53,972 nucleotides of DNA from Gemmatimonadota bacterium (GTDB lineage: Bacteria; Gemmatimonadota; Gemmatimonadetes; Gemmatimonadales; GWC2-71-9): the NCBI GenBank assembly GCA_003169895.1, contig PNAE01000007.1:1795447-1849418 (forward strand), written 5' to 3'. Shown here in pieces: positions 1-53,972 of the stretch (position 1 is its first letter; each line of letters starts with the position of its first letter). Below the pieces are notes generated by a model. The model was not told the origin of the DNA, made no database searches, and saw only the letters and a program-made list of their open reading frames with translations. Made by a program: the position numbers and the translations under genes.

Positions 1-1280
1 TTTTCCGGCTTGATGTCGCGATGCACCAGGCCGAGCGAATGGGCGTGGCCGAGGGCTGAGAGCGCCTCCCGCAGCAACCGCAACACGCGGTCGACCGGCA
101 TTGGTCCGTCGGCGGCGACGAGTTGGCCGAGGTTCGGACCGTCGACGATCTCCATGGTATACCACAGCAGGCCTGACCGGCCCGCGATGTCGTAAATGCT
201 CACGATGTTGGGATGGGTGAGCCGGGCGGCGAGCTGGGCTTCCTTGCGGAATCGTTCGACCGTGGCGGCGTCCCGCGTCAGGTGCGGATGGAGCACCTTG
301 AGGGCGACTTCGCGTTCGAGGTGCAGGTCGCGCACCCGGTACACCCGCCCAAAGCCGCCCTCGCCGAGGGTTCCGAGGAGCTCGTAGTCATCGCCCAACG
401 CCCGTCGCAGACGGGCTTCCCAATGGGGTCCTTCGCCGAGGTCGATCGGCAGCGGCGTGAGGCTGACGCCCGCCGTCTCGAACGCGCCGGCCTCGTTGGT
501 GAAATCCTCGAGCATTTCGATCGCCGTCAGATATCGTCGGCGCGGATCGGGCTCAAGGGCGCGCAAGATGACGCGTTCAAGCGCGGCCGGCACGATCGAG
601 CGAATGGCGCGCGGCGGCACCAGCTGGGCGGCATCCAGCGGCGGAACGGTCGCCGTGACGGTGTAGTACAGGATGGCCCCGGCGGTGTAGATGTCGCTGG
701 TCGGATCGCCAGTGCGGCCTTCGCGCACCTCTGGAGCCAGGAACGGCGTTCCACTCGGCTTCTCGCCCGGCGGGATTTCGGGCAGCGTGAGATTGCAGAA
801 GCGGAGGTCCGTGACGCAACCGCGTCCGGACAGCGTGAGCACCATTCCCGCCGGCACGATCCGGCGCACAATGATGCCGCGGGCGTGCGCGTGCTCAAGG
901 GCTCCGAGCAGATCACGCGCCAGCACGTGCACCGCGGGAATCGGCCGCGGCCCCCGCTGGACCGCATCGGCCAGGCTTTCGCCCTCGATCCAGTTGCCGA
1001 CGCGGTAGGCGACGTCGCCGATAACCCCGGCTTCGTACACGTGCCGGATCGCAGGATGGTCGAGTCGGCCGAGCGCCTCGGCTTCCTTGACGAACCAGCG
1101 GCGCACGCCGTCGCTGGCGTCGATGTTGACCCGGATCGACACCTCCCGCTTGAGCAACGTGTCGTGCGCCAGGAAGAGCAGCCGCTCCGCCGACGCGGCG
1201 ATCGGCTGGTCGAGGCGAAAGCGCGGCCCCAGTACCGCTTCCACGCGGCGCAGGGTCGTGTCGGAAATGATCGCGGCCAT
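1..1280 (-). CDS. Ser/Thr protein kinase with N-terminal pseudokinase domain (3' end off window)
   Basis: My translation from ATG at 1280 gives 426 residues open to the window edge. Residues about 20-280 have a kinase fold without chemistry: the ATP lysine strand reads VSIRV, the HRD loop reads IIVRRIV (about 137-142) and DFG is replaced by TDLR (about 156), while the later TPFLAPE and SDIYTAG motifs survive. A second kinase domain begins near residue 298 and is intact as far as seen: GEGGFGRVY, EVALKVL and HRDIKPE at the edge. By family knowledge it phosphorylates Ser/Thr of unknown targets. The inference is that the first domain regulates the second or binds a ligand. The start lies 13 bp after the stop of the HD-domain gene, so it probably ends the queC-queE transcript. 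A C-terminal membrane or sensor part cannot be judged. Confidence 0.9.
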   Translation of the reverse strand, partial: MAAIISDTTLRRVEAVLGPRFRLDQPIAASAERLLFLAHDTLLKREVSIRVNIDASDGVRRWFVKEAEALGRLDHPAIRHVYEAGVIGDVAYRVGNWIEGESLADAVQRGPRPIPAVHVLARDLLGALEHAHARGIIVRRIVPAGMVLTLSGRGCVTDLRFCNLTLPEIPPGEKPSGTPFLAPEVREGRTGDPTSDIYTAGAILYYTVTATVPPLDAAQLVPPRAIRSIVPAALERVILRALEPDPRRRYLTAIEMLEDFTNEAGAFETAGVSLTPLPIDLGEGPHWEARLRRALGDDYELLGTLGEGGFGRVYRVRDLHLEREVALKVLHPHLTRDAATVERFRKEAQLAARLTHPNIVSIYDIAGRSGLLWYTMEIVDGPNLGQLVAADGPMPVDRVLRLLREALSALGHAHSLGLVHRDIKPE

Positions 1281-1293
1281 GACGAAAGATAGA

Positions 1294-1902
1294 TCAGTGG
1301 TCGGCGGCGAGCGCGGCTTCGAGACGCGTCTTCAGCGCATGCAGCTCGGTCTTCATCCCGCGCGTATGCCAGTCGGTACGCCGGTCGAGGGCGGCGAAAA
1401 GGTCGTCATAGCAGCACAACTCGGCGGCGGTCGCCGGCAGTCCATACGGCGCCAGGTACTCGCTGCCCAGCCGCTCGACGATCGCGAGCGCGGTGCCACA
1501 CTGGTGGATCTCGTCGGCGCAGCAGATGTCGAGCGCACGCGGCGTCATGACCAGCAGTTGATTCAGCAGCTCGCGCTTGCGGTGGGTCCAGGTCAGCGCG
1601 TCGCCGCGGCCGTCCTCGCGCAACTCGGATGCCTCGCGAGCGAGCAGGAGCACGGCAACTCCGAACTTGTCCTCGATCATGTCGCAGGTCTCGAGTTGGC
1701 GCCGGCGCGGCGTGACTTCGAGAACGTGGTGCAGGATGCCGGCCACCAGCGTCACTTCGTCGGCGCCATGCCGGGCGAGGATGACGGCGACATTGGCGGG
1801 ATGCGCCACGAACGACATGGCGCCCTCGACCGGCGCATAGGGTGCGCGGTACTTGGCCGCGAACGCGAAGGCATGATTGATGTCGTCGCTGTAGCCGTTC
1901 AT
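1294..1902 (-). CDS. HD-domain (RelA/SpoT hydrolase-like) protein with altered metal site
   Basis: A 202-residue protein resembling the short (p)ppGpp hydrolase/HD_4 group: an N-terminal helix with INHAFAFAAKY, then FVAHPANVAVIL, LVAGILHHVLEVTP and a helical tail. In active enzymes of this group the central motifs read HD and EDT; here they read HH and EVT, so two metal or catalytic acids are missing. It may be an inactive or divergent phosphohydrolase; no substrate can be assigned. ATG at 1902 is chosen because the family similarity begins directly there; it lies 7 bp after the queE stop. The gene sits between queE and the kinase on one strand with short gaps, so co-transcription is likely, but no functional link to queuosine is known to me. 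Confidence 0.75.
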   Translation of the reverse strand: MNGYSDDINHAFAFAAKYRAPYAPVEGAMSFVAHPANVAVILARHGADEVTLVAGILHHVLEVTPRRRQLETCDMIEDKFGVAVLLLAREASELREDGRGDALTWTHRKRELLNQLLVMTPRALDICCADEIHQCGTALAIVERLGSEYLAPYGLPATAAELCCYDDLFAALDRRTDWHTRGMKTELHALKTRLEAALAADH

Positions 1903-1909
1903 GGGGAAC

Positions 1910-2551
1910 TCACGGTATGCCGAGCAACTTCTGGGTTTGCAGCGACAAGGACCAGCGCGGATGGGCAAGACAGTAGGCGAGGGCGGCGGCGGTACTGGCG
2001 CCCCGGTCCGGGCCATCCATGGGCTGCAGTAGAAAATGGCGGAAGTCGAGGTGGATGAAGCGCTCCGGCTCGGCGTCGCGCTGCGGGTACACGAGCTTGA
2101 GCTCGTCGCCGGTGGTCTGCGCCAGCTCCGTGCCCGCCTTGGGCGAGATGCAGATCCAATCGATGTGGGCGAGCATCGGCAGCGTCCCGTTCGACTCGAC
2201 CGCGACGTCAAAGTCGCGGGCGTGTAACGCGGCGATCAAGGCATCGTCAAGCTGCAGCGTCGGCTCGCCTCCGGTACACACGACGAAGCGACGAGCGCCG
2301 GAGTCATCGTGCGCCGGCCACTGGCTCGCGATCGCGTCGGCCAGGGCGCTCGCATCGCCAAACTTGCCACCGCCCACTCCGTCGGTGCCGACGAAGTCGG
2401 TATCGCAGAACTGGCACACGGCACGCTTGCGATCCTGTTCGCGCCCCGTCCACAGGTTGCAGCCGGCGAACCGGCAGAAGACCGCCGGCCGGCCCGCTTG
2501 GCGGCCCTCGCCCTGCAGGGTGAAATAGATCTCCTTGACGGCGTACGCCAT
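1910..2551 (-). CDS. queE: 7-carboxy-7-deazaguanine synthase (radical SAM)
   Basis: 213 residues. QueE converts 6-carboxy-tetrahydropterin to 7-carboxy-7-deazaguanine in the cytosolic pathway to preQ0 and queuosine (known for the family). Visible support: the N-terminal IYFTLQGEG substrate motif, a radical SAM cluster of the expanded CX14CX2C type (CRFAGCNLW followed by VCQFCDTDF), the SAM-binding VCTGGEPTLQ and the downstream ESNGT and SPKAG segments. Length matches the family. It begins one base after the queC stop, so the two are almost certainly co-translated. No queD (carboxy-tetrahydropterin synthase) is found in the window, so that step must be encoded elsewhere. Confidence 0.96.
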   Translation of the reverse strand: MAYAVKEIYFTLQGEGRQAGRPAVFCRFAGCNLWTGREQDRKRAVCQFCDTDFVGTDGVGGGKFGDASALADAIASQWPAHDDSGARRFVVCTGGEPTLQLDDALIAALHARDFDVAVESNGTLPMLAHIDWICISPKAGTELAQTTGDELKLVYPQRDAEPERFIHLDFRHFLLQPMDGPDRGASTAAALAYCLAHPRWSLSLQTQKLLGIP

Positions 2552-2552
2552 G

Positions 2553-3242
2553 TCAGCTGGTCACGTAGGGGGCGGGATCGGCCAGCCCGGACTCCGCGAA
2601 CGCCCGCAGGCGGATGAGGCAGGCGTCGCAGTGCCCGCAGGCGCGACCGGCCGCATCGGGATCGTAGCAGCTCCGGGTCATCCCGTAATCGACACCGAGC
2701 GAGCGCCCCTTGGCAATGATCTCCGCCTTGGTCATCCGCAAGAGCGGTGCGCGGATGGTCAGGTCGGCCAGCCGGGTCCCGAGCCGTGCCGCTGCCTGGA
2801 ACGCCGCAACGAACGCCGGACGGCAGTCGGGATAGCCCGAGAAGTCGACCGCGTTGACGCCAATGTAGACGTCGTGTGCGTCGGTTACCTCGGCCCACGC
2901 GAGGGCGTAGCTCAGGAACACCGTATTGCGCGCGGGTACGTACGTCACCGGCACGCCCTCGCCGCCGATTTGCGCGGCGGTCCGGTCCTTGGGCACCTCG
3001 GTATCATTCGTGAGCGCGGAGCCGCCGAACGCACGAAGGTCGATGTCGACGATTCGGTGTTCTCTGGCGGCGAGCGCCCGCGCCACGGTGCGGGCGGCAT
3101 CCAGCTCGACGGCATGGCGCTGGCCGTAGCGAAACGAGAGCGCATGGGTGACGAAGCCGGCCTCGCGCGCCAAGGCAAGACAGGTGGCGGAGTCCATGCC
3201 GCCGGAGAGCAGCACGATGGCGTGAGGAGCGGCGTCTGGCAC
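2553..3242 (-). CDS. queC: 7-cyano-7-deazaguanine synthase
   Basis: 229 residues, GTG start. QueC uses ATP and ammonia to convert 7-carboxy-7-deazaguanine to preQ0. The ATP-PPase P-loop LLSGGMDSA lies near residue 11, followed by [10 protein letters not shown] and the [12 protein letters not shown] motif. Near the C-terminus four cysteines (CYDP, then ACGHCDAC) form the family's zinc site. Length is normal. The gene heads a queC-queE-HD-kinase run on the minus strand; 86 bp separate it from the upstream epimerase gene, and I saw no preQ1 riboswitch-like structure in that gap. queF, the next pathway enzyme, is about 11.5 kb away at 14796-15206. Confidence 0.96.
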
Positions 3243-3328
3243 GGCGGAAAGCTAGCCGCGGTCCGAGTCGGCGCATTCAGCGTCGTTGGGCGGCGCACCG
3301 GTCACGCGGCTGGATTGCTCCCGCCGCC

Positions 3329-4216
3329 TCAGGCCAGCAGGCTGTCCAGCGCGCCGGCGATCCCGGGATGCAACATGCGGTAGCCACTCTGCTCCAGTTG
3401 CGTCGGCATCACTCGCTGGCTCGCGAGGAGCGTCGCGTCCGCCAGTTCACCAAACGCGAGGCGGAGGGCGATCGCCGGCAGCGGGATGACGGCGGGCCGG
3501 TGCAGGGCGTGGCCGAGTGCGTGGGCAAAATCGGTGCTCCGCAGCGGGTTGGCCGTGGTGAAGTTGACGGGGCCTGCGAGGGACGCCGTGGCGATCGCGT
3601 GGCGGATGGCGCTTACGACGTCGGCGAGCACGATCCACGAGACCCACTGCTTGCCATTGCCGATTGGGCCGCCAAGGCCGAGGCGAAACGGCGGCAGCAG
3701 CTTGGCCAATGCGCCGCCGGTGGTGGACAGGATCATGCCGAACCGGGGATGCACGACGCGAATACCGGCGTGCCGCGCTGGGTCGGCGGCCGCCTCCCAA
3801 TCCACTCCCAGGCGCCCCAGGAAGTCGTTGCCGAGCGAAGCGGCCTCGTCCAGCACGGTATCTCCGCGATTGCCGTAGATACCCACCGCGGAGGCGCTGA
3901 TGAACACCGCCGGCGGGGGCGCGAGGTCCGCCAGGATCGCGGCGAACCAGCGCGTCGTGGCGACGCGACTATCGCGGAGTTCCCGCTTCCGCTCGGTGCT
4001 CCAGCGCGCGCCGGCGATGCTTGCGCCGGCAAGGTGGACCACCGCATCGAGGCCGTGCAGCGCGTCGACGCTGATCTCATGCCGCTCAGGGTTCCAGGCT
4101 GTGCCCCCGGGAACCGGCCGACGAGAGATCGCGACCACCTCGTGGCCGTCCGCGCCGAGGGACTGGCTCAGCGCGGTGCCGACCATCCCGGTCGCGCCCG
4201 TGATCGCGATGCGCAT
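3329..4216 (-). CDS. TIGR01777-family NAD(P)-binding epimerase
   Basis: 295 residues of the extended short-chain dehydrogenase fold: Rossmann motif GATGMVG near residue 7, VVHLAGASI at about 60, ISASAVGIYG with the active-site Ser/Tyr region near 108-114, then VHPRFGMIL and the C-terminal LEQSGYRMLHP part typical of TIGR01777 (YfcH-like, DUF1731) proteins. The substrate of this family is not established, so only 'epimerase/reductase' is supported. It is transcribed away from speA; the roughly 150-bp region 4217-4368 must hold both divergent promoters. Confidence 0.92.
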   Translation of the reverse strand: MRIAITGATGMVGTALSQSLGADGHEVVAISRRPVPGGTAWNPERHEISVDALHGLDAVVHLAGASIAGARWSTERKRELRDSRVATTRWFAAILADLAPPPAVFISASAVGIYGNRGDTVLDEAASLGNDFLGRLGVDWEAAADPARHAGIRVVHPRFGMILSTTGGALAKLLPPFRLGLGGPIGNGKQWVSWIVLADVVSAIRHAIATASLAGPVNFTTANPLRSTDFAHALGHALHRPAVIPLPAIALRLAFGELADATLLASQRVMPTQLEQSGYRMLHPGIAGALDSLLA

Positions 4217-4368
4217 CAGCGACTCCTGTGCAGCGGAACGGTTCGGGGCCGTCGAACGAGCGAGATGAGCAATCTATCCGGCGGCGGTCACGGGTCGTCT
4301 GTCCTCTCGTCGCTGCGGCCATTAAGCTTGTGCGTCATGACGCCCGACCTCACCCGCAGGAGCTGCTG

Positions 4369-6315
4369 ATGGCCGCGACCGCCCCTCCCATCGTCCCGCC
4401 ACCGGCGACCGAAGCACCGCGCTGGACCATCCGCGATGCCGAGAAGCTGTATAACATGCGCGGTTGGGGACTGGGGTACTTTCGCGTGAACGACGAAGGC
4501 CACGTCACCGTCCATCCGGATGGCACGCCCGGGCGCGACATCGACCTCTACAACATCGCCATGGACCTGAGCGCGCAGGGCGTCGGGCTGCCGCTGTTGC
4601 TGCGATTCTCGGACATCCTGCAGTCGCGCATCGCGGAACTGGCGAAGCGGTTCAGCACGGCAATCGAGGAATTCGGCTACCAAGGCAGTTATACCACGGT
4701 CTATCCGGTCAAGGTGAATCAGCAGCGTCACGTGGTGCAGGAAATCGTGGAATTCGGTGCGGCGCACGGCGTGGGGCTCGAATGCGGCTCCAAGCCCGAA
4801 CTCATGGCGGTGCTCGGCCTCAACGAGAACACCGGCAACCTGATCGTCTGCAACGGCTACAAGGATGAGGAGTTCATGCGCCTCGCCCTGATCGGCCAGC
4901 AGCTGGGCCATACGGTGATGATCGTGCTGGAGCAGCTCAACGAGCTGGACGTGCTCCTCAAGGTTGCCGCCGAAATGGGCGTCGAGCCGACGGTGGGCGT
5001 GCGGATCAAGCTGGCAACCGAAGGGTCGGGGCGCTGGGCCAAGAGCGGCGGTGAGAAGTCGAAATTCGGCCTGTCTGCGGTCGAGCTGGTCCGCCTGCTC
5101 GACAAGCTGACGCAGGCAGGCAAGACCCACTTGCTCAAGCTGGTGCATTTCCACCTGGGCAGCCAGGTGACCGACATCCGGTTCATCAAGACGGCGCTCG
5201 AGGAGGTCGGACGGTACTACGTCGAACTGCGCAAGATGGGATTCGACATCACCTATGTAGACGTCGGCGGCGGCCTCGGCGTCGATTACGACGGCTCGCG
5301 CACCACGCGGCCGGCGTCGATGAACTATACGATGCGCGAATACGCGAACGACGTGGTCTATACCATCGGCGGGATCTGCCGTAATGAAGAAGTACCGATG
5401 CCGGCGCTGATCTCGGAATCCGGGCGCGCGGTTACGGCGCACCATTCGCTGCTGCTGGTCAACGTCATTGACTGTGAGTCCCAGTTCGAGCCGCAGCCGG
5501 TCGCCCTCGGTGACGACGCGCAGCCGCTGCTGGTCGAGATGAAGGAGAACCTCGATGCGCTCAGCATCGACCGCATCGACGAGGCCTTCCACGACGCGGT
5601 TTTCGCGAAGGGACGGGCGCAGGAGTACTTCGCCAGCGGCGTGTATTCACTGCGGGACCGCGCCGACGCGGAGCAGCTGTACCTCACCACGCTCAACGCC
5701 CTCGCAGCGACAATGGGCGAGGACCGGGCCCTTTATCCGGAGATCAGCAGTCACCTCGAGACCGCGCTGGTCGACCGGTATTTCTGCAATTTCTCGCTGT
5801 TTCAGTCACTGCCCGACAACTGGGCCATCGACCAGCTCTTCCCGATCATGCCGATCCACCGGCTGGGAGAGCCACCGTCGCGGCGGGGGACCATCCAGGA
5901 CGTCACCTGTGATTCCGACGGGGTGATCGATCGATTCGCCGGCGGCCGCAAGGGCAAGGCGTCGCTCGAGCTGCATCCGTGGCGCGAGGAGGAGCCCTAC
6001 ATTCTTGGCATTTTCCTCACCGGTGCCTATCAGGAGATCCTCGGCGACCTGCACAATCTGTTCGGCGACACCAACGCCGTGCATGTGCGCCTCAAGGACC
6101 AGGGATACGAGATCACCGATCTGGTGCACGGCGACACGGTGACCGAGGTGCTCACATACGTGCAGTTCCACGCGTCGGACCTGCTGGCAACGTTCCGCCG
6201 CAAGGTGGCGCGCGCGCCGGCGCTGGCGCGACAGGATGCCAATGCGTTCATCGCGGACTATGTCGCAGGACTCGAGGGGTATACGTATCTGGAAGGGGAC
6301 TTGCCGGAGCGGTGA
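4369..6315 (+). CDS. speA: Biosynthetic arginine decarboxylase
   Basis: 648 residues, close to the usual length of about 630-660 for SpeA. A cytosolic PLP enzyme that decarboxylates arginine to agmatine for polyamine synthesis. Visible: the N-terminal YNMRGWGLGYF segment, the PLP lysine motif VYPVKVNQQ near residue 120, VHFHLGSQ, YVDVGGGLGVDYDG (PLP phosphate site) and ISESGRAV, then the C-terminal beta domain with CNFSLFQSLPD. ATG at 4369 was chosen over longer frames because AGGAG lies 7 bases upstream and conserved sequence begins right after. It converges with gltA on a strong hairpin. No agmatinase or agmatine deiminase gene is nearby. Confidence 0.97.
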   Translation: MAATAPPIVPPPATEAPRWTIRDAEKLYNMRGWGLGYFRVNDEGHVTVHPDGTPGRDIDLYNIAMDLSAQGVGLPLLLRFSDILQSRIAELAKRFSTAIEEFGYQGSYTTVYPVKVNQQRHVVQEIVEFGAAHGVGLECGSKPELMAVLGLNENTGNLIVCNGYKDEEFMRLALIGQQLGHTVMIVLEQLNELDVLLKVAAEMGVEPTVGVRIKLATEGSGRWAKSGGEKSKFGLSAVELVRLLDKLTQAGKTHLLKLVHFHLGSQVTDIRFIKTALEEVGRYYVELRKMGFDITYVDVGGGLGVDYDGSRTTRPASMNYTMREYANDVVYTIGGICRNEEVPMPALISESGRAVTAHHSLLLVNVIDCESQFEPQPVALGDDAQPLLVEMKENLDALSIDRIDEAFHDAVFAKGRAQEYFASGVYSLRDRADAEQLYLTTLNALAATMGEDRALYPEISSHLETALVDRYFCNFSLFQSLPDNWAIDQLFPIMPIHRLGEPPSRRGTIQDVTCDSDGVIDRFAGGRKGKASLELHPWREEEPYILGIFLTGAYQEILGDLHNLFGDTNAVHVRLKDQGYEITDLVHGDTVTEVLTYVQFHASDLLATFRRKVARAPALARQDANAFIADYVAGLEGYTYLEGDLPER

Positions 6316-6334
6316 TAAGCGTGCGAGGTGAGCA

Positions 6335-6376
6335 GTAAGACGGGGGCTCCGGTTTGCGACGGAGCCCCCGTCTTAC
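6335..6376. terminator. Bidirectional hairpin terminator between speA and gltA
   Basis: A perfect 17-bp stem (6335-6351 with 6360-6376) around an 8-base loop, with A-rich left and T-rich right stem ends (GTAAGA / TCTTAC). It sits between two convergent genes. Its core ACGGGGGCTCCG is repeated at 32080, also at a convergent gene junction. Confidence 0.85.
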
Positions 6377-6386
6377 CGATCACGTC

Positions 6387-7673
6387 TCACGCCCTTTTCT
6401 CGATGGGCACGTACGGCCGCTCGCCCGGCCCAGCGTAGATCTGGCGCGGCCGCGCGATTTTCTGCTCCTTGTCGCCGATCATCTCTTCCCATTGCGCCAG
6501 CCAGCCCGGCAGGCGCCCCAGCGCGAAGATCACCGTGAAGTAATCGGTCGGATATCCCATGGCCTGGTAAATCAGCCCCGAGTAGAAGTCGACGTTCGGG
6601 TAGAGCTTCCGCTTGATGAAGTACTCATCACTCAGGGCGATCCGCTCCAACTCCAGCGCGATTTCCAACTTCCGGTTGAGGCCGGTCTGCGCAAACACAC
6701 CATCGGCCACCGACTTGATCAACTTGGCGCGCGGGTCGTACGACTTGTACACCCGGTGGCCGAAGCCCATCAGCCGGCCATGTCCCTGCTTCACGGTCTC
6801 GATGAACGCCGGAATCCGGTCCTTCGTGCCGATCTCGTCGAGCATGCGCAGCACCGCTTCGTTGGCGCCGCCGTGCAACGGCCCATACAGTGCCGCGATC
6901 CCGGCCGAGACGGCCGAAAAGGGATCGACGCCGGAGGACCCGACCGCGCGCACGGCGCTCGTCGAGCAATTCTGTTCGTGATCGGCGTGGAGGATGAGCA
7001 GAATTTCCAGCGCGCGCTGCAACACCGGATTCGGTTCGTGCTTGCCGCCGATGCTGAACATCATGTTGACGTAGTTGCCGATGTAGTCGAGGTCGTTGCG
7101 CGGGAACTCGTATGGCAGGCCGCGCGAGTGCCGGAACAGGAACGCCGCGAGCGTCGGCAGCTTGGCCATGAGCCGTACCCGCTGGGTATACCGGTTTTGC
7201 CGGTCCTCGATGTCCTTGGCGTCCGGATAGAAGGTCGACAGCCCGCCCACGATGCCCAGCAGCATCCCCATCGGGTGGGCGTCGTAGCGGTAGCCTTCCA
7301 GGAACTTGATCAGGTTGGTGTGCACGTAGGTGTGGAAACGGATGTCGTCGGTCCACTTGTCAAGCTGGGCGCGGTTCGGCAGCTCACCCTCGTTCAGCAG
7401 GTAGGCCACTTCGAGGAACGTCGCCTTGTCGGCGATCTGTTCGATCGGATAGCCGCGGTAGCGGAGGATGCCGCGGTCGCCATCGATGTAGGTAATGGTG
7501 CTGCGGCACGCGGCGGTGTTCATGAACGCCGGGTCGTAGGTCATCATCCCGAAGTCGTCGTCCTTCACCTTGATCTGGCGGAGGTCGAGCGCGCGGATGG
7601 TGTCGTCGGTGATCGGGACGTCGTACGACTTCCCGGTCCGGTTGTCGGTGATGGTGAGAGTGTCGCCCGCCAC
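6387..7673 (-). CDS. gltA: Citrate synthase
   Basis: 428 residues, type II (hexameric, Gram-negative-like) length. Condenses acetyl-CoA and oxaloacetate to start the TCA cycle. Catalytic features are all visible: ADHEQNCSTS, GPLHGGANE with the second active-site histidine, GFGHRVYK, and NVDFYSG with the catalytic aspartate near residue 366. The N-terminus has the small beta domain seen in GltA enzymes. The start is GTG at 7673, preceded by a GGCGG-like element; no better start occurs upstream. It is divergent from the gene at 7767 across a 93-bp gap. Confidence 0.97.
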   Translation of the reverse strand: MAGDTLTITDNRTGKSYDVPITDDTIRALDLRQIKVKDDDFGMMTYDPAFMNTAACRSTITYIDGDRGILRYRGYPIEQIADKATFLEVAYLLNEGELPNRAQLDKWTDDIRFHTYVHTNLIKFLEGYRYDAHPMGMLLGIVGGLSTFYPDAKDIEDRQNRYTQRVRLMAKLPTLAAFLFRHSRGLPYEFPRNDLDYIGNYVNMMFSIGGKHEPNPVLQRALEILLILHADHEQNCSTSAVRAVGSSGVDPFSAVSAGIAALYGPLHGGANEAVLRMLDEIGTKDRIPAFIETVKQGHGRLMGFGHRVYKSYDPRAKLIKSVADGVFAQTGLNRKLEIALELERIALSDEYFIKRKLYPNVDFYSGLIYQAMGYPTDYFTVIFALGRLPGWLAQWEEMIGDKEQKIARPRQIYAGPGERPYVPIEKRA

Positions 7674-7766
7674 GGGTCCGCCCTGGGTCGAGGTGTTGCG
7701 GAGTGGTGCTCAGTTGCGGGTGGAAGATACACGAATGGAGCACGCGTGAGTCCTTATGTTCCCGGC

Positions 7767-8654
7767 ATGCAACAGGTGGCCACCGGCATCGAGCCGATCG
7801 ACCGGCGCGAGGGATTCCTGGTGGGTGCGGTCGTGGGCGCGGCCCTTGCCGCCGCGACCGCGGGCTGCCCTGATGCCGCGGCGGTACAGGCCGTCCTGGT
7901 GGACGGCGATGTGGCGCCGTTGGCTCAGATCCCCGGTCGCCGGCGTGGGTCGACCGCGCTGGCGGACGAGTTGCTCGTCGAACTCACCGGCGGCGGAGTC
8001 GACCTGCACCGGCTGGCTGGGCGATGGGTGGCATGGCACGAGCAGGACGGCCTCGAATCGGATGCGCTGCTGGCCGCCGCCCTCGATCACCTGCGGGAGT
8101 TCGATGCCCCGGTCACGACATTGCGGTCGGGCAGCGTCGCCGCCCTTGCCGCTGCACTCCCGGCCGCGTTGGCCGGCGGCTCGCCGCGCGGGATGGTTGC
8201 CGGAGCGTTTCACATCGCGCGCCTGCTCGATCCGGCCGAGACGACGGCGTTGGCAGCCGTCGCGGTGGTGATTGCTGCGGCGGCCTTCCTCGAAGGGCGC
8301 CGCGACTTCATTGCCGATGTTGTCGCCGCGCTGCGCGCCAACGACGCACCGGGCGAACTGGTCGATGCCATGCGGACGATCCCGCGCGATCCGCGCGCGC
8401 CGCCACCGCTGCCGCGCGGCGATACACCCGATCCGGTCGCCGCGGCCACCTGGCTCTTGTGGGGGGCATACCACCGACCCCGCGGGGCCGACGCCCTGCG
8501 CGAGCTGGCGCTGTGTGGCGGCATTGCGCCGACGGTTGGGGCAGTGGCGGGAGCGCTGTTCGGCGCGCGCGATGGCATCAGCGGCTGGCCGGCCGCGTGG
8601 CTCGCGGGCGAGGACGTCGTGTCGAGAAGGGCGCTGGCGATGCGACTTGGATGA
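7767..8654 (+). CDS. Degenerate ADP-ribosylglycohydrolase-like protein
   Basis: 295 residues, alanine-rich and helical. The order of motifs follows the DraG/ADP-ribosylglycohydrolase fold: GFLVGAVVGAAL at the N-terminus, a helical HRLAGRWVAWHEQDG segment, RSGSVAALAAALP in the middle, and CGGIAPTVGAVAGALFGA near the C-terminus. In active enzymes the magnesium motifs read TDDT and GGDTDT; here they read STALAD and GGIAPT, so the metal-binding acids are absent. This suggests a non-catalytic or repurposed protein. The family assignment rests on my pattern matching. ATG at 7767 is preferred; an in-frame GTG at 7746 is an alternative. Confidence 0.65.
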   Translation: MQQVATGIEPIDRREGFLVGAVVGAALAAATAGCPDAAAVQAVLVDGDVAPLAQIPGRRRGSTALADELLVELTGGGVDLHRLAGRWVAWHEQDGLESDALLAAALDHLREFDAPVTTLRSGSVAALAAALPAALAGGSPRGMVAGAFHIARLLDPAETTALAAVAVVIAAAAFLEGRRDFIADVVAALRANDAPGELVDAMRTIPRDPRAPPPLPRGDTPDPVAAATWLLWGAYHRPRGADALRELALCGGIAPTVGAVAGALFGARDGISGWPAAWLAGEDVVSRRALAMRLG

Positions 8655-8660
8655 TTGGAA

Positions 8661-8790
8661 AAGCGAGAGGCGAGAGACAAGAGACGAGAGGCGAGAGACG
8701 AGAGACGAGAGACGTGAACAACCGGTCGCCGCTCAGGTCTCGCCATTCACCGCGCTTCTCTCGTCTCTCGCCTCTCGTCTCTCGTCCCTC
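8661..8790. repeat. GAGACG-type simple repeat arranged as an inverted repeat
   Basis: Positions 8664-8714 hold tandem GAGAGACGA/GAGAGGCGA units and 8755-8790 hold the complementary CTCTCGTCT units, so a long stem can form. The right arm enters the 3' end of the acyl-CoA dehydrogenase gene, coding for its RDERRETREAR tail. Related blocks occur at 10622-10790, 14771-14837, 32064-32135 and 49121-49158. Confidence 0.85.
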
Positions 8791-10606
8791 CTGCCAACGC
8801 CTCCTCCATCCACGCGTACTCGCCCTTCGTCACCCGCTGCGCCAGCCGATACGTCGCGACGTCATCCGGTCCGAACGTGCTGCGGAACAACGCGTCGACC
8901 CGCTGCGCTGCGTGGCGACAGAACACCTCGGCCAGCTCGAGTGCGTCACGATTGCCTTCGCGAGCGAGCGCGCGCGCCCGGCTCACCGACGCGGTCATCG
9001 CCAGGAGTTCGGCACCGACGTCGACCAGCCGGAAGAGCACCGCCTGTCGCAACTCGAGTCTCGGTCCGAAGCGCACCATGGCGTAGAACAGCGTGCGGGC
9101 GAGCTTGCGCGACCGTCGTTCGACAAAGCGCACGTGCGGCGCGAGCGTCCCGAACTCCGCGTATCGCGGCCAGCGCCCCCAGCCAAGCCATTGGCGCGGA
9201 TACCAACCCGCGTAGAACACGACAGAATGGAGGAGCGCCTTGAATCGCTTGCCTGCCGGTGCCTTGGCGTCGATCAGGGCACCCGCGACGATGAGGTGCG
9301 TATCGAGCGCTTCACGGGCGATGAACAAGCGCATGATTTCGCTGGAGCCCTCGAAGATCCGGTTGATGCGGAAATCGCGCGACATGCGCTCCACCGGGTC
9401 GGGCCGCTCGCCGCGGAGGCGGAGCGAGTCCGCGGTCTCGTACCCGCGGCCGCCACGAATCTGCAGGCAGTCGTCGATCACGCGGAAGCCGACCTCCGAG
9501 TTCCACAGCTTCGCAATCGCTGCTTCCAGCCGGATGTCGGTCGTGCCGCGATCGGCGAGTAGCGACGCCAGGTCCGACACGGCGTCCATGGCGAAGGTGT
9601 CGGCGGCCATCATCCCGAGCTTCTGCGCGATCGCGTCGTGCTGGCCAATCGGCTTCCCCCACTGGACGCGCTCCGCCGCCCAGCGCCGGGCGATCAACAA
9701 TGCACGCCTGGCGCCCGCGGCGCACGACGCCGGCAGCGTGAGGCGGCCGGTGTTCAGCGTTGTGAGGGCGAGTTTGAGCCCCTTGCCCTCGCCCCAGATG
9801 ACGTTGTCGGCGGGAACCCGGACGTCGTGAAAGCGCAGCACGCCGTTCTGCATTCCGCGCAACCCCATGAAGCTCAGCCGGTGGACTACTTCCACCCCTG
9901 GCCAGTCGGTCTCGACGATGAATGCCGTAATCCGCTTGCCGGTGCGCGCCATCACGACCAGCAGTTCGGCGATCGGACCATTGGTACACCAGAGCTTCTC
10001 GCCGTTAAGCACCCAATGGGAACCGTCGGCGGCGAGTTCCGCGTGCGTCGTAACACCGGCCGGGTCCGATCCGACCGCCGTCTCGGTGAGGGCGAAGGCC
10101 GAAATGGCGCCCTTGGCGATTCGCGGGAGATAGTGTCGCTTCTGCTCTTCGGTGCCAAACAGCTGCAGCGGTACCGACACGCCGATCGACTGGCTGGCCG
10201 ACAGCAGCGCGGTGAGCGAACCGTCCCAGGACGTCACGAGTCCGATGGCGTGGGTATACATCAGCTGCGACAGGCCGAGACCACCGTACATCTCGGGGAT
10301 CTTGATGCCGAACGCGCCGAGCGCGCGCAGCCCGTCGACCACGTCGGCGGGAATGTTCCCTTCCCGATCGATGCGATCGGAGTCGACCCGCTCGACGAGG
10401 AAGCGGTCGAGTGCCGCCAGGAACGGCGCCGCCTTGGCGACATCCGCGGGATCGGGCGCGGGGAAGGGGTGGATCAGGTCGAGCCGTAGCCGGCCGCCGA
10501 AGAGTTCACGGACGAAGCTGGCGCTGCTCCATTCGGTTTCGCGCGCGGCCTCCGCAACGGCCCGGGCCTCATCGGCGGAATGGGTTGGGTGGAGCGCGTC
10601 GGGCAT
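8747..10606 (-). CDS. Acyl-CoA dehydrogenase, VLCAD/ACAD9-like long form
   Basis: 619 residues. An FAD flavoenzyme that introduces the alpha-beta double bond in acyl-CoA thioesters (fatty-acid beta-oxidation). Domains: N-terminal helical domain with MYGGLGLSQL, the FAD/substrate beta domain with FALTETAVGSDP and WVLNGEKLWCTNG, then the C-terminal helical domain with QIRGGRGYE and RINRIFEGSSEI. About 190 extra residues follow the core, as in very-long-chain enzymes. The catalytic glutamate is probably in IFEGSSEI. ATG at 10606 (MPDALHP) is chosen because the longer frame only adds repeat-derived sequence. The last residues RDERRETREAR come from the intergenic repeat and are probably not functional. 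Confidence 0.93.
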   Translation of the reverse strand: MPDALHPTHSADEARAVAEAARETEWSSASFVRELFGGRLRLDLIHPFPAPDPADVAKAAPFLAALDRFLVERVDSDRIDREGNIPADVVDGLRALGAFGIKIPEMYGGLGLSQLMYTHAIGLVTSWDGSLTALLSASQSIGVSVPLQLFGTEEQKRHYLPRIAKGAISAFALTETAVGSDPAGVTTHAELAADGSHWVLNGEKLWCTNGPIAELLVVMARTGKRITAFIVETDWPGVEVVHRLSFMGLRGMQNGVLRFHDVRVPADNVIWGEGKGLKLALTTLNTGRLTLPASCAAGARRALLIARRWAAERVQWGKPIGQHDAIAQKLGMMAADTFAMDAVSDLASLLADRGTTDIRLEAAIAKLWNSEVGFRVIDDCLQIRGGRGYETADSLRLRGERPDPVERMSRDFRINRIFEGSSEIMRLFIAREALDTHLIVAGALIDAKAPAGKRFKALLHSVVFYAGWYPRQWLGWGRWPRYAEFGTLAPHVRFVERRSRKLARTLFYAMVRFGPRLELRQAVLFRLVDVGAELLAMTASVSRARALAREGNRDALELAEVFCRHAAQRVDALFRSTFGPDDVATYRLAQRVTKGEYAWMEEALAGGTRDERRETREAR

Positions 10607-10621
10607 GGGTGGAACATACGG

Positions 10622-10790
10622 GGAGGGAGGCGTGAGACGTGAGACGTAAAACGTGAAATGGACCATGTCGCCCTGAGCCGAAGGCGAGGGACCTCCAGGC
10701 TCAGCCGCGCAACTGACCCTGAAGGCCCCTCGCCTCGCTTAGGGCGACCCGCTTTTCCGTTTCACCTTTCACCTTTCACGTTTTACGCTT
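10622..10790. repeat. Large imperfect inverted repeat between dehydrogenase and kinase genes
   Basis: GTGAGACGTAAAACGTGAAA near 10631 is mirrored by TTTCACCTTTCACGTTTTAC near 10762-10785, and an inner pair TCGCCCTGAGCCGAAGGCGA / TCGCCTCGCTTAGGGCGA brackets a 40-base loop. The element fills the whole gap, leaving little room for a promoter other than inside it. Confidence 0.8.
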
Positions 10791-12752
10791 TCAGGTCAAC
10801 AGCGGCGTCGGCGTCGGGCTCCGCGGGGTCGACTTACGCTTCAACAAGCGCTTGAGCGAGGGATGCCCGGCGAGTTCCGTGAGCAGCTCTCCCTCCAGCG
10901 CGCGTGCGTCTCGCAACTGTTCGGTGAGCGCGCCGGTCGGCACCGCTTCGCCCGAGAGCCCGGCGAGCTGCAACCGAAGCCTCTCGAGTGCCGTGATGCC
11001 GGCTTCCTGCCGTATCGCGAGTCGTGCCCGCAACGCCGCCGCCTCGGGCACGTCGGCGAGCGCCGGCGCTTCCAGTTGGCGGGTGAGCTCCTTCAGCTCA
11101 CCGACGCGCTGCCGCAGCGAATCGGCCACTGCGGGCAGCTCCAGCAAGCCGCGGCGCATGGTGTCCGGCAACGCGCCCCACAGATCGTCGATCGCGAGGT
11201 CGAGCACGAGTTCCGTTGGCCGGTGCAGCGTGTGGGCCGGCGCCTCGTTCCGCCCGAGCCCGAAGCCCGCCAGGCGCGCCAGCCACGAGCCGAGTCGCGA
11301 GTTCCAGAAGCGTGTGCCGAGCCCCTTGCCGTGATGCAGCCGGATCGGCGAAACCCGCATCACGAAGCTCGCCCCGAACGCGGTCCAGAGGATGACCCAA
11401 CCCCACCGCATCATGTCGAGGATGACCTGTGCGAACGCGAAATACTCATCGTTCGAACCGCCAACGAACCAGCGGATGTGCAGCGCGACGTAGGCGAGGA
11501 CGATCATGCCGATGACCGTGAGCCAGGATACGTCGTGAATCACCCGACCAAGCAGCCCCGGCGCCTCGCCGGGCGCCTCAAGCGTATGACGTCGCAGCGC
11601 GACGCGGAGGTCTTCGATGCCGTAGCCGGAACGGACGACGCGACGCAGCTCACGGACCTCAAGCATGCCCTGCAACAGCAGCGCGGCAGCGGGAATCAGG
11701 ACAACCGGCCGCAGGATACCCATCATGAGCCCAGGGTCACCCGGAAAGGGCATTGGAAAACGGTAGCCCATGACGCCGGTCGTCAGCCGGTCCAGCAGCG
11801 CGACAAACGACTCCACCGAAAGCATTGCGATCATCGGCATCGCGAATGCCCACGCCGGGCGGATCCGTTCCCACCGGGTCACCCAGCGGTGCAGTGGCGG
11901 GGCGAGCGCGGTGACCGTGCCGGGCCGTTCCAGCGTCGCGATGAACGCCTCGACGGTGTCGTGGCGCGCCGTCGGATCCTTGGCAAGGCACCGCTCGATG
12001 GCCGCAACGAGACGGGGTGACGCGCCCGGCGCGGCGCTGGCGAGCGAAGGCACCGGTGCCTGGACCTGTTGCAGGAGCACCGCTGCTGCATCGTCGCCGA
12101 CGAACGGAAGCCTGCCTGCGAGCATTGCCCACGCGGTGATGCCGAGGGCGTAGACGTCGCTCTGCACGCTGGGCGGATCTCCATGGATCAACTCGGGTGC
12201 GAGATAGGCAGGCGTGCCCACCAGCGACGCTTCGCCCGCGCGGTCGATCTCGGCGGCGATGCCGAAGTCCACGAGCATCGCCCGAGCGGTGCTTCGCTCG
12301 ATCAGGATGTTGTCGAGGGTCACGTCACGATGCAGGATGCCCATCGCATGGGCGTAGGCCAGGGCCCATCCCACCTCGCGGAGGATGCGCTCGCCTTCGC
12401 TCGTTGGCACCGGTCCGGCGCGCCGGACCCGTTCGCCGAGCGATTCGCCGGCGACGACGCCCATGACGAAGTAGACCCAACCGGCCGCTTCGGCCACCGC
12501 GAAGATCGGCACGATGAGCGGGTGAGACAGTCGAGCGCCGGTACGCGCCTCGGCGAGGAACCGTTCGCGCTGATCGGGACGTGCGGCCAGCTCGGGGCGG
12601 AGGACCTTGATCGCCACCGGACGATCGAGCGCGACGTCGCGGCCGAGATAGACCACGCCCATGCCCCCTTGCCCAAGTCGCGACTCAAGCGAGTAAACGC
12701 CTGCGAGCGCATCCTGCAGTCCCGCGAAGTCCAGCTCGTCTTTGCCGGTCAT
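10791..12752 (-). CDS. Membrane Ser/Thr protein kinase (HRDVT type), second of tandem pair
   Basis: 653 residues. Kinase domain at about 15-285: LGQGGMGVVYLG, PVAIKVLRPEL, HRDVTLDNIL, LVDFGIAAEI, GTPAYLAPELI. The lysine usual two residues after the catalytic Asp (HRDLKPEN) is threonine here. Four hydrophobic segments follow (about residues 300-480: FAMPMIAMLSVESFVALL, LIPAAALLLQGML, VIGMIVLAYVALHI, WGWVILWTAFGASFV), then a charged helical C-terminal region with likely coiled coils. Thus a cytoplasmic kinase anchored in the inner membrane with a cytoplasmic helical tail is inferred. It overlaps the upstream paralogue by 4 bp (ATGA), so both are made together. Targets are unknown. Confidence 0.93.
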   Translation of the reverse strand: MTGKDELDFAGLQDALAGVYSLESRLGQGGMGVVYLGRDVALDRPVAIKVLRPELAARPDQRERFLAEARTGARLSHPLIVPIFAVAEAAGWVYFVMGVVAGESLGERVRRAGPVPTSEGERILREVGWALAYAHAMGILHRDVTLDNILIERSTARAMLVDFGIAAEIDRAGEASLVGTPAYLAPELIHGDPPSVQSDVYALGITAWAMLAGRLPFVGDDAAAVLLQQVQAPVPSLASAAPGASPRLVAAIERCLAKDPTARHDTVEAFIATLERPGTVTALAPPLHRWVTRWERIRPAWAFAMPMIAMLSVESFVALLDRLTTGVMGYRFPMPFPGDPGLMMGILRPVVLIPAAALLLQGMLEVRELRRVVRSGYGIEDLRVALRRHTLEAPGEAPGLLGRVIHDVSWLTVIGMIVLAYVALHIRWFVGGSNDEYFAFAQVILDMMRWGWVILWTAFGASFVMRVSPIRLHHGKGLGTRFWNSRLGSWLARLAGFGLGRNEAPAHTLHRPTELVLDLAIDDLWGALPDTMRRGLLELPAVADSLRQRVGELKELTRQLEAPALADVPEAAALRARLAIRQEAGITALERLRLQLAGLSGEAVPTGALTEQLRDARALEGELLTELAGHPSLKRLLKRKSTPRSPTPTPLLT

Positions 12753-14707
12753 GCGGGTGACGGGGTGGGTGATGGAGTCAACGGCGTCCGGTGCTGCCGG
12801 CGAACGCGGTGCAGCATCCGACGGATGTCGGTGTGGGCCGCAATGTCCCGCAACAGCTTCGTCTCGAGGGTGCGGGCAAGCTCGAGCTGCTGGGTCAGGT
12901 CAGCGGTATGCTCCTTGGACGCGAGCAGGCGCAGCAGCTGAAGTCGCAGGCGTTCCAGTGCGGTCACGGTTTCCTTATGCTGACCCTCCAGTGTGGTCCG
13001 CACCGCGGCAAGCCGCGGAATCTCGGGGTCGGCCGGATCCAGTTCCGCTTCACTGTCTCTGAGGCGATCGGCCAGCTCGCGCAACTCGGCGGCGCCTCGC
13101 TGCAGCGTATGCGTCAATGCCGGCACATCACCGAGCTCCCGTCGCGCGTCATCCGGGATCGCCTTCCACAGGTCGTCAACAGCGAGGCCCAGGACCAGCT
13201 CGGTGTTCCGGTGCAACGTGGCGAAGGTGGCCAACGATCCCTGCTGTCCCAGCGCTGAAAGCTGGACGATTATTCCGGCGAACCGCGATTGCCAGAAACG
13301 CTGCTTGAGGCCCGCCAACCAGCCGGTCGGGCTGGAACGATGTCCCGGCACCAGAAATCCTACGCCGACGCCGCTGAGCGTGGCGAGGTAGACCGTGGAC
13401 AGCATCGATACCAGCGCGGTCTCGGTCGCGCCGATCTCGCCGGGTACGGGTACGACCCAGCGCCAGAGGTTTGGCCAGACGACGGCAAACACGAGCAGGA
13501 TCACGACCGCGCCGACCACGGTGAGGTCGAAAAGCACGCGGCCGTGCAGTGGAGCGAGCCCCTCGTCACGCCGTTGTCGCACCTGTTCGCGCTGCCAGTG
13601 CGGAAATGCCGCGCGGATGTCGTCGACGCCGAAGCCGAACCGGCGCAGCCGCCTCAGCTCGGATGCCTCGAACAGCAGGTGCACGGCCACCGGGATCGCT
13701 GTGAGTGTCAGGATCGTCGTGATGAGTGCGACCGTGAGCAGCATCCTCAGGCCGGATCGGAAATACCCGTCGATCATTAGCCAGGTCTGCAAGGCCAGCA
13801 CCGGAGTTGCCAGGGCATAGATGGGCCGAATCCGATCCCACCGGGTGAACCACGTCCGCAATGGCACGGCGATGGTGACCGGCTCCGCCGCGCGCTCGAG
13901 CATCGCGAGGAGGGCGGCGGTATCAGCCGGGCGGTCGGCTGCGTCCTTGCGCAGGCAGCATTCGACTGCGTCGACCAGGCGGCGCGACGCGCCACGCGCG
14001 TATGACGCAAGCGGCGGCACCGGCTGCATCAGGTGCTTCGCCAGCAGCTGGGCCGACGTGGCGGCCTCGAACGGCGGCCGGCCGGCCAATGCAGAGAACC
14101 CGACGACGCCGAGCGCATACAGATCGCTGCGCGCATCGGCAGGTACGCCGCGAATCACCTCCGGAGCGAGAAAGCCGGGCGTACCAAACACCGGCTCGCC
14201 GTCGATGGCGTCGCGCTCACCGGCAATCCCGAAGTCTGCCAGCAGCGCGCGGCCGCTGTGGCGCTCGATCAGGATGTTCTCCAGCGTGAGATCGCGATGG
14301 ACGATGCCGTGCGCATGCGCGTATCCGAGGGCCCACGCCGTCTCCCGCAGTGCGCGCTCGGCCTCATCCGGCGGCAGCGCGCCACGCCGGCGTATGCGCT
14401 GGCCGAGCGTTTCGCCGTCCACCAGGGCCATGACGAAATAGACCAGTGAACCCCGTTCTTCGACGCTGTAGATCGGCACGATGTGCGGGTGAGCGAGGCG
14501 GGCCGCGGTCCGCGCTTCCTGCACGAAGCGCCGGCGGGCCTCTGGCCGTACCGCCAACTCGGCATGCAGCACCTTGATAGCCACCGGCCGGTCGAGCCGG
14601 ATTTCGCGGGCCAGGTACACCACGCCCATCCCGCCTCGACCAAGTTCTCGCTCCAGCGAATAGGCGCCGAGCAATGCCTGTTGTAGTTCGATGGCGCGGT
14701 GGTCCAT
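12749..14707 (-). CDS. Membrane Ser/Thr protein kinase (HRDLT type), first of tandem pair
   Basis: 652 residues and the same architecture as its downstream neighbour: kinase domain at about 12-280 (LGRGGMGVVYLA, PVAIKVLHAEL, HRDLTLENIL, LADFGIAGER, GTPGFLAPEVI), four hydrophobic stretches at about 300-470 and a helical C-terminal tail with heptad-like leucines. The catalytic loop again has Thr where Lys is usual. The shared C-terminal phrases TELVLxLAxDDLW and ALERLRLQL in both proteins show a duplication. ATG at 14707 (MDHRAIELQQ) is chosen because it aligns with the paralogue's start; the frame is open further upstream but that part is repeat-rich and basic. Confidence 0.93.
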   Translation of the reverse strand: MDHRAIELQQALLGAYSLERELGRGGMGVVYLAREIRLDRPVAIKVLHAELAVRPEARRRFVQEARTAARLAHPHIVPIYSVEERGSLVYFVMALVDGETLGQRIRRRGALPPDEAERALRETAWALGYAHAHGIVHRDLTLENILIERHSGRALLADFGIAGERDAIDGEPVFGTPGFLAPEVIRGVPADARSDLYALGVVGFSALAGRPPFEAATSAQLLAKHLMQPVPPLASYARGASRRLVDAVECCLRKDAADRPADTAALLAMLERAAEPVTIAVPLRTWFTRWDRIRPIYALATPVLALQTWLMIDGYFRSGLRMLLTVALITTILTLTAIPVAVHLLFEASELRRLRRFGFGVDDIRAAFPHWQREQVRQRRDEGLAPLHGRVLFDLTVVGAVVILLVFAVVWPNLWRWVVPVPGEIGATETALVSMLSTVYLATLSGVGVGFLVPGHRSSPTGWLAGLKQRFWQSRFAGIIVQLSALGQQGSLATFATLHRNTELVLGLAVDDLWKAIPDDARRELGDVPALTHTLQRGAAELRELADRLRDSEAELDPADPEIPRLAAVRTTLEGQHKETVTALERLRLQLLRLLASKEHTADLTQQLELARTLETKLLRDIAAHTDIRRMLHRVRRQHRTPLTPSPTPSPA

Positions 14708-14770
14708 GGTTGTCACCGTGGCACGTCGGTGAGGATGCGGTTCCGAGCGCCGCAACTATCGGGCGACGAC

Positions 14771-14837
14771 GGGAGAGACGTGACTGGAACGCTCTTCACG
14801 TCTCTCGTCTCACGTCTCTCGTCTCTTCCAGTCGCAC
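14771..14837. repeat. Repeat-containing hairpin at the queF 3' end
   Basis: GTGACTGGAA (14780-14789) pairs with TTCCAGTCGCAC (14826-14837); between them lie CACGTCTCTCGTCT tandem units. The element forms the last codons of queF (tail RDVRRET) and the space before the kinase gene. Confidence 0.75.
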
Positions 14838-15206
14838 GCTGCACGTCGTCTCGAATCCGCCGCGCACATTGTACTTCGTGGTCACGGTGAGCGACTTTGC
14901 CGCGAGCAGCTTTTGCAGATCCTCAGCGATGCGGGCGGTCGCATGTTCCTGAAAGATCCCCACGCTGCGATAGCTCATGATGTAGTACTTGAGACTCTTG
15001 AGTTCGACACAGCGATCGCCCGGTATGTAGCGCACGGTGAGATCGGCGAAATCCGGCAGCCCGCTGAACGGACACACCGCGCTGAACTCACGCGTGCTCG
15101 TCACGATCTCCTGCTCGGGTCCGTCGTAGGGGAATGTCTCCAGCACCGCGGCGTCGATCGCCTCGGGTCCGGTGAACGGGACGGTCCGTCCTTCTGCAGT
15201 CGCCAT
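14796..15206 (-). CDS. queF: NADPH-dependent 7-cyano-7-deazaguanine reductase
   Basis: 136 residues, unimodular (YkvM-like) QueF. It reduces the nitrile of preQ0 to preQ1 in queuosine synthesis. Visible: FSAVCPFSGLPDF with the thioimide-forming cysteine, CVELKSLKYYIMSYR with the substrate glutamate and GIFQEHATARI. ATG at 15206 (MATAEGR) is chosen because GGAG lies 8 bases upstream; an in-frame ATG 12 bases earlier has no such signal. The last seven residues RDVRRET come from the neighbouring simple repeat. It is not linked to queC-queE. Confidence 0.95.
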   Translation of the reverse strand: MATAEGRTVPFTGPEAIDAAVLETFPYDGPEQEIVTSTREFSAVCPFSGLPDFADLTVRYIPGDRCVELKSLKYYIMSYRSVGIFQEHATARIAEDLQKLLAAKSLTVTTKYNVRGGFETTCSVRLEETRDVRRET

Positions 15207-15236
15207 GTCCTGCTCCATCGGATGTTGGTACCAAGT

Positions 15237-16415
15237 CTAGTCCTTCGACTTCGATTTCGGCTTGATCCGTGCGCTGTGAACCGCGTCGAACCCGAACCGG
15301 GCCCGGACGCGGTCGACCGCCGTCGTCAGATCGCGCTGGCGCGAGCGCTCGGGCGTTTCGAACAGATCGGCGACGTCGCTCGGCGCGAGCCGCACCGCCC
15401 CGAGGCCGAGCAGCCGCACGCCCTGGTGCCGAGCGCGGGCGGCGGCGAACGCCGGCGCCAGTAGTTCGCGCGCGGGAGCCAGTAGCTCGGCGTCCATCGC
15501 CGTTGGACTCGCAAGGGTCCGTCGCCGCGTCACCGTCACGAAGTCACCGTGACGGAGTTTGAGGACGATCGCACCCGCCACCAAGCCCTCGTCACGAAGC
15601 TGGCCCGCCACGCGCGCCGTGAGGAGCAGCAGGACACGATCCAGCTCCTCCGCCGAAAAGACGTCGCGATTGAATGTGGTCTCCCGGCTCACCGACTTGG
15701 GAAGATCATGGGCTCGCAGTACACTCCCACCGCGACCATCCGCCCGGCGCCGCAGCGACGCGGCTTCGTCGCGGCCGACCAGGCGTTCCAGTTCATCGGC
15801 CGGGATTGCCTGAATCTGGGCAACATCGGTGAGGCCACGTTCCATGAGCCGCTGCGCTGTCTTCGGTCCGATCCCGGGCAAGGCGGCCAGCGACAGTCCA
15901 GCGACAAAGCCGCGCTCCCATCCCGGGCGCACCTCACATATCGCCCGAGGCTTGGCGTAGTCGCTTGCGATCTTGGCGATCATCCGATTGGGTCCGATCC
16001 CGATCGAGCAGCTGAGGCCGCTCGCGGCGGCGATTTCGTTGCGCACCCGCTCGGCCTGGTCGAGCAAGGAGACCGGATGGAGCAGGTCGGTACCACTGAA
16101 GTCGAGGTACCCTTCGTCGAGTCCCGTCATGGCCGCGACCGGTGCATGGAGCTCGATCACGGCCTGCACCGCGCGCGATGCCGTGCGGTAGTGGGCGAAG
16201 TCGCCACGCACGAACGTCGCGTCGGGGCAGAGTCGCGCCGCCTGGCCGATCGGCATGCCGCTGCGTACGCCGAACCTGCGGGCGCCGTAGCTCGCCGACT
16301 GCACCACGCCGCGCGACTCGCGCCGGCCCCCCACGATCAGGAGTTCGACGTCGCGCAGGTCCGGCTGGTGCTGGCGGCAGACCTCGACAAAGAACGCGTC
16401 AAGGTCGACGTGCAT
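15237..16415 (-). CDS. dinB: DNA polymerase IV (Y-family translesion polymerase)
   Basis: 392 residues. A low-fidelity, non-processive polymerase for lesion bypass. The palm carboxylates are visible in HVDLDAFFVEV near residue 4 and MTGLDEGYLDF near residue 95; ASYGARRFGVRSGMP and SCSIGIGPNRMIAKIAS are strong family motifs, followed by a helix-hairpin-helix LPGIGPKTAQRL and the little-finger domain. The start ATG at 16415 leaves only two residues before the first metal aspartate's strand, so an unrecognised non-ATG start a few codons upstream is possible. The C-terminus KPKSKSKD is basic; no clear beta-clamp motif is seen. Confidence 0.94.
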   Translation of the reverse strand: MHVDLDAFFVEVCRQHQPDLRDVELLIVGGRRESRGVVQSASYGARRFGVRSGMPIGQAARLCPDATFVRGDFAHYRTASRAVQAVIELHAPVAAMTGLDEGYLDFSGTDLLHPVSLLDQAERVRNEIAAASGLSCSIGIGPNRMIAKIASDYAKPRAICEVRPGWERGFVAGLSLAALPGIGPKTAQRLMERGLTDVAQIQAIPADELERLVGRDEAASLRRRADGRGGSVLRAHDLPKSVSRETTFNRDVFSAEELDRVLLLLTARVAGQLRDEGLVAGAIVLKLRHGDFVTVTRRRTLASPTAMDAELLAPARELLAPAFAAARARHQGVRLLGLGAVRLAPSDVADLFETPERSRQRDLTTAVDRVRARFGFDAVHSARIKPKSKSKD

Positions 16416-16471
16416 GATGCGGATGGACAGGGCAGGCGCTCCGTTTGCGTGACCGGTATTGAGACGTGGGG

Positions 16472-16485
16472 CCTGAGGCCTCAGG
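16472..16485. promoter_or_regulatory. 14-bp perfect palindrome in divergent intergenic region
   Basis: CCTGAGGCCTCAGG is self-complementary and lies in the 107-bp gap between the divergent dinB and reductase genes. It could be an operator or part of a hairpin; no cognate regulator is visible. Confidence 0.35.
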
Positions 16486-16522
16486 TTTGACCTAGATTCT
16501 ACCGCCTCACGAGGAGCGCGTC

Positions 16523-17413
16523 ATGCGAGTGGGATTTGCAGGTCTCGGTGCCATCGGCACCCCAATGGCAACACGGTGTGCCACGGTGCACGAGCTCACG
16601 GTGTGGAATCGCACCGGCGCGCGCGCCACGGCGTTCGCCGGCGCGCATCGGGGCGTCCGGGTCGCCGCCACACCCCGCGAACTCGCCGCGAGCGCCGACG
16701 CGGTCATCACCTGTTTGCCGACCTCGGCGGACGTCGCTGCACTGCTCGATGGACCGGACGGTTTGCTGGCCGGGCTGTCGCCGGGCACGATAGTGGTCGA
16801 TTGCACTTCCGGCGATCCGGCGACGTCACGCCGGATCGGCGAGCGACTCGCAACACTTGGCATCGCGTTCGTGGATGCGCCATTGAGCGGAGGGCCGCCG
16901 CTGGCGACCGAGGGCAGGCTCACAGTGATGTGCGGCGGCAGTACGGACGACGTCAGGCGTGCCGAGGCTGTCGTCGCGCCGTTTGCGGCCAAGGTGGTCC
17001 ACATGGGTCCGGTGGGGGCGGGGCATGCGATGAAGGCGGTGAACAACGCGCTGCTTGCCGTGAACATTCTCGCGCTCGCGGAGGGACTGGTCACCTTGGC
17101 GAAGGCGGGGCTGGCGCCGCGCGCGATGATCGACGTGATCAACGCGTCGAGTGGGCGATCGTTCGTGAGCGAGGTCCTCGTCCCGGACCGGGTGCTGACC
17201 GGCGCTTGGCCACGCCTGTTCCGGCTGGCGCTGCTCGAGAAGGACATCGGCATCGCCCACGACCTCGCCCACGAGCTTGGCGTGCCCGATGCGGTCATCT
17301 CGACGACGCGGGAGCGCTGCCGGGCACTCCGGCGCGAGCTTGGCGAATCCGCTGATTACCTCGACCCGATTCACGCGGCCGAGCGGGCGGCGGGCGTCGA
17401 GTTGCGCGGATGA
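16523..17413 (+). CDS. 3-hydroxyisobutyrate dehydrogenase-family NAD(P)-dependent oxidoreductase
   Basis: 296 residues. Beta-hydroxyacid dehydrogenase family: N-terminal Rossmann motif GFAGLGAIGTPMA at residue 4-16, the substrate loop FVDAPLSGGPP at about 117 and the catalytic lysine in GHAMKAVNNALL near 172. The C-terminal all-alpha domain includes LLEKDIGIAHDLA. Family members act on 3-hydroxyisobutyrate, tartronate semialdehyde, glyoxylate or succinic semialdehyde; the exact substrate cannot be told. GAGGAG lies about 9 bases upstream of the ATG. The gene overlaps the following methyltransferase by 4 bp (ATGA). Confidence 0.92.
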   Translation: MRVGFAGLGAIGTPMATRCATVHELTVWNRTGARATAFAGAHRGVRVAATPRELAASADAVITCLPTSADVAALLDGPDGLLAGLSPGTIVVDCTSGDPATSRRIGERLATLGIAFVDAPLSGGPPLATEGRLTVMCGGSTDDVRRAEAVVAPFAAKVVHMGPVGAGHAMKAVNNALLAVNILALAEGLVTLAKAGLAPRAMIDVINASSGRSFVSEVLVPDRVLTGAWPRLFRLALLEKDIGIAHDLAHELGVPDAVISTTRERCRALRRELGESADYLDPIHAAERAAGVELRG

Positions 17414-18171
17414 GCGACGTGATGCTTGGCGAGGCCCCGGTCCTGGTGCTCGTCGCCGTGCAGGACCTGGTCAACCTCGCGTCATGCATCCGGCTGGCGA
17501 AGAATTTCGGCATCGACACCGTGCGGCTGGTTGCCCCGGAATGCGAAGTCGATTTCTATCGCATCGAAGGCGTGGCCCACAACACCGGCGACCTGCTCGA
17601 CCGGATGAGGGTGTACGATACCCTCGATCCGGCACTGGCCGATCTCAGCTGCGTTCACGCGCTGACCGGACGCGAGCGAACCGCCAAGCGGACCGTAGTG
17701 CGACCGCGCGCGGCGGCGGCCACGCTGATCGAGCGGAGCGGCTCGGGCCGGGTCGGCATCCTTGCCGGCCGGGAGGACAAGGGGCTCAGCAACGAAGAGC
17801 TCGACCGGTGCGACGCCCTGGTCACCATCAGCGCCAACCCGCGATACAACTCGCTGAACCTCGCGCAGGCGGTTGCGGTGTATTGCTACGAGACCTGGCT
17901 GGCGCGCGGCGGTGACGCGCTCCCGTTCAAGCCGCCGCGCCATATCGCCGATCCCGCGACGCACGAGCAGCTTGAATCGCTGTTCGCCAACTGGGAAGCC
18001 TCGCTGCGCGAGATCGACTTCTTCAAGACCCGGCAGCCGGACCTGATCATGCGCAGCTTCCGGGAGATCGTGTTCCGCGCGAACCCCGATGGTCGCGAGG
18101 CGGCGTTGTTGCGGGCGATCGGATTGGAGATCGGGAATTTTCTGCGGCGGAAGGGCGCCATATCCTCCTGA
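17410..18171 (+). CDS. SpoU/TrmH-family RNA methyltransferase
   Basis: 253 residues. Predicted SAM-dependent 2'-O-ribose methyltransferase of the SPOUT superfamily acting on tRNA or rRNA. Motif 1 is AVQDLVNLASCIRLAKNFG, near the N-terminus; motif 2 includes GILAGREDKGLSNEEL near residue 115; motif 3 is ISANPRYNSLNLAQAVAV near residue 138, which forms the trefoil knot. The C-terminal helical extension with REIDFFKT resembles TrmJ-type proteins (tRNA Cm/Um32). The specific site modified is not decidable. It is translationally coupled to the upstream oxidoreductase. Confidence 0.9.
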   Translation: MSDVMLGEAPVLVLVAVQDLVNLASCIRLAKNFGIDTVRLVAPECEVDFYRIEGVAHNTGDLLDRMRVYDTLDPALADLSCVHALTGRERTAKRTVVRPRAAAATLIERSGSGRVGILAGREDKGLSNEELDRCDALVTISANPRYNSLNLAQAVAVYCYETWLARGGDALPFKPPRHIADPATHEQLESLFANWEASLREIDFFKTRQPDLIMRSFREIVFRANPDGREAALLRAIGLEIGNFLRRKGAISS

Positions 18172-18175
18172 CCAG

Positions 18176-18204
18176 TTGAACGGGCCATCGGCACCCGCTA
18201 CCTT
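18176..18204 (+). promoter_or_regulatory. Candidate sigma70-type promoter of the ACIII operon
   Basis: TTGAAC (18176-18181) and TACCTT (18199-18204) are separated by exactly 17 bases, 36 bases upstream of the actA ATG. The -35 box matches the consensus well, the -10 box only partly. Confidence 0.45.
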
Positions 18205-18240
18205 TTCGCGCTCTTCCAACTCCTTGGGCGGTCACGGGAT

Positions 18241-18819
18241 ATGGGCAAGCGGCTCCTGGTCGGACTTGGTGCCCTGGTGTCAGTGTTCGCAGCGACGCTC
18301 ATCCTGTCGCACCAGAGTGGCGCCCAGCAGCCCGTCCCGGGAAAAACTCCAGCCGCCAAGTTCGATTCGTCCTCCATGCAGGGCCCTCGCCAGCCAATCT
18401 TCTTCCGCCACGACATCCACGTCGGCCAGATCCAGATGCAATGCCAGTATTGCCATTACTCCGTCGGTGTGTCCAACGAGCCGGGCATTCCGAGCATGCA
18501 GACCTGCATGGGCTGTCACTTCCTCTACGTCACCGGGCGGACGCCGGAGAACAAGGCGGAGATCAAGAAACTGGTGGCGGCGTGGAATGCGAAGAAGCCG
18601 GTCGAATGGCTGCGCATCCACGAACTCGCACGCCACGTGCATTTCCCGCACTCCCGCCACATCAAGGCGCTCGGACCGCAGGCCTGCGCGACCTGTCACG
18701 GCAACATTGCGCGTATGCCGCAGGTGTACAAGGTCAACAACGTGAACAACATGGGCTTCTGCATCACCTGCCATCTGGAACGCAAGGTTACCCGCGACTG
18801 CAGTACGTGTCACTACTGA
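18241..18819 (+). CDS. actA: Alternative complex III subunit A, pentaheme cytochrome c
   Basis: 192 residues. Part of the quinol:cytochrome c (or cupredoxin) oxidoreductase that replaces bc1. An N-terminal hydrophobic signal or anchor (LLVGLGALVSVFAATLI) is followed by five CXXCH heme motifs: CQYCH, CMGCH, CATCH, CITCH and CSTCH, plus several free histidines that can serve as distal ligands. Five hemes is the family's number. It starts the six-gene act operon; its stop lies one base before the actB ATG. It should sit on the periplasmic side and carry electrons from ActB and ActE to the acceptor. Confidence 0.96.
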   Translation: MGKRLLVGLGALVSVFAATLILSHQSGAQQPVPGKTPAAKFDSSSMQGPRQPIFFRHDIHVGQIQMQCQYCHYSVGVSNEPGIPSMQTCMGCHFLYVTGRTPENKAEIKKLVAAWNAKKPVEWLRIHELARHVHFPHSRHIKALGPQACATCHGNIARMPQVYKVNNVNNMGFCITCHLERKVTRDCSTCHY

Positions 18820-18820
18820 G

Positions 18821-21800
18821 ATGACCACTCGACTACCTGAAGACGGAGCCGCGATGGCGGGTCAGACCGAAGCGGACGGCGTCGATCGTCGACAGTTCCT
18901 CAAAGTTCTTGGCACCGTCGGTGGCGGCGCGGCGGTGCTCAGCGGGTGTTCGACCGACCGGGTCGCCAAGCTGGTCCCGTACATGGTGCAGTCGGAAGAC
19001 CAGGTGCCGGGGATTCCGACGTGGTACGCCAGCACCTGCGCCGAGTGCAGCAGCGGCTGCGGCCTGCACGTCAAGACCCGCGAAGGACGCCCGATCAAGC
19101 TCGAGGGTAATCCGGACCATCCGATCAATGCCGGCACGTTGTGCAGCCGCGGCCAGGCGGGACTGCAGGCCCTCTACAACCCGGATCGGCTGGCCGGCCC
19201 GATGGCGAAGAACGCCGCCGGCACCTGGGACGCCATCAAGTGGGACGACGCCATCGCGCGATTCGCGGCCAGGGTCGGCGCGGCGCACGGCGAGCTTGCG
19301 GTCATCAACGGGTACGGGGCATCGACCTTCTCGTCCTTGCTGACGCGGTGGACCTCGGCGCTCGGCGGGTTCATCACGAACTTCGAGCCCTTCTCGCGTG
19401 AGGCCGAGCGCTTGGCGAACCGGAAGTCATGGGGTCGCACCGACCTCCCGGTGTACGACTTTGCCGCGGCGAAGTACATCGTGTCGTTTGGTGCCGACTA
19501 CCTCGAGACCTGGGGTTCCGTCGTCGAGCACCAGCGGGGCTTCGCGGCCTCGCACGGTTTCCACGATGGGGGAATGTCCCGCGCGGTATTCGTCGGCCCG
19601 CGGCTGTCGCTCACCGCGGCGAATTCGGACGAATGGCTGAACGTGCCCCCTGGTGCCGAGGTGCTGGTTGCGCTGGCGATGGCGCAGGTCATAGCCGCCA
19701 AGCACGGCCACGCGCTCGCGGGTTCGCTGAGCCGGTATTCGCCGGGCAAGGTCGCCAGGGAAACCGGGCTGACTGCGGACCAGATCACCACGCTCGCCAC
19801 CGCGTTCGCGGCGGCGTCGCCATCGCTTGCGGTGGCCGGCGGCGTCGGCGCGCAGCATCGTGGCGCGATCGACCTGTGCCAGGCCGTCAACACGCTCAAC
19901 GAGGTCGCTGGCAACCTCGGCCGGACAGTGCAGTTCGGCTCGGCGCCCGCGGCGAGTGAAGGCTACGGCGCCATCCAGCCACTGTTCGACCGCATGGCGA
20001 AGGGCGAGTTCCAGGTCGTGCTGGTGCACGATGCCAATCCGCTGTACACGCTGCCGAGGAGCGGCAAGTTCGCCGAAGCATTCGCCAAGGTGACCTTCAA
20101 GGTGTCAACCGCGGCGATCCTCGACGAGACCGCGAAGGCCTGCGACCTGATCCTGCCCAACCTCCATGGACTCGAGCGCTGGGACGACCTCACGCCGCGC
20201 GCGGGCATCACCGGCATGATGCAGCCGGTGATCGAACCGGTGCGCGGCGGGTTGCACACCGGTGACGTCCTCCTCAAGGCGGCGAAGGCGGTTGGCGGTG
20301 CGGTTGCAGCATTCAGCGCGCCGTCGTTCGAGGCCTATCTGAAGGGCGAGTGGCAGAAGACCCTCAACGCTGCGGACTTCGACACCGCTTGGCGGGAAGC
20401 GCTGGGCAAAGGCGGCATGTTTTCCGCCGCGCCGGCAGCCGAACAGCCGAAGACGGCCGCCGGCAGTGAGGTGAGCTACACCACGCCGGTATTCGACGGC
20501 AACGGCGATTACATCTTCATGCCCTATCCGTCGATGCAGTACCACGATGGTCGCGGCGCCAACAAGCCATGGCTGCTCGAGAATCCCGATCCGATCACCA
20601 AGATCACCTGGCAATCCTGGGTCGAGATCCATCCCGATACCGCCGAGAAGCTCGACGTGCGCGAAGGCGAGATCGTCGAACTCGCGTCGCCGCACGGCAC
20701 GCTACGCGTGCCGGTGTATGTCTACGCCGGCGTGCGTCCCGACACCTTCGCCATGCCACTCGGCCTGGGGCACACCGAGTATGGCCGGTACGCCAAGGAT
20801 CGCGGCGTGAACGCGCTCGATCTACTCGGCGCCGCCGATGGCCAGGGATTCCTGCCGTATGTCGCGACCAGAGTGTCGCTCGCCCGCACGGGCGATTATC
20901 GCAAGGTCGCCCGGGTCGATGGCATGCCGCGCCAGCTCGGTCGCGGCATCATCCAGTCGATGCCGATCGCATACGCCGCGAAGGGCATGACTCCCGAGCA
21001 GTCCTACAAGGCGGCCGGCGGCAGTTTCCCCGAGTCGAACACCGAGCTCGAGCGCACTGCGCTGGAAGGGTGGCGCGAGCGGCAGCTGGAACAGACCAGG
21101 GTCGGCAACTATGCGGCCGACAACATGCCCAAGTGGGGCATGGCGGTCGATCTTTCGCGCTGCACCGGCTGCTCGGCGTGCGTCACCGCGTGCTACGCCG
21201 AGAACAACATCCCCACCGTCGGCGAGGAGCAGATCTTCCGCCGCCGCGAGATGAGCTGGATGCGGATCGAGCGCTACTGGGAAGGCGGCACCGGCGGCGA
21301 GCCGTTGCAGGCGCGGTTCTCGCCGGTGATGTGCCAACATTGTGACAACGCGCCGTGTGAACCGGTGTGCCCGGTCTACGCGGCGTATCACACGCCAGAC
21401 GGGCTCAACGGGCAGGTCTACAATCGCTGCGTCGGCACGCGCTATTGCAGCAACAACTGCCCGTTCAAGGTGCGCTATTTCAACTGGCTCAAGTTCAACG
21501 ACACGGCATGGCCGGAGCCGCTCAATCTGCAGCTCAATCCCGACGTGACCACGCGGGCCCGCGGCGTGATGGAGAAGTGCACGTTCTGCATCCAGCGCAT
21601 CCGCGGCGTGCAGAACACCGCGCGCCTGGAAGACCGCACCGTGCGCGACGGTGAAATCGTGACTGCCTGCGCCCAGGCCTGCCCGTCGGGGGCGATCAAG
21701 TTCGGGAACGTGAAGGATCCCGCCGCCGAAGTCGTCCAGTGGAAGCGGGACCAGCGCGGCTATACCATGCTCGAGGAAGCCAACGTCAGGCCGTCGGTGA

Positions 21801-21862
21801 CCTACCTCGCCAAGGTGCTCCACGTCGAGCCCGCGGCGTTCCACGGCTCGGAGGAGCGCTGA
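18821..21862 (+). CDS. actB: Alternative complex III subunit B, molybdopterin-oxidoreductase-like fused to iron-sulfur domain
   Basis: 1013 residues. A twin-arginine signal (DRRQFLKVLG) is followed by LSGC, a possible lipobox, so a Tat-exported lipoprotein is likely. Residues about 60-740 resemble molybdopterin oxidoreductases; a CX2CX3CX27C motif (CAECSSGC to TLCSRG) is kept near the start. Residues about 765-990 are a ferredoxin-like domain with cysteine groups CTGCSACVTAC, CQHCDNAPCEPVC, CVGTRYCSNNC, CTFCIQRI and CAQACPSGA, enough for four clusters. It wires quinol electrons to the hemes. An alternative start at 18854 (MAGQTEADG) has GGAG 7 bases upstream and may be the real one. One base separates it from actC. 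Confidence 0.95.
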   Translation: MTTRLPEDGAAMAGQTEADGVDRRQFLKVLGTVGGGAAVLSGCSTDRVAKLVPYMVQSEDQVPGIPTWYASTCAECSSGCGLHVKTREGRPIKLEGNPDHPINAGTLCSRGQAGLQALYNPDRLAGPMAKNAAGTWDAIKWDDAIARFAARVGAAHGELAVINGYGASTFSSLLTRWTSALGGFITNFEPFSREAERLANRKSWGRTDLPVYDFAAAKYIVSFGADYLETWGSVVEHQRGFAASHGFHDGGMSRAVFVGPRLSLTAANSDEWLNVPPGAEVLVALAMAQVIAAKHGHALAGSLSRYSPGKVARETGLTADQITTLATAFAAASPSLAVAGGVGAQHRGAIDLCQAVNTLNEVAGNLGRTVQFGSAPAASEGYGAIQPLFDRMAKGEFQVVLVHDANPLYTLPRSGKFAEAFAKVTFKVSTAAILDETAKACDLILPNLHGLERWDDLTPRAGITGMMQPVIEPVRGGLHTGDVLLKAAKAVGGAVAAFSAPSFEAYLKGEWQKTLNAADFDTAWREALGKGGMFSAAPAAEQPKTAAGSEVSYTTPVFDGNGDYIFMPYPSMQYHDGRGANKPWLLENPDPITKITWQSWVEIHPDTAEKLDVREGEIVELASPHGTLRVPVYVYAGVRPDTFAMPLGLGHTEYGRYAKDRGVNALDLLGAADGQGFLPYVATRVSLARTGDYRKVARVDGMPRQLGRGIIQSMPIAYAAKGMTPEQSYKAAGGSFPESNTELERTALEGWRERQLEQTRVGNYAADNMPKWGMAVDLSRCTGCSACVTACYAENNIPTVGEEQIFRRREMSWMRIERYWEGGTGGEPLQARFSPVMCQHCDNAPCEPVCPVYAAYHTPDGLNGQVYNRCVGTRYCSNNCPFKVRYFNWLKFNDTAWPEPLNLQLNPDVTTRARGVMEKCTFCIQRIRGVQNTARLEDRTVRDGEIVTACAQACPSGAIKFGNVKDPAAEVVQWKRDQRGYTMLEEANVRPSVTYLAKVLHVEPAAFHGSEER

Positions 21863-21863
21863 C

Positions 21864-23222
21864 ATGGCCGTGATCGCTCACGATCCCAGCATGCCGACGC
21901 AGACGCACGCCGAAGTCACCCGTGACGTCGTGCGCACCATCACCGACAAGCCCACGCGCGGGTACTACATCCTCGCCGGCACGATGGCGATGCTCACGTT
22001 GCTGCTGTTCATCACCTTCGGCGCGCTGCTGAAATACGGGCTGGGGCTCGCCGGCTACGCGCCGCCGATCATGTGGGCGGTGTACATCACGACGTTCGTG
22101 TTCTGGATCGGTATCGGTCACGCCGGCACGCTGATCTCGGCGATTCTGTACCTGTTCCGCTCGCGCTGGCGCACGGCGGTGTACCGCTCCACCGAAGCGA
22201 TGACGGTCTTTGCCGTGATGACGGCGGCGCTGTTCCCGATTATCCACATTGGGCGCCAGTGGCTGTTCTACTGGCTGATCCCGTATCCGAATCAGCGGTA
22301 CCTGTGGCCAAACTTCAAGTCGCCGCTGATGTGGGACGTGTTTGCGATCTCGACGTACCTGACGGTGTCGTCGACGTTCCTGGTGATCGGGCTGGTGCCG
22401 GACATCGCGGCGGTCCGCGATCACGTCAGTGGCTGGAAGAAGAAGCTGTACTCGGCCCTCGCCCTGGGCTGGACCGGAGCCGATTCGCAGTGGCGGCATT
22501 ACACCCGGGCCTACCTCTACCTGGCCGCGCTGGCCACGCCCCTGGTGCTCTCGGTGCACTCGGTCGTGTCATGGGACTTCGCCATGTCGATCATCCCGGG
22601 CTGGCACGGGACGATCTTCGCGCCGTACTTCGTGGCCGGTGCGATCTATTCCGGCATCGGCATGGTGCTCACGCTGATCATCCCGCTTCGCAAGGTGCTG
22701 GGCCTCGAGCACATGATCACGGCGTACCACTTCGATAATCTCGCCAAGCTGACGCTGTTCACCGGGTCGATCCTCTTCTACGCGTACGGGATGGAATACT
22801 TCATCGCGTGGTACTCGGGCAACCCGTTCGAGCAGACCACGTTCTGGCGCCGAGCGTTCGGGCCCAACTGGTGGGCGGGCTGGACGATGATCATCTGCAA
22901 CGCGTTCGTGTCGCAGCTGCTGTGGTTCAAGAAGATCCGGGTCAACATCCCGGCATTGTTCGTGATCTCGATCTTTATCAACATCGGAATGTGGTTCGAA
23001 CGCTGGGTGATCATCGCGATGTCGCTGACCAACGACTACATCCCCTACGCGTGGGGCCAGATCAACCCGACCTGGGCTGACTGGTGCATCCTGGCTGGCT
23101 CCTTCGGCTGGTTCGGGCTCTGGTTCACGCTGTTCTACAAGAACTTCCCGATCGTGGCGATCCAGGAGATCAAGGAAATGATCCCGATGGGCCGGCGAAA
23201 GTCACCGGCGGAGGCGCACTGA
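21864..23222 (+). CDS. actC: Alternative complex III subunit C, NrfD/PsrC-like membrane protein
   Basis: 452 residues with about ten hydrophobic helices, for example TMAMLTLLLFITFGALL, VYITTFVFWIGIGHAGTL and VFAVMTAALFPIIHIGRQ. Polysulfide reductase NrfD family; it forms the quinol site in the inner membrane and is the proposed proton-translocating part of ACIII. Charged and aromatic residues inside helices (GHAG, HIGRQWLFYW) are usual for the family. Its TGA shares one base with the actD ATG (TGATG), so translation is coupled. Confidence 0.95.
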   Translation: MAVIAHDPSMPTQTHAEVTRDVVRTITDKPTRGYYILAGTMAMLTLLLFITFGALLKYGLGLAGYAPPIMWAVYITTFVFWIGIGHAGTLISAILYLFRSRWRTAVYRSTEAMTVFAVMTAALFPIIHIGRQWLFYWLIPYPNQRYLWPNFKSPLMWDVFAISTYLTVSSTFLVIGLVPDIAAVRDHVSGWKKKLYSALALGWTGADSQWRHYTRAYLYLAALATPLVLSVHSVVSWDFAMSIIPGWHGTIFAPYFVAGAIYSGIGMVLTLIIPLRKVLGLEHMITAYHFDNLAKLTLFTGSILFYAYGMEYFIAWYSGNPFEQTTFWRRAFGPNWWAGWTMIICNAFVSQLLWFKKIRVNIPALFVISIFINIGMWFERWVIIAMSLTNDYIPYAWGQINPTWADWCILAGSFGWFGLWFTLFYKNFPIVAIQEIKEMIPMGRRKSPAEAH

Positions 23223-23731
23223 TGGCCACCACCGTGCCGGGCGTGCTGGCGTCGTTCGACCAAGTCGACGGCGCCGCCGACGCGATCCGCGAGCTCAAGG
23301 CCTCCGGGTACCAGGATCTCACCGTCTATTCCGCGGCGCCGAATCACGAGCTGGAACAGGCGATCGGCGATCCGGTCTCGCCGGTCCGGATGTTCACGCT
23401 GGTCGGCGGCCTCACCGGGGTCGCCGCCGGATTCGGGATGACGATCTGGATGTCCCGCGACTGGCCGTTGATCGTGGGCAGCAAGCCGGTTGCGGCGATT
23501 CCGGCCTACGTGGTCTTCGGCTTCGAGCTGATGGTGCTGGTGGGGTCACTGGCGACGGCGGCCGGGATCGTCATCCTGTCGCTGCGCAAATCGCTCAAGG
23601 GCCGGGCGTACAGTCCGCGGTACAGCGACGACCGGATCGGCATCTTCGTCCCGTGCAGTGCGGCGCAGGCATCCGCGGTGGAGCGGGTCATGACGCAGCA
23701 CGGTTCGGTGGAGGTGAGTCGCGATGCGTAG
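23222..23731 (+). CDS. actD: Alternative complex III subunit D (DUF3341)
   Basis: 169 residues. N-terminal soluble domain (GVLASFDQVDGAADAIREL) of the DUF3341 type followed by two hydrophobic helices (FTLVGGLTGVAAGFGMTIW and VVFGFELMVLVGSLATAAG) and a cytoplasmic tail ending with a second small domain (IGIFVPC). ActD stabilises the membrane part of ACIII; no cofactor is bound. ATG at 23222 is set by the TGATG overlap with actC. It overlaps actE by 8 bp. Confidence 0.93.
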   Translation: MATTVPGVLASFDQVDGAADAIRELKASGYQDLTVYSAAPNHELEQAIGDPVSPVRMFTLVGGLTGVAAGFGMTIWMSRDWPLIVGSKPVAAIPAYVVFGFELMVLVGSLATAAGIVILSLRKSLKGRAYSPRYSDDRIGIFVPCSAAQASAVERVMTQHGSVEVSRDA

Positions 23732-24326
23732 GGCACTCCTCGCGGCGGTGCTGCTTGGGCTGTGCGGCTGCAATTACTGGTACAACACGGTGCCGTCGCC
23801 CGACGACCTGATGCACAACATCCCGTGGTTCGATCACATGATCCTCTCGAAGGCGGTGCATCCGTATTCGCGCGCCGACGTGCCGCGGTACACGCCCGCC
23901 GGCGCGGTGCCGGTGGGTGGCGGCGAAGCCGACTGGCGGCTGGGTGACCCGCACAGCCTGACTTATGGCTTCGATACCCTCGTGGCGCAACGGCTCGTGC
24001 GGCCGAACATCACCCGGCGGCCGGACTCGCGCAGCGGCGAGAACGTGTTCAACACCTACTGCGCCGTGTGCCACGGGTTCCAGGGTGCCGGCGACGGTCC
24101 GGTGCGGGAAATCCTGCCGCTGTCGCTGCTCACGGCGCAAGCGCGCGCCTACAACGATGGGTACCTCTACAGCATGATCCGTTACGGCCGTGGCCGCATG
24201 CCGCAATACGGTGACAAGATTGTCCGTCCGGACGAACGCTGGGCGGTGGTGGACTACGTGCGGTCGCTGCAAGCCAGGGCACCGGCGCCCGCAGCCCCCG
24301 CGACGCCGGCCAAGGGGGCGCACTGA
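23724..24326 (+). CDS. actE: Alternative complex III subunit E, monoheme cytochrome c lipoprotein
   Basis: 200 residues. A short signal ends in a lipobox (LLGLCGC), so it is a lipoprotein, as described for ActE. A single heme motif CAVCHGFQGAGDG lies near residue 113, and a likely axial methionine in GRGRMPQYGD near 157; this is a class I cytochrome c domain. The tail is Ala/Pro-rich (PAPAAPATPAKG). The gene overlaps actD by 8 bp, and its TGA shares a base with the actF ATG. It likely mediates electron exit to a soluble cytochrome or cupredoxin. Confidence 0.94.
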   Translation: MRRALLAAVLLGLCGCNYWYNTVPSPDDLMHNIPWFDHMILSKAVHPYSRADVPRYTPAGAVPVGGGEADWRLGDPHSLTYGFDTLVAQRLVRPNITRRPDSRSGENVFNTYCAVCHGFQGAGDGPVREILPLSLLTAQARAYNDGYLYSMIRYGRGRMPQYGDKIVRPDERWAVVDYVRSLQARAPAPAAPATPAKGAH

Positions 24327-25597
24327 TGGCGTTCGACGCTACCGCCGTCCAGGAGCGGCTGGCCGAAAAAAGCGTCACCGCGAATTACAGTACGTTCTTC
24401 GTCGGCGGGGTGGTGCTCGCCGTGGCAGGCGCGGGCCTCTTCGGCTTGTCGCTCGTCGGTACCGGCAGTCACCGGGCGTGGCACGCCTTTCACGTCAACT
24501 GGGTGTTCTGGACCGGCGTGACGTGCGGATCGCTCGCCATCACGTCGGTGCACAAGATCGTCGGCGCCAAGTGGTCGGGCGTGATCCTCCGGCTGTCGCA
24601 GGCGACAGCATTTTTCATCCCGGTGTCGATCGTCGGGCTGATTCTCATCCTGACCGCGGGCTACCATGATATCTACGGCAACATGGTCGCGGCGCTCGCC
24701 GGCGTCTCGGCCGGGAAGGCGCGCTGGCTGTCGCATTCGTGGATGGCCATCCGGATGGTCGGCGGCCTGGGACTGCTGTACGTGATCGGCATCCAGATGA
24801 TCCGGAGCGATCTGCTTCCGGACCTCGCGCTCGTCCGGACCAAGGTGTCGGGTGCGCGGCGCGCGCGATACGACCGGATGCTCACCGGGTACGACGAAGC
24901 AGCGAATCACCGCCGGCTCTACCGGACCGCGGCGATCTTTGCGCCGCTTTATGCCTTCGTGATGACGATCGTCGCGTTCGACGGCATCATGGCGCTGCAG
25001 CCGCACTGGTTCTCCAACCTGCTCGGCGGGTGGTACTTCATGGGCGCGTGGCTCGCGGCTTTGATGTTACAGGCGCTGATGATGCTCTACGCCCGCAAGG
25101 CGGCAAACCTCGAGGAATTCATCTCGCCCAAGCAGCGCCATGACCTCGGGAAACTCTGCTTCGGCTTCACGGTGTTCTGGACGTACCTCATGTGGGCCCA
25201 GTTCCTGGTGATCTGGTACGGCAACATGCCGGAAGAGACCGGGTTCGTATTCGCGCGCCTGTGGGGGCCGTGGCGACCGATCGGCGCGGCGGTCGGCACG
25301 GCGGTGTTCCTGATTCCGTTCTCCGGCCTGCTGGGCGTCGCGCCCAAGAAGGCGCCGATCACCCTGGGCGTTCTGGCCGCGATTTCGTTCGCCGGACTCT
25401 GGCTAGAGCGGTACCTTCTAGTGACGCCGTCGGTGACACTCGAGGCGGGACCGGTGTTCGGGCTGCCCGAGCTTGGGCCGATGCTGCTGTTCGTGGGATT
25501 GTTCCTCACCTGCTACGCCGTGTTTTCGCGGGTGTTCCCCATGGTGTCGCCGCGGCTGGCGATGATCGCGCTCGAGCGGGAAGCCGCGCACCACTGA
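24326..25597 (+). CDS. actF: Alternative complex III subunit F, quinol-oxidoreductase membrane subunit
   Basis: 423 residues with about ten hydrophobic helices (such as FFVGGVVLAVAGAGLFGLSL, FFIPVSIVGLILILTAG, IGAAVGTAVFLIPFSGLLG). ActF is the second NrfD-like integral subunit of ACIII. HVNWVFWTGVTCG, THK-like charged residues in helix ends and FTVFWTYLMWAQFLVIWYGN are family features. It ends the conserved act block; 21 bases later a small coupled ORF begins. No oxidase genes follow, unlike many ACIII loci. Confidence 0.94.
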   Translation: MAFDATAVQERLAEKSVTANYSTFFVGGVVLAVAGAGLFGLSLVGTGSHRAWHAFHVNWVFWTGVTCGSLAITSVHKIVGAKWSGVILRLSQATAFFIPVSIVGLILILTAGYHDIYGNMVAALAGVSAGKARWLSHSWMAIRMVGGLGLLYVIGIQMIRSDLLPDLALVRTKVSGARRARYDRMLTGYDEAANHRRLYRTAAIFAPLYAFVMTIVAFDGIMALQPHWFSNLLGGWYFMGAWLAALMLQALMMLYARKAANLEEFISPKQRHDLGKLCFGFTVFWTYLMWAQFLVIWYGNMPEETGFVFARLWGPWRPIGAAVGTAVFLIPFSGLLGVAPKKAPITLGVLAAISFAGLWLERYLLVTPSVTLEAGPVFGLPELGPMLLFVGLFLTCYAVFSRVFPMVSPRLAMIALEREAAHH

Positions 25598-25618
25598 TCC
25601 CGATTGGCGGGAGCCACC

Positions 25619-25714
25619 ATGTTGCGCACCGTCGTCACGCGAACGATTGCGGCGCCAATCGCGCCGGATCTGGACGCGATCACGGCCGGGTATGAGGCTG
25701 GTCAGCAGGCGTGA
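25619..25714 (+). CDS. Small ORF (31 residues) coupled to the membrane protein gene downstream of actF
   Basis: ATG at 25619 has GGGAG 5 bases upstream; the protein (starts MLRTVVTRTI, ends YEAGQQA) is 31 residues, amphipathic rather than membrane-spanning. Its TGA overlaps the GTG start of the next gene as GTGA. The good ribosome site and overlap suggest it is translated, either as a real small subunit or as a leader that couples translation of the next gene. I do not recognise a family. It may be an artefact of chance overlap. Confidence 0.5.
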   Translation: MLRTVVTRTIAAPIAPDLDAITAGYEAGQQA

Positions 25715-26184
25715 AAGCTCGCGCTCCCTCGTTCGAGCGGATCCGTGCCGGCGTCCTGGTCGGCGTCGCGGCGCTGGTCGTGATCGTGCTGGTGATGGGT
25801 CGCTTCACGGGCGGCCCCGGCGGTCCGCCGCGACGGCCGCCGGTGACAATTCGGGTCGGGGATGACACGGCGATCGCCATCCTGGCGGCCCAGTTTCATC
25901 AGTACCCGTTCTGGCTTCCGGCCCGGGTATGCACGCTGGGGGGTCACATCGAGGGTGCGGCCGGTCCAGACCGGGGGTTCGAAGCCGGGGTGCTCACTGA
26001 TGGCGAGTTCAGGGCGTGGTCCGCGTCCCCTCAAGCGCCACGGCTGCAATCCGGCCGGGTCGCGGCGTGGGCCCCCAGCATCACGCTGGTCGGCCCGGGC
26101 AGGTACCACCTCGTCGTCAGCAACTTTTTCTCGCCCAGGTCCGTCAGAGTCGTGACGGTCAAGGCAAGTGTCGTTTGTCCGTAG
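25711..26184 (+). CDS. Single-span membrane-anchored protein of unknown function
   Basis: 157 residues, GTG start overlapping the stop of the 31-codon ORF by 4 bp. Residues 1-13 are basic (KARAPSFERIR), then one hydrophobic segment VLVGVAALVVIVLVMG, then a Gly/Pro linker (GGPGGPPRRPP) and a beta-rich domain ending in SVVCP with a second cysteine at VCTLGG, so a disulfide is possible. The topology suggests a periplasmic domain. Position after actF suggests an accessory role for ACIII, but no family is recognised and it could be unrelated. Confidence 0.7.
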   Translation: MKARAPSFERIRAGVLVGVAALVVIVLVMGRFTGGPGGPPRRPPVTIRVGDDTAIAILAAQFHQYPFWLPARVCTLGGHIEGAAGPDRGFEAGVLTDGEFRAWSASPQAPRLQSGRVAAWAPSITLVGPGRYHLVVSNFFSPRSVRVVTVKASVVCP

Positions 26185-26275
26185 ATCACCAGGCGCCCGG
26201 GGTGCCGCACGGCTTCCCAAGCTAGTTTGCCGTTCGTGGTATCGTAGCAACCGCATTGGGGTGGAGAGGGGTCGC

Positions 26276-26908
26276 ATGACGAGATCGCGTTCGCGAATGC
26301 CTGTTATCGTCTTGTTCGCCGTTGCCGTCACCGTGGGCGCACAGCATCGCGCCGGCGGACAGGTCCCCCCGGCGCCCGCGACGGCGTATCCGGGCCATTT
26401 TCCGTACACTACCGCGGACGTGCAGTTCATCTCGGGCATGATCAGCCATCACGCGCAAGCAATCGTGATGGCCGGCTGGGCACCGACGCACGGCGCCGGC
26501 AGCTCGGTGCGCACCCTATGCGAGCGGATCATCAACGCCCAGCAGGACGAAATCACGATCATGCAGAACTGGCTACGCGACCGGCATCAGGTGGTGCCGG
26601 ACGCCAAGCCAGTTCCGATGAAGATGATGATGAACGGCGTCGAGCATGACATGCTGATGCCAGGAATGCTGAGCGACGAACAACTCAAGCAGCTCGACCG
26701 CGCACGCGGCCCGGAGTTCGACCGACTGTTCCTCACCTTCATGATCCAGCACCACAGAGGCGCCATCGCCATGGTGGACCAGCTGTTCGCCACGCCGGGT
26801 GCGGGCCAGGATGAGGCGGTGTTCAAGATGGCCAACGACATTCAGGCTGATCAGAGCACCGAGATCAATCGCATGTTGAAGATGATCCTAACCATGCCAG
26901 GGGAATGA
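26276..26908 (+). CDS. DUF305 family secreted protein
   Basis: 210 residues. Signal peptide MPVIVLFAVAVTVGAQ, then the four-helix DUF305 domain with paired-histidine motifs: FISGMISHHAQAI near residue 48 and FMIQHHRGAIAMV near residue 157. DUF305 proteins are periplasmic, ferritin-like in fold, often found near copper proteins and suspected to bind metal; no activity is established. ATG at 26276 follows GGAGAGGGG. A methionine/histidine-rich middle (KMMMNGVEHDMLMPGM) supports metal binding. It overlaps the next gene's first possible start (ATGA). Confidence 0.9.
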   Translation: MTRSRSRMPVIVLFAVAVTVGAQHRAGGQVPPAPATAYPGHFPYTTADVQFISGMISHHAQAIVMAGWAPTHGAGSSVRTLCERIINAQQDEITIMQNWLRDRHQVVPDAKPVPMKMMMNGVEHDMLMPGMLSDEQLKQLDRARGPEFDRLFLTFMIQHHRGAIAMVDQLFATPGAGQDEAVFKMANDIQADQSTEINRMLKMILTMPGE

Positions 26909-26910
26909 CC

Positions 26911-28878
26911 ATGAAACTCCGATTGAATTCGTTCGTCGCTGGACTCCTTCCAGTTGCGGCCATCGTTCTGACTGCCTCGCCGGCTGGTGCGCAGAACGCG
27001 CCGAGCCCCGACCCTCGCGTTGGGCTCCGCGGTGGGAAGATGGACTCGACGGGAACCGTCTTTCTCGCCCGCGCGGCCGAGGCGTCCTGGAATATCCGGC
27101 TGCTCTCCAACACGCTCCCGCCGGCGCCATTTCTTGGCCAGACCAACTCCGATCTTGCGTTCACCGGGAAGTACGTCATTCAGGGGAATTATGCCGGCCC
27201 CCTGATCTGGGACATCTCGAATCCCGGCCAGCCGGTGCTCGCGAAGGCGTATCCTTGCCAGGCGTCGCAGAACGACGTCTCCATCTACAAGAATCTGTTG
27301 ATTGTCTCCAATGAATCCAATTCCGGGCGCCTCGACTGCGGCAGCCAGGGCGTGCACGATACCGTCAGCACGGAACGGCTGCGGGGCATACGCATTTTTG
27401 ACGTGACCGACATCACCAACCCGAAGTACGTGGCCAACGTGCAGACCTGCCGCGGTTCGCACACCCACACCGTGGTGACCGACCCGAAGGACTTCGCCAA
27501 TTTCTACGTCTACATCTCGGGCCAGGCCGGCGTGCGCTCGCCGACTGAGTTAATGGGTTGCTCCAGCCTCTCGCCCGCCAAGGATTCCAACTCGTCCCGC
27601 TTCAGGATCGAGGTCATCAAAGTGCCGCTCGCCCATCCGGAGCAGGCGGCGATCGTGAGTTCACCGCGGATCTTCAACGACCTGGCGGCGCCGCCCTCAC
27701 ACGGCGAGGCGTCGACCGAGGTCGCGGCACTGGACTCGGCGCGCAAGGCGGGCGCGTTCATCGCGGAGTTTGGCGGTCAGCATTTCGTCCTGCCGCCGCA
27801 GTTCGTGAACCCGAAGCTCGACAGCGTGGTGAAGGCGCGGAATGGAACCGGCGCGCCCACTGCGGCCGACAGCGCGGCGTTCCGCGCGTACCTGCCGACC
27901 CTCGTGGCGATCCTGACCGGCGGAAACGCCAACAACAAGCCCACCGGGCCGGACCAGTGCCATGACATCACCGTATATCCCGCGATCGGATTGGCGGGCG
28001 GCGCGTGCGCCGGATACGGTCTGCTGCTGGATATTCGTGACCCCGCGCATCCGGTGCGGATCGGTGCGGTCTCCGACTCGAACTTCTCGTACTGGCACTC
28101 GGCCACGTTCAACAACGACGGAACGAAGATCCTCTTCACGGATGAGTGGGGCGGCGGCGGAGCACCCAAGTGCCGTGCCACCGACAAGCATGAGTGGGGC
28201 GCCGACGCGATCTTCACGATTGAAAACGGGAAAATGGTGTTCAGGAGCTACTACAAGATGCCGGCGGCGCAGACCTCGCTCGAGAACTGTGTAGCCCACA
28301 ACGGCTCACTGATTCCGATTCCCGGACGCGACGTGATGGTGCAGTCGTGGTATCAGGGCGGCATCTCGGTATTCGACTGGACCGACGCCGCACACCCGAA
28401 GGAGATCGCCTTCTTCGATCGCGGCCCAGTGGACTCGACCCATATGGTCGGGGCCGGATCGTGGTCGGCGTACTGGTACAATGGCGTGATCGTTTCCTCC
28501 GAAATTGCGCGCGGTCTCGACGTGTTCGAGCTGACGCCGAGCAGCTTCATCTCGCAGAACGAGATCGACGCGGCCAGGACGGTGCGTTTCGACCAGTTGA
28601 ACGTGCAGAACCAGATGAAGTTTGTCTGGCCCGCGAGCTTTGCGCTGGCGCGCGCGTACCTCGACCAGCTCGAGCGGTCGAACGGTTTTGCGTCCGGCAA
28701 GGTCACGTCCGCGCGCACTGACCTTTCCCGCGCCGAGAAGGCGTCCGGCGCGGCGCAGCGGAGTGCATTGACCCGGCTCGCAACGCGGCTGCATGCCGAC
28801 GCGCCGGGCGCGGCTGACGCAGCCAAGGTGCATACACTCGCGACGGCGGTTGGGGATCTGGCCAACGTGGAGCGCTGA
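26911..28878 (+). CDS. LVIVD-repeat beta-propeller secreted protein
   Basis: 655 residues. Signal peptide (LPVAAIVLTASPAGAQ), then repeats of the LVIVD type such as GPLIWDISNPGQP, GIRIFDVTDITNP, GLLLDIRDPAHPV and GISVFDWTDAAHP, which fold as a beta-propeller; the last about 80 residues are helical. Known LVIVD proteins are extracytoplasmic with no assigned enzyme activity. Two in-frame ATGs exist (26905 and 26911); the second is chosen because the GGGG ribosome site is 7 bases from it but only 1 base from the first. Co-translated with the DUF305 gene. It ends near two hairpins. Confidence 0.88.
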   Translation: MKLRLNSFVAGLLPVAAIVLTASPAGAQNAPSPDPRVGLRGGKMDSTGTVFLARAAEASWNIRLLSNTLPPAPFLGQTNSDLAFTGKYVIQGNYAGPLIWDISNPGQPVLAKAYPCQASQNDVSIYKNLLIVSNESNSGRLDCGSQGVHDTVSTERLRGIRIFDVTDITNPKYVANVQTCRGSHTHTVVTDPKDFANFYVYISGQAGVRSPTELMGCSSLSPAKDSNSSRFRIEVIKVPLAHPEQAAIVSSPRIFNDLAAPPSHGEASTEVAALDSARKAGAFIAEFGGQHFVLPPQFVNPKLDSVVKARNGTGAPTAADSAAFRAYLPTLVAILTGGNANNKPTGPDQCHDITVYPAIGLAGGACAGYGLLLDIRDPAHPVRIGAVSDSNFSYWHSATFNNDGTKILFTDEWGGGGAPKCRATDKHEWGADAIFTIENGKMVFRSYYKMPAAQTSLENCVAHNGSLIPIPGRDVMVQSWYQGGISVFDWTDAAHPKEIAFFDRGPVDSTHMVGAGSWSAYWYNGVIVSSEIARGLDVFELTPSSFISQNEIDAARTVRFDQLNVQNQMKFVWPASFALARAYLDQLERSNGFASGKVTSARTDLSRAEKASGAAQRSALTRLATRLHADAPGAADAAKVHTLATAVGDLANVER

Positions 28879-28925
28879 TCGCGATGAGATACGCGGGTGG
28901 CCCCGCGCCCCGTGTCCCAGGCAGA

Positions 28926-28953
28926 GCACCGCAAGCAGCGCCGCTTGCGGTGC
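28926..28953. terminator. Hairpin downstream of LVIVD gene
   Basis: Perfect 11-bp stem GCACCGCAAGC / GCTTGCGGTGC with a 6-base loop, 48 bases after the stop. No long T-run follows. Confidence 0.6.
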
Positions 28954-28975
28954 CTTCTGTTTGTCCCCGCAAGCC

Positions 28976-29011
28976 AGCCGGGCCGCCGTGAGACTCCACG
29001 GCGGCCCGGCT
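28976..29011. terminator. Strong GC hairpin between convergent genes
   Basis: Perfect 15-bp stem AGCCGGGCCGCCGTG / CACGGCGGCCCGGCT with a 6-base loop, between the LVIVD gene and the convergent anti-sigma gene; it can serve both. Confidence 0.7.
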
Positions 29012-29056
29012 GAGGCATGGCTTCCTGCAGCTTCGCTTCTCTCGGCTCGCTTGTTT

Positions 29057-29968
29057 CTACCGCAACTGCACGTTGCCCATCAGCACGTTGAGCGAGTCGA
29101 CCGGGAGATGTCCCACCACGGTCACGATTCGCACGGTGCGGGTGATCTGTCCATCTGGCCCGACGTAATCGGGATGGGTCCGCGACAGCATGCTCGTCGC
29201 GATCCCACTGGCCTGCAGTACCTGGTTCACCGGCGTGATGTCGTCCACCGGGCCTTCGAATACCCAGACCGGGCGGCCGTCGGCAAGTTGCTGGCGAACC
29301 ATGAATACTGGCCGTCCACCGCTGGCGCTCGCCTGCATCCTGACGGTCGCCACCGGAAGACCGCTGACCCGTGCGAGCGATCCGCCGCCCGCCTTCAGCG
29401 CCTCGTCCCAGTTGCTGCTCACCCAGTCTTTCGCGATCACTGGATCAACATCGACCGCGGGGTTCATCATCCGCGGTGCCACCTCGCTCGCGCCGCGTAC
29501 CGGCAATACATGCGGGGTGCCATACGCGCGCGATATCATCACCAAGTCATGGGCGCGCACGGCACCTGAGTCCGAGGTGCTCCGGTCGAATCCACCGAGG
29601 AAAGCGGGCGTCACCAGGCTCGTGGCGAGCTGTGCCGTCGGCTGGGTCCGGGTGGGCTGCAGCGAGAACCAGACGCCGAGGCCCACCACCGCAGCGGCTG
29701 CGGCGGTCAGCCCGCCCGGCAGCCGGCGGCGTGCGGCCCGCGGCGCGACCTGCGGCATGGCAGGGCGGCGAATGCTCCGCGGTGACGCGATCGCCAGCAG
29801 CATCGACGCTCGAGCCCGCACTTCGCCGACCTCTGCGTAGTGCGACCGGCAGATCAGACAGCCGAGCAGGTGCTCGGCGATCTCGATCCGTTGCGGCGGC
29901 GCCAGTTCCCCGTCGCTGTAGGCATGCAGCTCTTCTTCAGGAACGTGCGGTCGCACGCTGCGCTCCAC
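29057..29968 (-). CDS. Anti-sigma factor with zinc-binding domain
   Basis: 303 residues. N-terminal zf-HC2 domain: ELHAYSDGEL then HLLGCLICRSHY, the HX3CX2C zinc motif of ECF anti-sigma factors. One membrane segment (AAAAAVVGLGVWFSL) near residue 100 puts about 180 residues in the periplasm; this part has a PVFMVRQQLADGRPVWVFEG-like beta region of unknown ligand. GTG at 29968 (VERSVRP) is chosen: it has GGAGGAG 5 bases upstream and overlaps the sigma gene by 32 bp, the usual arrangement. It should hold the sigma factor at the membrane until a signal arrives. Confidence 0.85.
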   Translation of the reverse strand: MERSVRPHVPEEELHAYSDGELAPPQRIEIAEHLLGCLICRSHYAEVGEVRARASMLLAIASPRSIRRPAMPQVAPRAARRRLPGGLTAAAAAVVGLGVWFSLQPTRTQPTAQLATSLVTPAFLGGFDRSTSDSGAVRAHDLVMISRAYGTPHVLPVRGASEVAPRMMNPAVDVDPVIAKDWVSSNWDEALKAGGGSLARVSGLPVATVRMQASASGGRPVFMVRQQLADGRPVWVFEGPVDDITPVNQVLQASGIATSMLSRTHPDYVGPDGQITRTVRIVTVVGHLPVDSLNVLMGNVQLR

Positions 29969-30461
29969 GCTGCTCCTCCATGATGTCGTGCGCGGCGACC
30001 AATCGCTTGCGCGCGCGCGCCAAGGTTGTCCCGACGGCGCCAACAGCCAGTCTGGTCTGCTCGGCGATTTCGGGATACGACATGCCGGCGTCCCAGAGGA
30101 GCAGTACCTCACGGTCGCGCGGCGTCAGGGTCGCCAGCGCCCGCTTGACTTCGGCCTCCTGCTCGGCGTGATCCATCCCTTCCTCGACGTCCTCATGGGC
30201 GGCGGGGGAGGCAATCGGTTCATGCGTTAGGAGGACGAGATGCTTGCGCCGGCGAATGGCCGAACGGGCTTCGTCGCGCGCGATGTTCGCCGCGACCGCG
30301 AAGACCCAGGACCGGGGTTTGTCGGGTTCATGCGCGAGCGCTCGCATGAAGACTTCCTGGGCGAGATCCTCGGCGCGGTCGGCATCCCAGACCTTCCGGT
30401 ACAGGAAGCGGACAACCGCGTCGTATGTTGTCCGGTACAGGCCTTCCAAGTCGAATGCCAT
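29937..30461 (-). CDS. ECF-family RNA polymerase sigma factor
   Basis: 174 residues. Region 2: YRTTYDAVVRFLYRKVWD, AEDLAQEVFMRAL and WVFAVAANIARDEAR for -10 recognition; region 4: LTPRDREVLLLWDAGMSYPEIAE, the -35 helix-turn-helix near residue 125. ATG at 30461 (MAFDLEGLYR) follows GGGAGAG. Coupled with the anti-sigma gene. Upstream, an unusually AT-rich patch (GGTATAATAATATCC on the plus strand, 30481-30495) may hold the promoter -10 element; ECF genes are often autoregulated, but no clear GGAAC-type box is seen. Confidence 0.93.
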   Translation of the reverse strand: MAFDLEGLYRTTYDAVVRFLYRKVWDADRAEDLAQEVFMRALAHEPDKPRSWVFAVAANIARDEARSAIRRRKHLVLLTHEPIASPAAHEDVEEGMDHAEQEAEVKRALATLTPRDREVLLLWDAGMSYPEIAEQTRLAVGAVGTTLARARKRLVAAHDIMEEQRGAQRATARS

Positions 30462-30614
30462 GCCGGCTCTCCCAGGTGCAGGTATAATAATATCCGAGTA
30501 GGAGACGATGGTCGCACGGAAGGATACACATCGTCGGCCACGTCCCATTCAATCCACCCAGTTGGACCGCCCGCTGAGCGCACGGTACTGAATGAGTCTG
30601 GCGGGTGCGTTTCG

Positions 30615-31439
30615 TTACAACTTGAGACGGCGATTCCTGAAGGCACAGCCCGCATGCAGGCCCGAGCGCTTCTCTGGCCACTGTGAACACATGAGGGGCT
30701 TGGCCGGCCGGCCATCGGCCCGGACGCGTCCGTGCAGGTCGCAGCCGCCGTCGGTCTTGAGAAACCCGCAGGCGGAGATGATCTCGACCACGAGCTGTTC
30801 GTCATTTTCGCGCTCGGCCTTGCAGAGATACGGCGCTTTTCGATTCCGGATCAGGGCTTCCAGCATCGTCTGCTTGGTCGTGCAGCAGACGTCGACCTGA
30901 ACGTCGCGACAGCACGCCGCGCCGCGCTTGTTGTCCGACGTGCGGCAGGCCGCCGTCGCACAAGGATTGGCAACGGGCGCAAGCGGCAATGAGCGCTGCG
31001 CCACCGGCGGTGGAGCGAGGCGCCGGCCGACCAGCCGTTGGCGCTCGACGATAGTGAACTGGTCATTGGCGAGCCGGCGCGGTGCGGGCGTGCGGGGCAT
31101 GGCCCGGAGCCGGCGCTCGAAGCCGTGCGCCGTGCACCGGCTGGGCTGGTCGTCACCACCGCTGGCGAGGAAGCGGCACGGGATGTGGATACTCGCGTCG
31201 CACCACAGTTCACCATCGCGCTCGAACAGGGGCCCGAAATCAATCCGTTCCGTATGCCCAAGCAACCAGGTTGCATCGTGATCTTCTTCGCCATCGATGG
31301 TGGTGACGCGCAGGGTGACATCGAGGGTGCGGCAATGCCGGCCGAGACGGCGGCATGGTGGAGGCGGCAATGAGACTCCGAACCGAGAAGAGGGTGAAGC
31401 CGATTGGTGTGGGAGGAACCTAAGGAGGGCATAAGCCAT
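30615..31439 (-). CDS. Cysteine-rich hypothetical protein, putative metal-binding
   Basis: 274 residues if ATG at 31439 is used. An in-frame TTG at 31370 with GGAG 5 bases upstream may be the true start (251 residues). The first about 40 residues look non-conserved, then LRVTTIDGEEDHDATWLLG, HIPCRFLASG, and a C-terminal cluster: NPCATAACRTS, RGAACCRDVQVDVCC, APYLCKAE, ISACGFLKTDGGCDLHG, LMCSQWP. About thirteen cysteines suggest Fe-S, zinc or heme-independent metal binding, loosely like YkgJ-type clusters. No signal peptide or membrane segment. It precedes the sigma factor on the same strand by about 150 bp. Function unknown. Confidence 0.6.
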   Translation of the reverse strand: MAYALLRFLPHQSASPSSRFGVSLPPPPCRRLGRHCRTLDVTLRVTTIDGEEDHDATWLLGHTERIDFGPLFERDGELWCDASIHIPCRFLASGGDDQPSRCTAHGFERRLRAMPRTPAPRRLANDQFTIVERQRLVGRRLAPPPVAQRSLPLAPVANPCATAACRTSDNKRGAACCRDVQVDVCCTTKQTMLEALIRNRKAPYLCKAERENDEQLVVEIISACGFLKTDGGCDLHGRVRADGRPAKPLMCSQWPEKRSGLHAGCAFRNRRLKL

Positions 31440-31585
31440 GAACCATGCTCAGGCCGTGCCTGCCTCTGGGCTCCACGCCGAGTCTTCATTATGTTGTCGC
31501 TGCCCGCAGTAGGGGCGGACAACCACGGCGCTGCCAGGGGGCAGCGGCGCGACTAAACATCAAACGGATGTGAGGCTATTTCAGA

Positions 31586-32053
31586 ATGCGTGTTCCTGCG
31601 ATTGTAGTTGGTGTGGCCATGCTGGTCGCAGCCTGCGGCGGCGAAAAGAAGGCCGGCACCCCAGCCGATAACACCACTCCGGCACCAGCAGCTCCCACGG
31701 CGGCTGCAGCGACGGGCGCCACCCACGAGATCCAGATGGTGCAGCAGGGTGCGACCAGCTTCAAGTTCGTCCCTGACAACATCACCATCAAGACCGGCGA
31801 CGCCGTGGTGTTCAAGAGCGTGTCGGGTACGGGGCACGACGTGGCATTCTACGCCGACAGCATTCCCCCGGGTGCCGCGGATGTCCTCAACGCGAATATC
31901 GCGGACAAGCCGGCGGACCTCGCCACTCCGCTGATCAACGAGGGGCAGTCGCTCACCGTCTCGTTCGTCGGTGCGCCGGTGGGAACGTACAAGTTCTACT
32001 GCATCCCGCACGGGGCGATGGGGATGAAGGGAACGATCACCGTAACACAGTAG
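31586..32053 (+). CDS. Plastocyanin/azurin-like cupredoxin lipoprotein
   Basis: 155 residues. Signal with lipobox MLVAACGG, a Thr/Pro/Ala linker (residues about 25-45), then a cupredoxin domain. Copper ligands visible: His in GTGHDV, and the C-terminal loop YCIPHGAMGMKG supplying Cys, His and Met, the type 1 blue-copper set. Such proteins carry electrons in the periplasm; with an ACIII in the same window it is a plausible electron acceptor, which is inference. It is monocistronic and ends at a hairpin. Confidence 0.92.
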   Translation: MRVPAIVVGVAMLVAACGGEKKAGTPADNTTPAPAAPTAAAATGATHEIQMVQQGATSFKFVPDNITIKTGDAVVFKSVSGTGHDVAFYADSIPPGAADVLNANIADKPADLATPLINEGQSLTVSFVGAPVGTYKFYCIPHGAMGMKGTITVTQ

Positions 32054-32063
32054 CAACGCCGTA

Positions 32064-32135
32064 CGACGTGAAAGGTGAAACGGGGGCTCCGACGCGACGC
32101 GGAGTCCCCGTCTTACCTCTCACGTTTCACGACGT
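32064..32135. repeat. Repeat-flanked inverted repeat at cupredoxin/PAP2 convergent junction
   Basis: GTGAAAGGTGAAACGGGGGC is mirrored by the complement of the CCGTCTTACCTCTCACGTTTCAC region, nested around the hairpin at 32080-32111. Same sequence family as the blocks at 8661, 10622, 14771 and 49121. It codes for the RKTRDGRRET tail of the PAP2 protein. Confidence 0.75.
32080..32111. terminator. Bidirectional hairpin terminator
   Basis: ACGGGGGCTCCG (32080-32091) pairs with CGGAGTCCCCGT (32100-32111) with one mismatch and an 8-base loop. Nearly the same sequence as the speA/gltA hairpin at 6335-6376. Confidence 0.75.
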
Positions 32136-33034
32136 CCGTCCCTCGTCTTGCGCGTCACAACTCCTGCCACCGTCGCGCCGAGCAGCACGCCCGTCGCGCT
32201 GTCGATGACGTAGTGCATCTGGCAGTACACGACGCCGACGGCGAGGAACGCGGTGGGGACCGCGAGGATCATGGCGAGCCGTCGCGACCCACGCCATGTC
32301 CCAATCACTGCCGCCACCGTCGCCGCGACGTGCGATGAGGGGAATGCGGCGCCATAGGCGCTTCCGCCGCTCAGCGCGGCATAGACCAAGCGTGCCGGCA
32401 GGTTAGCCACGAACGCGCCGCTCGGCCGGGGGAACTCGTAGTACGGTCCCGCGACTGGCAGGAACAGGTAGAAGAGATAGCAGACGAGGTAGGTGGCCAG
32501 CAGGCCATTGAGGTAGCGCTCCAAGGCGTTGCTTCTGCGCTGAAGCAGGAAGAAGATCACCGGCGTGGTCACGATGAGGTAATACGACAGGTACGCCGAA
32601 TGCAGCGTCGCCGACCAGAAGGCGCTCGGATGCGCGCGCCACCAGTCTCGACTGGGCTGCATGCCGAAGACCGCATGCTCGAGCGCCTGGATCTGATGGT
32701 CCCACGTGGGGGCGGCGCCGAAGCGATTGAACACGTCGATGGCGGAGTAGAGCCCGCTGAGCAGCAGCAACGGATAGATGCCGCGCAGGATACGCGTGGT
32801 GGCAGTGAGCGGCGCGTTGGCGAGCAGCCACGCAAGTGCCGGGACGCCAAGGTGCGCCACGAGCACCAGCGCCATGCCGGGCTGATGCAGCCGCGTGGCC
32901 GCGAACACTGCCACGAGCGCGCCGTAGGCCGCCAGCATCCGGTCGACGAGGCGCCAGCCAGCGCGGGTGGCCGGTGTCCCGAGGGGCGAGCCGGAAGTGG
33001 GCGGCGTCAGATCCAGCCCGCTTGGGTGTACCAC
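32120..33034 (-). CDS. PAP2-superfamily membrane enzyme, possible ceramide head-group transferase
   Basis: 304 residues with about six membrane helices. The acid phosphatase/phosphotransferase motifs are YGAAFPSSHVAA near residue 225 and CQMHYVIDSATG near residue 269, giving the two catalytic histidines and an aspartate as in the PAP2/Aur1 (inositolphosphotransferase) group. Such enzymes move or remove phosphate-linked groups on lipids. As fourth gene of a ceramide operon it may add a phospho-head-group to ceramide or act on a lipid phosphate. GTG at 33034 overlaps the reductase gene by 28 bp; ATG at 32938 would cut the protein inside the conserved RLVDRML region. The tail RKTRDGRRET is repeat-derived. 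Confidence 0.8.
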   Translation of the reverse strand: MVHPSGLDLTPPTSGSPLGTPATRAGWRLVDRMLAAYGALVAVFAATRLHQPGMALVLVAHLGVPALAWLLANAPLTATTRILRGIYPLLLLSGLYSAIDVFNRFGAAPTWDHQIQALEHAVFGMQPSRDWWRAHPSAFWSATLHSAYLSYYLIVTTPVIFFLLQRRSNALERYLNGLLATYLVCYLFYLFLPVAGPYYEFPRPSGAFVANLPARLVYAALSGGSAYGAAFPSSHVAATVAAVIGTWRGSRRLAMILAVPTAFLAVGVVYCQMHYVIDSATGVLLGATVAGVVTRKTRDGRRET

Positions 33035-33981
33035 GCCGCGGTGTCGGCGAGCCCGCGCTCGAGGTCCCAGGTCGGCCGCCATCCCGTCGTTGCGATGAAC
33101 GGCGATGGGTCGGCGGTCCACGCGGCCTGATAGAACTCGTGCAGCTTGTCGGGGTGGAGGATGCTCTTCTGCCCCGACACAGCCGCCCACGTCCCGGTCA
33201 CTCCCAACGCCACACGCGCCGCCCAGCGGGGAATTGGCAGCGACAGCGGGGAGCGGTGCAGGGTACGCGCGACGGCGCGGACGATGGCCACGCCGGTGAT
33301 GATCTCGGGATGGTTGATGTAGAAGACGCGGCCCTCGACGCCAGCGGTCGTGCCCGCGAGAACCATCGCGTTGACGAGATCAGTGACGTGAATCAGCGAC
33401 ACCTCCATGGATCCGTCGCCGAACATCGGCGCAACGCCGAAGTTCACCGCCTTGAACAGCGGCAGGAAGCCTTCACGGTCGCGCGGGCCATACACCACGG
33501 GTGGACGGAGGACACACCACGGCAGCGAGGACGCAGCGAGCGCGCGTTCCGCGGCGAGTTTGCTCCGGCCGTACATGGTGACCGGGGTGTCGTCGTCGCT
33601 GGCGACCCTGGGAACGCCGCGCCGTGCCGGCCCGCCGGCCGCCATGGACGAGACGAGCACCACGCGCGGACGCGCGGCCAGGCTGGCGCAGGCGCGCACG
33701 AGGTTGATCGTGCCATCACGATTGGTGGCCATCAACGCCGCCTCGGTCGGCGCGCCGAGCATGGCGGCGACATGGTGCACCACTTGCTGATCGCGGACGG
33801 CGTCGGCCAGCGCGCCGGTGTCGGCCAGATCGCCGGCCACGAGCCGCACGCCCCGCTCGGCGAGTGCCGCCGCGCGTAGCGGGGAGCGCACCAGTGCGGT
33901 CACGGTGTCGCCTTGGGCGAGCAGCCGATCGACGAGGTGACCGCCGACGAAGCCGGTCGCCCCGGTGACCAGCACCTTCAT
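33007..33981 (-). CDS. cerR: NAD(P)-dependent ceramide reductase (epimerase/dehydratase fold)
   Basis: 324 residues of the extended SDR family: GATGFVGGHLVDRLL near residue 7, VVHHVAAMLG, LVSSMAAGGPA near 120 and the YGRSKLAAERAL motif with catalytic Tyr and Lys near 152-156, then LRPPVVYGPRD. In Caulobacter a protein of this family (CerR) reduces 3-oxo-ceramide after SPT and the ceramide synthase; the position directly after the GNAT gene supports the same role here. It overlaps the GNAT gene by 4 bp (ATGA). By sequence alone other SDR substrates are possible. Confidence 0.85.
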   Translation of the reverse strand: MKVLVTGATGFVGGHLVDRLLAQGDTVTALVRSPLRAAALAERGVRLVAGDLADTGALADAVRDQQVVHHVAAMLGAPTEAALMATNRDGTINLVRACASLAARPRVVLVSSMAAGGPARRGVPRVASDDDTPVTMYGRSKLAAERALAASSLPWCVLRPPVVYGPRDREGFLPLFKAVNFGVAPMFGDGSMEVSLIHVTDLVNAMVLAGTTAGVEGRVFYINHPEIITGVAIVRAVARTLHRSPLSLPIPRWAARVALGVTGTWAAVSGQKSILHPDKLHEFYQAAWTADPSPFIATTGWRPTWDLERGLADTAAWYTQAGWI

Positions 33982-35114
33982 GTGGGGCGGTCGAGAATGC
34001 GGAAGGTCTGGTACGGAGTAAAGCCGGCCTTGCTGAGGCCCTGGATGATGCCAACGTTGTCTTCGAGCAGCCAGCTCGCCTCGCCCCAGCCTGCGCCGCG
34101 TTCGCCGGCCTTGGTCCACAGCCAGTGATACAGTGCGGAGTCGATCCCCTTGCCACGCCATTCGGGCAGCACGCCGAGCAGCAGCACGCGGGTCCGGGCG
34201 AGCTTCTTCATCTTGAGCTTGTACATCATTGTCAGCGATGCCGGAAACATGCGGCCATTGCGATTGTTGCGCAGCAGCTCGTTGAGGTCCGGCAGGGCGA
34301 GGGCAAACGCGATCGGCTTGCCGTCATGTTCGACAAACGGCACCAGCTCGGGAATCACCACCGGCTTGAACGCTTTGGCCAGCGCGTCAATCTCCGCATC
34401 GGTCATGGGGATGAAGCCCCAGTTGTCTTCCCAGCACGCATTGTACAGGTGTTTCACCAACTCGACCTCGGCGGCAAACTTCTTGAGGTTGAGGGGCCGG
34501 ATGGTGATGCCATAGCGTTGCTTCAGGAGTTTGACCGCGCGCTCGGTACGCTCGACCGGCTTGATCGGGGCCAGGAGCGATCCGCCCTGCAGTGCGACGA
34601 GGTCCTTCGCCTTCCTGAAGCCGGCAGTCTCGAGGAGCGTGAGATAGTAGGGCGGATTGTGGGGCATCATGATCGAATTGGGCGTGTCGAACCCCTTGAT
34701 CAACAAGCCACATTCGTCATTCACCGAAAACGACATCGGACCGCGCAACGTGTCCAGGCCGCGTGCCTTGATCCAGTCGCTCGCGGTATCGAGCATCGCC
34801 GCTGCTACGGCGAAGTCGTTGATTGTCTCGAAGAAGCCGAAGAACCCGACCTTGTCATGGTGGTATTCGTTGTGCAGCCGGTTGTGAATGGCCGCGATCC
34901 GCCCCACCACTTCGCCGTCGCGCTCGGCGATGAAGTAGTCGGCTTCGGCGTGCTGGAAGAACGGGTTGTGGGCGCGGTCGAGGAGTTTCTTGACTTCGGC
35001 GCGAAACGGCGGGACCCAATTGAGGTCCCGCCGATGGAGCCGATATGGCAGGTCGATGAACCGGGCCAGATCCCTGGCCGACTCGACGCGCCGGATCGCC
35101 GGCGCGGTGCTCAG
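33978..35114 (-). CDS. bcerS: GNAT-fold bacterial ceramide synthase (N-acyltransferase)
   Basis: 378 residues by my translation upstream of the first ATG/GTG-type start. The N-terminus FIDLPYRLHRRDLNWVPPF and NPFFQHAEADYFIAERDG are conserved in this acyltransferase family, so the protein must begin near the CTG at 35114, which overlaps the serine palmitoyltransferase stop as CTGA. The GTG at 34910 would remove these 68 residues. Later: GPMSFSVNDECGLLIKGFD, ALPDLNELLRNNRNG, LLGVLPEWRGKGIDSALY (acyl-CoA-binding turn). In Caulobacter the bacterial ceramide synthase is a GNAT-family protein; this operon position matches. It would N-acylate 3-ketosphinganine. Confidence 0.8.
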   Translation of the reverse strand: MSTAPAIRRVESARDLARFIDLPYRLHRRDLNWVPPFRAEVKKLLDRAHNPFFQHAEADYFIAERDGEVVGRIAAIHNRLHNEYHHDKVGFFGFFETINDFAVAAAMLDTASDWIKARGLDTLRGPMSFSVNDECGLLIKGFDTPNSIMMPHNPPYYLTLLETAGFRKAKDLVALQGGSLLAPIKPVERTERAVKLLKQRYGITIRPLNLKKFAAEVELVKHLYNACWEDNWGFIPMTDAEIDALAKAFKPVVIPELVPFVEHDGKPIAFALALPDLNELLRNNRNGRMFPASLTMMYKLKMKKLARTRVLLLGVLPEWRGKGIDSALYHWLWTKAGERGAGWGEASWLLEDNVGIIQGLSKAGFTPYQTFRILDRPT

Positions 35115-36319
35115 ATGACCCCCAGCTCCTTGCCGATGCGTCCGAAGGCCTCGAGCGCGAAATCGATCTGCTGATCGCTATGCGTGGCCATCACGCTGGT
35201 GCGCAACCGGCACTGGTTGGCCGGCACTGCCGGCGGGCAAACCGGGTTGGTGAACACGCCTTCGTCGAACAGCCTCCGCCAGAACCGGAACGTGGTCTCG
35301 AGCGGCCCAACGAGGACCGGAACGATCGGGGACTGGGTCGGCCCGATCTCGAAGCCGAGCGAACGGAAACCATTCTGCAGTCGCTTGGCGTTCACCCACA
35401 GCGCGTCACGCCGCTCCGGCTCCAGTTGCATTACTTCCAGCGCCGCGAGGACGCCGGCGGTATTGGCCGGCGGCAGCGAGGCGGTGAAAATGAACGGCCG
35501 GGAGTGGTGCTTGAGGAAGTGGATCACCGATTCATCTGCAGCAAGGAAGCCGCCGACCGATGCCAGCGACTTGGAGAACGTGCCCGCGATGATGTCGACG
35601 TCCGCCTGCATTCCGAAATGAGCGCCGGTGCCTTCGCCGCGGGGACCGAGCACGCCGAGCGCGTGCGCGTCGTCGACCGCCAGCGCCGCGCCGTACTTCC
35701 TGGCGATCCTGACCAGTTCCGGAATATCGGCGATGTCACCTTCCATCGAATAGATGCCGTCCACCACGATCATCGTGCCCTTGCCGCTCGTGTTGCGATC
35801 GAGCAGGCGGGACAGGTGAGCCATGTCGGCGTGGTTGAACCGCTGCGTCTCGCCGAACGCCAGCTTGGCGCCGTCGACGATGCAGGCGTGATCGAGCTTG
35901 TCGAGGTAGACGGTTTCGTTGCGGCCCAGCAGCCCCGAAATCAGGCCGAGGTTGGCGCCGTAGCCGGTGGAGAAGACAATGCATGCTTCCTTGCCGAGGA
36001 ACTCGGCCAAGGCAGCCTCGAGCCGCTCGTGCAGGTCGAGCGAGCCATTGAGGAAGCGCGAACCGGTGCATCCGGAGCCATACCGGTGCAACGCTTTGGC
36101 GGCCGCTTCGAGTACCTTGGGGTGATGGGTGAGCCCGAGGTAGTTGTTCGAGCCCAGCATGAGGCGCTTCTTGCCTTCGATGACGACGTCGGTGTCGTCC
36201 GACTCGGAAATCGCTTTGAAATAGGGGTAAAGTCCGGCAGCTTGTACTTCGCGCGCTGCCGTGAAATTCCGGCACTTGTCGAAGAGTGCCACCTGGGACT
36301 GGAGCGTCTCGGTCGCCAC
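35111..36319 (-). CDS. spt: Serine palmitoyltransferase (alpha-oxoamine synthase family)
   Basis: 402 residues, GTG start. PLP enzyme that condenses serine with palmitoyl-CoA to 3-ketosphinganine, the committed step of sphingolipid synthesis. Motifs: MLGSNNYLGLT near residue 54, YGSGCTGSRFLNG near 80, LDHACIVDGA near 142, VVDGIYSMEGD near 182, AVDDAHALGVLG near 216, and GTFSKSLASVGGF with the PLP lysine near 248. The TGSRFLNG motif and the operon argue for SPT rather than 2-amino-3-ketobutyrate ligase or BioF, but sequence alone cannot fully exclude these. Head of a four-gene operon with overlaps throughout. Confidence 0.88.
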   Translation of the reverse strand: MATETLQSQVALFDKCRNFTAAREVQAAGLYPYFKAISESDDTDVVIEGKKRLMLGSNNYLGLTHHPKVLEAAAKALHRYGSGCTGSRFLNGSLDLHERLEAALAEFLGKEACIVFSTGYGANLGLISGLLGRNETVYLDKLDHACIVDGAKLAFGETQRFNHADMAHLSRLLDRNTSGKGTMIVVDGIYSMEGDIADIPELVRIARKYGAALAVDDAHALGVLGPRGEGTGAHFGMQADVDIIAGTFSKSLASVGGFLAADESVIHFLKHHSRPFIFTASLPPANTAGVLAALEVMQLEPERRDALWVNAKRLQNGFRSLGFEIGPTQSPIVPVLVGPLETTFRFWRRLFDEGVFTNPVCPPAVPANQCRLRTSVMATHSDQQIDFALEAFGRIGKELGVI

Positions 36320-36376
36320 GGGCCCTCGCGGAGGTCGGGTGGAACTTCGCCAACTTGCGGAGCAAGCGTGTTACGC

Positions 36377-38647
36377 ATGCAACGGCACAAAGTTAGGACC
36401 CCGACCATAGTCACACAAGCCGAATTCCCGATCGGAACTCCTCGCCGGCGAGCTAACCCCTGCTGGCTCATGGTGTTGGCCCTACTGTGCGTGATCGTCT
36501 CATCGGCGGCGGCGCAGTATCCGCGAGCTCGGCTCGGCGAGTTCGAGGTCCGTGGCTTTGACTTTGATCCCAATGGCGCCTGGCGCCGGGCAGCAGCCCG
36601 GGTGATGGCGGTCCGCCGCAACCTGCTGCGCAGCGGCAACATGGCGCTGCTCAACAGCTCCGGGAGCAAGCCGGTGGTGCGCGGCAGCTATTTCGTCCCG
36701 GTGATCCCCATCACCTTTCGCGACGTGGCGCCGCCGTTCACCACCGACCGTTACCAGGACCTGTTCTTCTCCGCCAACCCGGTGGGCCGCGCCTGGAGCG
36801 TCAAGACGTACTACGCGGCGGCATCACGCGGCAACATCACGCTCGACGGCGACGTCTTCAACTGGGTACACGTGGACAGCAGCGCCGCATACTATCAGGA
36901 CGGCTGCAACGGCGTCGGAGTCCTGGCGCCGTGTCCCAGCCACGCCAGGTCGCGCATGGGCGAACTGCTGCTCGCCGCGCTCGATTCGATCTCCAACGCT
37001 TCCGGGGCCGATACGGTATGGAACCGGTACGACAACGACGGACCCGACGGCATTCCGAACTCGGGCGATGATGACGGAGTGGTCGACGTCGTGGCGTTCA
37101 TTCAGCCGGCGCTCGATGGGGCATGCGGCAGCCCCGGCATCTGGTCCCACCGCGCGACGATCGGGTTGTGGAACAACGGGCAGCCATACGTGACAAAGAC
37201 GCCGCGCCGGGACGGCAGTGGCCATCCGATTCCCGGGCAGTTCATCACGATCAATTCGTATACCATCCAGTCGGGGATCGGCGGCGACCAGGCGTGTACC
37301 AGCGGGCAGATCATGCCGATCGGCACCGTCACGCACGAGACCGGACACGCGTTCGGGCTTCCCGATCTCTACGACACCGATCCCAACTCGGGCACGCAAG
37401 GCGCCGGTGAATGGAGCCTGATGTCCTCGGGGACCTACGCGCGGCCGTATTCGCCGTCGTCGTTCGATGCCTGGTCGCTGGTGCAGCTGGGCTGGGTCAA
37501 TGTCGACACACTGGTCAGCGGTGTCACCCGCACGGCGGCTCCGGTGCAGCTCAGCAACACGGTCTACTACGGCGCGACCACGAGCAGCCTGTACCTGCTG
37601 CTCGAAAACCGCGGGGCGGTCGGCACGGATACCGCCCAGATGAACCCGGCATTCAGCCGCGCCAAGCAACCGGGATTGCTGGTCTGGCAGATCGACGACG
37701 CCCGCGTGCAACAAGGGGCGTTGCCAACCAACCGGGTGAACACCGGCGTGCGACAGGGTGTCGCGCTGATCCAGGCCGACGGGCTCAACCAGCTGCGCAC
37801 TCCGTTCGGCGGCAATCGCGGCGACGCCGGCGACGCCTGGCCGGGCAGCACGGGTAATCACGACTTCGGTTTGATGACCGCGCCGACGGCGGTGGACTGG
37901 AGTCAGCAGCCGCTCGATATCCGGCTGGACCGCATCACGGCTGCGGCCGACGGCAGCGTGACGTTCCGTTACGTGCATCGCGAACCCAGCCTGGTCGCAT
38001 CGCGGATATCGGTCGCGAGCATCCGCGCGAACGGCGTGGCGACGACATCATGGTCCGAAGTCGTCGCGCCGGGTGACGTGCTCGCGGTGGGCGCCGATTC
38101 CACGCAGATTTCCTTCGATGGGCGGACCGCGGCCCGCTTCGTGTCGTGGAGCGACGGCGGCGCGCGCAGCCACACCGTCGTCGCGCGTGCCGGCGCGCCC
38201 GATACGATCTTCGCGCAGTTCGCGGTGGCGAACCGGCTGCGAATCGCCGTGTCCGGTCCGGGTACCGTCACGGCCTCCGCACCCGGCGCCGTTGGCACGG
38301 GGACCTTTCTCGATGCCGGCACTGGCGTGCATGTGACGGCGGCGGCTCTGCCCGGTGCTGAATTCATCGGATGGCGCGGCGACACCACTGCGACCGGGAA
38401 CCTCGACCTTGGCATGGCACGGCCGTACGACCTCACCGCGGTGTTCGTGGATGCCGTGACCGTGGATGCCACCGCCGCGGCACGGGCGCTGCTGGGCGGC
38501 CAGCCGCTCGACGCCGCCACGGTCGCGTATCTCGATGCGATCGGGAATCAGAACGGCAGCTTCGATGTCGGCGATTACCTGGCCTGGTTGCGCCGCACCG
38601 GTCAGCGCGTGCCGGTTGCACTCAAGCGCGTGGGAGCCGCCCGATGA
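36377..38647 (+). CDS. Secreted M6-family metalloprotease with dockerin-like tail
   Basis: 756 residues from ATG 36377. Export signal around MVLALLCVIVSSAAAQ (an alternative start at 36470 begins there). Zinc motif THETGHAFGLPDLYD near residue 315 is HEXXHXXGXXD, as in M6 (immune inhibitor A-like) peptidases; YDNDGPDGIPNSGDDDG is a probable calcium site near residue 218. Residues about 620-690 (LRIAVSGPGTVTASAPG, EFIGWRGD) form a bacterial repeat domain. Near the C-terminus NQNGSFDVGDYLAWLRRTG resembles half of a dockerin calcium repeat. It is divergent from spt with about 57 bp between starts, and overlaps the next gene by 4 bp. Confidence 0.88.
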   Translation: MQRHKVRTPTIVTQAEFPIGTPRRRANPCWLMVLALLCVIVSSAAAQYPRARLGEFEVRGFDFDPNGAWRRAAARVMAVRRNLLRSGNMALLNSSGSKPVVRGSYFVPVIPITFRDVAPPFTTDRYQDLFFSANPVGRAWSVKTYYAAASRGNITLDGDVFNWVHVDSSAAYYQDGCNGVGVLAPCPSHARSRMGELLLAALDSISNASGADTVWNRYDNDGPDGIPNSGDDDGVVDVVAFIQPALDGACGSPGIWSHRATIGLWNNGQPYVTKTPRRDGSGHPIPGQFITINSYTIQSGIGGDQACTSGQIMPIGTVTHETGHAFGLPDLYDTDPNSGTQGAGEWSLMSSGTYARPYSPSSFDAWSLVQLGWVNVDTLVSGVTRTAAPVQLSNTVYYGATTSSLYLLLENRGAVGTDTAQMNPAFSRAKQPGLLVWQIDDARVQQGALPTNRVNTGVRQGVALIQADGLNQLRTPFGGNRGDAGDAWPGSTGNHDFGLMTAPTAVDWSQQPLDIRLDRITAAADGSVTFRYVHREPSLVASRISVASIRANGVATTSWSEVVAPGDVLAVGADSTQISFDGRTAARFVSWSDGGARSHTVVARAGAPDTIFAQFAVANRLRIAVSGPGTVTASAPGAVGTGTFLDAGTGVHVTAAALPGAEFIGWRGDTTATGNLDLGMARPYDLTAVFVDAVTVDATAAARALLGGQPLDAATVAYLDAIGNQNGSFDVGDYLAWLRRTGQRVPVALKRVGAAR

Positions 38648-39027
38648 AGCGACTCGTCCTCGCGGGATTGGTGCTCGTCGCCGCATGCTCCGCCGATGCC
38701 GGCAACGCGGCACAGGCCGGAACGCTCACCCTGTCGCTGACCGCCGCCGGGCCGAACGACGGGGCCATCGTCGTGGTCGTGAGCGGCGGCTCGGTGGTCT
38801 CGGTGGACGCACCAGCGGGGTACCAGATCGCCAGCAACAGCGATGGCCGGGGCACGCACGTCATGATCGTGGGCAGCGTAACCAGCGGCGTGCTGGCGAC
38901 GCTGCACGTCCCGGATGTATCCCGCGCATCGGCGTACGTCGTCACGGTGGAGCAGGTGGCCGATCGAGACTCATTCGGGCTGCTCGATCCGGCCCGCTAC
39001 CAGGTGATGGTCGGTCCGACGAAGTGA
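38644..39027 (+). CDS. Lipoprotein with cohesin-like beta domain
   Basis: 127 residues. Lipoprotein signal LAGLVLVAACSAD, then a beta-rich domain (LTLSLTAAGPNDGAIVVVV, VVSVDAPAGYQ, THVMIVGSVTSGVLATLHV, SAYVVTVEQVAD). The pattern resembles cohesin-type or carbohydrate-binding Ig-like domains, by eye only. It is coupled to the M6 protease by ATGA and to the next gene by GTGA. One idea is that it tethers the dockerin-like tail of the protease to the outer membrane; this is speculative. Confidence 0.7.
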   Translation: MKRLVLAGLVLVAACSADAGNAAQAGTLTLSLTAAGPNDGAIVVVVSGGSVVSVDAPAGYQIASNSDGRGTHVMIVGSVTSGVLATLHVPDVSRASAYVVTVEQVADRDSFGLLDPARYQVMVGPTK

Positions 39028-40409
39028 CGCCACACCGCGTGGCGGTGATTGGCGGCGGTCTCGCCGGCCTGGCTGCAGCGGCGACGCTGCACAGGCTCGG
39101 AATCGAAGCCTGCGTCTTTGAGCGTGACGCCGAAGTTGGCGGCGTGGTCCAGAGCGAGCAGCGTGACGGCTGGCTGATCGACTCCGGGCCGTGCATGGCG
39201 GCGGAGCCCGATGCCGCGGTGCGCGCGATGCTCGACACGGCGGGCCTGGCCGAGTGCACCCTGCGCGCCGGTCCCGGGGCGAACCATCGCTACATCGTTC
39301 ACGATGGGGTGCCAGTTCCGTTGCCGCAAACCACGGCCGAATTCACCGTATCGCCGCTGCTCTCCCTCGCAGGCCGGCTCCGCCTGCTCAAGGAGCGCTT
39401 CATCCCCGCCCAGCGCGATGCGACCGACGAATCGGTCGACAGTTTCGCCCGCCGGCGCTTTGGCGACGAGGTTGCCGATCGGATGTTCGACCCGCTGGTC
39501 GCCAGCACCTGCGCCGGGGACCCCAGGCAAGTCCTGGCGCGTTACGCCTTTCCCCAGCTTGTCGGCCATGAGCAGCACGGGGGATCGGGTCTGCAGGGGA
39601 ACCTGCGGGATCGCATGGAGGCGCGACGGCAGGCTAAGGGAAAGCCCACCGGCGCGTGGAGCTGTTTGCAAGGAATGCACGAGTTGCCGCTACGGCTTGC
39701 GAGCCGAGTCGCCACGATTCGCACCAGCGCGCCAGTCGACGCGGCGAGCGCCCGCGACGGGAAAGTTCATGTCGGGGTAGGGGGGCGCACCAGCGAAGCG
39801 TTCGATGCCGCAATCTTCGCGGTTCCTGCCCCGGCATTGGGACGAATCGCCTTCGACCTGCCCGAGGCGGATCGCCTGATGCAGGTCGCAACCATGCCGC
39901 AGGCATCGATCGCCGCAGTGTCCCTCGGCTTTCGCCGCGACCACATCGTCCATCCGCTGGACGCAGCGCGCCTCCTGGTGCCGTCGGTGGAACGGCGATC
40001 GATCCTGTCCGTGGTATTTCCTTCGTCGGTGTTTGCCGGTCGCGCGCCGGACGATCACGTGCTGGTCACCGCCTTCGTTGGCGGCGCGCGGCGGCCGGAT
40101 CTGGTCGACCTCCCGGAAGCTGACCTCATCGCGCTGGTGCAGCTCGAGCTGGGTTCGCTGCTCGGCGTGCAGGGGCCGGCGGTGATGCAGCGCGTCACCG
40201 TCTGGCGCGACGCGCTACCCCAGGCCGTGGCGGGCCACGGCGGTCGCCTCGCCGCAGCGGATGTCGTCGAAGCGACCGCCGGCGTGGTGGCGTTCACCGG
40301 CGCGTGGCGCGACGGACTCTCGGTTGCGGAGGTGTTACTCGGTGGCGTGCGCGCCGCCGAGCGGTTGGCCGTGCGCCAGGGCTGGCCAAGCCTGCCGACG
40401 TCCGGGTAA
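39024..40409 (+). CDS. hemY: Protoporphyrinogen oxidase, HemY type
   Basis: 461 residues, GTG start at 39024 inside GTGA. An FAD-dependent flavoprotein that oxidises protoporphyrinogen IX or coproporphyrinogen III for heme synthesis. Dinucleotide motif VIGGGLAGLAAAATLHRLG at residue 7, FERDAEVGGVVQS and GWLIDSGP, then SFARRRFGDEVADRMFDPL with the family's helical domain, and C-terminal FTGAWRDGLSVAEVLLGG for FAD. Length is normal. Its tight coupling with a secreted protease and lipoprotein is unusual. Other amine-oxidase-like flavoproteins are a weaker alternative. Confidence 0.9.
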   Translation: MTPHRVAVIGGGLAGLAAAATLHRLGIEACVFERDAEVGGVVQSEQRDGWLIDSGPCMAAEPDAAVRAMLDTAGLAECTLRAGPGANHRYIVHDGVPVPLPQTTAEFTVSPLLSLAGRLRLLKERFIPAQRDATDESVDSFARRRFGDEVADRMFDPLVASTCAGDPRQVLARYAFPQLVGHEQHGGSGLQGNLRDRMEARRQAKGKPTGAWSCLQGMHELPLRLASRVATIRTSAPVDAASARDGKVHVGVGGRTSEAFDAAIFAVPAPALGRIAFDLPEADRLMQVATMPQASIAAVSLGFRRDHIVHPLDAARLLVPSVERRSILSVVFPSSVFAGRAPDDHVLVTAFVGGARRPDLVDLPEADLIALVQLELGSLLGVQGPAVMQRVTVWRDALPQAVAGHGGRLAAADVVEATAGVVAFTGAWRDGLSVAEVLLGGVRAAERLAVRQGWPSLPTSG

Positions 40410-40484
40410 GTCGCGCCCGGGACGCGCCCGAGTTCCGGAGAACCGCCCCTAGCTCCGTGCTCGTCCCCGAGTAGTCTTGTACGT

Positions 40485-43091
40485 GTGACCCCCAACTTGC
40501 GTCTCCGGATTGCGCTGGCTGCGTCGACGGGACTGGTGATCCTGCTGCTGGTATTCGCGGCGAGCATTACCAGCACGGTGCAAGTGCGTCGGTCGGTCAA
40601 TCAGCTTTCCGATCTTGAGCTTGCGGCCGAGACCTTCCGTTCGGTGAACAACGGGCTGCTGAGCATGGAGTCGAATCAGCGCGGCTATCTGCTGACCGGT
40701 GACTCCGCCTACCTCGCGCCGTACGATGCGGCGTTGCAGGCGCTGCAGCGGCGCATGGACACGTTGCGCATGATGCAGGCGACCATGCCCGCGGACTCCG
40801 ATCGCTTCGAGGCCCTGGACTCGTTGGTCAGCACCCAGGTGTCGCAGCTGAACGCCGCCTTGGCCGCGTTCAGCGCCCAGGGGGCTGACGCTGCCGTACG
40901 CCAGCTGCTGCGCAACCGCGCGACTGGAACGGTGGACAGCCTCCGGGCGACGCTTCACGCGCTCAACCTTGCCGAGGAGGTTCAGCGCATCCGGGTGCGG
41001 GCGCTCAGCACCGGCGCCGGACGCAACCTGATCCTGGCGGAGCTGGTTGGTGGCCTCGTTGCGCTCATCCTCGTGCTCACTGCCCGTCGCCAGATTGCCG
41101 CTGAACTCGATGCGCGCGAACTGGCTGAAGCCTCACTGCGCCGCTCCGAACGGTTTCTCGACTCCATCATCGAACTGCTGCCCTTGATGGTGACCGTCAA
41201 GGACGCACGCACCCTCCGGCTTGTTCGCGTCAATCGTACGGCTGAGCAGCTCCTCGGGCTGCCGCGGGAGGCGATGCTCGGGCGCGACGATGCCGAACTG
41301 TTCCCCCGCCCGGTAGCCGAAGGTTACGCCACTGTCGATCGCGCCGTGCTCGCTGGCGATGCCGTGCGCGACATTGCGGAAGAGGTCATGGCGGCGCCGA
41401 ACGGCGCGGTGCGCACGCTGCACACCCGCAAGGTGGCCATCCGCGACGACGCCGGCAATCCGGCCTATCTCCTCGGCGTCTCGGAAGACATCACCGAGCG
41501 CAAGCGCGCCGAAACCGGCATCCTGCGCGCGCGGGAATCAGCCGAGGCGGCGAACCGCGCCAAGTCAGACTTGCTGGCAAAGATGAGCCACGAATTGCGT
41601 ACGCCGCTCAATTCGATCATCGGCTTCTCGCAGCTGATCGAGGAAGAGAGCTTCGGTCCGCTCAACGAGCGGCAGCGGCGCTACGTGAACAACGTCCTCG
41701 CCAGCGGACGCGAACTGCTCGACCTGATCAACGACATCCTGGATCTGTCGAAGGTCGAAGCCGGCCGCATAGAGTTGTCGCTGGTGAATGCGTCGCCACT
41801 GCCGCTGCTGCAGGAGTCACTGTCGCTCTTCGAACCGCTCGCGGCCGTGAGCGAGTTGCGTCTGGTGCTCGACGTCGACGAGGGCCTCCCGGCAATTCTG
41901 ATCGACATCGCGCGCTTCCGGCAGATTCTCTACAACCTGCTTGGTAACGCCGTCAAGTTCACTGGCGCTGGGGGGACCATTACCCTGCGTGCGGCGCTGT
42001 CGTCGGCTCGATGGCGTGCCGACACGCCGATCATTCGTATCACCGTGCTCGATACCAGCGTCGGCATCCGGCCCGACGACTTGGAACGGATCTTTCGCGA
42101 GTTCGAGCAGGTGGACAGCGGCAGCGGCACCTCGCGAGGCCAGAAGGGCACGGGCCTCGGACTGACGCTGGCACGGCGGCTCACCGAACTGCAGGGTGGT
42201 CGACTCTGGGCCGAGAGTGAGTTCGGCTTCGGAAGCTCATTCCATCTGGAGCTCCCGGTCAGTCCGGACGCCGCGGTGCTCGCGGAGGGTGCCAGGACGC
42301 TGGCCGGCGGGGTCGGGCCGCAGTCGGCGACACCCGCGCCCGGGTTGCCGCCCGCGTCGTTGGTGCTGGTGGTGGAGGACGACCCTGCGTTCGCCGAGTT
42401 GTTGCGGGACTATCTCGAGCATTGCGGCTATCGGGTGGCGCACGTCGGCACCGGTGACCAGGTGCTGGAGCGGGTGTCGGAGCTCCGCCCGGACGCCATC
42501 GCCATGGACATCGTGCTGCCGGGCCGTGATGGCTTCGGCGCCATTCGCGCGCTCAAGACCGACCCGCGCACGGCGCAGATTCCCATTGTGGTGGTGTCGG
42601 TCGTCGACGACCGGGTGCGCGGCATTGCCCTCGGTGCCTTCGACTGGCTGGTCAAGCCGGTGCAGCGCGAAGCCCTCGTTGCCACGATGCAGCGCGCGCT
42701 GGCGAGCGCGACCGCGAGCTACCCGCTCGTCCTCGCCATCGACGACGATCCCGGTGAGCTGGATGTTGTCAGCGCCATCCTCGAAGGCGCGGGCTTCCGC
42801 GTTACGACGACGACGAACCCCGAGCGGGGCTTGGAAATCGCCGAGGCGCTCTCGCCGGACGCGATCATTCTCGACCTGGTGATGCCCGGCATGTCGGGAT
42901 TCGACGTCGTGACGGCACTGCGTCGGATGCCACGGATGCGCGACGTGCCAATCGTGATCTTCAGCGGACGCGAGCACACTGTCGCGGAGCGCCATTCGCT
43001 CGAACAGCAGGTGCTGCGCCTCCTCGCCAAGCCGGCGACGGGCGAGCTGGTGGATGAGCTGCGCCGTCTGGGGCTGTCAGGCACGCCGTGA
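40485..43091 (+). CDS. Hybrid sensor histidine kinase with CHASE3, PAS and two receiver domains
   Basis: 868 residues, GTG start. TM1 at about 8-28, a periplasmic CHASE3 domain (ETFRSVNNGLLSMESNQRGY) to about 175, TM2 at 183-203, a PAS domain at about 225-345 (FLDSIIELLPLMVTVKD, DITERKRAE), HisKA with MSHELRTPLNSIIGFS (His near residue 369), HATPase with NLLGNAVKFT and GTGLGLTLA. The G1 box reads DTSVGI rather than DTGVGI. Two receivers follow: Asp near 674 (AMDIVLPG) and near 796 (ILDLVMPG). No DNA-binding output domain, so the phosphate goes elsewhere. Partner unknown; the RND pump genes follow after 211 bp. Confidence 0.93.
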   Translation: MTPNLRLRIALAASTGLVILLLVFAASITSTVQVRRSVNQLSDLELAAETFRSVNNGLLSMESNQRGYLLTGDSAYLAPYDAALQALQRRMDTLRMMQATMPADSDRFEALDSLVSTQVSQLNAALAAFSAQGADAAVRQLLRNRATGTVDSLRATLHALNLAEEVQRIRVRALSTGAGRNLILAELVGGLVALILVLTARRQIAAELDARELAEASLRRSERFLDSIIELLPLMVTVKDARTLRLVRVNRTAEQLLGLPREAMLGRDDAELFPRPVAEGYATVDRAVLAGDAVRDIAEEVMAAPNGAVRTLHTRKVAIRDDAGNPAYLLGVSEDITERKRAETGILRARESAEAANRAKSDLLAKMSHELRTPLNSIIGFSQLIEEESFGPLNERQRRYVNNVLASGRELLDLINDILDLSKVEAGRIELSLVNASPLPLLQESLSLFEPLAAVSELRLVLDVDEGLPAILIDIARFRQILYNLLGNAVKFTGAGGTITLRAALSSARWRADTPIIRITVLDTSVGIRPDDLERIFREFEQVDSGSGTSRGQKGTGLGLTLARRLTELQGGRLWAESEFGFGSSFHLELPVSPDAAVLAEGARTLAGGVGPQSATPAPGLPPASLVLVVEDDPAFAELLRDYLEHCGYRVAHVGTGDQVLERVSELRPDAIAMDIVLPGRDGFGAIRALKTDPRTAQIPIVVVSVVDDRVRGIALGAFDWLVKPVQREALVATMQRALASATASYPLVLAIDDDPGELDVVSAILEGAGFRVTTTTNPERGLEIAEALSPDAIILDLVMPGMSGFDVVTALRRMPRMRDVPIVIFSGREHTVAERHSLEQQVLRLLAKPATGELVDELRRLGLSGTP

Positions 43092-43225
43092 CCGACGGGC
43101 TGCGCCGCTTCCTCGAGCTGTTGCTTACGGGGAGCGGCAGCGAGTTCTGATTCTGGCTGCTCGGAGGCAACGGATCGTCGTGAGCCGGATGAGGGCCCGG
43201 TGATGGCGTCGCGGTGCGGTAGTCA

Positions 43226-43237
43226 TTCATATATGAA
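43226..43237. promoter_or_regulatory. AT-rich palindrome upstream of the RND efflux operon
   Basis: TTCATATATGAA is a perfect 12-bp palindrome in a GC-rich stretch, 65 bases before the adaptor start. It could include a -10 element or an operator; no repressor gene is adjacent. Confidence 0.4.
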
Positions 43238-43302
43238 GTACGACCGGCCGGGATTACTTTCCGCCGCAGAATCGTCCGTCAAACCCGAGTTCGAGGTTCC
43301 CC

Positions 43303-44444
43303 GTGCGCCAAGCGCGCTTGATCACGTTGGTTGGACGCGTCTCGCCAGTCCTTGCCGCAGCAGTGAGTACTTCGTGCAGCAAGCCGACGCATTACGCACC
43401 GCCGCCGCCGGTCGTCGCGGTGATGCAGGTCCATCCGGAACGCGTGGCCGAAACCATTGAATTTGCCGGCGAGGTGGAAGCCGTTCGCCGCGTCGAAGTG
43501 CGGTCTCCGGTGGCGGGCGTGATCGTGGCGCAGCCGATTCCTGAAGGCGGCCAAGTCGCCGCCGGCGATGTGCTCTTCCGGATCGATCCCACCACCTACG
43601 CCGCGGTGCTGCGCGGTGCCGAGGCCCGGCTCGCGGAAGCGCAGGCGCGGCTCGACAATGCGACCCGTACACTGGCACGGCTCAAGCCGTTGCTCGCCGA
43701 ACACGCGGTCGCGCAGAAAGATGTCGACGACGCCATGGCGGAGGAGGCCGGCGCGCGTGCCGCGGTCGATGACGCCAAGGCATCGGTCGATCGCGCCCGC
43801 AAGGATCTGAACGACGCCACCATCAAGGCGGAGATCTCCGGTCGTGTCGGCAAGGCGAACCTGGTCCTTGGGGCGCGCGTGACCGGCCCCGCCGAGTTGC
43901 TGACGACGATTGATGTGCTCGACCCGGTGCGGGTGACGTTCCGGCCCTCCACGCAGCAGGTGCTCGCGTGGCGTCGCGATCCGCGCGCCACGCAGGCGCT
44001 GCGCGCCGGCGGCTCGGCGCGGGTGGAGATCGTGATGCCGGACGGCGTGGTGTACCCCGAAGCCGGCAAGCTCGACTTCGTGGCGCCCGTGGTGGACTCG
44101 GCGACCGGTACGCAGGAGTTCCGCGCGGAGGTTGCCAATCGTCAACGGTTGCTGGTGCCGGGGCAGTTTGTTCGCGTACGACTCGAAGGGCTGGTGCGCG
44201 ACAGCGCACTGCTCGTGCCGCAGCGCGCCGTGGTCCAGTCGCTGGGTCGCCAGTCGGTGTACGTCCTCGGGGCCGGTGACACGGTGCATAGCCGCGACGT
44301 CCACGCGACCGCGTGGATCGGCCAGCGCTGGCTGATCGATTCCGGCCTGGTCGCCGGTGATCGGGTCATTGTCGATGGCGTGCAGAAAGTGCGGCCGGGG
44401 AGCGTGGCGAAGCCCGCCCTCGCACCGGCAACGGCACCCGCGCC

Positions 44445-44448
<4 letters not shown>
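43303..44448 (+). CDS. RND efflux periplasmic adaptor (membrane fusion protein)
   Basis: 381 residues, GTG start. Signal ending near STSCSKP (a weak lipobox). Adaptor domains of the AcrA/MexA type: beta-barrel and lipoyl halves VEVRSPVAGVIVAQPIPEGG and ATIKAEISGRVGK bracketing a coiled-coil hairpin (about residues 100-160, with EARLAEAQARLDNA). C-terminal VLVPQRAVVQ and membrane-proximal domains follow. It connects the inner-membrane pump with the outer-membrane channel. Overlaps the permease by 4 bp (GTGA). Substrates unknown; no regulator next to it. Confidence 0.93.
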
Positions 44449-47610
<3,162 letters not shown>

Positions 47611-47621
<11 letters not shown>

Positions 47622-49122
47622 GCCCGGAGAGTCGAGCGTGCCGCATTCGCGCGCGCGTCACACCGAGTCCACCGCCCTCGGCGCATCGCTCATGGCGTTC
47701 TTCCTGGGGGCGTGCGCTGTCGGGCCACAACACACCGTACCGCAAGTCGTTCCGGCATCGGCTCGCGTCGGGGTCAGCACGTCAACGGATTCCGAGGTAT
47801 TCGACTCGCTGGCCCGTGCCGCGCAACTGCCCCCACCGCTCGCGCCGGGTGCCGCGTTCGAGGCGCAGGGCATCGATGCGGTGGCGTGGCTCGATGTGCT
47901 GCACGACACGGCGCTGGTATCGCTGGTGGAGTCCGCGTTGCGTGACAATCAGGACGTCCGGGCGGCGATGGGCCGAGTCGACGAATACCGCGCGCTGGTC
48001 GGCTCGGCTCGCAGCCACCTCTTCCCCGAACTCGACGCCAATGCGTCGGCGAGCACCAATCAGATCGCCATCGGCGCGTCGCCGCCGATCGCATACAAGG
48101 CGATCCGCGCGACCGCCGACCTCCAGTGGGAGATCGATTTCTGGGGCCGGCTGCGCAAGGGCATCGCGGCCGCCGAGGCGGATCGCGATGCACGGGCCAA
48201 CGACGAACGCGCGCTGGTACTCACGCTGGTGAGCGAGATCGCGGACGGGTATCTCGAGCTGCTCGAGCTGCGCGACGATCTGGCGGTCTCACAACGTACG
48301 CTGGTGTCCCGGCAGGCGACGCTCAACCTGGCGCGGCAGCGGTTTGCCCAAGGCCTGATTTCCGAGCTCGATGTCCGGCAGTTCGAGGCGGATGTCGCCG
48401 GGGCGGCGGCCAGCGTCGCGCAGTTCACGCGATTGGCGTCGCAAAAGGAACACGCCCTCGGATTGCTCGCGGGTCATGCGCCTGGCCCGCTCACAACAGC
48501 AGGACGGCTCGATTCTTCGGTTGTCGCCGTGGCGGTGCCGGATTCAATTCCGGCCGTGCTGCTGCTGCGGCGCCCGGACGTGTTGAGCGCGGAGCGCGAT
48601 CTGGCGGCCGCGACCGCGCGAGTCGGAGCGACGATCGCGGCGGTGCTGCCGCGCGTCACGATCACGGGTGAATATGGCCGCCAAGCGCCGACCACGGATG
48701 CGCTGTTCGGCCAGGAGCACGAGATCTATACCCTCTCGGCCGGTGTATCGATGCCGCTCTTTGCCGGCGGGCGCGAGCGATCGGAGCTGAATGCGGCGCG
48801 GGCGCGGGTAACGCAGGCGCGGGCGCGCTATGACCAGGTCGTCCTGACGGCGCTCAGCGAGGCCGCGGATGCGATGGTCGCCGTCCGCAGCGATCGCGAC
48901 CAGCTTGCCGCCCAGGCCGCGCAAGCCGGTGCCTTGCGAGACGCCTATCGTCTGGCGGAGCGGCGCTATGAGGGCGGCATCGCGAGCTACCTCGAGGTAC
49001 TGGAGGCACAACGATCGCTGTTCGCGGCCGAACTCGGGCTGACTCAGGGCCGACGTTTCTATCTGGAAGCCACGGTGCAGTTGTATAAGGCATTGGGTGG
49101 CCGGTGGGGTCTTCGACGGTAA
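47611..49122 (+). CDS. Outer-membrane efflux lipoprotein (NodT/OprM family)
   Basis: 503 residues. Signal with lipobox MAFFLGACAVGP; then two OEP domains: WEIDFWGRLRKGIAAAEADRDA, a hallmark of NodT proteins, and SAGVSMPLFAGGRERSELNAARA in the second half, ending with GGIASYLEVLEAQRSL. It forms the trimeric beta-barrel plus alpha-barrel duct of the pump. ATG at 47611 (MSREPGESS) overlaps the permease by 11 bp. A longer frame from 47575 is less likely. It ends just before a repeat hairpin. Confidence 0.94.
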
Positions 49123-49129
49123 GAGGCGA

Positions 49130-49158
49130 GAGGTGAAAGGTGATAAGTCTTTCACCTC
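49130..49158. terminator. Hairpin after the efflux operon within GTGAAA-type repeat
   Basis: GAGGTGAAAG / CTTTCACCTC, perfect 10-bp stem with a 9-base loop, 8 bases after the stop codon. Same repeat family as other gaps in the window. Confidence 0.65.
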
Positions 49159-49236
49159 TTCACAATTCTCGCCGACTTCAGCATCTTTGTTCCGCCATCA
49201 CCCCTCCCATGTTTTTCAACACCCGGAGTTTCGGCA

Positions 49237-50955
49237 ATGCCATCCCACGTTTCCTCTCGCCATCGCCGCACGTCCCCGGCCGGCGCCATTGCGGTTGTCA
49301 TCATTGGCACGTGCTCGCTCCTGGCGTCGCCGCTTCGCGCCCAGGAAAAGGTCGACGTCGCGACCATCGAGAAAATCAAGACCGAGGAAATGAATCACGG
49401 CCAAGTCATGGACATCATGAGCTGGCTGAGTGACGTCTACGGTCCGCGGCTCACGTGGTCACCCAATGCCACGCGCGCCAAGGTATGGGCCATGGATCAG
49501 ATGAAGTCCTGGGGATTGTCGAGCGTGCACGAGGAGAAGTGGGATACGCCGGCCGGCCTCGGTTGGGAGAACGAGCGGTTCTCGTTCATGGCAATCGCGC
49601 CGATGCCATTCATCGTTCAGGCGGTGCCGCGGGCGTGGTCCGGCAGCACCAAGGGGACAGTGACCGGGCCCGCAACCATGGTTCAGGCCGGGTGCCTCGA
49701 CGAGCTGAAGGCGAACTATGCCGGGAAGTTGAAGAACGCGTTCCTCATGACCGCGCCGGCAGCAAACCGCCCGGTGGGCGAGTTCATGGCGCCCGCCTCC
49801 CGCTACACCGATGAGGCCCTGGCCGCGATGGCTGCAGCCCCGCCGCCCGCCCCGGGAGATGGCGGCCGCGGCGGCCGCGGCGGTGCACCGCCAACTCGGT
49901 CGGCGGTGTGTCAGCAGGAATTCATGCGCGACTCGATAGCCGCAGCAGCGGCGGGTCGCGGCGGCCGCGGCGGCGGCCGTGGCGGGCTGAACCCCTCGGA
50001 CAGCACCACGTTGCGATGGATGGAGCACCAGGGCGTCGCCGCAATCCTGCTTGGCGATGCGCGACATGTCGGTGGGGACATCGGGACGGATAACGGCGCG
50101 CCGCGGGCCAAGGGCGCGCCGCAGGTGCCGTTTGTGCACGTCGCGCAGGAATCGTATGGCCGGATCGCGCGCATGGTGGAAAAGAAGGTCCCCGTGGTGC
50201 TCGAACTGAACATGCAGAACCGGTTCTTTCCGGAGAACACTGCTTCGTTCGACATCATCGGCGAGATTCCCGGCACGGATCCCCGGCTCAAGGACGAAGT
50301 GGTGATGATCGGCGCTCATTTCGATTCGTGGCACTCCGGCACCGGTGCGACGGACAACGGCGCTGGCTCGGGTGTGATGCTCGAGGCGATCCGGCTGCTC
50401 AAGGTGCTCAACCTCCAGCCACGCCGCACGATCCGCATCGGACTGTGGACCGGTGAGGAACAGGGGTTATTGGGGTCGCGCGCATACACGGCGCAGCACT
50501 ACGGCGTTCGGGACAGCACCGGCTTTCATCCCACACCGGAGCAGGGGACGTTCGCGGCCTATTTCAATGTCGACAATGGCAGCGGCAAGATCCGCGGGGT
50601 GTACCTGCAGGGGATCGAGGCCGAGCGGCCGATCTTCGACGCCTGGATGGCTCCGTTCAACGACATGGGCATGAAGACATTGACTATCAGGAACACGGGC
50701 GGAACGGACCACCTGTCCTATATCAGCGTTGGGCTGCCGGGCTTCCAGTTCATTCAGGACCCGCTCGATTACGGCAATTTCACCCATCACACCAATCAGG
50801 ATGTGTACGAACGGTTGCAGCCTGATGACATGAAGTTCAACGCCGCGGTGGTGGCGAGTTTTGCATGGCAGGCCGCCCAGCGGGATGAAAAGCTGCCACG
50901 TCCACCGCAGCCCGGGCCGCTTCCGGCCGGTCGTGGGGGTCGCGGCGGGCAGTAA
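49237..50955 (+). CDS. Secreted M28-family metallopeptidase with RGG-rich linkers
   Basis: 572 residues. Signal peptide (AVVIIGTCSLLASPLRAQ), a PA-domain-like insert, and an M28 catalytic domain. Zinc ligands and catalytic acids are visible: IGAHFDSWHSGTGATDNGAGSG near residue 350-370, WTGEEQGLLGSRAY near 410, NVDNGSG, and FTHHTNQDVYERL near 510. Three Gly/Arg-rich segments (GDGGRGGRGG near 210, GRGGRGGGRGG near 246, GRGGRGG at the C-terminus) are unusual; two sit in the PA-like region and are probably disordered. An aminopeptidase or carboxypeptidase acting outside the inner membrane is expected. Confidence 0.92.
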   Translation: MPSHVSSRHRRTSPAGAIAVVIIGTCSLLASPLRAQEKVDVATIEKIKTEEMNHGQVMDIMSWLSDVYGPRLTWSPNATRAKVWAMDQMKSWGLSSVHEEKWDTPAGLGWENERFSFMAIAPMPFIVQAVPRAWSGSTKGTVTGPATMVQAGCLDELKANYAGKLKNAFLMTAPAANRPVGEFMAPASRYTDEALAAMAAAPPPAPGDGGRGGRGGAPPTRSAVCQQEFMRDSIAAAAAGRGGRGGGRGGLNPSDSTTLRWMEHQGVAAILLGDARHVGGDIGTDNGAPRAKGAPQVPFVHVAQESYGRIARMVEKKVPVVLELNMQNRFFPENTASFDIIGEIPGTDPRLKDEVVMIGAHFDSWHSGTGATDNGAGSGVMLEAIRLLKVLNLQPRRTIRIGLWTGEEQGLLGSRAYTAQHYGVRDSTGFHPTPEQGTFAAYFNVDNGSGKIRGVYLQGIEAERPIFDAWMAPFNDMGMKTLTIRNTGGTDHLSYISVGLPGFQFIQDPLDYGNFTHHTNQDVYERLQPDDMKFNAAVVASFAWQAAQRDEKLPRPPQPGPLPAGRGGRGGQ

Positions 50956-50996
50956 CTGGCCGGCTATCGGCTATCGGTCATTGGCTCTTGGCTGGC

Positions 50997-51038
50997 GGCC
51001 GCTCCGCGCGAAACCGCGCGGTTCGCGTCGGAGCGGCC
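50997..51038. terminator. Long imperfect hairpin after M28 peptidase gene
   Basis: GGCCGCTCCGCGCGAA pairs with TTCGCGTCGGAGCGGCC (one bulge) around an ACCGCGCGG loop, flanked by GGCTATCGGCTATCGG and CAATAGCCAATCC, which extend the symmetry. Confidence 0.6.
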
Positions 51039-51094
51039 AATAGCCAATCCTCAGCCATTCCCCCTGGAACCCCATTGCACTCCTGGAGCTTCTC

Positions 51095-51403
51095 TTGTCC
51101 GTAATGTTTCTGAAGCAACTGCGCCTGCATCGCGACTCGCTGGAATCCCGGCTGCACCGTAACGGTGGTGCCTCGGTGGACCAGGAACTCGCGCAGACGC
51201 GACAATTCCTTACCGCGACCAAGGATGAAAAGTGGCGCCGGCAGCTGATCAAGCGGATCAAGCAGCTGGAGGAGTCGAAAAAGGGCTCCGAAGACACTGT
51301 CGAATTGCAGAAGAGATTCCGGCTGGTCGACGAACTATACCGCCAAGTCGAGAAGCACCCCGAGTACAACAAGACGCGCAAGCGGCGCAAGCAGCCGCAG
51401 TAG
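51095..51403 (+). CDS. Small basic helical protein of unknown function
   Basis: 102 residues from TTG at 51095; GGAG lies 7 bases upstream of this TTG but 16 from the ATG at 51104, so TTG is preferred. The protein is highly charged and helical (WRRQLIKRIKQLEESKKGSE, VELQKRFRLVDELYRQVEKH) with a basic end KTRKRRKQPQ; a coiled coil and nucleic-acid binding are possible. No known family is recognised. It stands alone between the peptidase and the tRNA gene. Confidence 0.65.
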   Translation: MSVMFLKQLRLHRDSLESRLHRNGGASVDQELAQTRQFLTATKDEKWRRQLIKRIKQLEESKKGSEDTVELQKRFRLVDELYRQVEKHPEYNKTRKRRKQPQ

Positions 51404-51451
51404 TAGGCCGCGCCGGCCGGGCCGTTTCATTAGGTTGTTTCTCGATTGTTG

Positions 51452-51524
51452 GGGGCGGTAGCTCAGCTGGGAGAGCACCTGCTTTGCAAGCAGGGGGTCA
51501 CCGGTTCGATCCCGGTCCGCTCCA
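51452..51524 (+). tRNA. tRNA-Ala (anticodon UGC)
   Basis: 73 bases fold as a complete cloverleaf: acceptor GGGGCGG / CCGCTCC with one G-T pair, D stem GCTC/GAGC, anticodon stem CCTGC/GCAGG with loop TTTGCAA (anticodon TGC), variable GGGTC and T stem ACCGG/CCGGT with TTCGATC loop. CCA is not encoded. An integrase remnant follows, so this gene may be an attachment site. Confidence 0.97.
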
Positions 51525-51603
51525 TGTTGCGGCGTAACGACTTACGGCCCGGTCAGGCGCCGGAACTATCGGAGGGGGTAAGATTCTCGGGTAAGATTGG
51601 CGC

Positions 51604-51735
51604 TCATAGCGCCTTCTTGTCCCGCAATTCCACTCCGCCCAGCACGACCGCCAACATCGTCGCATCATCCGGTTGCTGATAGCAACGCAACAACGTCTCG
51701 GTCGAACTCCAGCCCCCCGCCGCAGCGGTGCTCAG
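51604..51735 (-). pseudogene. C-terminal remnant of a tyrosine recombinase (phage-type integrase)
   Basis: Reading the minus strand down to a TGA at 51604-51606, the frame gives about 40 residues including AAAGGWSSTETLLRCYQQPD and TMLAVVLGG. This matches the end of integrases that carry a GGW-STETLL region followed by the catalytic tyrosine (here in CYQQPD). A stop codon and loss of similarity lie just upstream at about 51735, so the rest of the gene is gone. It starts about 80 bases after a tRNA, the usual place for an integrated element's end. Confidence 0.65.
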
Positions 51736-51804
51736 TCATCCTCGGGGCTTGTGTCTTGGACTGCTTCGTTGTTTCTTGCAGGTGGCCCTCCATTCGGGCT
51801 GTGT

Positions 51805-51837
51805 ACTCCGCCAATCCTTCGTCCGGTTTGGCGGAGT
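51805..51837 (+). terminator. Rho-independent-type hairpin
   Basis: ACTCCGCCAA (51805-51814) pairs perfectly with TTGGCGGAGT (51828-51837), followed by GTTGTTTTAG. It lies in the decayed region left of the IS element. Confidence 0.65.
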
Positions 51838-51912
51838 GTTGTTTTAGTGGCGACTTCAGGCCGCTGAGGGTTCTACTGGCCCGATCAGTCCCGCGGTCCC
51901 GAATCCATCACT

Positions 51913-51960
51913 TGTCAACGCCGGTTTGAAATGTCCCGTTTTCGCCGGGTGAAATGTCCC
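51913..51960. repeat. IS21 left terminal region with two internal boxes
   Basis: TGTCAACGCCGG tip at 51913, then TGAAATGTCCC at 51927-51937 and again at 51950-51960. Multiple end repeats bind the IstA transposase in IS21 elements. Confidence 0.8.
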
Positions 51961-51986
51961 ACTCTGGGGGACCAATCCCGGGGTGG

Positions 51987-52811
51987 TCAGGCCTCCGGCC
52001 GGGCGGGCCGGCGGGTGCGAGGGGTGGCGGGGTCGCGGCTGGGCTGAATCAACTGGGCCAGCTCCGCGTGCCGACGCATCCGGTAGCTGTTGCCGCGGAT
52101 GTTGACGAGGTGGCTGTGATGCACCAGCCGATCGATGAGCGCCGCCGCCATGACATCATCGCCGAAGATCTCGCCCCATTCCTCGAAGCCCTTGTTGGAC
52201 GTGAGCACGGTGGACGCGCGTTCGTAGCGCCGCGAGATGAGCTGGAAGAAGAGCATCGCCCCGGTGCGGGTGATCGGGAGGTAGCCGATCTCATCGACGA
52301 TCAACAAACTCGGAAACACCAGCGTGTTCATCCGGTGCAGCAACCGTCCCGCCTGCTGTGCCTCTTCGAGCGACTGAATGAGGTCGGCGAGTGAGCCGTA
52401 GTAGATCCGTCGTCCACTCTGCGCCGCGGCCACCGCCAACGAGATGGCGAGATGCGTCTTGCCCACGCCGGGGGGCCCGAGCAGGATGACGTTTTCCTTG
52501 CGCTCGATGAAGCCGAGCGTGTGCAGCGAGTCGATCTGCTCGCGCTTGAGACTGGGCTGAAACGAGAAATCGAAGTCGGCGAGTGTCTTCGCCGCCGGCA
52601 ACCGCGACGAGCGCATCGCGGCCTCCAGGCGGCGATTATTGCGGAGCGCGATCTGCGCCCCGAGCAGCGCCTCGATTGCGGCCGGCGATTGCAGGGTGCC
52701 GCCATCGACCGCGGTGAGGATGGCATCGAGCGCTTCCAAGGCGCCCGGCATCTTGAGATCGGCGAGCTGGGCGCGCAGCCGCTCGCGCAGCGAGGGCGTG
52801 TCGGCGCGCAT
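51987..52811 (-). CDS. istB: IS21 transposition helper ATPase
   Basis: 274 residues. AAA+ ATPase that binds target DNA and assists IstA. Walker A LLGPPGVGKTHLA near residue 112, Walker B LLIVDEIGYLP near 170 and sensor region TVLTSNKGFEEWGEIFGDD near 200 are all intact, so it should be active. The N-terminal helical domain interacts with IstA in known elements. Its ATG shares a base with the istA stop (TGATG), giving coupled translation. The tail is rich in Arg and Pro. Confidence 0.95.
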   Translation of the reverse strand: MRADTPSLRERLRAQLADLKMPGALEALDAILTAVDGGTLQSPAAIEALLGAQIALRNNRRLEAAMRSSRLPAAKTLADFDFSFQPSLKREQIDSLHTLGFIERKENVILLGPPGVGKTHLAISLAVAAAQSGRRIYYGSLADLIQSLEEAQQAGRLLHRMNTLVFPSLLIVDEIGYLPITRTGAMLFFQLISRRYERASTVLTSNKGFEEWGEIFGDDVMAAALIDRLVHHSHLVNIRGNSYRMRRHAELAQLIQPSRDPATPRTRRPARPEA

Positions 52812-53833
52812 CAGCTCACCCCCGCGAACTGCGCATAGACGCTGAGCGGGCGGCGCTCGACGGTGAGACGCGGCACGCGGCGCACCGGGGAGCCCACGGG
52901 ACGTCGGGATACCGGCAGGACGAGCGGCTGATACGGCCGCGCGGCCAGGGGATGCAACACGGCCTGCTCCTCGCGCAGGAAGCGCACCTGCGGCACCTCA
53001 TGCGTCGTGCCATGCACGCGCGGATTGGCGACGGTGGTGAGCCAGGTCTGGCGCTGCGCATCCAGATCCTCGTCGCCGAGGAACTCGCGGCCATACAGGA
53101 AGCTGCGACGCAGGTAGCTGACCGGGCGCTCGACTTTGCCTTTGGTCTGCGCGCGATAGGGACGACAGGCGCGAATGCGAAACTCCCAGTGCGCGGCGAA
53201 GCGCAGGAACTCCGGATTTTCCAGCACCCGGCCGCCGTCGGGGCGACGGTCCTCGATAATCACCGCTTTGAGCTGATCGAAGAGCAGCTCCGCCGGGACG
53301 CCACCGAAAAAGGCGAACGCCTCCTCGAGCCCGCGCATCAGCGTCAGCATCGTCTGCTGCGGATAGAAGCGCAGCCAGAGCAACCGCGAATAGCCGAGCA
53401 CGACGAGCAGCGCATAGCGCTTGCCCCACGGAAAGAGGCACTCGGCGAAATCCACCTGGCCCTGGTGGCCGGGTGGCGTCTCGAACCGGATGCTCGGCTC
53501 GGGCTCCGGGCGCGGACGGACGTGATGGACGAAGTGTTTGAGCTGCGTGTAGCTCCCCGGGTAGCCGGCGGCTTGGCACTCCGCCAAGAGGCGCACGGCG
53601 GACAACTCGGGGTAGGTCGCGAGGCGCGCGTGAATGATCGGCTCGTAGGGCGCGAGTTTGGTCGGCTGGCGCACTCGCTCGCGCGGAGCATCCGCGACCT
53701 GCTCGGTCACGCCTCCGGCGATCCAGCGGTGCACGGTGCGGCGATCGACGCCGAGTCGGTCGGCGATGGCGGTCTGCGGCAGGCCGCTGTCTAGCAAGTG
53801 TTTCAAGAGCACGAGAGTATCCCATCGGTACAC
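52811..53833 (-). CDS. istA: IS21 transposase
   Basis: 340 residues from GTG at 53833, chosen because GGAGG lies 6 bases upstream; the frame is open to 53935 but begins inside the terminal repeat. N-terminal helix-turn-helix IADRLGVDRRTVHRWIAGG near residue 22, then a DDE integrase core: Asp in GQVDFAECLF, Asp in ELLFDQLKAVIIE and Glu in TKGKVERPVSYLR. All three are kept, so the element may still move. C-terminal region RPVGSPVRRVPRLTVERRPL follows. Confidence 0.93.
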   Translation of the reverse strand: MYRWDTLVLLKHLLDSGLPQTAIADRLGVDRRTVHRWIAGGVTEQVADAPRERVRQPTKLAPYEPIIHARLATYPELSAVRLLAECQAAGYPGSYTQLKHFVHHVRPRPEPEPSIRFETPPGHQGQVDFAECLFPWGKRYALLVVLGYSRLLWLRFYPQQTMLTLMRGLEEAFAFFGGVPAELLFDQLKAVIIEDRRPDGGRVLENPEFLRFAAHWEFRIRACRPYRAQTKGKVERPVSYLRRSFLYGREFLGDEDLDAQRQTWLTTVANPRVHGTTHEVPQVRFLREEQAVLHPLAARPYQPLVLPVSRRPVGSPVRRVPRLTVERRPLSVYAQFAGVS

Positions 53834-53923
53834 CAGGGCCTCCGCCACGATCGGGGAGGCAAAGTTGGAGGCTCGACGGGTCGACCGCTCCTCGGCGGCC
53901 GCCCGTCCGGGGCGACACCGAGT

Positions 53924-53971
53924 GGGACATTTCAACCGGCGATTATGGGGAATTTCACTCCGGCGCTAACA
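53924..53971. repeat. IS21 right terminal region with two internal boxes
   Basis: Complement of the left end: GGGACATTTCA at 53924-53934, GGGGAATTTCA at 53947-53956 and the tip CGCCGGCGCTAACA-like end at 53971. Similar spacing to the left end. Confidence 0.8.
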
Positions 53972-53972
53972 T

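Follow-up and report, generated by a model that had tools for sequence, protein, structure and literature searches.

The window, a 53,972-nucleotide stretch of a Gemmatimonadota genome, contains four minus-strand genes at positions 36319–32120. Sequence reading and domain searches identify their products, in order, as a serine palmitoyltransferase (SPT), a tandem-GNAT acyltransferase, an SDR and a PAP2_3 membrane enzyme (Table 1). All four genes, together with the motifs quoted for them in the original prediction, lie where it placed them. Two starts required correction. The listed GNAT ORF at 34910–33978 (310 aa) is too short: its open frame reaches back to 35178, a stretch that offers no ATG, GTG or TTG upstream of 34910, and the conserved N-terminus of the family begins at CTG 35114, yielding a 378-residue protein. 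Since the gene starts at CTG, ORF callers miss 68 residues, and annotators will shorten the ceramide synthase. For the PAP2 gene, the most likely start is CTG 33010, which overlaps the stop codon of the SDR gene, rather than GTG 33190 far upstream. Once both starts are corrected, the predicted end overlaps or near-overlaps resolve into a 4-nt overlap at all three junctions (CTGA, ATGA and CTGA).

Table 1. Features of the four-gene locus, with the evidence for each.
Feature	Position	Strand	Evidence
spt, serine palmitoyltransferase	35111..36319	-	402 aa, GTG start; HMM scores, active-site residues, tree
cerS-like tandem-GNAT N-acyltransferase	33978..35114	-	378 aa, CTG start over spt stop; GNAT domain, homology, clade, AF2 model
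cerR-like extended SDR reductase	33007..33981	-	324 aa, ATG start over cerS stop (ATGA); Epimerase/SDR Pfam, homology, cassette HMM
Aur1-like PAP2_3 membrane enzyme, putative inositol-phosphoceramide synthase	32120..33010	-	296 aa, CTG start over cerR stop; PF14378, AUR1 profile, AF2 fold
CTGA overlap, cerS start CTG / spt stop TGA	35111..35114	-	NTGA kept in frame, 32/32 family loci
ATGA overlap, cerR start / cerS stop	33978..33981	-	in-frame overlap kept in 31/32 family loci
CTGA overlap, PAP2 start / cerR stop	33007..33010	-	direct sequence reading
Long hairpin of high stability downstream of the operon, probable shared terminator	32066..32125		RNA fold -41.2 kcal/mol, z -6.7

The junctions are conserved among relatives. 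The cerS start codon is CTG in 25 and TTG in 7 of the 32 family loci, and never ATG or GTG, while the 31 loci that keep the cerS/cerR overlap begin cerR with GTG (19) or ATG (12). The cerR/PAP2 junction varies more than the other two. Because the reading-frame relation between SPT and GNAT is identical in all 32 family loci examined, and the gene order is kept between loci whose proteins are about 40–90% identical, the overlap arrangement is not due to chance. A fusion of SPT and GNAT by −1 frameshifting was considered, but the junction has no slippery sequence, and termination followed by re-initiation is preferred. Re-initiation at the overlapping stop codon would explain why a CTG or TTG start of cerS is apparently tolerated, and the near-obligate 4-nt overlaps suggest that each enzyme is translated in coupling with the preceding one. 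The downstream hairpin sits between the convergent PAP2 gene and a plus-strand plastocyanin-family gene; it is omitted by a simple terminator scan because it lacks a T-run. A scan for consensus sigma-70 promoters found nothing.

The same order, SPT–GNAT–SDR–PAP2, occurs in 31 of 35 loci of the window's family and in 40 of 81 loci of the phylum sample, as well as in one locus each of Acidobacteriota (L211) and KSB1 (L188). The neighbourhood search that had been proposed for the locus thus finds the arrangement in several phyla. The original prediction of a ceramide operon in one unit holds for the enzyme identities and their order, as judged from sequence, and ceramide production is a likely consequence; the compact order is common to the family and not unique to this organism. 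In a published account, cerS is "always" in an operon other than that of spt and cerR (PMC11324152). This rule is not general, and the loci described here contradict both it and the salvage-pathway argument built on it. Literature searches, mostly without subscription journals, turned up no work on sphingolipid genes of Gemmatimonadota.

The first protein carries the TGSRFLNG and GTFSKSLASVGGF motifs. Its top model is the SPT family NF047600 (CFB type), with 520.6 bits against a curated cut-off of 640 bits, and by these scores it is a divergent SPT outside NCBI's Bacteroidetes equivalog. It scores 416 bits with the S. multivorum SPT, compared with 273 for Kbl, 264 for CFAT and 207 for BioF, and is nearer to SPT than to any of Kbl, BioF, ALAS and CFAT. 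In the tree, it clusters with characterised SPTs, apart from Kbl and BioF. The S. multivorum PLP- and serine-binding residues named in PMC10196870 (Asn52, Ser81, His138, Asp210, His213, Thr241, Ser243 and Lys244) are all conserved in the alignment. A Kbl/BioF-type first enzyme, with a cluster product other than a sphingolipid, draws on the shared alpha-oxoamine synthase family and on the 37% identity of Kbl to this protein. The tree and HMM scores, along with a separate Kbl-like gene in the same genome, speak against that identity so strongly that it can be set aside. Scarcely more probable is a sulfonolipid (capnine-type) pathway, in which the first enzyme would use cysteate and the GNAT and SDR proteins would act on capnine. 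A parallel between the sulfonolipid and sphingolipid pathways has been postulated (PMC9304779), but SPT outscores the solved cysteate fatty acyltransferase (CFAT) by a wide margin, and an Aur1-like head-group enzyme would make no sense on a sulfonate, which offers no C1 hydroxyl.

The second protein contains a GNAT domain, and its AF2 model is a tandem GNAT. It is homologous along its full length to the CerS proteins of known clusters, with 34–40% identity over >90% of its length to the Sphingomonas, Roseomonas and E. coli (YghO) genes of Caulobacter-type clusters. It falls into one clade (100) with these same proteins, the CerS references being cluster orthologues from Sphingomonas, Roseomonas and E. 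coli and not the Caulobacter protein itself. The third protein matches the Epimerase/SDR Pfam family and possesses the NAD-binding motif TGATGFVG (TGxxGxxG) and the catalytic Ser-Tyr-Lys as VSS and YGRSK. It is 34% identical to Sphingomonas CerR, and an HMM built from the cassettes gives the CerR references 238 and 220 bits, compared with 135 for the best SDR paralogue of the genome. The sub-clade joining it to CerR has moderate support, with some unrelated long branches falling nearby. No signal peptide is visible, and the Rossmann motif starts at the N-terminus; Caulobacter CerR is periplasmic (PMC11087976). The profile searches and trees therefore agree with the predicted identities: the first protein goes with the SPT models rather than with BioF or Kbl, and the GNAT and SDR proteins group with, not outside, the CerS and CerR proteins of Caulobacter-type clusters.

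The fourth protein matches PF14378 (PAP2_3), and its P-S-x-H and H-Y-x-x-D motifs are invariant across 64 homologues. The phosphoinositol dihydroceramide synthase model NF052609 matches residues 69–277 with 20.4 bits (E = 2.8e-4), far below the cut-off of 480 bits; the protein is therefore described only as Aur1-like and not assigned to that equivalog family. The AUR1 profile also matches weakly by sequence (E about 0.002). The best fold for the AF2 model (pLDDT 80) is yeast Aur1, an inositol-phosphoceramide synthase, which aligns over 257 residues (Z 18.5) and is the only ceramide enzyme to cover the whole length, including the N-terminal helices. A phosphatase acting on lipids or on phosphatidylglycerophosphate, with no relation to ceramide and captured by the operon, would equally belong to the PAP2 superfamily, and LpxE/PgpB-type phosphatases share the C-terminal catalytic core. 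However, LpxE and PgpB align only to residues about 101–296, the C-terminal two thirds. Phosphatase motif C3 reads SRxxxxxH, and the fourth protein lacks the Arg at that position. Its gene also remains beside cerR or cerS in 44 loci, and does so in other phyla as well. We regard a plain phosphatase as improbable, since the fold match disfavours it. These observations support the predicted head-group step and sharpen it to a putative Aur1-like phosphoceramide synthase.

The head-group donor was considered from the gene content of the genome. A PIP-synthase-like gene lies directly upstream of a myo-inositol-phosphate synthase gene, and this inositol gene pair (G000 C5:34805-36632) is away from the operon. 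Since the latter enzyme is encoded in 226 of the 249 genomes of the phylum, finding it here is permissive for an inositol-phosphoceramide product and no more; its association with an in-operon PAP2 gene is weak (44/0 versus 10/2, p = 0.043, uncorrected for relatedness). A PS decarboxylase gene adjoins a CDP-alcohol phosphatidyltransferase gene, making PE an available donor. The main alternative, to which we give a minor but real share of the probability, is that the first three enzymes make dihydroceramide and the PAP2 protein transfers phosphoethanolamine (or phosphoglycerol), producing ceramide-phosphoethanolamine. The transferase-type fold, Aur1/SMS-like, would suit this chemistry, and EPC is made by Bacteroides, in which no homologue of an EPC synthase was found (PMC8791184). 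Against this alternative, human SMSr, which makes ceramide-phosphoethanolamine, aligns less well than Aur1 (193 residues, Z 12.4), the low-scoring hit to the Bacteroides phosphoinositol dihydroceramide synthase model spans most of its length, and the inositol gene pair is present. Based on the sequence and the structural model, the conversion of dihydroceramide to inositol-phosphoceramide is the best reading of the fourth step. A replacement of LPS by sphingolipids gave no signal; LpxC is encoded here and in 242 of the 249 genomes of the phylum.

Gene content, homology, fold, order and conservation together make it fairly probable that the locus forms one operon, coupled in translation, for the synthesis of a phosphosphingolipid; it would make ceramide and then, most likely, inositol-phosphoceramide. 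SPT would condense serine with a fatty acyl thioester to 3-ketosphinganine; the acyl donor is probably acyl-CoA, because this SPT belongs to the Bacteroidetes type and neither a dedicated acpR nor a dedicated aasR adjoins it. The tandem-GNAT CerS would N-acylate the SPT product and the SDR CerR would reduce the 3-keto group, in an order that is unsettled even in Caulobacter. The Aur1-like enzyme would then move a phospho-head-group from a glycerophospholipid, most likely phosphatidylinositol, to the (dihydro)ceramide through its His-His-Asp site. We give about even chances to a broader proposal. In it, the full route from serine to phosphosphingolipid resides in a single unit of four coupled genes, the last of which would encode a new class of ceramide head-group transferase in bacteria, similar to Aur1; much of Gemmatimonadota, along with a few other phyla, would carry this unit. 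If so, inositol-phosphoceramide (or ceramide-phosphoethanolamine with PE as donor) would rank as a standard lipid of Gemmatimonadota, which the literature found does not associate with sphingolipids, and sphingolipids are predicted in many members of this common soil phylum. As a one-operon expression cassette, the locus would make the disputed order of acylation and reduction, and the identity of the bacterial head-group transferase, testable in E. coli.

The PAP2 enzyme resembles yeast AUR1 inositol-phosphorylceramide synthase in its full-length fold and His-His-Asp motifs, whereas it is bacterial, shares 16% identity, and has no Kei1-like partner in view. Bacteroides thetaiotaomicron, whose inositol-phosphoceramide pathway comprises the spt gene BT_0870 and the inositol-lipid operon BT_1522-1526 (PMC9246714, PMC8791184), has the same NCBIfam type of SPT, an Aur1-type IPC/PI-DHC synthase (BT_1522), a PIP synthase and an inositol-phosphate synthase. 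There, the IPC synthase gene accompanies the inositol genes and not spt, whereas here it accompanies the ceramide genes and the inositol genes lie elsewhere. Cassettes of Rubrobacter, Trueperaceae, Myxococcaceae and Streptomyces show the same spt–GNAT–SDR order, but their fourth gene is different (LTA-synthase-type in Rubrobacter, condensation-domain in Streptomyces) or absent, and a PAP2 gene is missing or, where present, is divergent and lies on the opposite strand (L196, L208). The cluster of Caulobacter crescentus and rhodobacteria (aasR, cerR, acpR, spt, cerS) contains orthologous SPT, GNAT CerS and SDR CerR, as traced through the Sphingomonas and E. coli clusters. In that type, cerS is transcribed separately, and the substrate of SPT is a dedicated acyl-ACP (PMC11324152, PMC9386255). 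In contrast, spt, cerS and cerR overlap head to tail in the present locus, without acpR or aasR, and an Aur1-like gene follows as the fourth.

The gene content, order and overlaps of the operon were established computationally, as were the homology, folds and spread of its parts. All four minus-strand genes that the original prediction had read as a ceramide operon (spt, a GNAT ceramide synthase, an SDR reductase and a PAP2 gene; window 32120–36319) are present at these coordinates. An M6-peptidase gene lies upstream in the opposite direction. Past the PAP2 stop, a long and very stable hairpin without a T-run (window 32066–32125; −41.2 kcal/mol, z −6.7) sits between PAP2 and a convergent plastocyanin-family gene, and is probably a terminator shared by the two. 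A pair of an ECF-type sigma factor and a zinc-finger anti-sigma factor is encoded nearby (window 29057–30548).

Genes of the operon in the window
Gene	Coordinates	Strand	Remarks
SPT	36319–35111	minus	402 aa
GNAT	listed start GTG 34910; inferred start CTG 35114	minus	inferred start gives the family's conserved N-terminus
SDR	ATG start 33981	minus	ATGA overlap with GNAT stop
PAP2	most likely CTG start 33010	minus	overlaps SDR stop

No stop interrupts the GNAT reading frame as far back as 35178, and the frame offers no ATG, GTG or TTG above its listed start. The upstream CTG shares its TG with the stop of SPT (CTGA). In the structure model, residues 6–9 form an ordered first strand, and the N-terminal residues F19, P51, F52, G71 and R72 fall in invariant columns of the family alignment. 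Since no other start is available and the N-terminus is conserved, CTG appears from the sequence to be the GNAT start. Automatic gene calling costs this putative ceramide synthase 68 aa. At the SPT–GNAT junction, an in-frame NTGA overlap occurs in 32/32 loci of the window's bacterial family (CTG in 25, TTG in 7, ATG or GTG in 0); the GNAT–SDR junction uses GTG or ATG in 31 of 32. SPT ends in most cases with an isoleucine codon, ATC or ATT, and the third base of its terminal codon supplies the C or T of the GNAT start. The putative CTG/TTG start overlapping the SPT stop was seen in the window (35111–35114), in relatives (loci L039–L118) and at every family locus checked. These overlaps may couple translation.

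The first protein clusters with serine palmitoyltransferases. Its best NCBIfam model is the Bacteroidetes-type enzyme (520.6 bits, below the cut-off of 640); the remaining SPT models, bioF and Kbl scored lower. Against solved structures, it scored 416 bits with S. multivorum SPT, compared with 273 for Kbl, 264 for cysteate fatty acyltransferase and 207 for BioF. An alignment shows conservation of the residues that PMC10196870 describes for the S. multivorum enzyme (Asn52, Ser81, His138, Asp210, His213, Thr241, Ser243 and Lys244). In a tree of 50 sequences, it falls inside a group of Sphingomonas, Bacteroides, E. coli-cluster and Roseomonas SPTs, with Kbl and BioF apart. Besides spt, the genome has its own Kbl-like gene (L004, 40% to Kbl). 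Other Gemmatimonadota carry a distinct alpha-oxoamine synthase at or near the GNAT gene (L076, L077, L078, L084, L086, L092 and L096; 34–37% to SPT, own clade with support 100), which may use another amino acid as substrate.

The CerS and CerR references were genes of Caulobacter-type clusters on annotated plasmids of Sphingomonas parapaucimobilis (cerR-acp-spt ... lptF lptG ... GNAT), E. coli (yghO adjoining aasR-, cerR-, acp- and spt-like genes) and Roseomonas, whose organisation agrees with that published for Rhodobacteria (PMC9386255, PMC11324152). The predicted ceramide synthase is supported by homology: the window GNAT is 34–40% identical to the cluster GNATs over most of its length and forms one clade with them (support 100), with a Bacteroides GNAT outside. 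As modelled, it is a tandem-repeat GNAT that shares its architecture with mycothiol synthase and N-myristoyltransferase. The reductase assignment is likewise favoured; the SDR shares 34% identity with CerR of Sphingomonas, and a cassette-SDR profile scored the CerR references at 238 and 220 bits, with no other SDR of the genome above 135 and HldD at 57, the deeper branches of the SDR tree being moderately supported. Each activity remains putative, as does the order of acylation and reduction. Second GNAT paralogues with no SPT nearby occur at L082 (G198) and L093 (G103), in genomes that also have a cassette-linked GNAT.

The fourth protein is a PAP2_3 member with a weak match to the phosphoinositol dihydroceramide synthase model (residues 69–277), and its P-S-x-H and H-Y-x-x-D motifs are invariant across 64 homologues. 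A ten-homologue profile matched yeast AUR1 over 220 positions and PgpB over the last 75 only. Its AlphaFold2 model (pLDDT 80) aligned best with Aur1 (Z 18.5 over 257 residues and Z 18.2 over 259), compared with LpxE (Z 15.5, 161 residues) and human SMSr (Z 12.4, 193 residues). Since Aur1 gave the best alignment, the enzyme as modelled is built like an inositol-phosphoceramide (IPC) synthase, with N-terminal helices absent from LpxE and PgpB. A gene close to phosphatidylinositol-phosphate synthase lies directly upstream of a myo-inositol-phosphate synthase gene in the same genome, resembling the Bacteroides IPC pathway (PMC8791184, PMC9246714). Since a PS decarboxylase is also encoded, PE is a possible alternative donor. 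Among cassette-bearing genomes, in-operon PAP2 accompanied inositol-phosphate synthase in 44, the synthase alone occurred in 10, neither in 2 and PAP2 without the synthase in 0 (Fisher p 0.043, uncorrected for relatedness), which weakly favours an inositol link for the presumed donor and product.

The GNAT family occurs in 144 of the 249 phylum genomes sampled. Within the analysis, assignment of the window to Gemmatimonadota is based on how closely its genes and loci resemble those of named members of the phylum. A neighbourhood search for the same order recovered it within Gemmatimonadota and in other phyla. SPT-GNAT-SDR-PAP2 is the commonest order (40/81 phylum loci), followed by variants such as SDR-SPT-GNAT-PAP2, and accounts for 31 of 35 loci in the window's family; the exceptions are two second GNAT copies, one locus without PAP2 and one without SPT nearby. 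A scan of named genomes found the full order in Candidatus Palauibacter (Gemmatimonadota), a KSB1 MAG and an Acidobacteriota MAG, where the profile hits are spaced by 6, 6 and −15 nt. Rubrobacter, Trueperaceae and Myxococcaceae share the order of the first three genes. Many relatives in Ignavibacteriota and Bacteroidota have a divergent SDR. On a mobilizable, linear plasmid of Streptomyces sp. NBC_01001 (L137, 4748–9274), spt-GNAT-SDR with 4-nt overlaps precedes a condensation-domain gene, possibly marking a ceramide-like natural product pathway. On a Rubrobacter radiotolerans plasmid (L120, 6701–12293), the same three genes precede an LTA-synthase-family gene, whose product could add phosphoglycerol to ceramide; a CRISPR-Cas locus is near. 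The operon is a new arrangement, not a new kind of system, and probably represents a new sub-class of the known pathway.
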